Assembly: GCA_006384855.1 (NCBI GenBank)
Contig: VCJN01003285.1
Location: forward strand, 123,903-187,902
Origin: Tetraselmis striata
Taxonomy: Eukaryota; Chlorophyta; Chlorodendrophyceae; Chlorodendrales; Chlorodendraceae
DNA: 64,000 nucleotides
Direction of reading: 5' to 3'
A model generated the notes under the pieces. It was given only the letters and a program-made list of their open reading frames with translations. It had not been told where the DNA came from and made no database searches. Positions 1 to 64,000 of the stretch are shown in pieces (position 1 is the stretch's first letter; each line of letters starts with the position of its first letter). Both the position numbers and the translations under genes were made by a program.

Positions 1-109
1 CCTTAATTTCTCCTGTCCTAGAACCACTACTTTATGTGTAGACATCTCGATCCTTACTATATCATAATATGTACCTGCAGTAGCGACTACATCTAGATCG
101 CCCCACAAG

Positions 110-152
110 CCCCCCCCCCCCCCCCCCCCCCGTCCCCCCCCGCGCGCGCGCG
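110..152. repeat. Poly-C tract followed by CG dinucleotide run
   Basis: About 20 consecutive C residues are followed by further C-rich sequence and then an alternating CG run of about 14 bases. This is low-complexity DNA and may be prone to Z-DNA or to copying errors. No coding role is visible. Confidence 0.9.
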
Positions 153-784
153 CATTCGCTATATGTGACTACTATCCTCACCGCGCGACTCACAGAATAA
201 CATAGCGACCATTACGGCAAAATACCGCGACAAAGTAACTGCCGGTATCCGACAAGGATGCGAGGTTGAACCGGTCATTTCACTACGGTTTGAAACGTGC
301 AAGCAATCGTTATTGAAGGGGTTTGAAAACCAAACACGAGACTATTAGGATATGTGCTAATTCGGAGCTTCATTTCCACCGGTCTCGGTTCTTGAATTTT
401 GCCCTAAAGAAGGTGGGAAACACCTCGGGTTAATTTGCTGAATAGGGTGTTTTCTGCTCTAATTCCGAACCGACATGACCGATCATCGACGGAATTGTTT
501 CTCAAAGTGGGCCGCATAGGGCTGTGGGGTCAGCTTCACCCCTACCCTGCTAATGGTTGCTTGCGCGTTTGCATTGTTAATGTGCATAAGGTTTCAGGGT
601 TGGAGGAAGTACCGCATCTATACCCCAAAAACCGGCGGCGAGCAGATTTTTTTATTGTTTTCTGACGATGACAATAAAAAAATTGTTGAAATCGCCGAGT
701 TTTGCCAGTTTGACTGAAATCGGACATGCAACGGCCAAGTTATGGGCGGAAAACTCGAAGTCATTGTTGGACCAGCAACCTCTT

Positions 785-977
785 TGTGGCAATTACGATG
801 GGTGCGATAAATATTGCTAAGGGTTAGTACGAGCATGATTTGTACCAATGCTAGTACGATGCATGTGTACGAGACTAATGCGGGTACACAATATATATAC
901 AATGATATATATATGCTACCCCCCGTGTGGTAAGCGTTATGCTTTTGAGACGAATATATCGCCTCGATTGTTACACT
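785..977 (+). repeat. Dispersed repeat family R1, copy A
   Basis: It begins TGTGGCAATTACG and ends with a block containing GTGTGGTAAGCGTTATGCTTT, then GACGAATAT and TTGTTACAC. The same order of blocks occurs at 1303-1607, 5146-5288 and 16360-16516. The ends are roughly inverted repeats of each other (TGTGRCAA at the start, TTGTCACA or TTGTTACAC at the end). Small size, lack of coding capacity and inverted termini suggest a MITE-like non-autonomous DNA transposon; the class is inferred. Confidence 0.6.
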
Positions 978-1302
978 GGTCTCGGAGCACGAGTTCGCGA
1001 CCCAGCAAGACATAGAAATAGTTTTTACATCAGGGCTTCAGCATATGCGCACTACAAACAGAACTAACAAAAACTATGAAAGGTTGCCAGCAAAAGAGAG
1101 ACATAAGCATGAAACCAAGGTCGAGTAGGAGGCCAGGGAGCCAAGAACCAAGGGAGAGCCAAGGGAACCACGAAGTCGCCAAGCTACCAGGAATCAAAGG
1201 GACCACCGCCCCGGGGTGGGACATCAGCCGCGGCGAGCAGGAGGTTGCCGTTTCGATCCCCATTGAAGTCTCGGGGGAGGGAGGGGGTACGTAGGTCGAC
1301 TA

Positions 1303-1607
1303 CAATTACGAGTGTGATATACCACCCGCATACGTACGGGTTAGTACTATTAAGATGTGTTCGGGTACTTTCTTTGCTACGATATGTACATGAGACTATG
1401 GTCGTATCCCTTGTTTGGTTAAACGCGCCCGTCCGTGAAGCCATGGGGGTTGCTAGAGGGCATCACCCGATCCCAATTGGGTGCTTGGCTGCAGCCCTAG
1501 GTACCTGAGATTCCTGAGACTACGAGTATATGTGCGATACAATGATGCCGTGTGGGAAGCGTTGTGCTTTTGAGACGCATATAATGTCGCCTCGATTTTT
1601 TCATCCC
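1303..1607 (+). repeat. Dispersed repeat family R1, copy B, apparently interrupted
   Basis: The left part (CAATTACGAG, GGGTTAGTACTATTAAG) and the right part (GCCGTGTGGGAAGCGTTGTG, GAGACGCATATAATGTCGCC) match family R1. They are separated by about 100 bp that the other copies lack, so this looks like a copy with an internal insertion or a mosaic. Confidence 0.45.
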
Positions 1608-1649
1608 AGCAGCCTCGTAGCAGTAATCCTTAGCACGTTCAGTACCACA

Positions 1650-1960
1650 GCGCATGGATCTGACAAATCACACAGCTGCTTTTCAGCTACGGTCCGTGAC
1701 ATATTCGTGAAGAATTTGGAAATTGTTTTTTAAGGAATGTTGAAGCAACATGTACATTTGGATTTAATTTCTGAAATTGTCTTTTACACCCGGAGATCGC
1801 CTTTCAATTTCCTTTCTTGTCGAAACCGTGATATCTCTGGGGGTATTTCGCAATGGTCGATGTTGTAACCATAGAAAGCATGCATATCCCCCTTATATTC
1901 TGTGCTATGTGACCGAGAAAGCGACCCGCGGATGCTGAGATGACGAGCGACGCGACCTTA
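1650..1960 (+). repeat. Dispersed repeat family R2, copy A
   Basis: It shares with about 21175-21480 the ordered blocks GGATCTGACAAATCAC, ACATGYRCATTTG, GAAAATTGTCT-like, GCCTTTCA, CTTTTCTTGTCGAA, GGTATTTCGCA-like, GTAACCCTA-like and CATGTCCCCCT-like. Both copies run in the same direction and are clearly diverged. No protein is encoded. Confidence 0.6.
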
Positions 1961-4137
1961 CTTTAGTCACCCAAAAACAAATTAAATAGAACCGCCGCCA
2001 GCAGGTAGCTGAGCGATTAAATTGTAATGAGTGGTGTGATACTGCGGTTAATTGATTGTTAATTTCTGCGCTAAACTACGCTTCGGGCCACCCAAGTAAG
2101 GCGAATCAAATATTTCTAGCTTTGTGAGCGGCGGCAGTGCAGGGTGCTACGTGGTGTTGCTACGCAGACAAGCGCCATGCACCGGGGATGTAGTAGTGCG
2201 CGAGGATGCGCGAGGATACAATACGGATGCGTTGAGAGAGATTGTTGTGCGGGACACAGCGGCCACCAGCTAAAGAAATGACCGACGCGGGCTCTGGTGC
2301 ACTGGTGATGCCGCTGTGTTCACTGTTGAGGGTCTGTTGTCACAGCGCGGTATTGCTAGCTCCCCGCGATGCCCCATATGTCCTTAGCCATGCATGCCGT
2401 ACACTATTGATTGAAGTGTGCCTTGTTCTAAATTGGAACGAGCCTGCGCGTTTGCGAGATTGCACACTTCTGTCACTCAACAAGTATTATACTACATGAC
2501 ACCAGACAAACACAATGCGGCATATGGAACAAACATTCACTACTGACAACCCTCCGCGAGCTGAGCGCACTGTTAAATTGGTGGTGACCCCCTACGCGAT
2601 GCTTTGTGTGTGCTCTGTGTGTGGATGGGCGGATTGCAATCTGTGCTCCCGGTCGCAGCACATACACGCCGTGAGCTACCAGCGCCACATTTTCGCAATG
2701 GAGACAGACAGAGAGGGACAGCAAAGACACCTCCTCGTGCTAGACTTATCAAACCGGGGAGCCATCGCAATGCCTTTGCTAGCACAAGGGTCCTTTAATC
2801 TGTGAATTTGTAGTGCTGGATGTCTGGGTTGCTGTGAAAAGATAACCTAGGTCAAACTTTGCATTTTGTGACAAGGAGCATTTCACAGCTGCCTTCTGAA
2901 AATGACGCTCCGGGAGCGCTTCCGACTCAGCAACGTGCAGTAGTGTCCAGAGTCTCCCAAGTGTCATAATATGCCTACTACACGAAAATAAGTCGTCACA
3001 TACAAGAAACTATTTATTCAGCAATTACACCATATGACATCGACTTAAACACTGAAATCATGCACCGACGTCGGAGGAGGCGCGCGCATGGCAGATAGTA
3101 TTCAACCATTTCCATCAAAGACTAGTGTCAAACCATTTCCATCAAGTCGGGCTGTATATAAAAAGCTACAGCACGTTGTCGACCGATCGCCGAAGCCAAC
3201 GTTTGGGTCGGAAGCGACACCTTGTATCAACAAATATGCGATAGTGCTCAGTAACAACAAAACCATACATCGATAAGGAGACCATGGATCGGATTGTGGG
3301 CTGATAGAGCAGGTCCAACATTATTCACTCTGATCCATTGGACATTCATCCATTTAACCAATTCGATCAGAAGAGAGCGTGCGGCGGGATAAAAGCGGCC
3401 GAAAGTGGCGAGACGAGCAGCATGAGAGGAACATCAGGCATAGCAGTATCGCACGCCAGCGGAAGATGATACTGTCAGGCAGTGGTCATCATAACAACTC
3501 GATTTTAAAGGAGCAAAGAGTAGGCGACGAAAGAATGTTAGCTGCCGAGATGAAAGGCGGGGGGGGGGGGGGGTGGGGGGGAGGGGGCAGGCTTGGCAGT
3601 TACCTGGAATTCGCGCGCCAGTAAAACATGCTAGACTAGGGTCCGGCACCTCAACGCAAGTGCATTAGTATGCATTAGTCGCTAGTACGCGCTTGCCTGC
3701 GCATCGGCAAAACACCCGGCACCAGACCGGGACTATGCTCATTCGCACAGAGGGTTGTTGCGCGTTTGTTGGCTGTTTGTTTGTGCTACGTTCGTCCGGC
3801 GTCGCCAGTACGGGACACTATATTACAGCGATACTTTAACATTTTCAATCAAGTGAAATTTACAATCAGCGGCTGTTTGTCTCCCAGCACGACATGAATT
3901 CTGGAAGCGGACATACCAATAATATTTCATCACATAGCTTCTTGACTAAAAAATTGTATGCCGTATTAAATGAAAAATATATCAGGTAACAATCAGATGT
4001 GGTATCCTCGTCACAGATATGTTATAGATAGAATTATGTCTACGACGCGCATTTATACTTACATTTCGATACCGCTACCGGTATTATCATCAGCGGCGGA
4101 CGCACGCTACTCACAATAATGGGCTACTTGTATCATA

Positions 4138-4138
4138 C

Positions 4139-4168
<30 letters not shown>
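4138..4168. repeat. TG dinucleotide microsatellite
   Basis: About 14 TG units occur in the 3' flank of the KASII gene. Confidence 0.95.
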
Positions 4169-4169
<1 letters not shown>

Positions 4170-4317
4170 CTCCTGAGGTGTTTTTTTAGCAGATCTATCA
4201 CTCACACTGGGTGATGCGACCAGATATTCACCTGGTTTATGGAGCCTCGGTGCAGTACACAACAAAAGCACTGTGCCTTTGAATGAATCCTGGCATAGGA
4301 GATTGCCGACTAATTAA

Positions 4318-4322
4318 TTACA
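4318..4322 (-). promoter_or_regulatory. Putative TGTAA polyadenylation signal of the KASII gene
   Basis: On the minus strand TGTAA lies 76 bp past the KASII stop codon. TGTAA is the standard polyadenylation signal of chlorophyte green algae; assigning it to this gene is by position only. Confidence 0.5.
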
Positions 4323-4397
4323 GTCCCTACAGCAGACCACGCCCTCATGACATCACACCCGCGCTGTCCGTGAGCCTCCGCCAGCGCTTGGCGCACA

Positions 4398-7240
4398 TCA
4401 GGGCTGGTACTTGCCGAAGATAATGCTTGAGTTGTGGCCGCCGAAGCCAAACGAGTTGGAGAGCGCATAGGTGACCTCCTTTTCCTGGGCCTGGCCACCT
4501 ACAAGGATGTTGAGATCCACCGCTTCCTCGGGATTGTCGAGGTTGAGGTTGGGGTGTAGCTTTCCGGTCTGGATGGCCTTCACGGCCGCCACCGCCTCCA
4601 CGGCGCCGGCGGCGCCCAGCAGGTGGCCGATCATAGACTTGGTGGAGTTGATGCGCAGGCTATCGTGCGGCAGCGCCCCCGTGATGGCGCGATACTCCGC
4701 CAGGTCGCCCGCCTGAGTGGAGGTGCCGTGTGCGTTGACATAGTCGATCTCCTCCGGCTGCAGCCCCGCATTGGCCAGCGCCAGCCCTATGCAGCGCCTG
4801 ACGCCCTTGCCCTCCGGGTGCGGGTCCGTCATATTGTACGCGTCGCAGGTCATGGCGCCCCCCATGTACTCAGCGTAGATGGGCGCCCCGCGGGCCAGCG
4901 CGTGCTCCAGGCTCTCCAGCACCAGCACGCCTAGCCAGCGGGGGCAAGGCACGAGTTCAGCGGGCGGCGTCGTGTGGGTGCAACACCACTGCACAATGCC
5001 CCGCCAGCGACATGTTATCGGCACACCTCCAACAGACAACAGCAGTCCAACCAGCATAAATAGTCGCCAGCGACTCAATGCGAAAGCAAACGGTACGTTG
5101 CAGGACATACAATTGACCGCATGGAAAGGGCAAACCGTGCGCGAGTGTGACAATTATACAAGTACGATATCCTGCGGGCAAGTACGAATACAGTGTGTAC
5201 GAGTAATAGTACAATGTGTACCTGAGACCACGACAGTGTGTACGATGTAATGCTGCCGTGTGGTAAGTGTTGTGGCAACCTTGTCACAATATTGTATTCT
5301 GAAAAGCACTGAAGCCTACTGTCTTTGCACCACCACGGCGTACCACCTTGTGTTTGTGACTCCAAATGTACAGTCTCACAGTCTCACGAGCAGAATAATC
5401 CTCCAACACAGTCCAATCACTGTCATGTCTGTCCGCGCTGACTAGGCACGCGTGCCGAGGCGCAGGATTCCTTGTTACGGCACCGGGGATAAGCAGCGGG
5501 GAGGCCGGGGGCCGCACCCGCGCCCTCCCCCATGACAAAGCCGTCACGCCCCTGGTCCCAGGGGCGCGAGGCCTTCTCCGGCTCGTCGTTGCGCTTCGAC
5601 AGCGCCTTGCAGGCAATGAAGCCGCCAATGCCAGACGGAATCACGGCAGCATCCGAGCCGCCCGCCAGCATAAGGTCGGCGTCCCCGCGGCGGATGTGCT
5701 CCACGGCTCTGTTGCGGCGGTCGCAATGTGCGTCAAGATCGGGGGACTGTACGGACTGGGGGTGGACTCAGCACCATTGCTATGCTGACTAAAAAGGACG
5801 GCCGCAAAAGAGGCGTCAGGGTGGTGGTGGTGGGGGGGGGGGGGGGGGGGGCGTACTGGTGTATGCAGTAGTTCCCAGTGGCACAGGCGGTGGCGGCAGA
5901 GTAGTTGGGACCCATAAAGCCCACATCCATAGCCAGGAGGGCAGGGCCCATGTTGGTGATTGCAAACGGGATGCAGAAGGGGTTCATCTTCTTGTGGCCT
6001 GCCGTGGCCCAGGCAGAAACAGCACACTCGGGGCTCAGGTCACTGAAACCGCACACCCCCTTCCCCGCCGCAGCTGCCCCCGCCCTGCTCCTGCCCAATG
6101 CACGGCCAGTGCCGCCGGCTCACCCTTCTCCAGGAGCGCTGCTGTGGCGTTCGTGAAGACATCCATCCCGCCCATGGCAGAGCCGATGAGAATACCTGCC
6201 AGCCGCAGACAGAGTCAAGCTCACTGTGCGCTCTGTTTCAGCTCTGGGAGGAGAGAGGGGGGGGGGGGGGGGGGGCATCAAGGCTGGCCAGCGCATACCG
6301 CATCGCTCCTTGTCCAGCTTCTCCAGCTCGGGGCCGTCCCACTGCAGCCCAGCGTCGTTCAGGGCGCTCTTGCCCGCCACGATTGTGCACTTCAGGCAGT
6401 CGTCGATACGGCGCGACTGCTTCTTATCGATGAAACCTTCGGTTTCAATGGTCTGCACGGCGACACGGCGCGTTGAGGAACCTCAGAGCGCCTCGGCGCA
6501 AATGTGCCGTGCTACTTGCATCCCCCAATCAACGCAGGTGGGCACTGGCTACTTGCGCCGGGGTCGCTGTTTGGTGCAGGCGCGCAGGTGGAACCGCACC
6601 TTGATCTCGCCGGCAATGGTCGTAGGATAGCCCTCCGTGTCAAAGTGCTGCGCACACAGAGCACAAGCATCAGCGCCATGCCGGAACACCTGCCTAAATG
6701 GGACTCCCATTCAACTGCAGCCGGAGGGCAAGAAGGCCGCTGCCTGCCGCACATACCTCGATCTGAGAAATGCCGCTCTTTCCGGCCAGAAGGTTGTTGT
6801 AAAACTCCTCGTGCTGCGTGGACAATGGCGTCGACACTCAGCGTCTAGCTATGGAGAAAGAGGGTGAAATGGGGAGGAGGGGGGGGGGGGGGGGGGCTGC
6901 GTAAACTGCACTCACCGTCTGACCCACGCTGCTGACAACGCCGAGGCCAGTGATCACCACTCGCTTCTCGTGCGCCGCCATGGCCCGGACCACCAGGCTA
7001 CGCGGTCTCCGGCTGCTGTGCGCAACATGCTGGCGGAGGGGCTGAACGGAGCTGGGCCGCTGAAGAGAGCCTGGGGGGGGGGGGGGGGGGAGAGACAGTG
7101 GCGGCATCAGCCAGTCTTGCGCAGAGAGATCGCAGAGGATGGGGATGGGCTATGTATACTGGCTCGGCATGAGTATCTGGAATAAAGAGCTCACCATATT
7201 CCACTGGGCTCAGGGCGGCGCCTCGCATGCTGGCGTTCAT
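4398..7240 (-). CDS. 3-oxoacyl-[acyl-carrier-protein] synthase II (KASII/FabF), plastid
   Basis: This is the condensing enzyme that elongates acyl-ACP with malonyl-ACP in plastid fatty acid synthesis. I model nine exons on the minus strand: 7240-7195, 7070-6916, 6813-6757, 6647-6600, 6452-6299, 6195-6124, 5998-5857, 5708-5518 and 4930-4398. They total 1398 nt (465 aa) and phase is kept at every junction. The protein starts [12 protein letters not shown] with an Arg/Ser-rich plastid transit-like segment, then [41 protein letters not shown], the nucleophile region [25 protein letters not shown] and GFVMGEGAG. The catalytic histidines lie in NAHGTST and [13 protein letters not shown], and the C-terminus is [18 protein letters not shown]. 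The 5'-most exon is the least certain part, because only transit sequence supports it. The last intron (4931-5517) carries a copy of repeat R1, and most introns hold poly-C on the sense strand. It is transcribed divergently from KASIII. Confidence 0.95.
5146..5288 (+). repeat. Dispersed repeat family R1, copy C, inside a KASII intron
   Basis: This 143-bp copy starts TGTGACAATTATACA and ends ACCTTGTCACA, giving a perfect 8-bp terminal inverted repeat TGTGACAA/TTGTCACA. Internally it shares CAATGTGTACCTGAGAC and GATGTAATGCTGCCGTGTGG with the copy in the Fmt gene. It lies wholly within the last KASII intron, so it is removed by splicing. Confidence 0.7.
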
Positions 7241-9114
7241 GTTGGGAGCTGCTGGCCCCAGGTCACCTGCGTGTAGCAGGGCACATGGAGTCAGGAGCGG
7301 GGGGTGGATGCCGCTGACTGGACAGTGTGGGCCACCTCTATCGTGATAGTGGGAGCACCAGACTCGTCGCCAGCTGCACATTCAGATGGGAATGCTCCTA
7401 ATGTTTCAGATACGAGAGGAGGGGAAGTGAGTGGTGCCATCAGCCAGAAGTCATGAGACCAGCTTGGCTGGAGCAGGTGCGGCCTTGTGGCCGTGTGTAC
7501 GAGCTCTATCTACTTGTAGACGACGTTGTGGCATTTCCTGATTAATTGGCGCGGCAATCAGGGAGGCTGGGTAGCAGCATCCCAAAGCCCCCGCAGCGTC
7601 GGAGAGAGGTGAATTCAAGTCGCTCGGAGAGGTGTGACGTCGCTCCAACCCGTATTAACGGAGCTGTGCCAGCTGCGCGGACGTATCGCAACCGGTCGAT
7701 CGGTCCCGCTTTTAGCGACGATCATGCCCTCGCGGGAGTATCCCTATCCCTGAAATGCCCGTCTGCAACCATGCCGCGCGCCTTGACCTGCTGCTTTAAA
7801 GGCTAATCGCGCTGGCTGACGCGGTGTCGCGGATTGTGGGTGACCCCGGCCGAATCACTTCAGAGGCAGGCAGCGCCGGGGGGATGGCGGCATACTTCTA
7901 GGTGGTGCTGTACAGACTGACCCACCGACCTGTTGCTTTTTCGGACTCAGCCAGGGAGCGACGGGTATAGCAGATGGAGGAAAGGCAATTCACGGCGCGG
8001 TTATGGGGATCATGGCGCGCACGGATGATGGAAGCCTCAAGCGCGCCGCCAATACACTACAACTGTGGGCTGCCCGCCCACCGCCCGATGCCCCTTCATC
8101 TTCGGCGTATACGAATGCCACTCCAGCTTGGCAGCTTCGCCGCCACGCGTTATCACATGTCTCCGTGCGTGGTCCTCCGGGTTCTTGACCTGGCGTCCAG
8201 TCTGGCAAATTGGCTGGCACCGCTGTACCCCGCCATCCGACAAATTTAAATCAATAAATTGAAAACCAAGTTGTCGTTAAAACTCATCCGTGTTATTATT
8301 TACTCGTAGTTAATAGCTGGCGGATATGCTCACATAAGGATTATCAGCTGTGGAGATCGGCACGACTACGACCAGTACTCGTACGTCTAGCGCTCAATGT
8401 TTTTTGCGGCCAGGACTTCCACCATTACGGTTAGCACTTTTTAAAAATCGGTATTATCCCTGTACGAGTAGTATCTACAAACTATCACAGGCGGCGGGTA
8501 GTGGTCGCTAATAGCTCTACTGTACTACGTACCGTGGTCGCTACGAAACGCAATGAAGTCGATCAGCAGAGGATCTGCTTCCCGCGTGCTATGAATACGG
8601 GTACCTACCTCTGTATAGCTGCAAGTTGTCACCCAGCGATCTGCTAATACTGTCATCGTATAACTACTAGTACCGGTTGTTGCTGATGTCGACGGATGAG
8701 AGCCGCCGCGCGTATTATCTCGTAATACGAGAGCGCTTCTGGTACGAGTACAAACCCGCAGAAGTGGCGACACCCTGGCCTGGCGCATGCTGTCCCGCGC
8801 CATCAATATCGCCGGCAATCTGCGCGCTTGCTCAATCCGCTCTGCCCTTGATGCGTCGACAGGCAGCATTGAGCCCGGCTGCCGTGGCTCGTTCCACGCT
8901 ATCAGTTCCAGCAATACCCGGCTTGGAGGTCGCTGCTGAGCGCTGACCTGTAGGCGCAGGTAGAGGGCTTGCGCAGCGCCGGTTATCTCAGAGGAGGGTA
9001 TCCTTTGCCGCCCGAGCGCGCTCTATCATAAAAAAAAGTGACCGCCGCCACAGATAAGACCGAGGCTGCGGTCCTCGCCCGGCAAGCTCTCTATTCGCAT
9101 AAAATTAGGGCGGT
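7241..9114. promoter_or_regulatory. Shared upstream region between divergent KASII and KASIII genes
   Basis: These 1.87 kb separate the inferred start codons of the two condensing-enzyme genes, which point away from each other. I see no convincing gene here; short open frames near 7450-8260 and 8525-8914 have no recognisable content. Two promoters, or one bidirectional promoter, must lie here, but I cannot point to specific elements. Confidence 0.5.
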
Positions 9115-10375
9115 ATGATGCGACCTGCAATCTCCGTGGCGGGCCGTGGTGGAGCGCTGCTGCCCGGTGGGCGGCGTGCGCCGACGGCGTCGCGGCACGA
9201 GCGCCGGCGTGGGAGCGTAGCGGCCGGCGCGGGCGTGCGCTTCACGGGCGTCGGCCGCGCGGTGCCCGACACGGTCATCAGCAACGACGACCTCGCGCAG
9301 CTGATCGACACTAACGACGAGTGGATCAGCACCCGAACTGGAATCCGTGCACGGCGCGTGCTCGGCCAGGGTGAGAAGCTGGCGGACCTGGCCTCGGAGG
9401 CCAGCCGCGCGGCGCTGGAGATGGCAGGCGTGGAGGCGGAGGAGCTGGACCTGATCCTGTTCGCCACCTCCAGTGCGGACGACATGTTCGGCAGCGCGAG
9501 CCAGGTGCGCGGCGCCACTTGCCGTCACCTCTCCTCCGGCGCGGCGCGCGTTGATAAGGGAGGCTGCGTCGTGTCCACTGCCCTCAGGTCACTCTCTATC
9601 TGCGAAGCTGCCCTGCCGCACACGCCTCCCTCTGCGTGCTCTTCACGCTGTGCCTCGGTCATTTTGCGCATTCAGCAGTAGCATGAGAGGGAGACCGGGG
9701 GGGGGGGGGGGGGGGGGGGTAAAGCTAAAGCCTTAGGGGAACTAAATCTTAAAGTTGTCTCTTTCCAAGTCGCGCTAGCAAACAGCATGGTAGAGGACCT
9801 CCCACCTCAGAGCATGGTGTTCATCACGAAATGGGAATTGACGCAGACTTGCTGCATGCATCAGTTGCTGCATGTCCCGCTGCCCTCCCTGAGCCGGCCC
9901 CTTGTTCATCTCTCAGGTGCAAGCCCAGCTGGGCAACAACTCGTGCATTGCCTTCGACATCACCGCCGCGTGCTCTGGGTTTGTGGTCGCCGCAATCACC
10001 GCCAGCCAGTTCATCAAGACCGGCGCCGCGAAGAACGTGCTCATCATCGGCGCCGACGCCCTCTCCCGCTACGTGGACTGGAGGGATAGGGGTGCGCCCT
10101 GCTGATGCCCCCACGCTAATCGCCCCCCCCCCCCCCCCCCCCCCTCCCTTTCTGCCAATCACCGCCTGCCCCCCTCAGGCTTATGGCTGCGTCCGTACTG
10201 CAGGCACATGCATCTTGTTTGGGGACGGCACCGGCGCGATGGTGATGCAGGCCGCGCCGGACGGCCAGGAGTGCGCGATGCTGGGCAGCGACATGCACAC
10301 CGACGGCAAAGGCTACTGGTGAGAGCTCCCATTCCAGTCCCTGCCCCCCCCCCCCCCCCCCCCACCCACCCAAAA

Positions 10376-10407
<32 letters not shown>

Positions 10408-11466
10408 ATAAATATCCATTCACTCCGTGCAGTAGGCGCATCTTCAAAGCCATCGCTTACACCCTGTCCTCCCATCCAGCTCTCTCTACGGCAACATGGC
10501 GCAGGACGGGCTGAAGATCCACTCCGAGGACCCCTCCGCATTGGGCGCTTTCAACAACATTTCCATGAAGGGGCAGGACGTGTTCAAGTTCGCGGCGCGC
10601 ACGGTGCCCAAGGTGCTCTGACGTCCCGCAGTGCCTTGCGGCATCCCACACCCTCAGCCCCCTGCCCCTGCTTCACTAGCCCCGCCCCACTCCCCGCCCC
10701 AGCGGCAGAGAGCAGCAGCTCCCCGCTGACCACCTAACCCCCCTTCCCCGGGGCCACGCCACCCCCACGCGCAGACGGTGCTGGCGTCCTGCGAGCAGGC
10801 AGGCGTCGAAATGAAGGACCTCGACTGGCTGGTGTGCCATCAGGTGCATGACCCTGCCGCCTGGGAGACGTGCCTAAGGGGTGGAGAGGGGAAAGGAGGT
10901 TGCCGTCCAGGGCGCCGGGCGCTGTGCCCATGGCGAGCTGGCTGGGTCATCTTTGCGGAACACCAGACCGGGACGCGGAGAGGGACGTTTCCCACCAGGC
11001 TGTCCTGTAGCGTCCTCACCCCCCTCCTTCACCCCAACCCATCCCGTATTCCCTGTGTGCGCAGGCCAACCAGCGGATACTGGACTCTGCGGCCGACCGC
11101 CTGGGAATCAACCACGACCGTGTGGTTTCCAACCTCGCTAGCTACGGCAACACCTCCGCTGCCTCCATCCCCATCGCGTTTGCCGAGGCGGTGGCGGAGG
11201 GCAAGATCCAGCCTGGCCAGACGGTCCGCCCCCTCCCCCCCCCCCCCCCCCCCCTCCCCCCCCCCACCCCCCGCCCTAGCTATGAATCCTAACACCTTTC
11301 CGACTCCTCTGCCTGCTCCACACCATCGAGCCGCCCAGGATTGATCTGATGCCTGGGTACCCCACCCCACTCACCCGGGATCCCTGCACTGCCGGTTGTG
11401 CAGGTTGCCATTGCCGGCTTTGGCGCCGGCTTGACGTACGCCTCCGCCATCATCAAGTGGGGCTGA
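9115..11466 (+). CDS. 3-oxoacyl-[acyl-carrier-protein] synthase III (KASIII/FabH), plastid
   Basis: KASIII starts fatty acid synthesis by condensing acetyl-CoA with malonyl-ACP. I model seven exons: 9115-9504, 9917-10091, 10204-10318, 10480-10612, 10775-10843, 11065-11223 and 11404-11466, 1104 nt in all (367 aa), with phase kept throughout. An Arg-rich plastid presequence is followed by [20 protein letters not shown] and [13 protein letters not shown]. The active-site Cys is in [12 protein letters not shown], and [15 protein letters not shown] leads into [11 protein letters not shown]. The catalytic His is in [10 protein letters not shown], the catalytic Asn in [12 protein letters not shown], and the C-terminus is [16 protein letters not shown]. 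The start ATG at 9115 is the first in frame and gives a normal family length after the transit peptide. Introns hold poly-C (10123 on, 10345 on, 11230 on), poly-G (about 9698-9719) and a TA repeat (10376-10400). Confidence 0.96.
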
Positions 11467-11628
11467 AGCCGCTCTTTCGCTGGGCGGAAAGGCGGGGCTG
11501 CGGGGGTTGTCGGCGGTGGTGGCCGTGTGGACCTGAGTGGGCTGGCCGCCTCAGGGAGGAAGGGGGCGCTGTAGACAGGCCAGGGCGGCACGGACGGCTC
11601 TGGTGCCCGCCCGGAGTTTTGATTTCAG

Positions 11629-11633
11629 TGTAA
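11629..11633 (+). promoter_or_regulatory. Putative TGTAA polyadenylation signal of the KASIII gene
   Basis: TGTAA lies 163 bp past the KASIII stop. It fits the chlorophyte polyadenylation signal by sequence and position only. Confidence 0.45.
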
Positions 11634-11639
11634 CAAAAA

Positions 11640-14600
11640 CGAGCCGAAAGACGACCCCACCCCCCTCCCCCCACCCCACCCCACCACCACCATGGGGCCT
11701 AACATATGGGACCTCACCATTCCCCCTGACCCCCCCCCCCCCCCCCCTTCCCCCCTTACCCCCTTTCCGACACCCAAAAGGCCACTCGTTGCAGCTGCAG
11801 TGCGGGATTCACCATACCTGACGGTTACACACCAGTCTTAAGGATGCACCCTGGACTGCTACCTAAACAGCGAAGCAGCGTTGGTCGGAATCCAGCCCGC
11901 ACAGGAGCATGTCCACCGCCAAGCCCAGCCACCCTTGCGATGCTGATATGCGCCGTGCTCTACCCGCCGCGCCATCCGTCACATACGCGCCTGCGATATT
12001 CTTCAACGCAACCATACATACAGCAAAAGTAGAACACTCTCCTGTAGTGGTTGTGGGAGTAGAAGGATCTTGCAAGCCACGTTTGCGCTGATGAAGACAT
12101 CCGGATGATGTCGTGCCGATGATGATATACTTCAACAGCAAATACCGGTCGAGGTTTCATGATTTATTCATACGTGGAGACGATTAGCTACGCCCTAAGA
12201 CGAGATTAAAATGCTCCGAAACCATCTGGTTGCCTAGTTCATCCATTTGTATTTTCGTTACTACTACGAAGGATTACGTCATGCTTACTATTATTGCAGC
12301 ATCCGCCGATGATGTCCAGTATGCATGGCTGCGCCAGGGAGGCCCCTTACTATTGCAGATGCCATGTAATCCATTATTTGCAATCCTGTATATATGTTTA
12401 TTGCGGTTTACATCATCTGGCGGTACCAATCGTGTATGTATACCGCCAGATTATGTGTCCGCATCATAATAAAAGCAACTGCGATGGGATGCCGTGATGC
12501 CCTCCAACCACCTACAGCTCCGTGTAATGCTTGCTCTCTCTCTCTCTGAACTATAACACCGGAATTGATAACACACTTATTGTTACTGCTCCGCCCGGCG
12601 CAACATGCTGCGCTTATATTGTAGTATAGCAGTAATGTATCATAAGGCATAATACCTTTCATCCACACAGTACCTGATTTGCTGTAAGCGTGCGCCGCGT
12701 GAATAATATGAAGTAAGAAAAACATGAGCACATCGCCGTCGTGACGTCGTCGACTGCAGGTCTACTGTAAATATCCGCCGCTTTATCTATACTGGTAGAT
12801 AGTAATCCTTACCGCCTTATGTAAGTAGCGACTTTACCTGCAGGTGTCGTAGGGATACGGTATAGCCGCTATATATGATGCCCCCCTCATCATCATACAC
12901 TCTTCCACATAAGTCCGGGTTTTGGGGGTTCCGCCATCGACGTGCACAAACGTGGCTGCATCTAGGCTGTGCACGCGTGCATGCATGAGGCTAAGGGTAG
13001 TACGGCTTGGGAGAATGCTGTGATCGCGCGCTAGACCCGATATTGCCGCGCGTGTAGCCGTCCCATTAGCACATTCACCTAGGCAAGAACAGAGCTAGTG
13101 GCGCTAGTGCATCAAAACCACATTGCGCTATTCATGTGCATATCATATGGTCATGGGACACGACTGCCCCCGTACTCATACCGCCACACCACTCTTGATA
13201 TGATAGCTAATATCCATTATGCGTGTAGTACATTGGCACTAGGTTGTTCAGGATATGGGACAAACCCTATGTATGGACCCCGCTGGCGTACGAGCAAAGT
13301 CAAAGGAATAATGTTGATGTGATTGCCGCACGCGCGTGCTACAGAGGGTGTCGCGGCCTCCTTTCCGCAGGATAATGCTTTCGTATAAAAGGTATTAGTG
13401 TGTGACTAAATGCCCATCGCACGTCACCGCGAGCTTAGTGGCGGTGTGGCACTGGAATGGCGTGCACTGCAATCCATCGATGCTGGTGGAAATATTGTTG
13501 TAAAAAGGGCGTGGCGGCCGTGCGCATCACTCAAGGGGGATATGTGCCAAGTATGATTGGTCCGTGAGCGAGTACACCCGGCACACTATCACGCCACCGG
13601 GTCTTGGGTATTGAGACGCATGTGGCATGTGCCGTAAAGTTTCACGCCCATGGCATGCTGATGTGGCCACGTGTTGCAATGAACGTCACGTTTTGACCTA
13701 TTCTACCTTTGTAGCCCAAAACGGCCTTAACGTGCCCGAACGTCCACAGCAGGGAACTTTCCGTATGCTGAGCTACGCCTTGCGTAGCATTTTACAATGT
13801 GATTTATTTGATTTTTGTGAGCAATTCCTGCAAAGCTATGAATGTCCGCGTGATGACTGTCTTTTTAGGGTGCTCAAGAAGGCAACACTGCAGTGGCGAT
13901 GGTATCAGCACACACCGTGCAGTGGCTCGCGCGTACATGGTCCCGCCGCACCCAACAACGTCCTAGCCCCTTTGCTAACATGTTTTCTCAACCATCCATG
14001 GCCATCCCACCATCCCACGTTCTATGCACGCGCGGTGGCACGTGTGGGGCACCAACACAAGTGTTTAAACGCGGCCCCATTATGTCGCGCCATGACCAGT
14101 TGTTAGGGTAATATGGTTATACAAATCCCTAAAATGATAAGGCTGATCCTAAATGTGCAATATTCTAGGTTTTCAAGTCACAAACCCTATATTTCGCTGC
14201 CCATCTAGTCATAAACTCAAAAATGGGGAGAAAGGGGCCTGGGACTTATGTGGAATGGCATACAGTATAATTGTTCTGCACCTGAAGCGCGCGGGCCTAT
14301 ACACATGTCCGCTGCGCTCTGCCGCTCGGCGCGCTATTCTCGTCACCATATATATTACTGCTGAAGTATATTTGCAGCTAGCTAATGCTATTATTATATC
14401 TACGTAGTACCTCTACGAGCTAGTATAAGTGTTGTACGTGTGGCAGCAGGCAGCAGCTACTACCAAGGATTACAGGCCGCCTTAGTTGATCTTACACTCT
14501 TAGAGCTGATGATATATATATATCATCAGGAGCATTTATTATTCCTGTCGCTGCTACATGTACCGGTGTGGTGGGGACCTAGTCGCAGTCGTATGTATCT

Positions 14601-14845
14601 GCGCGGGTTGATGCGACGACTCGCTGATCTGCTATGCCATGCCGAATCTTCGGCACTGGCTCACGATGTCTCGCGCTGCCTGCTCTTTCCCCGTCCCGTC
14701 CCTGATCAGCTCTGGACAACAGTACTGGTGCCAGCGTGAACGGCGCCGCGACTATCCCACCACAGATCGCATCGTCTGAGCCCCTTCCCCCCCCCCCCCC
14801 CCCCACTGCTCGCGGCTGACCGTCGCTGTCAGGACGAATATCAAG
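11640..14845. other. Intergenic region, no supported gene
   Basis: After the KASIII 3' flank come C-rich sequence (11650-11760) and then 3 kb of mixed, partly AT-richer DNA. The only sizeable ATG-started open frame, 13627-14106, has no family resemblance and is listed separately. A perfect 22-bp palindrome, TGATGATATATA and its complement, lies at 14507-14528. A poly-C tract at about 14785-14804 lies just before the Fmt start. Confidence 0.5.
13627..14106 (+). CDS. Doubtful hypothetical ORF, 159 aa
   Basis: An ATG-initiated open frame encodes a Cys- and His-containing sequence (for example HADVATCCNERHV, LFDFCEQFLQSYECPRDDC). I do not recognise it. It has no adjacent exons that I can find, lies in a non-coding stretch and does not have the strong GC-rich codon use of the confident genes. 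It may be a chance frame or a remnant of a mobile element. Confidence 0.15.
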   Translation: MCRKVSRPWHADVATCCNERHVLTYSTFVAQNGLNVPERPQQGTFRMLSYALRSILQCDLFDFCEQFLQSYECPRDDCLFRVLKKATLQWRWYQHTPCSGSRVHGPAAPNNVLAPLLTCFLNHPWPSHHPTFYARAVARVGHQHKCLNAAPLCRAMTSC

Positions 14846-17800
14846 ATGTTGCGCTTTGCGGTGCACCGCGGCCGGCGCGCCGCATTGGCCGTCGGTGATC
14901 CAACGGGGCGACCGTCGCCACGCCTCGCCCGCCCATTTGATCCGCCGCTTTCTGCCCATCCCGCAAAGCCCCCAGGCCCTGGCACTGCCCGGCCGCTGCG
15001 CGGCGTGGCGCTGTCGGCTCGCCGCCTGGCTACACGAGCCGCGATTGTCAACAGCGCTGCGGCTGACGGCGGCGGCAAGCGGCGGCTGGTATTCCTGGGG
15101 ACGCCGCAGGTTGTACCCATACTCGCCATCGCCACCCGCCACCCACGCTGTCACCTGCCGCAACCTTCGCCCACCGTTCTTCTCATAGCGGCCCAAGGCA
15201 TCAACCCTCATGGTTGCACAGGACGAGGCGGGCCCGTCCCGATGGTCTAGAGTGCAGGGCAGCCTGGTATTAATTGGCATGCTTTAGTATTCAATGTTGG
15301 TTGAGCTATACATTATTCGGGCTATACGTATATCTAAGTTGGGAAGTGATGCCCCTACACCATCGTGTCCTCTCACCGCTCCTTGGGGGGCGCCTTCTCT
15401 CTCCCCCCTCCCCTCTCTCTCTCTCTGCTTTCAACTCTCGTGCGTGAGCAGGGATATAGACTTGGAAGTGTTGGATGGCTAGCAGCATTCCAATCTCCCT
15501 GTTCAGTGCAAGCCCGCACTTATCCCATGCACTAAGGGGAGCCCAAACCCCCCTCTAGTTTGCTTCCACTTGCCGACAGCATGTTGCCGGCAACTCCCAC
15601 CACGAGCCCGCCACTGCTGAGCGGGCTTGGCGGGCAGCCTGGTGGGTGCATGCTGACGCACCACCCTCCCTCCCTCCCCCTCCTCCGCCTCATGCGCCCC
15701 GCAGATCGCCGCCAATGTGCTCCAGGCGCTGCTTGATGCGGCCGCGCAACCGGGCGCCACATTTGAGGTGAGTCACACACGTGCCCCGACAACATGTGCA
15801 CTCCCCGGCATTTGCGCCGCCCCCTCTGTGCGCCTGATGGCGGCAGCGGTGGTGTCAGGTGGCAGCGGTGGTCACGCAGCCGGGGCGACCCACGGGGCGC
15901 AAGCGCGTGGTGAAGCCCAGCCCCGTGGAGGCGCTCGCGCGCGAGGCGGGGCTGCCGGAGGAGCGGCTGCTGACTCCTGCCTCCGCCCGGGACGAGGTCG
16001 GCACCCTCCGCTTGGTTGCATCCAGCTGCGTGGGTCGCAGGCGTGCGGCTGGTAGATGGCTGTGTGTGGGGGGGGGGGGGGGGGGAGGGGGTGACATCCT
16101 CTCCCGCGTCATGGTGTTTCAGGACTTCCTAGAGGCACTGGAGGCGATGGCGCCCGAGCTGTGTGTCACCGCCGCCTACGGCAACTTCCTCCCCACGCGC
16201 TTTCTCGCCATCCCCACCTTTGGCACGCTCAACATCCACCCCTCCCTGCTGCCAGCCTTCCGCGGCGCCGCACCCGTCCAGCGCGCTCTAGAGGTGCGCC
16301 CCCGCTGCGCTGACCGTGCCTCAGCCCCCCGCCGCCCTCCTGCGCTCTCTCAGTGCATGTGTGACAATTATACAGGTACGATATACTACAGATTAGTACG
16401 AGTACTAGTGCAATGTGTACCTGAGACTACGAGTATAGAAATAATAGGTGCGATGTAATGCTGCCGTGTGGTAAGCGTTGTGCTTTGGAGACGAATGCCG
16501 CTTCGATGGTAACACAGATGAACACAATGGCATGGTTTCGGAGCGCTGCGCTGCACTGCACTGCACTGCAAGGCTCGGCAGGAACCCTGAGCGGGGCTGA
16601 CTATCAGCGCAATCCAGTGCGAGCATGATTGTACTGATAGGAATACAGCGAGGCAGACAGGGGACGCAACTTGACGCCACATGGGATTGACAGGATACTA
16701 TTACAATCTGGCAACAGGCAGCACCATGTTTGTGCCTGTGATGTCGCTGGCGACTTCGATCCGGTCAAGGGGGGGGGTACTTAGTAACAGTCAATAACCG
16801 GTTAATAGCCAAGTGTGCTTATTAGGGGCGAATTACTAATGGACTACTCGGAGACTCGATACACTCCCCACAAACAGCGGCGTTGAGGTGTTTCGAGCCG
16901 CTTGTCACCCCAATGCACCGACAGTCGGGATTTGTCGCCAAAGCCTTCTACTTGGGGCAGTTTAAAGGGAGGCTAGTACCCGGTAATTAAACCACCGACC
17001 AAGCATGTGACTTTGGGATCACAGCCAGTTGCAGGTATACATATTCCGTGTTTCCTGGGAGCGACTCCAGGTACTTTCCGAGAGGCGCCAGGCCTACGCA
17101 CACACCCAGCAGGCGCCGCATGCTCGCAGGCACTCAGTCCTACGGACATCCGCCGCTGTTGCCTCCCCTCCTCTCCCTCCCCCCACCCGCCCACTGCGCA
17201 GAGCGGCGTGACGACGACCGGGGTGAGCGTCGCGTTCACGGTCCTGCAGATGGACGCTGGCCCCGTCCTAGCGCAGGAGGTGGTGGAGCTGGACCCCAAT
17301 GTCAAGGTGCCCCTCCCTCCCCCCACGCCCCCTTCCATCAAGTGAAGTTGTTTCTGAGCTGACCAGGCTGGGCTGAGCCGTGCGGAACTTTGGCAAAGGG
17401 AAAGGGATGTTATGATAGCGACACCCGGCGATAGATGATGTGGCTAAATGCGCTGGGGCGACGGGAGGGCGTGGCTCGGTTGCCTGCCACACTTGGCGCC
17501 GCCTTACATGTGTGTGGGGTCTCCATTCCCCGCTCCCCGGCTCACATCTGCCCATGCCATCTCCGCCCCCCCCCCCCCCCAACACCCCAGGCACCGCAGC
17601 TGCTGGAGGAGCTGTTTGGCCTGGGGGCGGCGCTGCTGCTGCGGCACCTCGACCGCGTGTGGAGCGGGGAGGCAGCGGAGGCCGCGGCGGAGCAGGACCC
17701 CGCCGGCATCATACACACCGAAAAGGTGCGCGGGGTCACCATATACATAATGTTGCTGCCACTGCCGCCATCCTCACCGTTGCTGCTTCGCTGTGCAAAA

Positions 17801-20800
17801 CGCTGGTGCCACTGCTGCTGCTGCCACAACCGCTGCTGCCGGCCCCGCTGCACCCACTGTTTATGGAACCATTTCTGGAACCCAAGCCGCCGTCACCGTT
17901 GCTACTCCCGACTCACCAGATGTAGTGCAAGTGCAGCAATTAGAAATAGAAAAAAATAGAAAATGTCTTCATAATTTCCCTTTGTCTTGGAAAAACTGAT
18001 GTATACATCTTAGTCGTACTGCGAATCAATTTCGGACAGCGCTAAGTACATTGTTTCATTGGTTACTGCCCTTTTATTCAGGGAAAATGTAACGTGCGTT
18101 GTTTTAAATTAGACAGCGATCACTGATGATTTCTACGCGTTATCAGCAGATACAGCCGTACCAGCAGGAATCCGTTTCCCATCTATTACAATTATCTTAC
18201 ACTATGTTGCGGCGCCGTACCGGTAAACAGTATGTAATAATAGGAACATCAAAAGAGTAGAATGGCGGAATAAAATACAACTAAAAAAATGCTCGAAGGG
18301 TGGCAACTTTAAATTAACACGGCCAGGCACCGCCGTTTCGAGTTAATTGCCACCTATGCGGTAGTTTTTATTTATTTGCTGCTACTTCGGCTTCCGCTGC
18401 CAGCACCGACACCACCGCTACTGCTGCTGCTGCTGCTGCCAACCTAGTTGTCGCTGCCGGCGGCGCCATTGCTGTCGCTACTATCTCTGCCGCTGCTTCC
18501 TGTTGCTGCCGGCTGTAGCCGTCGACGCCGGCGTCAGGTCCTCCCCACATGCATCTGTTAAGAGTGGCGCTACCGCTGCCGTCATTGCCGCCGCCGCCAC
18601 CTTCCTGCATCCCGGGCTGCCCACCCGGCCCGGAGAGCACCGGCACTGATGCCCCGACATATGACCCCTCCCCTTCCCGCCCCGGAATGCCCGCAGCTGT
18701 CCAAGGAGGAGGCGCTGCTGGACTTTTCGCAGCCCGCGCTTGTGCTGCACAACAAGGTGAGCCGCGCTCTGCTGCGGTCGCGTGCGCCGAGAGAGGGGAC
18801 AGCGATTCCCAGGAGGGGCGACGAGTGTCACCCCCCTCTCCACTCACCCACCAGCTGCTTGTCAGCCGACTGTGTGGGGCACCGGCCACGGGGTCACATG
18901 ATGCGACAAGGAGATGGTAGAGGCATGCGGGATGCAGGTGCTGGCGCGGTATCAATGCCAACACTGCGGAAAACAACCTGCCCGGCCTGCCAGAAATGAA
19001 CTGTACACGACGAAACCATAGCGGAAATACAGCGAATGTTATAGGTTGGATGCAAGCCCAATTTGAGGCTTAAAACAATAAGGGTTCTTCCAGGCGAGTG
19101 GACCCGTAGACACACACACAGCTAGGATAGCCACCCAAGTACTGACCACCCCCCCCCCCACACACACACACACACACCACCACCACCACTCCTGGGCATG
19201 CGGCATGCGCTGCAGGTGCGTGGCTTTGCTGGATGGCCCGGCACAGAGGCAATGCTGCAAACGATTGGTGCGCCCCTCCCCCCCCCCCCCCCCTTCCGTC
19301 TTGCCCTGCAGAGCGCGCCCCAAGCTGGATGTGGAAATCTGAATAAATGAGTCACCCAGTCTGCTCATACAGTGCTCTGTGTAGTGGTGGGCATTCGCTG
19401 CTGCTCACTCAATGCTGTGATTTCATTCTCGTTGTACAGCCTCCTGTCAATCACGAAATCACCCATGATTCCGTATATCTATAAACACATCTACACGTAT
19501 ATAAATATATACACACAGGTATGTGTGTATATAAATGTATCGTAAGATGTGAATGGGAACGGTGCAGGAAAGCAGAAAGGCATTCACAATCCGCTTTATT
19601 TGACACCCTTCCATTTCGTACTTATCACCGTTACACACCATAGCAGGGTTTTAGGGAAACTCGTAACAGATTCCACTGTCGGGAACGCTGTATGGGGGGG
19701 CGTCCGGCCAAACTAGGATGGGGGGTCGAACCGGCGGCAGAGAATGGCGGTGACCTCATCCGTTCCAGCTGCGACAGACGCCGCGCTTTGGGGCTCGCTC
19801 CCCCCCTGCTGCGTGGGGCCACTGCCCACTTGAACATCGCAGGCACCAATGCGCTCGCGAATGGCGCGCATGCGTGGCTGCGCGAGTGACCGAGGCGTAA
19901 TGCTGCCGCTTGACAGACGGCGACGGGAAGCGGGACGAGATGAAGGTGAAGGTTATCACGACGCGAGTTGGGAGCGGCCCCGCGCCAGCGGACCCGGAAG
20001 AGCTCGAGTTCCGCGACGACGCGATGCTGGTCGCTTGCGGGGACGGCTCGGTGCTGGAGGTGAGCCAGTCCGCGCGCCGCATCTCCCCTCCCATGGATCC
20101 CTCCCCCCCCCCCCCCCCCCCCTCCCCCCACCCACCCAACCTCAACCCTTCCCATCTGCAGCAGACCAGCTACCCATGTTGAGCTCGTCGGTGTGGTGGC
20201 AGGTTTGTACCCTTGGCCCTGCAAATAGCGGTATTCGTCGGCGGCAACGGGTGCATCGCTTTTGGGCCGTGGGGAGGGAGGGGGTGATGGTTGCCGCACG
20301 CTGCGTCGTCCCTGGGTCTCTCCCCCCTCATATGCGTCCTCGGGTTGTCGTGCGCGGAGCCCCGGCTTCCGCTGCCACCCATACCGCTGCGCTGACTATT
20401 GCTGGCGAACCTCTCTGACACGCACGAGCCCCGCCGCTCTCTTGCGTTGCTGTTGTCCCGTTCGCCGAGTGCTTCTTATAATCACTGCAAGCATGTACAT
20501 GACCTATGACACAAATTTCCCAGATTGTATGTTATTCTAACAGTGTCTACCATTGGCGCCTGCGCGTAGGAGAATAGTTCTCGTAGGAGCCTGCCCAATT
20601 TTTATTATACTTCAATGACATATATCTATTTCATATTGATCATATCAAATAGCCTAGGTCATCTTTTTTATTAATTATATAGAATGCCTTAGGTCATATT
20701 TTTGATTACGGTTGACAACGGTAAAAAGTGGGTTCAACTGCACATGAGGCAAGCCCATCACCTTGCGCTGCGGCTTAAGCGACCTCCTCTGGTTGGGACC

Positions 20801-20981
20801 CGATTGCTGGGGTGTGCACCCTGTCGCATGCTCTGAGCGGGCGGCGTTGTTTCCTGCGGCGCAGGTGCTGGAGGTGCAGCTGCCCGGGAAGAAGGTGATG
20901 GACGCCAAGTCGTTTCAGAACGGCCTCAAGGCCGGGAAGAAGCGGCTGCTCACGGCGCCCTCCACGGCGGCCGCTGTGTGA
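14846..20981 (+). CDS. Methionyl-tRNA formyltransferase, organellar
   Basis: Fmt formylates initiator Met-tRNA with 10-formyltetrahydrofolate, a step needed for translation initiation in plastids and mitochondria. I model ten exons: 14846-15109, 15705-15767, 15859-15996, 16123-16293, 17202-17306, 17591-17725, 18697-18756, 19216-19267, 19917-20059 and 20865-20981. They total 1248 nt (415 aa) with consistent phase. An Arg/Ala-rich organelle presequence of about 80 residues precedes RLVFLGTPQ and VVTQPGRPTGRKR. The catalytic and folate-binding core is TLNIHPSLLPAFRGAAPVQR, followed by TTTGVSVAF, LQMDAGPVLAQE, LSKEEALLDFSQPA and the C-terminal-domain motif VRGFAGWPGT. The N-terminal region fits the formyltransferase fold and the C-terminal part the OB-like tRNA-binding domain. 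Intron 4 contains repeat R1 copy D and intron 6 contains repeat R3 copy A. Whether it serves plastid, mitochondrion or both cannot be told. Confidence 0.95.
16360..16516 (+). repeat. Dispersed repeat family R1, copy D, inside an Fmt intron
   Basis: It starts TGTGACAATTATACAGGTACG, shares CAATGTGTACCTGAGACTACG and GATGTAATGCTGCCGTGTGG with the KASII-intron copy, then continues AAGCGTTGTGCTTTGGAGACG and ends GGTAACACA. It sits between Fmt exons 4 and 5. A short tandem run of CTGCA units follows near 16550-16572. Confidence 0.7.
17930..18365 (+). repeat. Dispersed repeat family R3, copy A, inside an Fmt intron
   Basis: The left end (AGAAATAGAAAAAAATAGAAAATGTCTT, shortened here: an A-rich TAGAA run then TGTCTT) is followed by ACATCTTAGTCGTACTGCGAATC and TAAGTACATTGTTT. 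The right end has CGAAGGGTGGCAA then GCACCGCCGTTT. The same order of blocks recurs at about 26695-27165. It lies in the intron between Fmt exons 6 and 7, which is the longest of the gene. Confidence 0.65.
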
Positions 20982-21101
20982 TTCCCTGCCTGCATGCGAA
21001 TCTCCCCCTCCGTTTATTACCTTGGAGAGCGAGCCTTGTCATGCCGCTCTTTCCACGCTCTTGGGGCGACTAGGCCTGGGCGGCGAAGAGTGGATGGGAA
21101 T

Positions 21102-21106
21102 TGTAA
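21102..21106 (+). promoter_or_regulatory. Putative TGTAA polyadenylation signal of the Fmt gene
   Basis: TGTAA lies 121 bp past the Fmt stop codon, matching the chlorophyte signal by sequence and place. Confidence 0.5.
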
Positions 21107-21174
21107 CAGTAGACTGCTGGTCTTCAAAGGACTGATTCATGCTACGGGCACAGCCGGCCCTATGCGATTCATCA

Positions 21175-21480
21175 CAGCGCGTGGATCTGACAAATCACCC
21201 TACTTTTTAAAGCTATGTTCCGAGATTTATCCGTGCAGAAATCGGATATAAATTCTTGAGGGATTAAACATGCCCTTCTGAAGTAACATGCGCATTTGCA
21301 TTTCATCGCGAAAATTGTCTCTAATAGCCGGAGTTTGCCTTTCAGTTCTTTTCTTGTCGAACCCTGTTTTATTTCGGAGGCATTTCGCATTTTTGCAGTG
21401 ATCGACGGTGTAACCCTAAATAGTGGGCATGTCCCCCTGTTTCCGTGCGCTGTGATGTAATCGGGATGTAAGACCGAGCG
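21175..21480 (+). repeat. Dispersed repeat family R2, copy B
   Basis: This copy begins near GCGTGGATCTGACAAATCAC and matches the ordered blocks of 1650-1960, ending around CATGTCCCCCTGTTTCCGTG. It lies in the intergenic space after Fmt. Confidence 0.6.
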
Positions 21481-22697
21481 ATGTACGGGTTTTTATGACC
21501 TAACTGGGAATATAGGGTTTCATCTAGGTTTAATACCCTAATTTCATAGCCTGAGATAGGTCAAGGGTTTCAAACCATATTCAAAGCCCTAGACAGGGCA
21601 CAAGGAGACCTACAGCCAAGCCCTTGCTGAAGTTTGTGGCAAGGTGTATGGCTGCTTTCTTTGGCAGCCGGGCTCTGTGGACAGGTGTATCTTTCCTGGC
21701 GAGGCGGTAAAAAGGGCCGAGCCCCCACAGCCTCCCAAGGCGGGACCCCACATCCTCCACCCAAGGCGGGAACCCAGAGTGCAACTCAGTGGGACCCCTA
21801 CGTGGGACTCCTAAGGAGGACTACCTACAGAAGACGAAGTCTTGTTCTGCTGCTGGTACGGGGCGCAGGACTAACACTGTAGCCGCACCTAAGTCGCAGT
21901 CTCGCATTGCATGAGGGTCACAGTCATTGTGTAGCATCTTATTGTGCTTAGCATCAGACCGAGTAACCCCGAGCACTTTGCCTGGAGCGACCTAGTGCAA
22001 CAAGTTGGCGTGATTGCATGTGGGCAACTATGCAGCCCATCATCGTTCATGAACCATGACCCTCGTTGTGGACGGTACGCAACCCCACAAGCTAGCCTAC
22101 CTACGGTGTCTGGGAATGCGGATGCGGCACATTGGCGCAGCGTGACAATGCGCTGGAAGAAAAGGACCCCCCTTCCAAGCAATGGGCTCCACTTGTTACT
22201 CAATCGTTCGCTTGAGCATTTTCTCAAAAGAATTACGCAAGTTGTTGTGTTTGTGGCGCAGCGGGGGTGGCGGAGACAGGCACTCGTCGCAGGGTACTGC
22301 TGCCCGTGTCCCGGAATCGCCCTAAAATCACGCGCAGTCGCATTGCTTTGGATGTCCCCAACGGAATCCCAATGCGGAGAAACACCTCATGGATTTCGCG
22401 AAGGCCCACAGTTGAGTATCCGAGTTGGAGTAACGACGGTTCCTTTAATCCACTCTTTTGCAATGCCGATGTGGAGCGTGGGATTACAAGAGGTGCATAT
22501 GAAAGTGCATGTGGATGTGTGTGTGTGTGTGTGTGTGTAGAAGTGGAAGTGTGGAAGTGGAAGGGGATGCGTGGGTGTCCATGCCGAGCTGGAGGGGGGG
22601 GGGAAAGAGTTGAATCCTGGCCGGCTCTGCGGAGCCTGCGGGAGCTTGGAGCCAGGCAGCCGGCGCAGCGCTGCGGGGCGGCTGTGGGCGGGGGGCG
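21480..22697. other. Intergenic region, no supported gene
   Basis: No open frame here resembles a protein family. A TG microsatellite lies at 22517-22540 and a G-rich patch at 22591-22603. On the minus strand the right end is the 3' flank of the CS-domain gene; a minus-strand TGTAA near 22484 could be its polyadenylation signal. Confidence 0.4.
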
Positions 22698-23882
22698 TCA
22701 CTGCTTGAGGAAGCGCCACGGCTCGGTGGAGTACTTGTGCAGTCTGACAAGCACGGCCTGCTTCTTGGGGGAGTAGACAATCGTGCAGCGGTCGACGAGC
22801 ACCTGCAATTGAGGAACACGCATCGCCCCGCAGACATCAACAGCTGCCCGCAGCGCAAGGTTGCAGTGGCTCCATCGCAGAGGGAGGCGGGGGGAGGGTT
22901 CATGGTGGGAGGCGGGTGAAGGTGGGTTCTTGATCGGGGGATGGGTGATGGGGTGTGCATGGCCACATGTGCCCCCCCCCCCCACCCACCCAACCCCCCT
23001 GTGTTGTGTCACCGGGCGCGGCACCTGTTGGTAGAAGCGTGGAACGTAGAAGCGGTACGCCGCCTTGGCTCCCACCGCCCAAAGGTCCAGCGAGCCGGGC
23101 AGCAGCGAGCTGTGAAGCGCCTCGGGGGTAACGGGCTGATGAGAGCGGGGCGCGATTAGTCAGACGAATGTCGCGACACTGCCGCGGCGCGCCCGGTGTT
23201 GCGCGCATGCAGGGCGCCGCCGAGCCACAGCGGCTTCAACTGCGACCGACGACTCGACCCATGCGCACCCACCCGGAGACCCACAGGCTCAGCCATGAGC
23301 GCATTCCACCTCCACGAAAACAATCCGGTAGAGACAACGCGCTTTCCTTTCACTGCCAATATTAGCAGCTACTCATGCGGCAAGTGCGCATTGGCCTAAC
23401 GGGGGGGGGGGGGGGGGGGGTGCCGACTAGTGCTATAAAGGTCGGTGTCTGGGACTTGGCCTTCAGAGGCCTACGCGCTACTTGCAATGCCGCCTAACGG
23501 GGGCAGCAGACCCGATCTATGCGGGTTCATGCAGCCGGGCCGTGAGACAGCTGGGCTGCGTAGTCGGGGGGCTGGCAGGGATAAAGTCGTAAGCTATTTC
23601 AACTTCGATTATGGTCTGGGAGCCGTCTTGGTCTGGGCGGTAGTGCCTGGTAGTGGGTGGGCAGCGGTGGCCGGGCGGGTGTCGCACCTCAGGGAGCGGG
23701 ATGGTCACGCGGATGAGAAAGTCCTCGTCCGTCCAGGTGTACTTTGTCACGTCCTGCTTGGGGAGGTCCGCGGGCAGCAGCGCCTCGGTGTCCACCTGCG
23801 GCGACTGCTTGCGCGGCGGCCGCTGATGCTGCTCGTGGAACAGCTCGCTGTCCAGCGGCGCCGCTGGGAGATGGTCTGCCAT
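22698..23882 (-). CDS. Small stand-alone CS (p23/SGT1-like) domain protein
   Basis: I model three exons: 23882-23688, 23135-23025 and 22802-22698 (411 nt, 136 aa), all joined in phase 0. After an N-terminal extension rich in Pro, Gln and His, the motif TKYTWTDEDFLIRVTIPLPE matches the first strands of a CS domain. GSLDLWAVGAKAAYRFYV, VDRCTIVYSPKKQ and LVRLHKYSTEPWRFLK follow the later strands, and the W-x-x-L ending is typical. CS domains are co-chaperone or HSP90-binding modules (p23, SGT1, NudC). No tetratricopeptide, SGS or coiled-coil region is attached, so the specific role is unknown. The first intron carries repeat R4 and a poly-G tract (poly-C on the sense strand). Family-level call is fairly firm; I cannot name an orthologue. 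Confidence 0.75.
23515..23600 (+). repeat. Dispersed repeat family R4, copy A, in an intron
   Basis: The core is GCGGGTTCATGCAGCCGGGC then GAGACAGCTGGGCTGCGTAG and CTGGCAGGGATAAAG. Close relatives lie at 24697-24765 in the same direction and at 63801-63912 inverted. It sits in an intron of the CS-domain gene. Confidence 0.65.
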
Positions 23883-24229
23883 CGGACGGGAGGGGGCGGA
23901 GGGGCGGAGTGAAAGGGGAGCTTTAGGGTTTTAGGGCGGAGTCAAACCCCTGACATGACCCTGTTGGATCCACCTAGGTCCTCGTGCGAAACCCCTGCGA
24001 TTATTAGGTTTCCCAACCCCCCCTCCCCCCCTCCCGGCAAAACGTGTCCACGACACACACCGGCAATGGGACATGGGGCGCCGAACACCTTTCATGACAG
24101 AGGCAGGATGTCGCCTCTCAGCCCGGGGGAGAAAGGGGGAGGAGCAGGGGCAGCGGGGGGGGGGGGGGGGGGGGGCAATAGCTGAATAGCTGTTGCATCG
24201 GGCGGGCACTGCGGAGAGTCAGCAACACC

Positions 24230-24300
24230 CAACTAAAGTGAGACGGAGTTGGATGTCAGGGAGACGGAGTTGGATGTGAGACGGAGTTGGATGTCCGGGA
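24230..24300. repeat. Short tandem repeat, about three units of a 17-bp motif
   Basis: The unit GAGACGGAGTTGGATGT occurs three times with short spacers of 0 to 4 bp. There is no coding role, and it is too short and too few in copies to be a CRISPR array. Confidence 0.85.
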
Positions 24301-24685
24301 GGAAAATGGCAGACGCAGTGCGGTGTGCTGGCATGGCGCTACCGGCGCTCTAAATGGCATACGGACGTTGGGGAGCGAGGCATGCGCACAGCGCTACATT
24401 TAGCCGGCATGTAGCCCCATGCGCACGATGTGGTACGCGCGTGCGATGCTTTCGTGGAGCACTGTATACACGCTGTGTTCAATTCTCCGCTTGCTGGCAC
24501 TGTTGCGACATGCCGTCGGCGGGAATGTGATGACAATAATGTCCCTCGGAGCTCGTGACAGGTACACCGCTATAATTTCGAGTCCGCCGCCACACATCCT
24601 TCCAACTGGCGCACACTTGTACCGGTCTGGATCACATGTCGAACATGGACTTGGCATTCCGAGGGCTGCACGCTGGGCGCATTCA

Positions 24686-25915
24686 TTAGTCGACCCTTGG
24701 CCGGGTTTGTGCTGCCGGGCCGCAAGACGGCTGGCCTGGTTTGCCCGGGAATAAAGCTGTACACATCCAGGTACCCCCCCACATCCCCGTGATGCCGGCA
24801 TTTGGATGTGTTCCCAACTGCGCAGCGGTCAGGGGGCAGCTCGGCTCGCCTTGCGGCGGTGGCAGCAGATGGGGTGACGTGCGCTCCCATGTGGTGGCGC
24901 TCCAAGCGTGGGCCTGCCCACCTTGAGGGGCCGCTGCCTCTGCGGGCGGGAGGTTGGGCCAGTGGGCGGATAGGTAGTCGGCCACCTGCTGCGCCACCTC
25001 GCGGAGGCCCGGCATTTGGTCCGCCGCGGGGCCGGACACCAACGCGGCTGAGCGCCCAACGCAGAACAGCGGGAGCGGCCCCGGCCAGCGCGCGGCAGGC
25101 CGCTCCAGCAGTGCGTAGCCGCCCACCACTGGCGCCGGGTACCGGGCCAGCACCGCATCCAGGAGGCCCGGCGCCGAGTCTGTCTCGCCTCTGACTCCAA
25201 GCCGGCTGCTTTTACCGGTGGCGAGCCAGATGACATCCGCCTCCAGGCCCTCCTCAGCCCCGCAGGAGGCGCCGTCCCCTGCAAACCCCACCGACAGCTC
25301 AATCCAGCAGCACGCGGTAACGCGGCTACGGAAGCCAGCGGTGCCTACCCGCATCCCCGTGAGCTACATACAGCCCATGACAGGATGCCGGTGTGCGCTG
25401 CTTGCCACGGGGGGGCGCACTCAGCCGCGAGGCAAAGGGGTGCGACACATGGCGCAGCAGCAGGGTGAGGCAGGTGCGCACATTTGACATTGCCTGCGCT
25501 CATCTTGACTCCGACCGGCAAGGGCGTAGGCGCTGTGGAGAACGCCCAGCGCCCACCTGAGCGATGCAGGCTGGACACCACCTGGCCCTCGTGCACCGCA
25601 ATGTGGCAGCTGCCTGGCGATGGGGAAGAAAGGTGGGGTGAGGGTGCAGACTCGGCGCTGTGATGCGGCTCATGCCACGTGCAAACAACAGCAGAAGATG
25701 GGCCACGAGTAGCTGCCCATGGTTGACACGAGAGAAGGCAAACGGTTTTGCGGTCATCACAAATGTGCTTGTCGGTATCGTCGTCAACGTCCAACATGCA
25801 GCTGAGTTCAGATTGTCATAAACAATCCTCATGCCATAAACGTTGGAAACTTATACATGGGAAAATAACCAAACAAGAGGGATGAGTTATGCATATTGTG
25901 TGCGCGCGCGCGTGC

Positions 25916-25946
<31 letters not shown>

Positions 25947-28296
25947 CTGGGGGCAGGCAGGGCAGGGCAGGCCCCCACCTGCGCCACTTAGCTCCTGCAG
26001 GTCTTGAATCGCGACAGGGCTGACGCTGCCCCGGCCCCTGGCGGCGCGCGTGGCCTTGAGCCTCTCCGCCGGGCACTCCATCCGGGCGCACTGATGCCGG
26101 AAGACGCCGCCCAGGCTGCGCGGCTCGTAGTCAAACGGCCGCGCCAGCAGCGGTCGACGCGCCACAAGCCGCACGCTGCTGGCGCCAGCACGGGCAGCGC
26201 CGGCCGCCAGCTGCACAGCGGCGCTGCCGCCGCCGACGACCACCACCGCCTTCCCGCCCAGCTGCGCCTCCTCCGCCCTGAGGTCCACCTCCCGGGAGTG
26301 GTGCAGCGGCGGCGCCTCATCGTCAGCCGCATCAAGCGCCGCCCTCGCCCACTGCGGCATCTCCGGCTCCGCGCCGCTGCCGGTGAAGATGACGGCGGCG
26401 GCATGGATGGGCGCGCCCGAGCGGAGGCTCACACGACAGCGCGGTGCAGCGCCGTCCTCTGATGCTGGTAGCAGCTCCAGGTCCACCACCTCGTCCACGA
26501 TCACGTCTGCGGTGGAATGGGGCGCCCGCAGAGCATTCATACCGAGTGAGCGAGCCGGAATATACTGGCTCCAATCCTAGGAACGCTGGGTAAAGGCCTT
26601 CCTGGTGCATGCTTTAGTCGATATTGGAGAGTCTATTATCTATAACCGGAAACTTGCCAGTCTACTAGGATGGAAGATCGGCAAATATAATAGAAAAGAA
26701 GATAACAGAATAGAATAGAATAGAAATGTCTTGATGATTTTGCTTTTCTTGTAAGACAACTGACAGATACATCTTACTCGTATCGGGAATCGATATCGGG
26801 GAGCATTAAGTACATCGTTTGAGTTTGTATTGCCAATTTTTCAGAAAAAGTTTACGGACAGTCTTTCGCCAAAAAAGGATAGTAATACAGGGATGCGCAC
26901 CGATGCACAACGATACCATTATACATAAACGATTACTACGCGGTATCCCCATCAGGCATGTGGCCTGCTGCGATCAGGCAGCATTGCGGGGTGGTACCAA
27001 TGTGGTACCGACCGGTTTGCCAGTGTCACTATGAGCAGCGAGTAGCGAGTAGTACCAGCACTCGAGTGCTGTACAATCACAATGAATCAGGCGGTTTATT
27101 GCAACGCTAGAAGGGTGGCAATTAAGACAACACAGCCAAGCGCCGCCGTCTAAAAGTAACTGCGACCCACGCGCTGTCACCTGTCACCTGTCACCTGTCA
27201 CGCGCTGGTAACTGCGACCCACGATGCATAGGCTATGGGCTGTCTATGGCCCATAGTGTCCCCTTCTGTGTGTAGTGAAAACAACGCGACGCGGCAGGCG
27301 CCTCGGCTCTAACAACGTGCGCAACTGCACCGGGTGGACGACCCTCGTTAACTGGTACACACACACTGTGTTTTACCATATCATGCCGAAGGCAGCGTAG
27401 CGACACGGCCTGGATTGTACGGCAAGTGCTGTCACAATTTATGTCCAACCCCGTATCCAGTTGCGACCACTGCTGATCAAGTTCCATCCGCTGACTGCGC
27501 GGTGCCGACGCGTAAAGACACAAGATATACTCCGCCTCCGGCAGGGCATGGGCATATGCCTAACTACGAAGTGGCAGAGCCGCCTGGATCGGCAAATGGC
27601 TTCCGGCAGCGTATGTGCACCAGTGATGCCTACGACATACCAATGACGCCATTGGCCTCCCTATGTACCCGTAGCAGTCCACCGGCCATCGCCCCCCTCC
27701 GTCCAGCCAGGGTCATTGGTGCAGATGGGCATACGCAGCTGTACGCACGGAGGCGGCGCGGTGAGTGGGTGATGGTGCCGGAGACCTTTGGCGCTGGGTG
27801 GCAGCGCAGCCACCAGCTTCTTCTGGCAAAAGGCGTCCTGAAGCGAAGGGGTGGGGAGCGGCAGAAAGCCCGGCAGCGCGGTCTCCATGCTCGCCTCCAT
27901 TCGGGCGGCCTTCGCAAATTCGCGCAGCGCCGTGGGGTTGGTGGACGGGCTCTGGTTCACGGGCGAGCGGAGCAAGCGGGTGCCGAGGGCAGCATGCCCC
28001 GCGCGCCAGCCTGCCAACCAGCCTCCCTGGCGGTCAACCACCACCGTGTCCTACGCAGCACAATCGGATTCACTCTCATGAAGGAGGCAACAATACCGGC
28101 ATCCCCAAACTCAGAAACAGAAGCGCCCCTAACCGACTTGCGGAATCAGCAGGGCACTATGTATTGGTATGCCTTTGCTAGCGACTATCGGAATGTGTGC
28201 CATTGGCACCGCCGCGCTCACCTTGAGGATGTTCTCAGGAAGGCGGGCCACAACATGGAGAGCAGCCAGACCCGCGCCAACGACCACCAGACCGGC
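24686..28296 (-). CDS. FAD/NAD(P)-binding oxidoreductase (flavin monooxygenase-like), 5' end unresolved
   Basis: Exons I can support: 28296-28222, 28050-27786, 26506-25979, 25613-25557 and 25278-24686, joined with consistent phase. The first carries an FAD-binding Rossmann motif, LVVVGAGLAALHVVARL. The second has the stretch GGWLAGWRAGHAALGTRLLR then SPVN and ALREFAKAA, as in lysine/ornithine N-hydroxylase-like flavoproteins. The third has a second nucleotide-binding motif, AVVVVGGGSAAVQLA. The last has DVIWLATGKS, the usual ATG motif near the end of such flavoproteins, then FCVGRSAALVSGPAADQMPG. Two dinucleotide-binding motifs imply FAD plus NAD(P)H. The start codon must lie in an exon upstream of 28296 that I could not identify. 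The C-terminal tail after about 24920 looks non-homologous and overlaps repeat R4, so the true end may differ. Intron 2 (26507-27785) contains repeat R3 copy B. The substrate is unknown. Confidence 0.8.
24697..24765 (+). repeat. Dispersed repeat family R4, copy B
   Basis: GCCGGGTTTGTGCTGCCGGG, CAAGACGGCTGGCCTGG and CGGGAATAAAGC match the order of copy A. It overlaps the predicted end of the leftward flavoprotein gene, which may therefore have gained its C-terminus or 3' UTR from a repeat. Confidence 0.6.
25911..25946. repeat. TG microsatellite with an adjoining CG/TG run
   Basis: A GCGCGCG segment passes into TGCGTG and then about 13 TG units, within an intron of the flavoprotein gene. Confidence 0.9.
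26695..27165 (+). repeat. Dispersed repeat family R3, copy B, inside an intron
   Basis: The TAGAATAGAA run, TGTCTTGATGATTTTGCTTT, ACATCTTACTCGTATCGGGA, TAAGTACATCGTTT, AGAAGGGTGGCAATTAAG and AGCGCCGCCGTCT match copy A in the Fmt intron in order. The middle is strongly diverged. It lies in the largest intron of the flavoprotein gene. Just downstream (27160-27225), GTAACTGCGACCCACG occurs twice around four CTGTCAC units. Confidence 0.65.
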
Positions 28297-28299
28297 CTG

Positions 28300-29560
28300 G
28301 CGGACATCGCATCCACTCGTCTCCTGAATGACTGCCTGCAAGGGGATCAGAGGCAGCGTTACTCCCCAGGAACAACAGAGACGCTACTTCTCGGCAGAAA
28401 AAGAGATGCAACTAGTGCGGTCGTCGGGCAGCTTTATAAAATGCTATCCTCGGCACTACGAGATTCCCGGCACATGTAAGACGCTTGGCGGAACAGCGCG
28501 ACTCCAAGTTCATGTGAAGCTTCCTTTGAATAATAAAGCAGACCGCAAGGAGGACCGTAGCGAAGAGAGGAAGCACTTGGAAGCACTTTTCTGCGCCAGG
28601 ACTGGTACCAGTGAAGCCCTCGCGGCGTCTCTGCGTCGGCGTTTCAACGACGACTCGATTAGGCCGCAATCCAGTTGCGGAAATAAGCCCTGGGTGGATA
28701 GATGCCTGGAAGAGGTATCGTCGGAGGGGAAAGAAAGGCAGCGATTGCATGTACTGGTAGTGAAGATGCATGTAAATCGTACGGACAAACAGTCCTCTGG
28801 GGTGGGTGGGGGCATCGTTGCCTTGCTGGCTGAGACGGCAGAGATCGGGAACGCCGCTCTCGGCCCTCGGCCCCGCAGGAGGGCCTTCGATTTGTCGGCA
28901 GGGTCGAAAGGCAAAAGGTGTGCTACGTTTGACGCCATGCTAGGTGGGGCGGGGAGATTTTGTGCAGGATATCCTTGCTGCCTGCCAGGTACTCGGACTT
29001 TGGCCGCAGCGGCTTAGCGACGTGCAGCGGGGCAGTTCACGCGCGAGATGGAGGCGGTGACGCTTCGTGCCTGCTCGGTCGCCATGCCGCCCATGACGGT
29101 TCGTGTTCCTGATGGTCCCCTTCCCTTCTTCCCAGCAGCGTTGCCGAGTTGGGCGTCCTAGCTGCAGCTGAGAGGTCAGTCGATCTCGCGGCAAAGGCAC
29201 AGGCAAGGAAGCTCGTGTTTACGTTGAGGAAGGGGGGGGGGGGGGGGGGGGTGATTGACTGCAGACAGCAAGAGGCAACGCCGCGCACACGCACTGACGA
29301 CTACATCGCTGCGCTGCTGATATGACGAGAAGCAGTAAGGATTATACGGTGACGATGCGACCCGCACCGCCGCGCCGCGACGACTACGTCACGCGGCGCG
29401 CGGCTTGCGCACGGCGGGGCGACGAATATCACCCGCCGAGTGCTTGCTAATCCTTTCAGTACATATGCTGGGATTATGGGCAGTGTCAATTACATAATAT
29501 TTTGTAACAAATCCACCGCGCGCTGGATGATGAAAGCATTTTTTAAATGTACTCGATAAA
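28300..29560. other. Intergenic region; may hold the missing 5' exon of the flavoprotein gene
   Basis: A minus-strand start exon for the oxidoreductase should lie here, but no splice-consistent candidate stands out. There is a poly-G tract at about 29232-29250. A long plus-strand frame spanning 27415-28479 is antisense to the flavoprotein exons and is not a gene. Confidence 0.35.
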
Positions 29561-29576
29561 TATTAACAGAACCGGC

Positions 29577-30104
29577 TCAAACGCGGCCCGCAACTCGCAC
29601 GACGTGAGGCGGGACGAATGAGTGATGCGCGCCGCCTGGCAGTTGAAAATCCGGGGCGCGCGTGCATGTTGTGTCCGAGGGAAATCCATTACCGACGGCC
29701 GCGGTGTTGTGCAGGGAATAATGCCGGATAAATCGATGTCGTATGATATGATGCGGCAACGTGCACGCTCTCGAGCGATCATGAGCCGCCACCAATAAGC
29801 TCATCGGAATCGCCCAAACAAAATATAAGTGTGAGTAAGGCCTCCCGGTGATCCTAGATGGCGCACCGAGTGCCCCACCCGCAAAACGAGAACACCCCGA
29901 TTTGCGGCCACACAATATACGACAGCGCGCACCGTGCGGCGGCGCACCCCCTTCCTCGATCACCTCACCCATTGTGCCGAAAACCATGCCCGTGTGTTCC
30001 GACATGTCTACACAGGGCACCGCGCGACCCGAATTTTGATACCTCGCATGCACTACATGTGGGCCCCCCAAAAGCCCTTTTGATGCCGGGCCGCAACATT
30101 GCAC
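29577..30104 (-). pseudogene. Decayed 3' end of a reverse-transcriptase element related to the one at 37-40.8 kb
   Basis: On the minus strand the frame reads DMSEHTGMVFGTMGEV and later GALGAPSRITG and HDRSRACTLPHHIIRHR. The C-terminal region of the reverse-transcriptase ORF at 40390-40640 reads DMSEYTGMVFGTVGEV, then GTRCITRAHQEA and RERARCLIRRRR. Order and spacing agree over about 80 residues, and DNA identity is obvious in the first block. Only the tail of the element is present, in the opposite orientation, with the frame partly broken. It is a 5'-truncated, mutated relative, as expected for target-primed insertion. Confidence 0.7.
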
Positions 30105-30603
30105 TGTCGGCCCACTTGACGCCAGCCGGGCCTACCCGCCATCCCACCCAATCTGCCCGCCCAAACCCGGTCCCCACTCCTTTGACCGACCTTGAAGTTT
30201 GACTGTTGGTGGTGCCTCCGGAGCTGCCCGGTACGAGGTAAACACCCCATCCCCAGCTACCCGCATGCCGGTTAGTAGATATGCCACCGTGAGAGGTTGC
30301 GATCACGAACCACGCCCGCTCAGCGGCTGTAAACGGCCCCCACGGGTGCGTATATTATGTGTTGTGCATAGAACTACACGGGGATTTGTGTCATTATCGA
30401 GTGTGCAGTCCGTCACTGCGTTTCGCGTGGCGGGGGTTTTCCCGTGTTGTGCCGCGTGCGGGTGCAGATGGCGGGCCGTGGCGGCCAATGCTGCCTTATC
30501 ATTTGCTTACATGAGATGAATAAGCAGGGCGCCACTCAACCCAAACGCGCCCTGCATCAAGCGCGAGGGCCACCTCCGGCCACATGTTGTCCTTCTAGGG
30601 TAC

Positions 30604-31750
30604 ATGGAGTGCGCTGCCAACGCTAGGCAGGTGGTATACGACGTTCTCGGGACCAAGAGCATGGCCAATCCGGGGTTGCATGGAGTTGCCGACGGTGCAT
30701 CGGCTGTGTTGACGCAGAACGTCACCTTCACGCTCCAGCTTCTGCAACGGTGGCTAGATGACGTCATGGCGCAAGTCCGCAAGCTGCAAAGCACGCGGGT
30801 GTCGGACGCCGCGGACGGCCGCCCGACGGAGATGTTCAACCAAGAGCCCCGCCGCAACATGTGGCTGAAGATGCACCAGAAGCGAGGCTAGGTTTTCACA
30901 CCTCGAACTTCCTGCGGTTCTTCTTGCATTTCGACGGCGGCGTCAACTAACATACCGGCAGGCGTGCGAGGCATCGAGAACGCTCGCCAAAAGCCCTCCG
31001 GAAACCCGCATATGGCTGGGCTGCCCATCACGCTGCTCCATGAGGTCGTCGCGGTGGGCCTAGGCAGGCATCAGGGCGAGCTCCACAAGCTCGCTATAGG
31101 CTCAACACTTTTGCCATCACCGCGGCTATGGGCAAGCATGGGAAGGTGACGCTGCGGATTTCAGCCATGCACCCATCGGACTTGGAGGCAGATACAATGG
31201 ACAAGAACCGGTGGCCGCACATTCTGCTGTATAAGCGGCACCTCCCGTACAACGAGCTGGGGGCGAGGCGCATACATGCTGCGCCGCAACAAGACGCGCA
31301 TGGTGACAGCCTTTAAGGACGTGTTGCTGGAGGGCTCCAAGTCGTGGGGCACCAGAGCTGACATTGAGTCCGTTGGCTGCTACACGATGAGAATGCCACA
31401 GCCGGGTTGTCCAATGGGAATGGAGCTCTTCATGCGCCCCAAGTTGACTCTTGTCAATTGTGGGTACAAAAGGCACACAGCCTATGGGAGGGAATAGCAT
31501 GCGGCGAGGCGTGCGCAAGAGGAGGAGCTGGAGGCGCCGAAGCGTGAGATGTCGCTGCTCAAGTACATGTACCGATTTGAGATGGCACACCGCATGATGC
31601 GCGCTCCGAGCCGACTGAAATTTCTGCTAAAGATTAGCTATGCCTTGATGCTTGATGGGCGCTTCAAAGGGACCGACTTTGCGGAGGGGTGGCCACATGC
31701 GCTGGAGAGCGCTCCATCCCCTCTCGTCTGGGACCTGAGTCGCAGCCAAG
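30604..31750 (+). pseudogene. Frameshifted unknown ORF, possible mobile-element remnant
   Basis: Coding-like sequence continues over about 1.1 kb but changes frame. Frame 1 runs 30604-30888 (ARQVVYDVLGTKSMANPGLH) up to a stop, and again at 30964-31100. Frame 3 runs about 31083-31275 (LNTFAITAAMGKHGKVTLR, MDKNRWPHILLYKRHLPYN). Frame 1 returns at 31276-31494 (MLRRNKTRMVTAFKDVLLEG, GCPMGMELFMRPKLTLVNCG) and, after a stop, at 31549 on (LLKYMYRFEMAHRMMRAPSR). Residue use looks protein-like on both sides of each break. I do not recognise the family. The setting among repeats suggests a dead mobile-element or viral-type gene, but that is inference. Confidence 0.4.
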
Positions 31751-31799
31751 CCCGGCCTCTCCGCCCCCAAATGCCACCCCCCGCCGTTTAGTGCCGGGC

Positions 31800-34700
31800 T
31801 CCCATCTCCTCGCCGCTCGCCACCCTCGCGCGTCCTTACTACGGGGCGGCTGAGGGTTCCCTAGGGTTTCCAAACGGGTCGGCCGCAGAGCGCCGTCGAA
31901 CACTCCGTCATACGAAGCGACGTAACTCGGCGCATATGGAACGCATACGGGTGGAGAGTAGGCCGGATCTTCCGCAGAATCGGTCGCGGGTCAAGAACAC
32001 GGATTTTTTCGAAATCGAACAACCCTCGCGAGTAGACTGCCCCCGTCCAAGTCATACAACCCCCACCCCACCCGTAGGCGGACCTCGGAGATGCCGACGC
32101 TAGGCCGGGGTCGTGCATGAATTATTTTCAACAGCCCCCCGTACATGGCGTGTACCCGGCGGCGCCATCAGGTGCTAGTGGGACCGAGAATAATTCCCCC
32201 CTTATTTCTCCGATATGTCCGTGAGCCCGAACGGCATGCGCCTATGGTGAGTGACGGCGCGGCATCTATCACGGGCCCATCATGTACATATGATGGTCGA
32301 CTTCAGGGCTTCATGCTATCCAGCAGCGTGCTTGCACGTGCGAAGACATGCTTTCGATGGACTCCACGTCGTGGCAACTTGACCATTCAGCTTTGCTGCC
32401 CCTTACTGGGCCGTTCGTACTGCGTGCGTCAAAAGCAATGAACGGATTTTTAACAGCCGAATGTCAAATCGGTGCCCCATTCGGTACAGCGAGCCGCTCG
32501 GTACCGGGTATATATAACACAAAAAGCAAGGTTTTCAATTTCGGGCTGCGGGCTGAGCATTTCATCGACGCTTTTGTACGCGCGCACAGCCGTGCGCAGG
32601 TTCGATTCGCCGTCGGCACATTTCCTCATTTTTTTAAGCGCCCACACAGTATACAGCCACACTAGGACCTTATGTACTGCGCGCGTATACTGCGTTTTTT
32701 GCGCATTTTCTTGCTCACCGGCAATTTCCGTTTTTCCGGGGCGCACTAGCGGGCGGGTACCGGTATCGTCGTCGGTTTTTGAAGCACATACGCCAAGCGC
32801 GGCCATGGGCTCGCGACGCAAGATAGCCGCAACATGACCCCGCATGTTTTCAGAGTAGGGCATATAACTACCCTAGATAACCCTAGATGTACACCGCACA
32901 CATTCGATGTAACGCATTTGCACATGGCAAGATGTAGCATTTCACCAATGCTGGATGTAAATGCGTATAATATGTCCACTATACGCCATCGCATTAATTT
33001 TGCGACTACTGAGGTCGGCTAGCTCGAGGGAAGATGAGGATATACATATATGCCCACAGGGCGGCAATCACGTTGATGACATATGGCGTGCATCATGCGC
33101 ACGGATCAAGACCCACCCGTCCAGTACTTTTTTGACACCTGTAGTATAATGTTCCGCAACTTGTGAACGATGCGAAGCAGGCCCGAGCAATGGTTTCGGG
33201 GCTTTTCGCGAGGAGGGGATACCGTCCTTCGCGTAATGGTGCATTTGTAACATGCGCGGGGAACCTAATAAGTAGCATGCACCCATAGTATTGACAAACG
33301 CACTCTATTTGCCCCTTTCCCTTTTAATGCCGCATATATAGGGAACAGTGCCCATGCTGCACCTTGGAAACTATCCTTAACAAGTAGGTATATATGCACA
33401 CCTTAGACCGGAAATTACAACATTACATCAAGTCAGTATTACATGGAGGAGACCGCCAGGAGTAAATGTGCTGCGATATGCCTACATGTACAGTAGTATA
33501 CAAACAACTATACATATGAGGATCCAACACCCCTACATTACAACGGCTGACTTCACTATATTAATATCAGCATACAATGCACAACAGTGGAGGTGAGACC
33601 ATCCGCACAGTTGCTGTACATCATCATCCAACATATATATGAACCACCTCCAGCACGGTCCCGCACCGCGGCACCGCTTAGTGCACCACTCACACATGAT
33701 ACGGTGCATCTTCTTGCATCACAAGTAGTGCATGTGAGGTATATGTACGTAGTCGTGGGTGGTTTGAGCGCATGGCATGCCAAAGAGTATATTTTTATTT
33801 GGTATTTGTGGACACGAGAACATGCATTTTTGTCTCGCAGCTTCCCCGAGATGTATCGATAACGAACGGCCCCTATGCTTCTCGGCACATGATACGGGAT
33901 TTGCGGTCACTTACGTAGCATCAAGTTGCGTTCTTGCGTGTGACGGGCGCAACCCAGTGGCTCGCTCGCCCCACAAGAAATAGGAATGTTGCAATCACGA
34001 ACATCATCACACTTGTGCGTCGCTATACAAGAATGCGGATTTATTAGCTAGTGCGTTTGAAAGCCCGCCATGAGCAAGCGCGTTGCACTGTAGGCTTTAA
34101 AAAAAGGTTCTCTCAAAGAACTCTATAGTTCAAAATTGCCCTTCTTTTCTACATGTCACAGGTAGCCAATCACCTCATTCCGTGCCCCTTGTGGGCCACT
34201 TCCGAAAGCTTGCAGGTGCGAAGACATTTCGACGGGGCTTCACGTTATGGCGACCGCGTCCTCACTGTATCTTTGCCCCTTCGGCATAAGCAACATGTTC
34301 CACATCATATGCTTTCACCCGGGCACTGGTTCCGCATAGCTACTGCTCAGTTGACGAGCCTGCGCTCAGCCCGCGGTGCGGGACTGCGAGTGATGTAAGC
34401 ATGCATCCATAGAATTGAAATCACTTTATTTGTGGTATATATCCATCTCGTGGCGTTTAGGCAAGGACGCTCATCTCTCCTTGGAAAATTGTTACAAGTT
34501 TGCATAGGCACTAAACAACGTCTCTATTATTACTTTGTTGGCACGGCCCGATAGAAACGCCATGAACTGTAATGATTACTTGCACTGCATGCCATGGGAT
34601 CAACCACGCATGCCCTAAAGTCGATATACATGCACCAAGCAGCAATGAGAGAGCGCGCACAAAAAGTGCGATGTATTGTGGCTACATCGCCAATATGTTG

Positions 34701-35640
34701 CTACCCTATGCGCCGACCTATCTTAACTTGTACTTGGTTAGCAATGCCCTTATTGCAGGAATATATTCTTGCGAGTGCGACATAACCGGAAGAAACGGCC
34801 GCCTCTATGGCGTGGAGGCTTGCATACTGTAGACTGCAAAGCCCCATGGCCATAAAAACACCATGTTAATTGGGTGTCCAGGCATGCATGGATACGGCTT
34901 TTTCTGTGCAGCGACTTATGTGGACTGCTGTATCATCGTTGTCAGCACGGATACAGTATAGTAGCGTGGTACTACGTATACATACAAGCAGCGCACCTAC
35001 TTCTTACCACAAACAAGCTGATATAGTCGCAATACATCATACATATTTGCAAACATACACATTATGTAGCGCTATTGCTCGTTGCCACATCCTAAAACAA
35101 TAGTAGACTATATACTTCGATCCACGAAATATTAATCTATCTTTAAGGCGGGCTACTGAGAGGAGTATTGTTAGGGCCAAATACATATGGAATTTGTTAC
35201 GGTGATCCGCCCTGGGATGTTACCCCCCCCCCCCCCTCCCCCGGCCTTTCCATGTATAGCAGTGATGCAAATGGAATTTTGATTATCGCTAGTAAAATTA
35301 GTGGCCAGATGTGGCAACGGTGCGTGCACCATGTATACGATAGTGCGTCTCCTTGGGGCGATGGGGGCCTGGGTTTTGATCCTGGGGGGCAGGGGAGAGA
35401 TACGAGAGGGGGCGAGAGTGCCACATGCAGGAGACCCCCCCCCCCCCCCCCCCCCCCCCTTCTTGGCGCACTGTTTCTGACTGCAACTGCACTGGTACAT
35501 TGTTTGGCTCTCGCATGAGCCAGCGCCTGAGTGACTGCATGAGCCAGCACTGTAGCTGCCAATGTTGACGAGATATGCACTTGTATTACTACAGAGGCGG
35601 ATAACAAAATAACGAGCATGCCTGGCGAGAGGCAAATGCA
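31800..35640. other. Repeat-rich desert without a supported gene
   Basis: No frame resembles a gene. Parts of the region look internally duplicated: GTGCGAAGACAT plus downstream similarity at about 32338-32402 and 34216-34282, and ATGCAYCCATAG then TTTATTTG-like and CCTTGGAAA at about 33277-33382 and 34403-34500. Poly-C tracts lie at about 35223-35236 and 35437-35458. Base composition is closer to neutral than in the genes. Confidence 0.4.
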
Positions 35641-35652
35641 TGCTGGTGCAAG

Positions 35653-36420
35653 CTAGAGTTTGCTGCGCTGCCCGCCAAGCCGCTCCTTGTAGCCGCTCTG
35701 CGCCTCTTCCACGTCAATGCCCAGCTTTGTGCGCACCAGCGCACTCAGCTCGTCCGCGTCCAGCACTTTGCTGAGCGCCTCAAACTGCGACGGAGCCTCC
35801 GCCAGCCGATTACCGTCTGCGTCCTGCTGCCTCAGCAGATGCAGCTCCCCATCATCCCCGATGTCCCACTTGACATGATGCAGCTTATTCAGCAGCAGGC
35901 TGATGGCCTTGCGATCGGCCCTCGGTGTGTTGCTGCGCAGGACGATACTCGGCACGCCATCCCTCAGCGCAGCCCGCAGCGCGGCGTGTTCCCCCACCTC
36001 GAAACGCCTACCGGTGAGGATGCTACGCATGTTGCAGCGGAAACAGTTCAGCGCCTGACTGAAGTGGCCGTTGCCCAGGGACGTAAAGAAAAGAGTCTCT
36101 GTGACCTCAACTGGTGGGAAGCCCGCCACCTCGCGCACTCGCGCCCGCCAGCGCGCCAGGCTAAGCGAGCCCAGCTCCGAGTCAGCGGACTCGCGCACCA
36201 GGACCGGGATGTCGTGTCCCCGCACCCCCTCGCGCGGCGTGAAGCCCTCCTCCGCAATGCGCTGGGCGATATAGTGCGTGTGCTCCAGGCTCAGCCCCAT
36301 CCCCTCCCGGTTGGTGGCATCTGGCACCACGTCCACGCTGCGTACTGCTGCCAGACCCGACTCGCGCCAACGGCCCAGCAAAGCGTTCAGCCGTGCCACC
36401 TCCGCCCCGACGTTCGCCAT
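35653..36420 (-). CDS. Intronless protein of unknown function, 255 aa
   Basis: I start it at the ATG at 36420 (MANVGAEVARLNALLGRW), the first ATG of a longer open frame, and end at the TAG at 35653. Codon use is strongly GC-rich like the real genes, and the protein has a natural composition. Notable stretches are GLSLEHTHYIAQRIAEEGF, HDIPVLVRES, LFFTSLGNGHFSQALNCFR and AISLLLNKLHHVKWDIG. I do not recognise the family. The pattern of an -IAQRIAEEGF- helix, a PVLVRE strand and a GNGH motif faintly recalls ParB/Srx-type nuclease or kinase folds, which is only a guess. It has no intron and lies head-to-head with the reverse-transcriptase ORF about 0.6 kb away, so it may be a second gene of that element, a retrocopy or a transferred gene. 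Confidence 0.6.
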   Translation of the reverse strand: MANVGAEVARLNALLGRWRESGLAAVRSVDVVPDATNREGMGLSLEHTHYIAQRIAEEGFTPREGVRGHDIPVLVRESADSELGSLSLARWRARVREVAGFPPVEVTETLFFTSLGNGHFSQALNCFRCNMRSILTGRRFEVGEHAALRAALRDGVPSIVLRSNTPRADRKAISLLLNKLHHVKWDIGDDGELHLLRQQDADGNRLAEAPSQFEALSKVLDADELSALVRTKLGIDVEEAQSGYKERLGGQRSKL

Positions 36421-37055
36421 GCTGACCCTGCTAGTGAAGGTCGGCCCCGCTCGCGCGCAGGCGTGAAGCAGGCGAGAGCTGCGCGGGGACGGCCTCGCCC
36501 GCACCCAAAGAAAGCAGCGGATGGCTTTCAAACGGTGTTGACGACTATTACGAGCTGCGTAGCTGCGAAAGCTACTAGCATCCTGGTCGGGTGGTGTGAA
36601 GACTGGGTGCACAAATAGCGCAGAACTGTATTGGCGGGACCAAAGGCGTGAGATCAGCGCGTGACAAGCAGCGGACGAAGCTTGCGCGCTGCCGCCGCGC
36701 TCCCTCCTGGCCTGGCCTGCTTCGCTGCGCGCGCGCCGCCGCTCAGCGCAAGCGACGTAGTCGGGCGGGGTTCTGGGGCGGGGCGGTAACCCTAGGGATA
36801 TAGTCGGGCGAATAAGGCGTCAATTATTGTCGCCCTACCCTACCCTACCTCACCGGCCTCGATGCTCTCGCCCGCCTGCATTCCAGGCTACACGACAGCG
36901 GGCCGGCGCGGCGGGGCGTAGCACCGGCAGCGGCTTGGACAGTCGCCGACGCGCTTTCCGTCGCTGGCGTTGCCGCGGGCGCCGCGTGGGCGCCGAGAAT
37001 TGACGCCGCAGCCAGGTCGCTCCAGCCCGCCCGCGTCAGGCACCACCCGGCCGAT
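36421..37055. other. Intergenic segment between divergent ORFs
   Basis: It is very GC-rich and includes CCCTACCCTACCCTACC at 36834-36850. The plus-strand frame of the reverse transcriptase is open for some distance upstream of 37056, so its true start codon may lie here. Confidence 0.4.
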
Positions 37056-40000
37056 GTGCTGGCTTTCACCGAGGTCGCCGCCGCGTGGCTAGCCAAGGCG
37101 CGCGCCGTGTTGGCCGAGCGGCACCGCCGTCGGGGGGCGCGCCGCGCCGGTGGAGCTGGACAATCGTCGGTGCTGCCGTCGCCCGCACTGCCGTCCGTCG
37201 CTGCGTTCCGGGGCGTCGCAGCGCCCCCGGTTGTTGCCCCCACGCCGCCAGAGGTGGGTGCACCGGCCGGCCACCCCAGTAGCGAGGCCTCACGGGCTCG
37301 GTATCCGCCCCCCCCTACTCGCCCATCTCCAGCCGGCGACGGGGTGGGGTGGGGCGCGGTGGACCACCTCTCCGACGTGGACATGGTGCACATGCCGGCG
37401 GAGATGTCCATGGAGACGGCGGTGCCGATTGACTTTCAAGAAGCGTGGGCAGAGGCACAACGCTGCGTGAATGAGCGGGTGGTGGCGGCGATGGAGGCCA
37501 ATGACCCCGTGGTGTTGGATAGGGCGCTTAAGTGGAAGTACCTGTTGCCACAATTGTTGCTTAGGGCCCCGAGCCGAGGCGGACGGCGGCGGCTGCAAGC
37601 CTTGGCGTGGCGCTTCCGCGCTTTCGCGGAGAGGCGCATGACCGAACTCGTGCGCTCATGGGACGATGCGCGCACTGACGCGTTCTACGCCGGACATGCC
37701 CGCCAGCGTCGGACGGACGCCGATCTCTTCGCGGCGCTGCTCGTGGGCACCGCGGACACCGTTGTGGCGTTGGTGGAGGACGGAGAGCTCTCCCGAGCGG
37801 CGGGCCGACTATCTTCTAAGGGTATGGGCGACTTGTCCGATCCCGATATCCTCGCCCAGCTGCGCGACAAGCACCCGTCCCGTAGCCACCCGATCCCAGA
37901 CGCCGCGTATGCCATTCCGGTGGACGAGGCCGCCCTGACGGTGGACATGCGCGTGCCGTACCAGCAACTCAAGCAGCACGTGGCGGCGGGGCCCTCAGGC
38001 ATGCGCAACGAGTATCTCCGCTGCTTGGTGGGCGAATACGCCCCGGCGTCCGGGCCCGCGGCAGTCCGCGCCATGTCGGAGGTTGCCTCCATGTACCTCC
38101 AAGGCCGCATGCCCGGGTGGTTCAACCGGCTCTTCGCCTCTGCTAGGCTCGTGGCACCTGTCAAGAAGCTAGGCGAGGGGAGGGCCCCGGACGTGCGGCC
38201 TGTGGCAGTCGGGGAGGCGGAGCGGCGCGCAGCGGAGCGGGCAGTGGTTGACAACATGAAGGAGGCATACGTGTCGGTGCTCGCTCCATCTCAGCTCGGC
38301 GTTGGCATTCCCGCGGGCGACTCTGTGCTCATCCACGGCGTCCGGCTCATCGCCGAGAAGCTTGGCCCACGTGCCGTCATCGTCCACACAGACCTTCGCA
38401 ACGCTTACAACGAGGCATGGCGCCGCACCATCATCCAGCGCCACATCGATTGCTCTCCACTACACCCTGTCATCCCTGCGCTTCTAGCCTCCCTCTCCAC
38501 GGACTCGTATCTGGTCGTGGACGACCGGTCCGCCCCTCTGCGGTCGGAGGACGGCGTGCAACAGGGCGCACCTTTGGCCACGACTTCCTTTTGCGTCGCG
38601 ATTCACCCCGAGGTGCAGCAGTGTGATACCACGTTGGAGGTCAATGACGGGGCGGCGCGCTTCAACGCCGACGATGGAATTTTGGTGGGCCTTCCGGAGC
38701 ACGTTTGGCCGGCTCTTCACGCCTTCCGCACGTCCATCAAGGCGTCCGTGGGGCTTGAGGTGCGCTTCGACAAGATGCAGGCGTACAGCGCAGACATGGA
38801 GGCGGCGCGGCGTGAGACTCCGGCCGACATCGAGTGGCCAGAGCTAGATGGCCATCACGGCATCGCGGTCCTCAACGTGCCGCTCGGATCGCGAGAGTAT
38901 GTGCAGGCGTACATGCGCGGCAAGGCGGAGGAGCTACGAGAGGAGGTGGACGCTAGCCTGAGCAAGCTTCTGTCTGCCAAGCCCAGCCGTCGGTACACCC
39001 ACGCCTTGCATCACCACGCATGGGCCCTGCTCAAGCATTGCATGCAACACAAGGCGGGGTATTGGCTCCGCAATTGTCTTCCGTCCGAGGTGGAGGCCTT
39101 TGCGGAGGCGGTGGATGCCACCATCCTCGCGGCGGTCGAACGGGTGCTAGGGGTCTCTTTTGATCCCTCCACGTACGGCACTGACACCAATCCGGTGGTC
39201 ACCGATTTCTTGGCGGAGCTTTTGCACGACCCCGACCCCATGGCAGCGGAGGTGGCTACCTTGAGCGAGGTTGCAGTGGCCAGGGCGCGCAGCAGGCTTC
39301 ACCTCCCCACTCGATTGAAGGGAGCTGGCATCCGCCGCATGGCTACCGTTCGTGATGCCGCCTTCATCGGCTGCATGAACGCCATCCTCCCAAGGTTCCT
39401 GACTAGGAACTCCGGCACCAACACCCCCACCCCTGGTTTCTTCGACCCACAGCTCGGGTCCGTACTTGGCCGAGGCAGCTTCAACGCAAATTCTTCCGCC
39501 CGCCAGTATGACCACTTCCTCAACGATGCTCATGGGTCGGACAGCTACGCCGTGGAGATGCGCGAGGCGTGGGGCCGCCTCCAAGCGGCTACTGCTGGCC
39601 ATCTCGGTGACGCAGATGCACGCCAGATGGAGCGGGAAGTGGAGGCTGCGTCGGGCTCGCAAAAGGAGCTGACGGCATTTCTAGACCAGGCCAACAACTC
39701 CCGGCTTCGAAATGAGGTGTGCGCTCTCCCTGCCACATGTAGGGAACGGATCTTGTTCAACCAGCTCGACGCGGCGTCAGGCATGTGGACAGTGGCCATC
39801 CCCACCGCGCGGACAGCCATGACTCCGCATGAGCTGCGAGAGGTCGCTGCCGGGTACTTCTTTCTGCCTAGCCCGTGCTTGGCCCCGGTGGTTGGGTGCC
39901 AGATTATTCTGCCCTCGACGGAGCACAACCCCGTCATTGTTGATCTATACGGCGACGCGCTCATGAACCTCCCGGCGCCTGGAGACGCTCACTGGCGTGT

Positions 40001-40796
40001 ACAGCACGACGCTATCGCAGATGCCTTCCGCGATCACTGTGTTCACGACCTAGGTATCGCGGTACGGCGGGAGGTGGATGACTTGTTCCAGCAGGCAGTG
40101 CCTCTCGGCAACACCGTACCCCGGGATGAACTCAAGGACCTAGTGCCGGACGCAGAGCTCTCCCTTCCGGTGTTCAACGTCGTGACCGGGAGCTATGATC
40201 CCCGGAGCTTGAAGTCCACGCTGCTAGAGTTCAAGACTATGCGGTACGGGGTCAAGTACACTTCGGTGCCCCGGGCCACAGCTGTGGATCGGTTTGAGCG
40301 CTCCCTGTTGGGCGACATACAACGGGGGTTGGCTGCGCGGGACGCGGCGTGGCACAACACAGAGCCCGGACAGAAGGGTCCTCTTCGAGACATCCTGGAT
40401 ATGTCGGAGTACACGGGCATGGTCTTCGGCACAGTGGGTGAGGTGAGCAAGGGGGTGCACCGCACAGTGCGTGGTATCGCATGCTTGGCTGCGGACCAGG
40501 GTGCCCTCTCATCGCGGGGCACTCGGTGCATCACCCGGGCTCACCAGGAGGCCTTGCTCGCAAGAGATTTCCTCGGGGTCCTGAGCTTGGTGGCCGCTCG
40601 AGAGCGTGCTCGCTGCCTCATCAGACGGCGCAGATTCGTCTCCCATCCCGTTGCTGAAGCTGCACAGCACGTCCGAGGAATGATCACCTACACACACACG
40701 TGCTCGCGTGGCCCGGACTCTGAACCGTGTGCGCATCACTCATCCATCCCGCCTTATGCGGGATGCGGGCCGCTTTTAGGCGGCTTGCTGTGTTGA
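37056..40796 (+). mobile_element. Reverse-transcriptase ORF of a non-LTR-type retroelement, with possible C-terminal PD-(D/E)XK nuclease
   Basis: An uninterrupted ORF of about 1246 codons; the first ATG is unclear because the frame is open upstream. The N-terminal 100 residues are Ala/Pro/Arg-rich. Reverse-transcriptase motifs follow in order. Motif A is VIVHTDLRNAYNEAW (Asp near residue 446), motif B is GVQQGAPLATTSFC (about 500), and the catalytic box is FNADDG (about 536), a variant of the YADD box. A C-terminal stretch has a conserved-looking HWRVQHDAIADAFRDH, then VPDAELSLPV (about 1030) and LLEFKTMRYG (about 1057). These fit a PD...E-x-K nuclease and would place it near non-LTR elements with a restriction-like endonuclease (R2, CRE, NeSL type). 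No integrase, protease or RNase H is seen. The intact frame suggests recent activity. A dead relative lies at 29577-30104. Confidence 0.85.
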
Positions 40797-41164
40797 TTTT
40801 CTAATTCTGGGGAACTGCCCTACCCTGTACCTGCAATTACTCCGTACGGGTCCGCCCTACGCCCGCCGTGTATTCCCTGCTGCTGTATACCCGCCGGCGC
40901 ACATATGGTATGGTCGCCCATAGTAAGTTACTGCAGGCGGTAGCATACTGGTACCCTGTATGTATACCCAGAGGATAGTCGCTACAGAGACTTTCCTTGC
41001 CCTGGAGAAGACAAGGATTACGGGGCGCAGAAATTACAAACGCGACAGCTTCCACTGCTCATCTGTGACTTGAATCAGTTTGAAGGTTGCAGCGGATACA
41101 GCCGGGAGCTATCGCTGCAGAAACGTGGAAACGTGCCCCATCGGCGTGGAACGTGCTGTTGGAG

Positions 41165-42430
41165 ATGCCCGCGGACTCGGCGTCTGGGAGCGGAGGCGCC
41201 GCGCGCGAGGATGTTTCGGCGGCAGCGTCTGCCGAGGCAGGGGGTGGCGGGCTGAGGGAGCCGCTACTCGCAGGTCAACCCCAGGGTGAAGAGCACGCCA
41301 GGCCGCTGAGTCCCACGCACCGCATGAACACCGCGGTTGGCCTGTGGCTTATGGTCATCAGCTCGTTGTTCTTCTCGCTGATGACCCTGCTGGTACGCCC
41401 CGTTGCTGTGCTGGTGCCGTGGGTTTGTACTGGTAGGGTATGACGGAAACATGCATTGCCAAGGAGCAAAACAATAAGCAGCCTCACCATCTCGTTAGGG
41501 ATACAATGGAGGATTGGACAAGCCCTGAGTGATTGGCTGCGAATCGCATGGACGCTGACATAGCCAATTCAAATTGCGCTTCCTATCCTGAATGATTATC
41601 AGGTGAAAGTGGGCTCCAACCTTGGCATCCCTTCCTTCCAATTGGTATTCGCGCGGTCCATCCTCCAGCTGCTCTTTGCGCTGTTCTCATGTGCAATGGC
41701 GGGCATCCATCCTCTAGGCCCTCGCGATAAGGCTGGCTGGATGTTTGCCCGTGGCGCCTGTGGTGCGCTTGGTTTGGCTGCCATGTTCTTTGCCATCAGT
41801 GTCATGGACCTTGGAGACGCGACCACCATCTTCTTCACCGGTCCTGTCTTCACTGCCCTCTTTGCCTACGCCTTCCTGGGGGAGGCACTGACCGGTATCC
41901 TAGTGCTCGCTTCTTTGCTAAGTACGACCGGCGTCACGCTGGTGGTCCGCCCCGCCATTTTGTTCCGGCATACAGTGGACCCCATCTCTGCGCAGGCTGT
42001 GCTGGGGGCAGCGTGCGCGCTGGGAGGAGCCGTGCTTGCTGCAGCTGCATATGTTATCGTTCGCAAGGTGGGGACGCAAGTTCATTTCCTTGTAAACGTC
42101 ACATGGTTTGGTCTCGTCAGTAGCGGGGCATCGCTCGTAGCAGCTTTTGCACTGCAGCAGCCTGTGGTTCCAGACGCGCAGCAATGGGCTGTTCTCCTGG
42201 GGGTCGGCGTCATGGCCTTCCTCGGCCAGTGCTGCCTCAACAGTGGCCTGCAGCTGGCTCCAGCGGGCCCAGGCACTGTCATGCGCAACCTGGACGTTGT
42301 CTTTGCTTACGTCTACCAGGTCACACTGCTCCATGACCCAGCGAACCCGCTAAGCGTGGTGGGCGCGGCGCTTGTGGTGAGCTCCGCTGTCCTGCTTGGC
42401 GTGGCTAAGTGTGCCTCTTCTAGACATTGA
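41165..42430 (+). CDS. EamA/DMT-superfamily membrane transporter
   Basis: There are two exons, 41165-41392 and 41603-42430 (1056 nt, 303 usable codons by my count from this start), joined in phase 0 by a 210-bp GT-AG intron. A Ser/Ala/Gly-rich hydrophilic N-terminus of about 50 residues leads into about ten hydrophobic segments, beginning GLWLMVISSLFFSLMTLL. Recognisable EamA features are SFQLVFARSILQLLFALF, the first-repeat motif GDATTIFFTGPVFTALFAYA, FLGEALTG, the second-repeat VIVRKVG, and GTVMRNLDVVFAYVYQ. The family exports or exchanges small metabolites (amino acids, nucleotide sugars and others); in eukaryotes the closest groups are SLC35G-like proteins and plant WAT1/UmamiT-type relatives. 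The substrate and membrane cannot be read from the sequence. The first ATG in frame was chosen. A TGTAA lies 32 bp past the stop. Confidence 0.9.
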
Positions 42431-42461
42431 ATATGTCCAATTCGGCGTTGACGTGATTTCA

Positions 42462-42466
42462 TGTAA
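42462..42466 (+). promoter_or_regulatory. Putative TGTAA polyadenylation signal of the DMT transporter gene
   Basis: TGTAA lies 32 bp past the stop codon, a good position for the chlorophyte signal. Confidence 0.5.
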
Positions 42467-42861
42467 TTGATATTCGAAGTAGCTGTATAGGAGTAGGATA
42501 AGATGGGCTTTAGAGTGCAAAATTGTGGGTTCGGCACGTTTAGTAGCTGTGTTTTGCAATACCTGCGCTCTTGTTGGTGGCTGCAGCATGGCTAGATTGG
42601 GGTACTGATGATGTGGGCAACTCTGGCCATGTTTGCTTAAGCAACTCTGGCCACCTATAATCATATGTGACTTGACAGGATTCGTGGCCCTGACATGCGG
42701 GAGGATTGCTCAACATGAAGCACCGTCCCTCGAATTGCCCTGGCAAATGTGAAACAGGGGCATCTGTGAGATGGGTATGGTGAGATGGGCCTGCCCCACA
42801 GGTACTGCTATCTACTGTTACGTGTTGTGGACAGATTGGGTGTATGCTAAGGTCTACAGCG

Positions 42862-42863
42862 CC

Positions 42864-42897
<34 letters not shown>

Positions 42898-42961
42898 CAC
42901 ACTGTGTTTTGTGCACGTCTGTGTGTGTTTGTGTGTGTGTGTGGGGGGGGGGGGGGGGGGG
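42862..42961. repeat. Large imperfect palindrome made of C-run/AC-run and GT-run/G-run
   Basis: Nineteen C residues and about seven AC units are followed, after about 25 bp, by about ten GT units and nineteen G residues. The two arms are complementary, so this 100-bp block can fold into a long hairpin or cruciform. It lies downstream of the transporter gene. Confidence 0.85.
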
Positions 42962-43446
42962 TTGTTATGGCCATGGTTCCAAGGAGTCCTATCACAATTT
43001 ACATCGGAACCTGAACCTGCTTTGATTTTTGAGGCTAAACCGCAATTTGATCGAGATGATAACTACAGTTTCTGATTTAAACTACCACGTAAGCTTGTAT
43101 TAAATATACAGTGCATGTGCCAAAAGCGATGCAAATCCTTTAGAGTACTAGTATTAGTAAAAACATCAACGAGTAAATGGGTAGTTTGAATTGCCAGCCA
43201 GCGGCTAACCCACCCTGAGCATGGCCGCCGAAGTGATGAAAGTACAACTATTTAATCAAAATAATCCTGCAATGGAAAAACCTTCGATCCAGCAGCCAGC
43301 TAGCAAGCAGCCATGGACTTGTATATCATGTGGAAAACTGATTTAAAACAAAACAGGCTCAGCAGCGTACCTGTAGTCAACTAGGATGCGGTGACGCCCT
43401 TTGCCCGCCTACAGCTCCATGCAAAATCTTTGTCTCTGTCTGTCTG

Positions 43447-43448
<2 letters not shown>

Positions 43449-43492
<44 letters not shown>
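43449..43492. repeat. CT microsatellite
   Basis: About 20 CT units in a row, preceded by CTGT-type units. Confidence 0.95.
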
Positions 43493-43495
<3 letters not shown>

Positions 43496-43944
43496 AAAAT
43501 AAGCAAAACCACTGGAAAATCGTAACAACCTGCTGATGTGCGGAGTGTGCTTGCCGCAATGAGGGCGACATGGCAGCGGGATTTCAGCAGTAAGGGAGGC
43601 CAGGGGTATTTTATTAATGTTCATGCAGCTACCCGTCTGACCTCTCATCCACCAAGTTTTTGTGCAATCAAGCGCAAATCTAGAGTGGCTTATCCAGCAC
43701 AACATTATGAAGTCCTGCAGCAGGTGGGCGCGGCGGCACAGGCGGCGCCGCGCCGCGCGCGGCCCAGCATATACAGGTTTAAACTAAATCCCCGCGGGAG
43801 TAAAAACGCGATGGGGCTATAATTCATATGTAGCGATTACCCGTACCTGGGTAGTAGCGACCATACCGTTCCGGAATGATGGAGCAGGCGATATAGCGAC
43901 AAACAATTGGAACCTGGTGTACCTTTAGTGCAGGGTAGTAGTGT

Positions 43945-44135
43945 GATATATATATATATATGTATACACCTGTATATACACATATATATGTATATATACA
44001 CATACAGATGTGTATATATAGAGAGAATATATACATATATACATACATATATAAATATATATGTATATGTGTATGTATATGTATATATAGATATCGACAT
44101 ATATAACATATATATATATATATACATATATACAA
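43945..44135. repeat. Degenerate TA/TATACA low-complexity block
   Basis: About 190 bp consist almost wholly of TATA, TATACA and TATGTA units. Open frames through it encode only Tyr/Ile strings and are not genes. Confidence 0.95.
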
Positions 44136-44500
44136 AAAACGCGGATGAACTTTGCCCTACGGGCCAAAATTATGGCCTGTAGCCTACGTGACCCGGTGAA
44201 TATCTCTAAGCCAGCTCTTCACATCACACAGTATATTGTTGTGTCACCTCACGCGCGCTAACCCCGAGCAAAACTGGGCTTTGAGCTGATCGCTACGGAT
44301 GAAGAAGACGTTCCTTTTTTTCCTATCATGCAACAACCATTGGTCGTCATTGGACTTTTATCTTTCAAAGATGAGTCATGTGGTTTCGCCAAAAAAAGTC
44401 GAGCAGGATGTTTTACACGGACAAGAGCCGAAACTGGCAGAGAGGTTCAGCGAAAGCGAGGAGGAAAAACGAAGTAAGGGGGGCACTGTGTGGAACACAG

Positions 44501-44676
44501 TGAAACTGGAAAATGGCAGGCTCAACTGGCATGGCTGCTGTTATGTATGCTCGTGCTGCACACGAAGAGGCACAACGACGGGTGAACTAGTAGCATGCAT
44601 GTACCGCTCCAACAACACTACATGCATCTAGAAAGCGGTTAGGAAAGGAGAAAGCCTCATAAACCAGTTTAGATCA
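44501..44676 (+). repeat. Direct repeat flanking a tyrosine-recombinase remnant, left copy
   Basis: About 175 bp match 46899-47076 in the same direction. Shared blocks include GGAAAATGG, TGCTCGTGC, CGAAGAGGCA, CGGGTGAACTA, AGGAAAGGAGAAA and ACCAGTTTAGATCAT. The two copies enclose the recombinase pseudogene, so they look like the ends, or split direct repeats, of a single element. Confidence 0.65.
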
Positions 44677-44685
44677 TTTCAAAGT

Positions 44686-45330
44686 TTAGTCTGAATTTGC
44701 CACGCAGTAGAGGAAACGAAGATAGCGAGAGATTGACGAAGCAATGGTAGCGCCGGGTATCAATGTCGGAGGCGTCGTATAGGCCACCGCTGCAAAGTGT
44801 TGTTGATTTCGGAAGTGTGGCAAGGGCGCGATGTGGCCGAAGAAGAACCACACGCCAAGAAAAGGGACAACATTAGGGTCCATGTAGTCCAAGACGACGT
44901 CGGAGTTGCACGCCCATGCGCCCATGATGTAGCGGATGATGTGGGACAACGCGCCACCGATGGCATTGGCGGCAGAGGCCGCACCCTTCCAATGTCTGTG
45001 CAAGCTCCACGAGGTGCCGGTAGGGGTGCGTCACCGACGAGACGGACGGCCGTAGAAATTAAACCACTCCGACATGGTTGCGTCAGTCCACGAGGTGGAG
45101 TGCGAACAACAGTCGCGGTTGTCGCCTCCATGGGGCTGATATTTTTCGAGTCGTGACAAAATTCAGCGAACACCTTAAGCCTCCCAAATGTAGGTGTTGA
45201 GGGTCTGGTCGGAGAGGGAGCGAGAGAGAATATCGAGGGCTCGCTGTCTCATAGCGTCTGAACCGAAGGCCACCCGTAGACGACCACGAGGTGATGTCGC
45301 CCACGAAGCGGGCGCCGCGGGCTCGTCAAT
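44686..45330 (-). pseudogene. Decayed tyrosine recombinase of a DIRS/Kangaroo-like or Crypton-like element
   Basis: Read on the minus strand, RALDILSRSLSDQTLNTYIW and, after a frameshift, VFAEFCHDSKNISPMEATTA then TVVR match the SAM-like core-binding domain of tyrosine recombinases. After further shifts, GGALSHIIRYIMGAWACNSD then VVLDYMDPNVV matches the C-terminal catalytic region, where a G-x-W-x-S block precedes the tyrosine. The middle is too damaged to place the catalytic Arg and His residues. At least two frameshifts and an in-frame stop (after IWEA) show it is dead. Direct repeats of about 175 bp flank the 2.4-kb segment. In Volvox the DIRS-like element Kangaroo carries its recombinase on the strand opposite to its other genes; the opposite-strand ORF fragment at 46024-46190 could fit such a plan, but no reverse transcriptase is seen. 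Confidence 0.6.
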
Positions 45331-45923
45331 CACATAAGTGTGACGCTTGACATAAGCGGCGACATGGGGCCGAAACAACCGCCGAGAAAAATGTTCAGCG
45401 CCGTCTGTCAAGTTACCGGCAGTTGCACTGTAAATGCTGGAAGGGTTACACACGGTACGGTGTTGTGGGGCAAGCTTCAGGTAGGAGGGCAGCCCCCCGC
45501 GCCCGTCGCGCTCGTAGCGCGCACAACGTCCACGGGCGAATGAAGATCGTTGCGAACCACTTGTAACCCGTAGAGTAGCGACTGAAGTAAGAAGGGAAAT
45601 GGTACGGGAGACGGGTTGTTGAATCGTCAAGTAAATGTGTGCGGATGGTTGAGCCGCACTTGGGTGATGCTACATGGAGCGCCGCACCAAGGAAGGTCTA
45701 AAGGAAGTCCGTAGGAAAGGGGGTTCCGGTCCGGATGGACACGGGGCGCTCGTCTCGCCGTTGAGCTGCCATGGTCCGCCGTGCGGCGGCCACCGAAAGG
45801 TAAGATTACCTCGCAAAGAGATGGCAGCTACTCCGACGAAAGGCGCCCCACGCCATCAGTCACGCTCACCTTCGCACCCGCGCCCGCGGCCGTCGCGCCC
45901 GCGACCATGGCCGCGCTCGCGTC

Positions 45924-46190
45924 TTGCAAGTGTCGCATGCGTGCGTGATAGATGTAGCGGCGGCTTTGACACTGCTGGCGACCGCCGCCTCGAACCCTTG
46001 GCGGCCGTATGTAGTCGCGCATCAGGTCAGCAAAGACCGCAAAACCGAGATGATCCGCTATGGGCTAGAAGTGCTGAGCCCGCACCACGTCCAACACACC
46101 TTGGCCGCCATTTCCAAGCTTGATCTCGCTCAGCTTCCGGAGAAAGGCCAGACAAAAGCGAAACTTCTTGTCGATGGCATATCGGCGTAG
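45924..46190 (+). CDS. Unknown short ORF inside the recombinase element remnant
   Basis: The frame ends with a protein-like stretch: VSKDRKTEMIRYGLEVLSPH, then HTLAAISKLDLAQLPEKGQT and KAKLLVDGISA, with a charged amphipathic composition. It lies between the two direct repeats and on the opposite strand to the recombinase remnant. I do not recognise a family; it may be the end of another gene of the same element. Confidence 0.3.
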   Translation: MQVSHACVIDVAAALTLLATAASNPWRPYVVAHQVSKDRKTEMIRYGLEVLSPHHVQHTLAAISKLDLAQLPEKGQTKAKLLVDGISA

Positions 46191-46898
46191 TGGTTGCGAG
46201 CACGCGCAAGGTATATTCTTGCGGTGTAACGTCCTAGTTAGCAGCCGAAATGCATGCATGGCATAGCTTGTCGAGAGCTATACGAAAAGGGCGGCAGCGT
46301 GAGGCCGAAAACACGTCATCTAAAGTTACTTTTAGTGGGCCGGTAAGGAAACGCCGGTCGTCATGCTGGGGGTAGTCGTTCATCAAGTCAGTCCGTAGCA
46401 GAAACATGTGCCAGCACCCGTATAGCGGAAGCATATGGCGGGCACCCGACTAACCGGACGAGCGCCCTCGAAACCTTATTTTGGTCTCTGCAATAGCTCT
46501 GGCACCGCAAGGTAGCCGCCGTCCTCGTCACTACTCGCGGATTTTGAACCAGCACGGCCGCTATGGGCCACTTATAGCAAGTTGGGGCGCATTGTGGCTC
46601 CCCCGCTACTTCTTGCGGGTTGTCTCGGGCCGCACTGCCCTAACCCGGGACCATGTGCCCCATCTCCATCGTCATCGCGCCCGCGAGCCGGCGACCAAGT
46701 GAGCTCGAAAAGCAACGCAGACTGGGCTTGCATGACTGTCCGCTTGAAGCGACCCGAGTGTCGGCTCGACGACGGGTTCTTCTCCGTCTCACATGGATGC
46801 TAACGCGCGGACGTACGGACGAGAATATCATGGCGAGCCGAGTGCGCTCTGTAAACAACATGTGACCTTGCCCGCAACTTGCTACGGAATAGTTAATC

Positions 46899-47076
46899 GC
46901 GGTGTGGAAAATGGAAGATGGCATGCTCAATTACGGCTGCTTTTATGTCTGCTCGTGCCGCAACACGCGAAGAGGCATACCGACGGGGTGAACTAACAAC
47001 CCGTGCCGCTATAGCAGCACATGCAGCTAGCACGCGTATAGGAAAGGAGAAAACCATAAAAACCAGTTTAGATCAT
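46899..47076 (+). repeat. Direct repeat flanking a tyrosine-recombinase remnant, right copy
   Basis: This copy pairs with 44501-44676 and ends with AACCAGTTTAGATCAT as the left copy does. Identity is moderate (by eye around 70 to 75 per cent), so the insertion is old. Confidence 0.65.
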
Positions 47077-47844
47077 ACAAGGTCCTGAAATTAACGTCGT
47101 CTATCAAGGTACGAGTATGGCACCGTATGCCACGCGACCCTACCTATACATGCATACCCGGCGATTATTTCTCGCGCGCGGTGTCCCGTCTGAATATGCA
47201 ATCTAATGTATCAAAATTGTATAACGGCTAATATGACGATAATACAACGGCTAATATGGGTATCGTGCTGCACTCCATAGGTCAACATATGCAATGTATA
47301 TAATATATACCCCAGATCACACAGCCTTGAGTAATCTCTAGTGTTAATACCAGCACCCCAACTGAGATAAATGCATGTCAGTGTTTGAAACCCTACGCTT
47401 GCCTCCTGAGGCACGAGGATGATCCCACGATTTAAAATCGATTTGCTTGCAGGCGGGTTTCCCATGCCAGCAACCCATGCTTGGCATGATGCTGCCGCAC
47501 AACAGCGACTGCTAGTTGCGATTATCGTCCGCGGCCCGCCAAGGTACCAGCAGTACTATAACAGGGATACTTACTGCGCTTGGTAGCCGGGCAGCAACTC
47601 GGCAAGGCGGAAGTGGGCGGGCACGCGCGCCCGATATACAGCAGGGTAATATTGGTCGGTGGGTTGTTCCGGCGACCCGCCCGCGCGACGCTCGAGCTGC
47701 ACTAGCCACTTCACACCAGCCGCCAGCAGTCTCACCCCGCACGCTGACCAGACACGCAGCCACCCCGTCCACGCAGTTTCCTGCCGGCAGTTAGCTTAGG
47801 AAGCCCTTCTCACCCTATCTCCCACCTCCACAACCTAGGCAACC
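47077..47844. promoter_or_regulatory. Upstream region of the CCT1 gene
   Basis: AT-richer DNA (47080-47470) gives way to GC-rich sequence before the CCT1 start at 47845. No further gene is visible. The promoter must lie in the last few hundred bases, but I see no defined element. Confidence 0.4.
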
Positions 47845-50800
47845 ATGTTTATGCAACGGCCGCAGGGCGGCGGTGCGGCGCCGGAGAGCGCGCTGCAGAT
47901 CGCCGGCGAGCGCACCAGCGGCGACGATGTGCGGATGCAGAACGTGACCGCCGTTACTGCGGTCGCAAACATCGTTAAGACGTCTCTGGGGCCCGTGGGC
48001 TTGGACAAGGTACGCGACATGCGCGTTGGTGGCTCGCCGGTGGCAGGATTCCCCGTCATATCCCGTCTCCGCTCCGGGCCGGTCTGCCAGGCTGTTGGAT
48101 GCTTTCCTCCGCGTCCCACCACCCGCGTGCTCTGCCGCGGGAAGCATACACTCGTGCTCACAGCGCGCCCTATATAAACCTGGCATGGGCTCGCCTCGCT
48201 GCATCGAGGCATGCTGCGCGGCTACCCCCGCCCGGCTGGTCGCTGACCCAGCCGGGATCTCCTCGCGGCCCTGTACCCACCCACCCGGCGATCTGTGATC
48301 CCTTCATCACCCCTCCCCTCCCCTTTCCGGTGGGCTACAGCAAGTACCCGCCTTCTCCGAAATCTCACATGCGCGGCTTTGATTGACGCTCCACCTGGGC
48401 CTTTGGCACGTACTGTAGATGCTTGTGGACGACATCGGCGATGTTACCATCACCAACGACGGCGCCACCATCCTGAAGCTGCTCGAGGTTGAGCATCCTG
48501 CTGCAAAGGTCCCCCCCTCCCCCTCCTCCCCCCCCCCCCCCCCCCCCTCCCGCATTAGCCTTGCCTTGAAGATCTGCCCCCCTCCCGCGTCCTCCTGTCC
48601 CACTTGCCGCGGTCTCACGCGCAATGCGCTGCCTGCCCGCAGATCCTGGTGGAGCTGGCTGAGCTGCAGGACCAGGAGGTCGGCGATGGCACCACTAGTG
48701 TGGTCATCGTGGCCGCTGAGCTGCTCAAGCGCGCCGGCGAGCTTGTGCGCAACAAAATCCACCCCACCTCCATTATCGCTGGCTACCGCCTGGCCATGCG
48801 CGAGGTGTGGCCGTCAATCAGAGCCTTAAGCACGTCCCTCGCCAGAGCGCAGCGCCTGCAGCTCCTGACTGTCGACTTGTCACTATGGCCCATGCGTTGT
48901 AGCGCAAGTCCAGTGCTGATTTCTTGCCATTTTGCCTCCATCGCCACTGCTCCCAGGCGGTGAAATACATCGAGGGCAACATCGCAATGAGCTCAGACAA
49001 GCTGGGCAAGGATGTGCTCCTCAACGCAGCCAAAACAGCCATGAACTCCAAGATCATTAGTGGCAACGGCGACTTCTTCGCCAAGCTGGTTGTGGAGGCG
49101 GTGCAGAGCGTGCGCTACATCAATGACATGGGCGAGTACAGGTGCCACCCCGCCTCACCCTGCAGCTCCCTGCCACTCCTCCCCCCCCCCCCCCCCCCGC
49201 TTCGGGTTAGCAGCGTGTCGCGCGGGGAAGGTGGTCAGCCTGCTCCACCACTGCCGACAGGTATCCCATCCGGTCAGTCAACATTCTCAAAGCGCATGGT
49301 AAGAGCGCCACGGAGAGCGAGCTTCTCAAGGGGTACGCGCTCAACATGGGCCGCGCTGCGCAGGGCATGCCAACGGTGAGCCCGCCCTCCAGAGAAGCTA
49401 GTTGTGTGCCATGGGTACGCTACGCCCCGTTGTGGTGTCTAGGCATTGAGCTGCTGCTGACCTCTTTTCACCCGCTCCTCTCGCGCCTTACACAGCATAT
49501 CAAGGGCGCCAAGATCGCTTGCCTGGACATGAACCTGCAGAAGTCCAGGATGATGCTTGGCGTGCAGGTGCAGCTCCCCCGCTGATATCGCTAGCATTGA
49601 ATTTCTGAACCGACCCATGGCGCTGCTAGTTCCTCTCCTCACCTCAGTCACCTACTCCACTTTTACCCACCATATGTGCCCCGCTGTCACCAGCTGTACC
49701 TCTCTCTTCCCCCCCCCCCCCCCCCCCCCCCAACCACCTACACCCTTCAATTCATTTTATAGTGATGTGCACTACCTCTGTCCAACCTGCCCGCCCCGTG
49801 ACCCACAAGTCGTTGGTGAAGCATGCAAGCTCTCGCCCCCCCTCCACTCATCCTTGCCTGCCCCGAACAGGTGCTGGTGACAGATCCCGCAGAGCTGGAG
49901 CGCATCCGCGACCGTGAGAGCGACATCACCAAGGAGCGCATCCAGAAGGTGCTGGCATCGGGCGCCAACGTGGTGCTGACTACCAAGGGCATTGACGACA
50001 TGAGCCTGAAGTACTTTGTGGAGGGGGGCGTGATTGCGTGCCGGCGCGTCCCCAAGGAAGACCTGCGCCGCATTGCCAAGAGCAGCGGCGCCACAGTGGT
50101 TACCACGCTCGCGGACATGGAGGGCAACGAGGCCTTTGACACCGCGTTCCTGGGGCATGCGGAGGAGGTGGTGGAGCAGCGCGTGTGTGATGACGACATG
50201 ATCCTCATCCGCGGCTGCAAGACCACGCGCTCGTCGACGCTGCTGCTGCGCGGCGCCAACGACTACCTGCTGGACGAGATGGACCGCTCGCTGCATGACG
50301 CCATGTGCATCGTGCAGAAGGTGCTAGAGAGCGGGCGGCTCGTGCCGGGCGGCGGCGCCGTCGAGGCTGCGCTCTCCATCTACCTTGAGAACTTTGCCAC
50401 TACGCTTGGCTCCCGCGAGCAGCTCGCCATCGCCGAGTTTGCAGATGCGCTGCTGGTTATCCCCAAGACGCTTGCAGTCAATGCTGCCAAGGACGCGACA
50501 GAGCTGGTCGCAAAGCTGCGCGCGTACCACTTCACCTCGCAGGCCAAGGAGGGCAAGGGGCATCTCGCGCACTATGGGCTCGACCTGTACAACGGTGCGC
50601 CCCTGCCACGATGAACCAGCCCAGCCGCCTCTGCCCCTGTGCAATATCGTGAACTGGCTGGGAGAGGAAAGCGGTGTGGCTGGCAAAGGAAAGGGATGCC
50701 CCTGGGAGGCTCAGAGGTTATGCGTCAATTTGTGGCTGTGGATGCGTCTGTGTGGTGGCTGAGCGCCGATGGGCTCAGGGAGAGGAGCAGGAGGGGCGAG

Positions 50801-51426
50801 GGTGGGGGCAAGCGCTACAGGGAGCTCGGACTACTCCCAACCACCGACCACCCACTGTGTTTGCTCTGCTTATGTGAGGACAAGCAGTGGCTTAGAGCGT
50901 CCATAAAGCCATTACATTCTGCCCGAAACTCTGCCATGTGTGTGTGTGTGTGTGTGTGTCTCCTGGCATATATGTTTGTCCATCTCTGTCCGTATGTGTG
51001 TCAACCTCTGTATTTGCACAGTATTTCCAGGTGCTGTGGTATGAATGTCGTGGTGGAAACGATGAGTGAGCTAAGGATGGGTTCATTTTGGTTTGGGATT
51101 GGTGCTTCTCAATTTTGAGCGATTTAGCCAGTTGCATGTTATGGCAACATACAGCCCTCACTCGACATACTGTAGGTGCGCCGGAAGGGGTTGTTGGACG
51201 TACTTGGGGACATTTGATTATGCATGGGGGCGGGTTTGGAATGAAGGACAATGCACTGAGTGGGTCTGGTGCCCACACAGGTGCGATCGTCAACAACGTT
51301 GAGAAGGGTGTGCTGGAGTCGGCCACCAGCAAGGTCAAGTCGTTGCAGTTCGCGACCGAGGCAGCCCTCACCATCCTGCGCATTGACGACCTCATCAAGC
51401 TGTACCCGGAGGAGGAGGAGGGCTAG
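47845..51426 (+). CDS. CCT1: T-complex protein 1 subunit alpha (CCT1, chaperonin TRiC)
   Basis: This is one of eight paralogous subunits of the cytosolic group II chaperonin that folds actin, tubulin and other proteins with ATP. I model eight exons: 47845-48009, 48419-48508, 48643-48804, 48957-49141, 49261-49375, 49496-49567, 49871-50594 and 51281-51426 (1659 nt, 552 aa), with phase kept. Chaperonin motifs are [49 protein letters not shown] (GDGTT ATP-binding loop), and [12 protein letters not shown] near the C-terminus. Alpha-subunit traits are [38 protein letters not shown] and [20 protein letters not shown]. The length is normal for CCT1. Exon 7 (724 nt) is by far the longest. Three introns hold poly-C tracts (48524 on, 49181 on, 49709 on). 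A TGTAA is 68 bp past the stop, and the next gene converges on it. Confidence 0.97.
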
Positions 51427-51493
51427 GCATGCCTCACGGAAAAGAGGAGGGCATGGGGCGCCCAATTGGGTAGGGGATGCAGGCCGGGAAGCA

Positions 51494-51537
51494 TGTAACT
51501 ATCGGGATATCCGACAGTGCCACATCGGCTGCTTACA
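51494..51537. promoter_or_regulatory. Back-to-back TGTAA polyadenylation signals of convergent genes
   Basis: A plus-strand TGTAA at 51494-51498 serves CCT1 by position, and a minus-strand TGTAA at 51537-51533 serves the lumen-protein gene. The two 3' ends meet within a 206-bp gap, so the transcripts may overlap slightly. Confidence 0.5.
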
Positions 51538-51632
51538 TAACACACGCTGCTGCGCGTGCCTTTTGACCCTGTCTGTTGTCAGCGCTGCCGATGCGGCGAT
51601 CGGTAGTGTCCAGGTGGGTAATCTCGAGTTTG

Positions 51633-52880
51633 TCAGGCACCCTCTCGCAGCTGCTCGATCGGCGGCGCTGGCGGGGCGCCAAAGCTGGGGAAGAAGCAGG
51701 AGGCAAAGGCGTCCAGCGCGGAGATGTCCCATGTCTCGAAGTGCTGGTAGATGAGGCCGTCGTCGTTGATGAAGTAGCTGCAAGTTGGATGAATGGGGCA
51801 CAGCGGATGTGGGGTGGTCAGCTGTCGACTCACCTCAGCCTCGCGAAATGTCTCATGTTCCACCAAATCATTGGGAACGGTGCGCCCCTCACCGTGTGGT
51901 GCCGGTATACGGCTTGATGGCAAGGCCGCCCACGCGCAGGACACCCTCCAGCCTCCACCGGAGCACCAGGGTGTGGGGGTCCTCCACCTGCCCCGGCACA
52001 GAGGGCAAGCCTGTCAGATCCATGGGGCAGAGGCTGGTAGATGTTGATGGGGGTACTCATAGGGCAAGCGGTGGATAGCCAACCTCTAGCGAAATGAGGT
52101 CCGCCCGGCTCGCGGCAGGGTCAAACAGCGCCGCCACTGCGGAGGTATAGCGCTCTACGCCAGCCACGGTGGTGGTGGGGTCGATGAAAATGCAGTCGTC
52201 TTTGAAGGCGCTCCGCGTGAGCTTCCCTGTCACGTAGTATTGACCCTGCAGCGTGGGCCAGGAGGTGAGGTGATGCCCGTGTCTCCAGGGAGGCAGCAGA
52301 TGCCGCTCTGTCTACGCAACGCCTTCTGTCTGCCCCCCAATGTGTCGTATTCCGTTCTGACTATCTGCTTCGCCAACCCTGAAATGGCATGGCTTGTGAC
52401 ATAGACTAGCGGCCGCCGCCATTGGTGGGCCGCAGCAAGCGCACCTCCACAAAGTCGCGCTCAATTGTCTTCTTAATGGCCTCTAGGTCCACCTCCCCTG
52501 CAATGACAGGCATTAGGGGGATGTCACGCCCTGGTGAGCCCGGAGGGCGCTCTGTCAGGACTCTGTCAGGACTTCGGCCGGCAGGCACTGGACAGGCGCT
52601 CACCCGCTACCGCCGCAGGCAGCTTGCGAGACAGCCCGACCGCGCCCGCCGCGAGGAGAATCGCCACGCTACGCCGACCGATCGAAATGCCCGACGCCGC
52701 TACCGCTACGCCGGCAGGCGTGCAGTCCACGGCGCCGTGACCTGTCGCCGCGCACTGGAACCGAGCCACCGCCAGCGTAGCGGGGACGTTGCGCCGGCCG
52801 CATGCCACGGGGCGTCGGAGGGTGGTTGCCCTGGGGCAGCATGCACTGGGAGACCGCGAAGGTGCAAACCCGATCATCAT
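51633..52880 (-). CDS. Predicted thylakoid-lumen protein with an NTF2-like (DUF2358-type) domain
   Basis: I model five exons: 52880-52604, 52497-52445, 52245-52084, 51987-51893 and 51777-51633 (732 nt, 243 aa), with consistent phase. The N-terminus has a plastid transit region (MMIGFAPSRSPSACCPR), then a twin-arginine hydrophobic segment GRRSVAILLAAGAVGL ending in AVAG. This is a typical bipartite signal for Tat import into the thylakoid lumen. The mature part has DLEAIKKTIERDFVE, GQYYVTGKLTRSAFKDDCIF then IDPTTTVAGVERY, LVLRWRLEGVL, AIKPYTGTTRYFINDDGLIY and HFETWDISALDAF. This matches the cone-shaped NTF2/SnoaL-like fold found in several chloroplast proteins of unknown function. No catalytic role can be read. 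The start ATG is chosen because it begins a plausible transit peptide; the next ATG is one codon on. Confidence 0.8.
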
Positions 52881-53456
52881 AAACACCAGCGGATTCAGCA
52901 ACGAGGGGTCGACTTGACTTTGCAGAGAACTATGACGCTCAGCAGTGCTCCACGCAGAATGCACTTCACTCCTGCTGACCCCTCTGTCATCCGTAGTCCG
53001 GGTGGCGGCGACCATGTCACCATGGCGGGCTGAGCTAGTAGCGATCGTCCACGACGCGATGCTGAGACCTACAAGATAGACGCATTATTTTGTCTGTCGA
53101 GCGATGCCGCGCTATAGCGATGCCGCGCTATAGCTGATGTATAAGAATACGAAATCGCGCGCTGCGCGCGCCTTTTCCTATTGACGACCGCATTTTCAAA
53201 TTTCGTCCAGGACAGCCGCGCCCACCCCTCCCCGTGGCCACGCGTCATCGCTCCACAAGCTCCGCCGATTGGTCGGCCAGACGGCCACTGACCCGCCCGG
53301 GTACCCGGCGACGCGCCCCCACTTCCCTCCGCTCTCCTCCACGAAGGGGCCAACGCACCTCGGGCCAGACCCCCAACAGTAGCTCGTCAGGCCACTCCCC
53401 CTATCCCCGACTCCCACTGCTGATTGCGTCTGGAATCCACAGCGGCGGCCGACAGC
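52881..53456. promoter_or_regulatory. Shared upstream region of the lumen-protein and FANCI genes
   Basis: These 576 bp separate two divergent start codons. A tandem pair of GATGCCGCGCTATAGC lies near 53102-53132. No other gene is seen. Confidence 0.45.
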
Positions 53457-56400
53457 ATGAGCGCGCTGCTAGAGCTGGCGCGCCGCGCCAACGCGGATTC
53501 GGTAGCCATGGCGGAGCTGCGGCGTGCCGTGCTGGTGCCCGACATCTCGCAGCTCCTGGAGGACCTTCGGGCGGCGGTGGAGCAGGACCCGCGCAGCCTG
53601 AAGGCGCCTCCCCCCCCCTCCCCCCCCCCCGCCTTCTGCCCCCTCCCGCCGATTTCCACCCCCGAGGCACTCCACTGCAGTCGACACCGCTCACCTGAAG
53701 CCTCACAGTGGCGCTGCCCCCGCTGCGAGCAGGGCCATCTGTGCGCCGTCTTCCTGGCGCTGCAGGCCGCCGCCAGTGACAGCGAGGCCACGCGGCAGCA
53801 GTGCAGCGAGCGGCGACTCGACGTCATCTGCGCCGCGCTACCCTGGACAGCAGGCCTGTCGGAGCGCGATGCCGGCGTGCCAGAGCTGCTGACCGAGCTG
53901 GACCTCGCGCCCGTGGAGGCGCTGCCGGAGGCGAGCCCAGCCGCATCATACCCCACTCCCCCACGCAGCATCAAGCGGCTCGCCTTGTCAGCGTTGCTGC
54001 GGCGACAACGTGTCGATGCACCCGCAACTGGGCACGCCTCACCAGCGAGTGCCCGCCACTTTGCAGGTGATCGCAGCCATCATGACAGAGTTTCAGCGCC
54101 GCGGGGTGGAGGGGCTCAACGCACTGGAGCTGCTGCCCAAGTGTCTCCATCTTGTTCAGGCGGCGGACACCGTTGCCCCGGAAGGTGGCTCTGCCCCCCA
54201 ACCCCGCCCATCCTCAGTTTCAAGCCTGCTGCAGCCCAACTCCAACCCTGTTCGCAGCGCGCGCTTTCGACCCATCTCCTACCCCCCTGACCTCCACCCC
54301 CGTTCTGCCTCCACCGCCCCCCCCCCCCCCCCCCCCACATACCCAAGTTGGTTCCCCCATAGCGGCGGGCGCGTACGTGGACCACATTCTGGAGCAGGTG
54401 CTTGGCATGGGATGGCCGGCGGGCGGTGTGGCACGCGTGGTGAAGATCCTGCGGGACATAGCGATGGCGCCCAGGCTGCGGATGGAGGTCGCCAACAAGG
54501 TGCTCCTTGCCACGGTCTTCCGCGGGATGAGGATACGGGGACGGGTTGGCTGCTGCTGTGAGGCCTTGCCCGTCGCTGGCGGGCTTGGCGTTGGCGCACG
54601 TATATGCCACCCAGCAGATGGTGGAGCACATGGGGCGCCAGGCGGCCCGCAGGCGCTAGCTGCACGTGGCGTGGCGATGCGTTCATGCCTGCCTGGACCC
54701 TTGCACCGCCGAAAGGGTTTCAACTGATGCAAACGGCCATTGCTGCTCACAGGCCCTGCGCCACTGCCGAGAGGAAAAGGCTCAGGAGCTGCCGGCGCTC
54801 ACGTACCAGCTGCTGCTGCTGCCCAGCAAGGGCGGGAAGGGCACCGTCCTCAAGGTGGGGCGGCCGCCTTGCTCGTGGCCCCCCTGTCAAATGCAACCGC
54901 CCGGAAAGTGATTGACGTGGTGCTGCGCCGGGCGTCGGGTGGCAGGGCCTCGTCGAGGAGGTGTCCCGGCGCGAGGAGAAACTGCGCGGCAGGGCGGATG
55001 CCGACTTTAAGGTGCGACCTTGGCGTTGCACCGCGGGCAGCTTGGAGAGAATGTCGGCAAGCAGCAGCGTGTCTGAGCGCGGCGGCATGACACTGCAGAT
55101 GATGCTGGAGGTGGAGGGCACGCTGCTGCTGCACATCAATGCCGCCTGCAAGCAGGACAGCGCGCTTTTCCTGGTACCCCCCGCCCTTTCTCAGACCTTC
55201 ATGTGCAACTAGGAAGATGCCACATGGTTTATGGACAGGGACTCACCAACTTGGTCTGCTGCCCGGCTTCCCTTCCCTAACTGCAATACTGAACCAGGAG
55301 CTGGCCAAGCTGCTGAAGACAGAGCCGTTGCCGCCAAGCGCGTTCTTTGTTGCGGTGGTTCTTGCCGCGGCGCGCATTCCCAGCTTAGAGAAGGACGCGC
55401 TGGACCTCCTGCGAACCGCCGTCACTCAGGTGAGCCTCAGCCTGAAACACCTGTGGCTTCCAGCTCCATCATTGTTTCAGGGATGCCAACCCACCTGTCG
55501 CACACGAGCATTCCCTGCGGCCAGCTGCGCCCAGTGCATGCCGCCAGCGTGCACCCCTGAACGACCATCGTTCACCTGGCAATAAGGTCCATCCTCCTTT
55601 GAACCCCATCACCCAGGGCCCACCTCCCCGCCCCGCAGAGCCGGGCACCTGCGTGCACACTCAAACATGGCATCCACCGCGCCCCTCTCACGCGCCCCTC
55701 CCCCCCCTCGGAGCGCAGGCCTTCGTTGACGAGGAGCGCGTGGCTGCCTCCGCCTGGGTCTGCGCCTTGAAGCAGCTGCCGCAGCGAACGCGGGGGAAGC
55801 GGATGGTCCAGGCGCTGCACCTTGCCCTGGAGAACGCCGGCTACGGGTAACCCCCCCCCCCCCCCCCCCCCCCAACCCTTAAAACACATATAGCTTGCTT
55901 CATTAATAGGAATCGCCGACCGTCCAAGAAGATATTTCCAAGATACGATATGCTCTTTGCCACCCAACAGTGTATGAAGAGCAAGTTGAGGAAGTGCCTC
56001 TGATGTTAAGAAATTGCCTGTGGGCAACCTGAGATTGTCTTATGTCTGGGTTCAAATAGGTACGTTGGCACTCGCGGTGTAAACAGGAATTTAAACAAGA
56101 CTATGTACGCGGGCAAGGTTAAGCTACCGCTCGCAGCGTCCTACCAGTTGGCCCTCTGTGTGTTTGTGAAGCGCCATGACGGCCCGCTGGCGTGCGCTCA
56201 GGTGGGAGCTGGTGGTACCGAGCTTTGTGAAGCTGGGCACGGTGCTCATCGACCGCGCCGGTGCAAAAGCCAGCATCGCCGCAGCAAGCGCAGAGGCAGC
56301 CGAGCTGGGGCCTGCCGGCGCCCACCTGGCGGCGGGGACCTGTCCTGCGCCCACACGAGTTGCTGCCCTGGGGATCAGCCTCCTCCAGGTCTAGCCCCCC

Positions 56401-59400
56401 CCCGCCTCCCCCCCCCCCCCCCCCCCCCCGCCCCGCCCCCACCTCCTCCCCCCTCCGTTCACCCCGAAGGGGGAAACCCCCTTGTTGGCAGCATCGAATC
56501 TTACAGTGTACCCGTGCCCCCGCCCCATTCCTTGGCACTCTCAGGAGTGCTTCCGGACGCATGTCATTTCACAATCAGAGATCCTATCGCAGTGCCAGGT
56601 GGAGTTGCCCCAGCCCCCCCCTCTGTAAGGGCAGCCCCCAGCTGTTCCTGCAGATACCGCGGCCTCGAACCCTGCATGTGCGCTGGGATCTGAGTGAGCG
56701 GTGTTGCCCTGGGCTGTGCCCCTCGGCAGGCACACCTAGTGGGCGGCAAGGACGCCATGCAGGGGCTGCCCTACATCCGCGTGCTGGCCGGGGCCGTGCG
56801 CATCGCGCCGGAGATGCTGGGCGACCATGCGGCCGCACTAAAGGTGCTCGCGCCTGCCTGGCCACCGGCGCTGCCTCCATGCTGCCTCCACTATGGATGT
56901 GTGTTGCGGGAGAGGGCGCAGGGTGACAATTGCTGCGCTGCGCTGCTGTGTGCGTCACGGCGCAGGACTGCCTGGAGATGCTGCACTTCCTGCCATCCAG
57001 CCTGGGCTTTGCGCTGATGCTGGCACTCTGGCCGCTGGCGCAGCTGCGGCGCGACTTTTGGGACCACTCCGTCATCATCCTGCGCAAAGCCATGTTCAGC
57101 AAAGAGGTCGGCCGCCTCCGGCACCCCCCCCCCCCCCCCCCCCCTCCCCCTCTCCCCCCCCCCTCTTGCCCTCTGCCATTTCCTTGTCACCTCACCACCC
57201 TCTGCCTACCGCGCAGCCACCCTGCACGGCTGCAATGACTCGGTGCTGAGCCCTTTTGTCCTTTAACTTCACTGACTGGCCAGGTGGGCAGCCGCCTCAT
57301 TGCCGCGCGCGGCTTCCTGCACATGATGGTGCAAGACCTGAAGGCGCCAGCCCCATGGAGCGGGGCAGACGCCAGCCTGTCTGCCTCGAGCAGCAGCCAG
57401 CTCAGCCTGAGTCAGATGCAGGTTGGAGTGCATGCAGCTGCCCCCCGCGGCCAACCCCCTCTGCCTTTTGGGTTGGGGGTTCGGCGGCGGCCGTTGAGTT
57501 GCTTGTATCTGTGCCCTTGCAGGCCTTTTCAAGCGGGAACGGCCCGCAGGGGCTGCTGACAGAGCTGCGCGGCTTCCTCAGGCGCTGCCTTGCGCAGCAG
57601 GTAGGCCCAGCTGCCCACACAGCCTGCCGCACCACGGTGTTTCCTGCGGCAAAGTAGGGTCGTCGAGCAACTTCAGCTGGGTGTGACCCCTGTGGTTGCA
57701 TGCGCAGGCATGCATCCGGCAAGTGGTGTATGAAGGGCTGGCCAAGCTGGTACTGACCGACCCCGCGGCGCTGGAGCCGGTGCTGGAGCTGCTGCTGCCG
57801 CAGTTCTGCAAGTTTTACGAGGTGGGACTCACCCGACCCAATCCACCCATCTCTGTATCCGCCCGTTTCCTTGACATCTTTTCCAGTTTCTTCTTCTGCG
57901 CCGCAGGCATCGCCATTGCCATGTATCTGTATGTGTGTGCTTTTGAGTGCATGCATGCATGCATGCATGCTTGTTCACCACTCCACCGTCCTTGTCCTTT
58001 TACTTCTATTCACTACTCGAGTGACCATTTCCCCCGCACCGCACCACGCTCTGCCCCCGCGTGGCTGCCTGAGCAGCCCGCTCCGCGCCGCTGTTGCGGC
58101 AGGCGGACGAGAACCTGTCGGCGCCACTCAAGCTGGACACGTGCGTGGCGCTCCGCAGCGGCAGCTCTGCACGCCTGGTGGAGCCGCTGGCCCACCAGAT
58201 CGCGTGCCTCCGCCAGCTCCTGTCCATGCACGGAGACGGCCGTGCTTTGGCTGCTGATTCCCTGGGCGAAGACACGGAGCTGACCACGATCGGCCTGGGG
58301 GACGACATCAGCCCAAGCCAGCAGGCTCGGCAGCCAGGTGGGCGGCTCGCCATCCCGCTGCTGTGCCTCAGCACAACTGGCCGGCGATCGGGCCAAGGGG
58401 ATGCCGGGGAAGTAGTGTGGACGGGGCAGCATTGGCCTTATCTCGCTCCCCGAAGCATGGGCTCCGCGCGCTGCTTCCTCATGGTCACTACTGCTGTCTC
58501 AACTATTGATCATATTCAACTGCCCGACAATGCGGTTTCGTTGTGCATCGAGTAGGTATCCGTACTAGCATAATGTAGTACCTTATTTGATGGCGGAATG
58601 ATGGACTTGACATTGGCCATACACACATACGTATGCCATTGCATGTGGATGGGATGGCCATGTCAGCATGCCTAATAAATACCGGAAGCGTCAAAATACT
58701 CGTAACCTGTCACAGTCCTGTATGTCCTCCGGAATTGTGATGCGCCCCCCCCCCCCCCACCCCCCTCCCCCCTTCCCCTGTTTGCCTCTGTCATGCTGAA
58801 TATAAGCATATCGTAGGAACCATGGCTGTCAACAAGCCTGCCTTTGCCTTCATGCTACCACGGCAACGATTTCCATCATGTTGCCTCTGCTTAGCATGTT
58901 GCCGGTCCGTGCCCGTGACGGCCCCCGCGCAGGCCACGTCCTGCTGCCGATGTTTCTGGCGATGAAGCGCCGGCTGCTGGACGCCGAGCTGGAGCACTTC
59001 GAGCTGGACATCAGCCGGGAGTTTGGCCTGGACAGCGCGGAGGGGCGCGCCCACCTCGCGATCGCGGACTGCCTGCTGGGCACTCTGGAGGTTGTGATGG
59101 AGGACATCACCGCGGCCGCCATGGGCGCGGAGGGCGGCACCCTGGCGGCGCTGGCAGACGACATGGGCAAGGCCTTCGAGCTTCACAGCCGGCTGTTCAA
59201 CCTTGCGGCAGAGCGTGGAGGGAAGGGCGCCAGCGGCGCCAGGCTCCCTCTCAATGGTGCGGCCAGCGGCTGCTGCAGCGTGAGCGGCCTGCGGGGCGCT
59301 GAGTGTGAGGTGGGGCAGGGGTTGGCGGTGGAGGCGGGCGTTGACTCCACGCGTGAGCTGCGGGTGATTGTCTGACGATCCTGCGTGCGGTAGTGAATTC

Positions 59401-60457
59401 CGTACAGGCGCCCCTGCGGGGGGGGGGGGGGGGGGGGCGGAGGAAGAGAGGGGAGAGGACCTGAAGCGAGTCCTGTCATGCTTGCAGGCGAGCCCGGCTC
59501 CCAGGCAGTGTCAGGGAAGCGCGGTCGATCTGCAGGGGGCGGCGGTGCGGGGCAGACGGAGGAGGCGCCGCTGCTGCCGGTAGAGCGCCGGCCGCCCGTG
59601 ATGAGCGGAGAGGCGCTGGGGCGGCTGCTCAGGCTCATCGTGGACGGAGGCCTGCCACGAGAGGGGCGGCGGGGTGGCGCTTTTGCGACTGGCGGCTCTG
59701 AGGAGGAGGTGGTCGAGTCCGCAGAGGAGGAGGAGGAGGAGGCCGGCGACGGGGAATCAGCCTTTGCGGCGCTCAGCCGCGAGCCGCGGTTCCAGGCGGC
59801 CGTGCTGCGCATGTGCAGCGCCCGCTTGGCGGCCACGGCGGCGGCGGCGGCCAGCCAAGGCGCGCTGCTTGCGGGCTGCGGAGGCGACGCCGCGGCCGCG
59901 GTCGGCGGGTTGGGGGAAGGCGGCCAGTGGGAGGCCATGGCGCCGCCGCTGGTGCAAGCCGTCTACCTCACGGTCATGGCGCGCGCCGGCATCAGCGGCG
60001 CCCACTCAACAGGCACGTGCGAGAGGACACCCCTGTCGACGCAGAGAGGGCGCTGTCATGCTGGCTAGCTTGGCCTGAACTTGCGCCCGACCCCCCCCCC
60101 CCCCCCCCCCCGCCCCCCCTCCCAACCATTCCTCCCTGTGTACTCCTTCCCTCCCGGGTCTCACCTTCAGCATGATTGTGCATACAGGTGCTCAGCGCAA
60201 GACGGGAATGCACGTGGGCAAGAAGGACAAGGACCCGAGCGACCAGCTGTCCCTGCTGTCGGTGTGGTCCCGCCCTTGCCTGCGATGCGATGGATCGTGC
60301 GGCGCATCGGTCTTCGATTGCGAGGGCCGGGCTGGAAGGCATCTGTGGCGTCTGCTTGGCAGGCTGAGTCGGAATGGCGCGAAAGCCAGGCAGGCTGACA
60401 GCCAACCACCAGGACCATGCCGGAGAGGCTGGCCATTTACTGATGGACTGATGGACG

Positions 60458-60497
<40 letters not shown>

Positions 60498-60500
60498 CGT

Positions 60501-60564
<64 letters not shown>

Positions 60565-63500
60565 ACTGGGCTTGTTCAAATGTGAAGTAGTAATTGCTAT
60601 TGGTGCTTACTGAAAAGACATGAGTAGCCGCATTTGTCAAGTTCCGGCGTGATTTCATACCTTTCTCATGATCATGCTAGTAGCTGCCAATGATTCCATT
60701 CAGGCTTGTTTTGTGTTACACGTGTTGGGACAGTTTTGCCAGTGTGATTAAATCTCCTTGGTTTGTGCCTTTTTTTGAAGAATGCTTTCATCAAGTCGAA
60801 CGGCGGGGGCTGCTCATGAGGAGGGTGTGTGTTGCGGCAGGTGTCTGTGGTGAATGCAGGCAGGGGGCGCTGAGTGTGCGTGGGTGGGTTGTAGCTGCAG
60901 TGCCTGGAGCAGCTGCTGCGCGTGGCGCGGAGCAAGGCGGCCGTGGCGACCATCCTGCGCCAGGTGGAGGTGCCGGCAGACGAAGCCATCAACACCGCCG
61001 ACCTACCAGAGGCGGACTGGGTAGGGCCCCGTCCGTGACCAGAGAGCCCGCTGCCGCTGGGTGTGGCTCACTTTTGGCCAACTTACAAATGTGACGCGGC
61101 TCAGCGGGCCCTGACCCCGAGAAGCGCCGTGCTGCCTCCCCAGGATGACCACGCGAAGGCCATCTACAGCCGGATGGGCCTCTTCAGGCGCATGCTGTGC
61201 AAGCTGCTCGAGACAAGCACCTTCAAGGTCTCCCCCCCCCCCCCCCCCCTCTCCATCACTCTCGACTCCAAGGCGGCTAGAGCTGACTGATAGAGATTGG
61301 AGCTGGTCCTATGAACGTCGGCACGATGAGGCGGCGCGGGCGCGTGGGGTACCGGTCCATCATGTATCACAACATAAGGCTACCAGCATGAAAGCTGGAG
61401 TCAGGAGTGACAGGAGAGCATTTAGCGCCGTTGCACTGGGTCCAGAAAAGTGTTTTTGACCCAAGTCTTTTGCAGAGTTGAGTCGGAATACCTGTGCAGA
61501 TTTCGTTGTGCGTGATGACAGCGTTCAAGGAATATTATAACACGGTTTTTTGACTATTTGCCAGGTGGGGCGCAGGGGGGGGGGGGGGTCAAAAGCACCA
61601 ACATCTATATGGTACTCAATGCCTGGTTTTGCTTGGAGGCAAATATCTGCCAGTACTAAATCAGCTGAGGATTCATGTCATCATGTTGGCCGCTGATTGC
61701 TCCGACCAACAAGCCGTGACCGACACTGGGAAAAAAACACGCCGTGCTTGCCGTATCCTGTGAGCACAACTCGTCCCTAGTTTGCGGAGGGCTATGCACG
61801 AGTTGGGTGTTTGCACTTTTGTCCAGACCTTGGTGACTGAGGGCGCTGTGCCTCGGACTGCGTATAGCCCCTCGCTCGAACACATGGAACACCATTGCGC
61901 CGTTTGGTTCCCAAGACTCCAGCTCAGCCTCCGACTCAGGGCTCTAAATTGCACAAGCAGCCAGCTCACTCCCCCCCTCCCCCCCCCCCTCTCTCCCCCC
62001 TGCCGTGAACGGCCTGCAGGGTGTGGAGATCCTGGCCGGCGTCATGGCGCAGCTCGGCGAAATGCTGCCCCCCGCAGGCCGCTCCATCCTCAGCAAGTGG
62101 GCCAAGGCAGCCTGCATGTCTCACGAGGTGGCGCATCCGGTGAGCAACCCCCCCCCCCCCGCGGCCCCCTTCCTTCTCCCCAGACAGGCACACCCACCCC
62201 ACATTCGCCCCCTCCGCATAACGGCGACTCCCACATGAGCAGACCGCTCATCCTGCTGCTCCGCAGGGCGCGGCCAAGGCGTTGACGCACGTCCTATTCC
62301 ATTTCTTGCCTCCCAAGGATATCCAGGTAGGGGTCGCCAATGCACCTGCCATAGCAGTGTCCCCCGTCCCCCCGCTCCCAGTACTCTGCCCCCATGATGT
62401 CCAAACCCCCCTCCCCCCCGCCCGCTTTCCTCCCAAAATGCGCAGGACGACCGCGGCAGCCTCCAGATGGTCACGGAGCAGCTGCAGCTGGTGTGCGGGA
62501 CGAGCAATGCGGCTGGCGCCACCCGCTCGGAGACGCTGCCGGTGCGTCGCCGCCTCAGAAGTGGCTGCAGCCTCACCCAGCGCAACAGGCAGCCGGGTCG
62601 GCCCCCTCCTCAGACGAGCACCCAAATTTCCACCTGCTACTTCCGGACGCCAAATATCGCACCATCTACATTGGAATCGTGTCCCCAAAACAGGCATCGC
62701 TTTCGCTGCGTCACATCGGAATGTGTGTGCACTGGGCACGGAGTGTTCCGAAGGATTCCCGGATAGGGGAATCAGTGGTTCAACGTTTGCGATGGCGTCA
62801 AAACCACTTCAGCTACGGGCCAATAAATGTATACCGTAGTGAACCCAGAGCGTCTTTACGGTATACATGTACATGGCCCGCAAGCAGATAGACCAGGTGA
62901 GCAAGCAGCAGTGGGGTTTTGCGCTCAAAGCATTTCTGCCATCTATCCCTCTGAGACCATTGTATTGAGTCCACGGGTCCCAAGCAACAATATGATAAGC
63001 TGTTCCGCACCATCAAATGGGATATTCTGTGCCATGTCCGCGATGTATTCCGATATGAACAGGCTTTGATGACTATACCGGCGCGTCGCTGAACCAGCAC
63101 GGCTTCCCGTAAGCTGGATCGCTGCCTAACTAAACGGCCGTCCTAGGGACGCTGCTAGCAGGAAGGGTTTCACTGTTGCCGGTCCTGTCCCAGGGGGGGA
63201 CCAGTGGCAGCACAGCGACAACTACTACAAATATTAATACGACTACTTGATATGGGCGCAGGAATGATACAGGCGGCAGCTTCCACTCTGCGTTTATTCG
63301 TCTCTGTCTCGGCTGGCATCAGTTCGCCGGGGGACTCCCAGATGAATATTGATCTGTCCTGATATTTGAGAGGGGGGTGAAACGACCAATATGTGTGGAG
63401 ACTCCCAAGGCGCGGTGACGACAGGCCGTGCTACCAACACATATGCAGAATCATGAGACTAGCAACGCCTTCCATTCGTGTGATTCCGTCCGGCAGCTCG

Positions 63501-64000
63501 ATGGACGCGCCGCTCCGGAGGCCGGGGCTTGAGCTGCCGCCGGCCTGAGCGCGCGGGGCGGTGTGCTGGCGCAGGCGCTGAACGAAAAGACCAGCGGCGC
63601 GGTGCTGGCCGCCACGCTGGATCATGTGGACGGCAGCTTGAGGGACGTGGAGTGGCTGGTAGGCTCGTTCCGGGTACGCGCCACACGGGGGGAGGGAAGC
63701 TGCCGCCCCCCCCCCCCCCCCCCCTCCCCCTTCTCACCACCACCACCACCACACGCACACTTGCTACCGCATTTCACCCAGCATGCCCGCCAGCTATGTT
63801 CGCAGGGCGGTGGAGCTATTTGAAATTTGAAGTTCCTTCCAACTTTGTTCCTGCCAGTCTTCCAACTACAGAGGCCAGCTGTCTTAGGGCCCGGCTGCAC
63901 AAACCCGCATAGGGTCGGCCGTAGCCCGTAGCATGCAGCCCTCTCAAGGCCAGTTCCCGGGATCCATAAGAGAGTGGTGTCCTCCTCGTCCCCCCCCCCC
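53457..64000 (+). CDS. FANCI: Fanconi anaemia group I protein (FANCI), 3' end beyond the window
   Basis: FANCI pairs with FANCD2 as a clamp on DNA and is monoubiquitinated during interstrand crosslink repair. The gene has more than 20 short exons. Clear ones are 53457-53603, 53733-53930, 54067-54184, 54363-54499, 54753-54854, 54946-55011, 56966-57106 and 57284-57421; the rest are placed by conserved blocks only. In order I see ALELLPKCLHLV, LPALTYQLLLLPSKG, LEVEGTLLLHINAA, FVAVVLAAARIP, FVKLGTVLIDRAG, LHFLPSSLGFAL and VIILRKAMFSKE (the Lys is the ubiquitination site by alignment). These are followed by SSSQLSLSQMQ, LRGFLRRCLAQQ, VYEGLAKLVL, LLPQFCKFYE, LDAELEHFELD, an acidic run near 59700-59760, KTGMHVGKKDKDPSDQLSLL and HVDGSLRDVEWLV (about 63618). 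All follow the order in animal FANCI. The C-terminus, including any nuclear localisation signal, is missing. Several exon edges between 55020 and 63575 are uncertain. Confidence 0.9.
57086..57088 (+). other. Codon for the conserved FANCI monoubiquitination lysine
   Basis: The codon AAA lies in VIILRKAMFSKE. In human FANCI the ubiquitinated Lys523 lies in a near-identical LRKAMF context. The match is seen in the sequence; that the residue is modified in this alga is inferred. Confidence 0.8.
57387..57421 (+). other. SQ cluster in FANCI
   Basis: The exon ends with SSSSQLSLSQMQ. Human FANCI has an SQ cluster (Ser556, Ser559, Ser565) at the same distance after the ubiquitinated lysine, a target of ATR/ATM-type kinases. 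Two of the three SQ sites seem kept here; the middle one is absent. Confidence 0.7.
57950..57972. repeat. GCAT tetranucleotide microsatellite
   Basis: About five ATGC/GCAT units occur within an intron of the FANCI gene. Confidence 0.9.
60455..60500. repeat. Perfect 46-bp palindrome: ACGGGG, 17 AT units, CCCCGT
   Basis: The block is its own reverse complement and lies in a FANCI intron. A second TA run follows at about 60507-60562. Such sequences readily extrude cruciforms. Confidence 0.95.
62829..62870. repeat. Short hairpin with 12-bp perfect arms
   Basis: ATGTATACCGTA and TACGGTATACAT lie about 17 bp apart in a FANCI intron. They form a stable stem but have no other visible meaning. Confidence 0.7.
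63801..63912 (-). repeat. Dispersed repeat family R4, copy C, inverted, in a FANCI intron
   Basis: Read on the minus strand it gives GCGGGTTTGTGCAGCCGGGC, AAGACAGCTGGCC, GGAAGACTGGCAGGAACAAAG and a TTCAAATTTCAAATAGC-like end. This matches copies A (23515) and B (24697). It lies downstream of the last recognisable FANCI exon in the window. Confidence 0.65.

Follow-up and report, generated by a model that had tools for sequence, protein, structure and literature searches.

The locus at the downstream end of a 64,000-nucleotide stretch of Tetraselmis striata DNA raises the question of whether this green alga carries a FANCI gene and, with it, the control sites of a regulated FANCI-FANCD2 clamp. 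The whole stretch that was analysed, here called the window, corresponds to C2651:123903-187902 (contig VCJN01003285.1) in an assembly of 224 Mb and 2903 contigs.

Gene model and identity of the FANCI locus

Twenty-six exons were assembled on the + strand between window positions 53457 and 63673, coding for 1240 residues with zero stops. Splice sites were picked by hand with human FANCI as a guide, and exons 1-2 and 19-21 are for this reason the least certain. The model contains 25 introns, 24 of the GT-AG type and one GC-AG (60013-60187), the latter being required for the model to remain in frame. The GC content at codon position 3 was 85%, against 60% in the introns; C runs of at least eight occur in 11 of the 25 introns (window 53577-63574). 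The exon spans 56966-57106 and 57284-57421, which the initial annotation had named, are identical to those in the 26-exon model; at 141 and 138 nucleotides, each is divisible by 3, and loss of either from a transcript would leave the frame intact. The features, all on the + strand and in window coordinates, are as follows.

53457..53576, +, FANCI exon 1: aa 1-40, with the ATG start; intron 1 is uncertain, as the frame also stays open from exon 1 straight into exon 2
53733..54011, +, FANCI exon 2: aa 41-133; weak donor, CGT/GTCGAT (slash at the splice site)
54067..54184, +, FANCI exon 3: Pfam FANCI_S1 match begins
54363..54499, +, FANCI exon 4: exon model
54753..54854, +, FANCI exon 5: exon model
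54946..55011, +, FANCI exon 6: exon model
55099..55173, +, FANCI exon 7: FANCI_S1 match ends
55298..55429, +, FANCI exon 8: helical domain 1
55719..55846, +, FANCI exon 9: exon model
56202..56388, +, FANCI exon 10: solenoid 2 begins
56545..56598, +, FANCI exon 11: carries SQ at aa 457 and 463
56730..56843, +, FANCI exon 12: exon model
56966..57106, +, FANCI exon 13: contains LRKAMF
57086..57088, +, K545 codon (AAA): counterpart of human K523
57284..57421, +, FANCI exon 14: serine-rich SQ loop, SSSSQLSLSQ
57395..57412, +, codons S589 (57395) to S594 (57410): Q next after both serines
57523..57600, +, FANCI exon 15: helical domain 2
57708..57821, +, FANCI exon 16: helical domain 2
58103..58337, +, FANCI exon 17: helical domain 2
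58933..59256, +, FANCI exon 18: helical domain 2 ends
59488..60012, +, FANCI exon 19: low-complexity; GC-AG intron next in the model
60188..60261, +, FANCI exon 20: exon model
60901..61020, +, FANCI exon 21: exon model
61144..61227, +, FANCI exon 22: exon model
62020..62139, +, FANCI exon 23: exon model
62267..62326, +, FANCI exon 24: exon model
62446..62541, +, FANCI exon 25: partial solenoid 4 begins
63575..63673, +, FANCI exon 26: final exon ahead of the contig end

The initial annotation had let the identification depend on a Pfam profile search, in which four of the seven FANCI models scored above their cut-offs in the joined exons. These were S1, HD1, S2 and HD2, in that order, with 57.4, 35.9, 101.2 (E 8.2e-29) and 130 bits (E 1.1e-37), respectively. 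For two further models, S1-cap and S3, the 1240-residue product showed no match at E <= 0.1. FANCI_S4 reached 20.8 bits, below its cut-off of 25.3, over model positions 2-59 of 250, where the contig ends. Among solved structures, all seven sequences matched at E <= 0.001 were FANCI (E 6.4e-61 to 8.1e-55), and the FANCI entries 6vaa, 3s4w and 6tnf are presumably the human, mouse and chicken proteins. The match to FANCI is far beyond chance, and the gene is what the initial annotation had called it. The Pfam FANCI set is given as PF14674-80 in the available part of PMC11061109.

The contig ends with the window (64000), and FANCI coding sequence was traced as far as 63673. The C-terminus is missing because the contig stops there; the gene should continue past the contig end, and the remainder of solenoid 4 must be encoded there. 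A Pfam FANCI_S4 search of the whole genome yielded no match on other contigs to the missing portion. When the first 848 residues were searched against the 224-Mb genome at E <= 0.001, all 18 matches fell in the FANCI gene itself; two of them include a stop, and both overrun an exon edge into an intron. Pfam FANCI_S1, searched genome-wide exon by exon, gave no match although it is present once the exons are joined, so that exon-wise Pfam misses say little. In the window lie the first ~1240 codons of the alga's FANCI orthologue, the sole copy found in the assembly.

The rest of the window includes a 1326-residue open frame (36816-40793, +) with a weak RVT_1 match (23.2 bits, below the cut-off of 29.6), which is probably a retroelement; an EamA-type transporter frame (41564-42427, +; 88.1 bits); and an exon of a TCP-1/cpn60 chaperonin gene (49820-50611, +; 234.7 bits). 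Elsewhere in the genome, the chlorophyll a/b-binding family gave 63 matches, the best of which, on another contig, matches many LHCII chains near full length; the top two rows of the PDB listing are multi-domain, and their summed scores are not comparable with those of the single-domain LHCII rows. The PDB listing names molecules and not their organisms; the matched LHCII structure entries are presumably from green algae and land plants, and it is this one gene, the best of the 63, that supports a green alga as the source. Many of the chlorophyll a/b-binding matches score identically across contigs, and some contain stop codons; both haplotypes, or numerous recent copies, may be present in the assembly.

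The target lysine and the SQ loop

The lysine of LRKAMF is K545, and it does occupy the place of human Lys523, as had been claimed. HMMER alignment with the solved FANCI chains paired alga 478-545 with human 456-523 free of gaps, and the pairing of K545 with K523 was recovered by MAFFT as well. In the available part of PMC8624177, the human site is described as buried at the ID2 interface.

S589 and S594, 44 and 49 residues past K545, each stand directly before Q. SSSSQLSLSQ had been equated with the human SQ cluster; two SQ motifs are indeed found in the homologous loop, but their pairing depends on the aligner. MAFFT set S589 opposite human S559 and S594 opposite S565, the position of S556 having no Q after it in the alga; HMMER set S589 opposite S565 and left S594 without an SQ partner. 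Since the two programs pair the loop differently, residue-by-residue equivalence of the algal and human sites does not appear secure. The three human SQ sites (S556, S559 and S565) are phosphorylated, S556 acting ahead of ubiquitination and S559/S565 mainly afterwards, against USP1-UAF1 (PMC8624177 and PMC7010609, available parts).

The strongest competing explanation accepts the gene as FANCI and takes the SQ pair as chance low-complexity in a serine-rich loop, free of kinase control; we give it a substantial chance, though somewhat short of even. The loop contains 10 S and 4 Q among 46 residues, and at least two SQ arose in 20% of loop shuffles. A second close pair is present at aa 457/463 (ISQSEILSQ; window 56545-56598), in solenoid 2 and outside the known cluster, and the disagreement between HMMER and MAFFT also favours chance. 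On the other hand, the S589/S594 pair is located in the homologous loop, where MAFFT aligns it with S559 and S565; shuffles of the whole protein put at least two SQ at the same place in only 0.6% of cases (P = 0.006); and the product as a whole holds 8 SQ against 3.2 expected. A pair no more than 5 residues apart, anywhere in the protein, occurred in 154 of 5000 whole-protein shuffles. Taken by itself, the SQ pair is not clearly beyond chance: its position favours the claim, and composition leaves chance possible. A phosphosite role for S589 and S594 is plausible but unproven.

If the pair is functional, a narrower reading is that the alga keeps only the clamp-guarding sites (S559/S565 type) and lacks the priming S556-Q, so that kinase control would protect the ubiquitinated clamp and would not license ubiquitination. 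We consider this unlikely; if true, a clamp-protecting pair without S556-Q could be the older form of the switch. A search of one open-access library for phosphorylation or conservation of the FANCI SQ cluster in plants returned no report.

Partner genes and the proposed clamp cycle

The genome search that the initial annotation had suggested for FANCD2, FANCL and UBE2T recovered all three, on contigs C1293, C1011 and C2516, respectively. All six Pfam matches to FANCD2 at E <= 10 were located on C1293 (79902-101537); four of the six were marked above cut-off, one of these only jointly with its neighbours. In the FANCD2 segment EDELHIVITKQLSS, residues 22-63 aligned with human FANCD2 546-587 at equal length, which sets the lysine of ITKQLSS at 561; in the ungapped printed alignment with the chicken protein, this lysine is found at 563. 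FANCL_C gave eight genome matches, of which the one above cut-off was the RING exon (E 1.4e-20), and all four PDB sequences matched by this exon were FANCL. In a control of 14 genomes, only E. coli gave a FANCL_C match, below cut-off. Genome searches with the N-terminal model FANCL_d1 and for FANCE gave no matches, by the same exon-wise method that missed FANCI_S1, which is present.

UBE2T exons were located with human UBE2T as the query. With the exon pieces joined by eye, the six highest-scoring PDB sequences among the best 60 of 317 were UBE2T (195 bits); the next E2 reached 145. For UAF1/WDR48, both genome matches were above cut-off and all ten PDB sequences matched were WDR48, the exon pieces again having been joined by eye. 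The C-terminal UAF1 exons (C2651:52694-53208, - strand) are situated outside the window on the FANCI contig, ~124 kb upstream of FANCI, a placement that is probably due to chance. According to the available part of PMC11061109, fungal FANCI and FANCD2 show a tendency to occur together with genes for ubiquitination, deubiquitination or endonucleases, and no such co-occurrence was seen for UAF1 itself.

Very probably, the gene encodes a FANCI orthologue that would work in an animal-type ID2 clamp cycle, with FANCD2 pairing, UBE2T/FANCL ubiquitination and possible SQ protection. The gene, both lysines, the E2, the E3 RING and the UAF1 genes can be read from the DNA; that the products form a complex, are ubiquitinated and phosphorylated and act in repair would follow by analogy with animal ID2. 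At stalled forks, the FANCI product would associate on DNA with FANCD2, and UBE2T and FANCL would attach one ubiquitin to FANCD2 (at the K561 equivalent) and one to FANCI (at K545). Ubiquitin on both subunits would close the pair as a clamp, and USP1-UAF1 would strip it. Through the SQ pair near K545, an ATR-type kinase may be able to guard the clamp once it is ubiquitinated, in the manner of vertebrate S559/S565. The partner genes support an activatable clamp, not a new kind. The regulated FANCI-FANCD2 clamp that had been proposed for this alga is accordingly retained as regards its parts (FANCI, K545, the FANCD2 K561-type lysine, the FANCL RING, UBE2T and UAF1); its SQ regulation is aligner-dependent and not rare by composition.

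FANCI and FANCD2 might instead be kept chiefly for meiosis or replication-fork upkeep and not for crosslink repair. This is improbable, given that Arabidopsis fanci plants (PMC12541362, available part) and Chlamydomonas fancd2 and fancm knockout lines (PMC8604939, available part) are hypersensitive to mitomycin-C. Most improbable of all is that the contig represents a degenerate copy or contamination instead of a functional gene of the alga: the contig end does cut off the FANCI C-terminus, but the frame is open across 26 exons, no second copy appeared genome-wide at E <= 0.001, and FANCD2, FANCL and UBE2T are found on further contigs of this assembly.

Comparison with known FANCI systems

The animal-type reading can be set beside the vertebrate protein, with which the alga shares the domain order S1-HD1-S2-HD2 plus a partial S4 that scores below its cut-off, the K523 equivalent and an SQ loop past the lysine. 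Over a segment of ~200 residues containing the lysine and the SQ loop, identity in the MAFFT alignment was 33% (6vaa) and 30% (6tnf). Unlike in vertebrate FANCI, Pfam recognised neither solenoid 3 nor the S1 cap in the alga.

Among plants, Arabidopsis FANCI (AT5G49110) has lysine 520 at the human site, which is described as common to plants and animals, and is encoded by 13 exons, versus at least 26 in this alga. The tree of orthologues in the same article includes a green alga (GAB4818334.1) and a red alga (PXF46357.1), and its lysine alignment, according to the legend, comprises human, Marchantia, Arabidopsis and barley and no alga (PMC12541362, available part).

In Chlamydomonas, also a green alga, the authors of the knockout study regard a functional FA pathway as demonstrated; the available part of their text names the "FANCD2-I complex", and the word FANCI is absent from it (PMC8604939). 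A FANCE homologue and no FANCC are reported for Chlamydomonas in the available part of PMC10085685. Conservation of both control sites had been put forward as informative; it is less so than claimed, because the green-algal pathway has already been tested with Chlamydomonas mutants (PMC8604939). What is new here is another member of the FANCI family, the green-algal FA pathway having been established earlier.

Outside the green algae, Dictyostelium and early-diverging fungi have a minimal FA set of FANCD2, FANCI, FANCL and UBE2T, as in this alga, and UAF1, of which this alga also has a gene, is reported in Dictyostelium (PMC11061109, available part). Tetraselmis striata would join the green algae that have the core parts of ID2 monoubiquitination (both target lysines, E2, E3 RING and UAF1), which agrees with the pathway being of ancient origin, and its SQ loop would provide a comparison point for which vertebrate phosphosite is the oldest.
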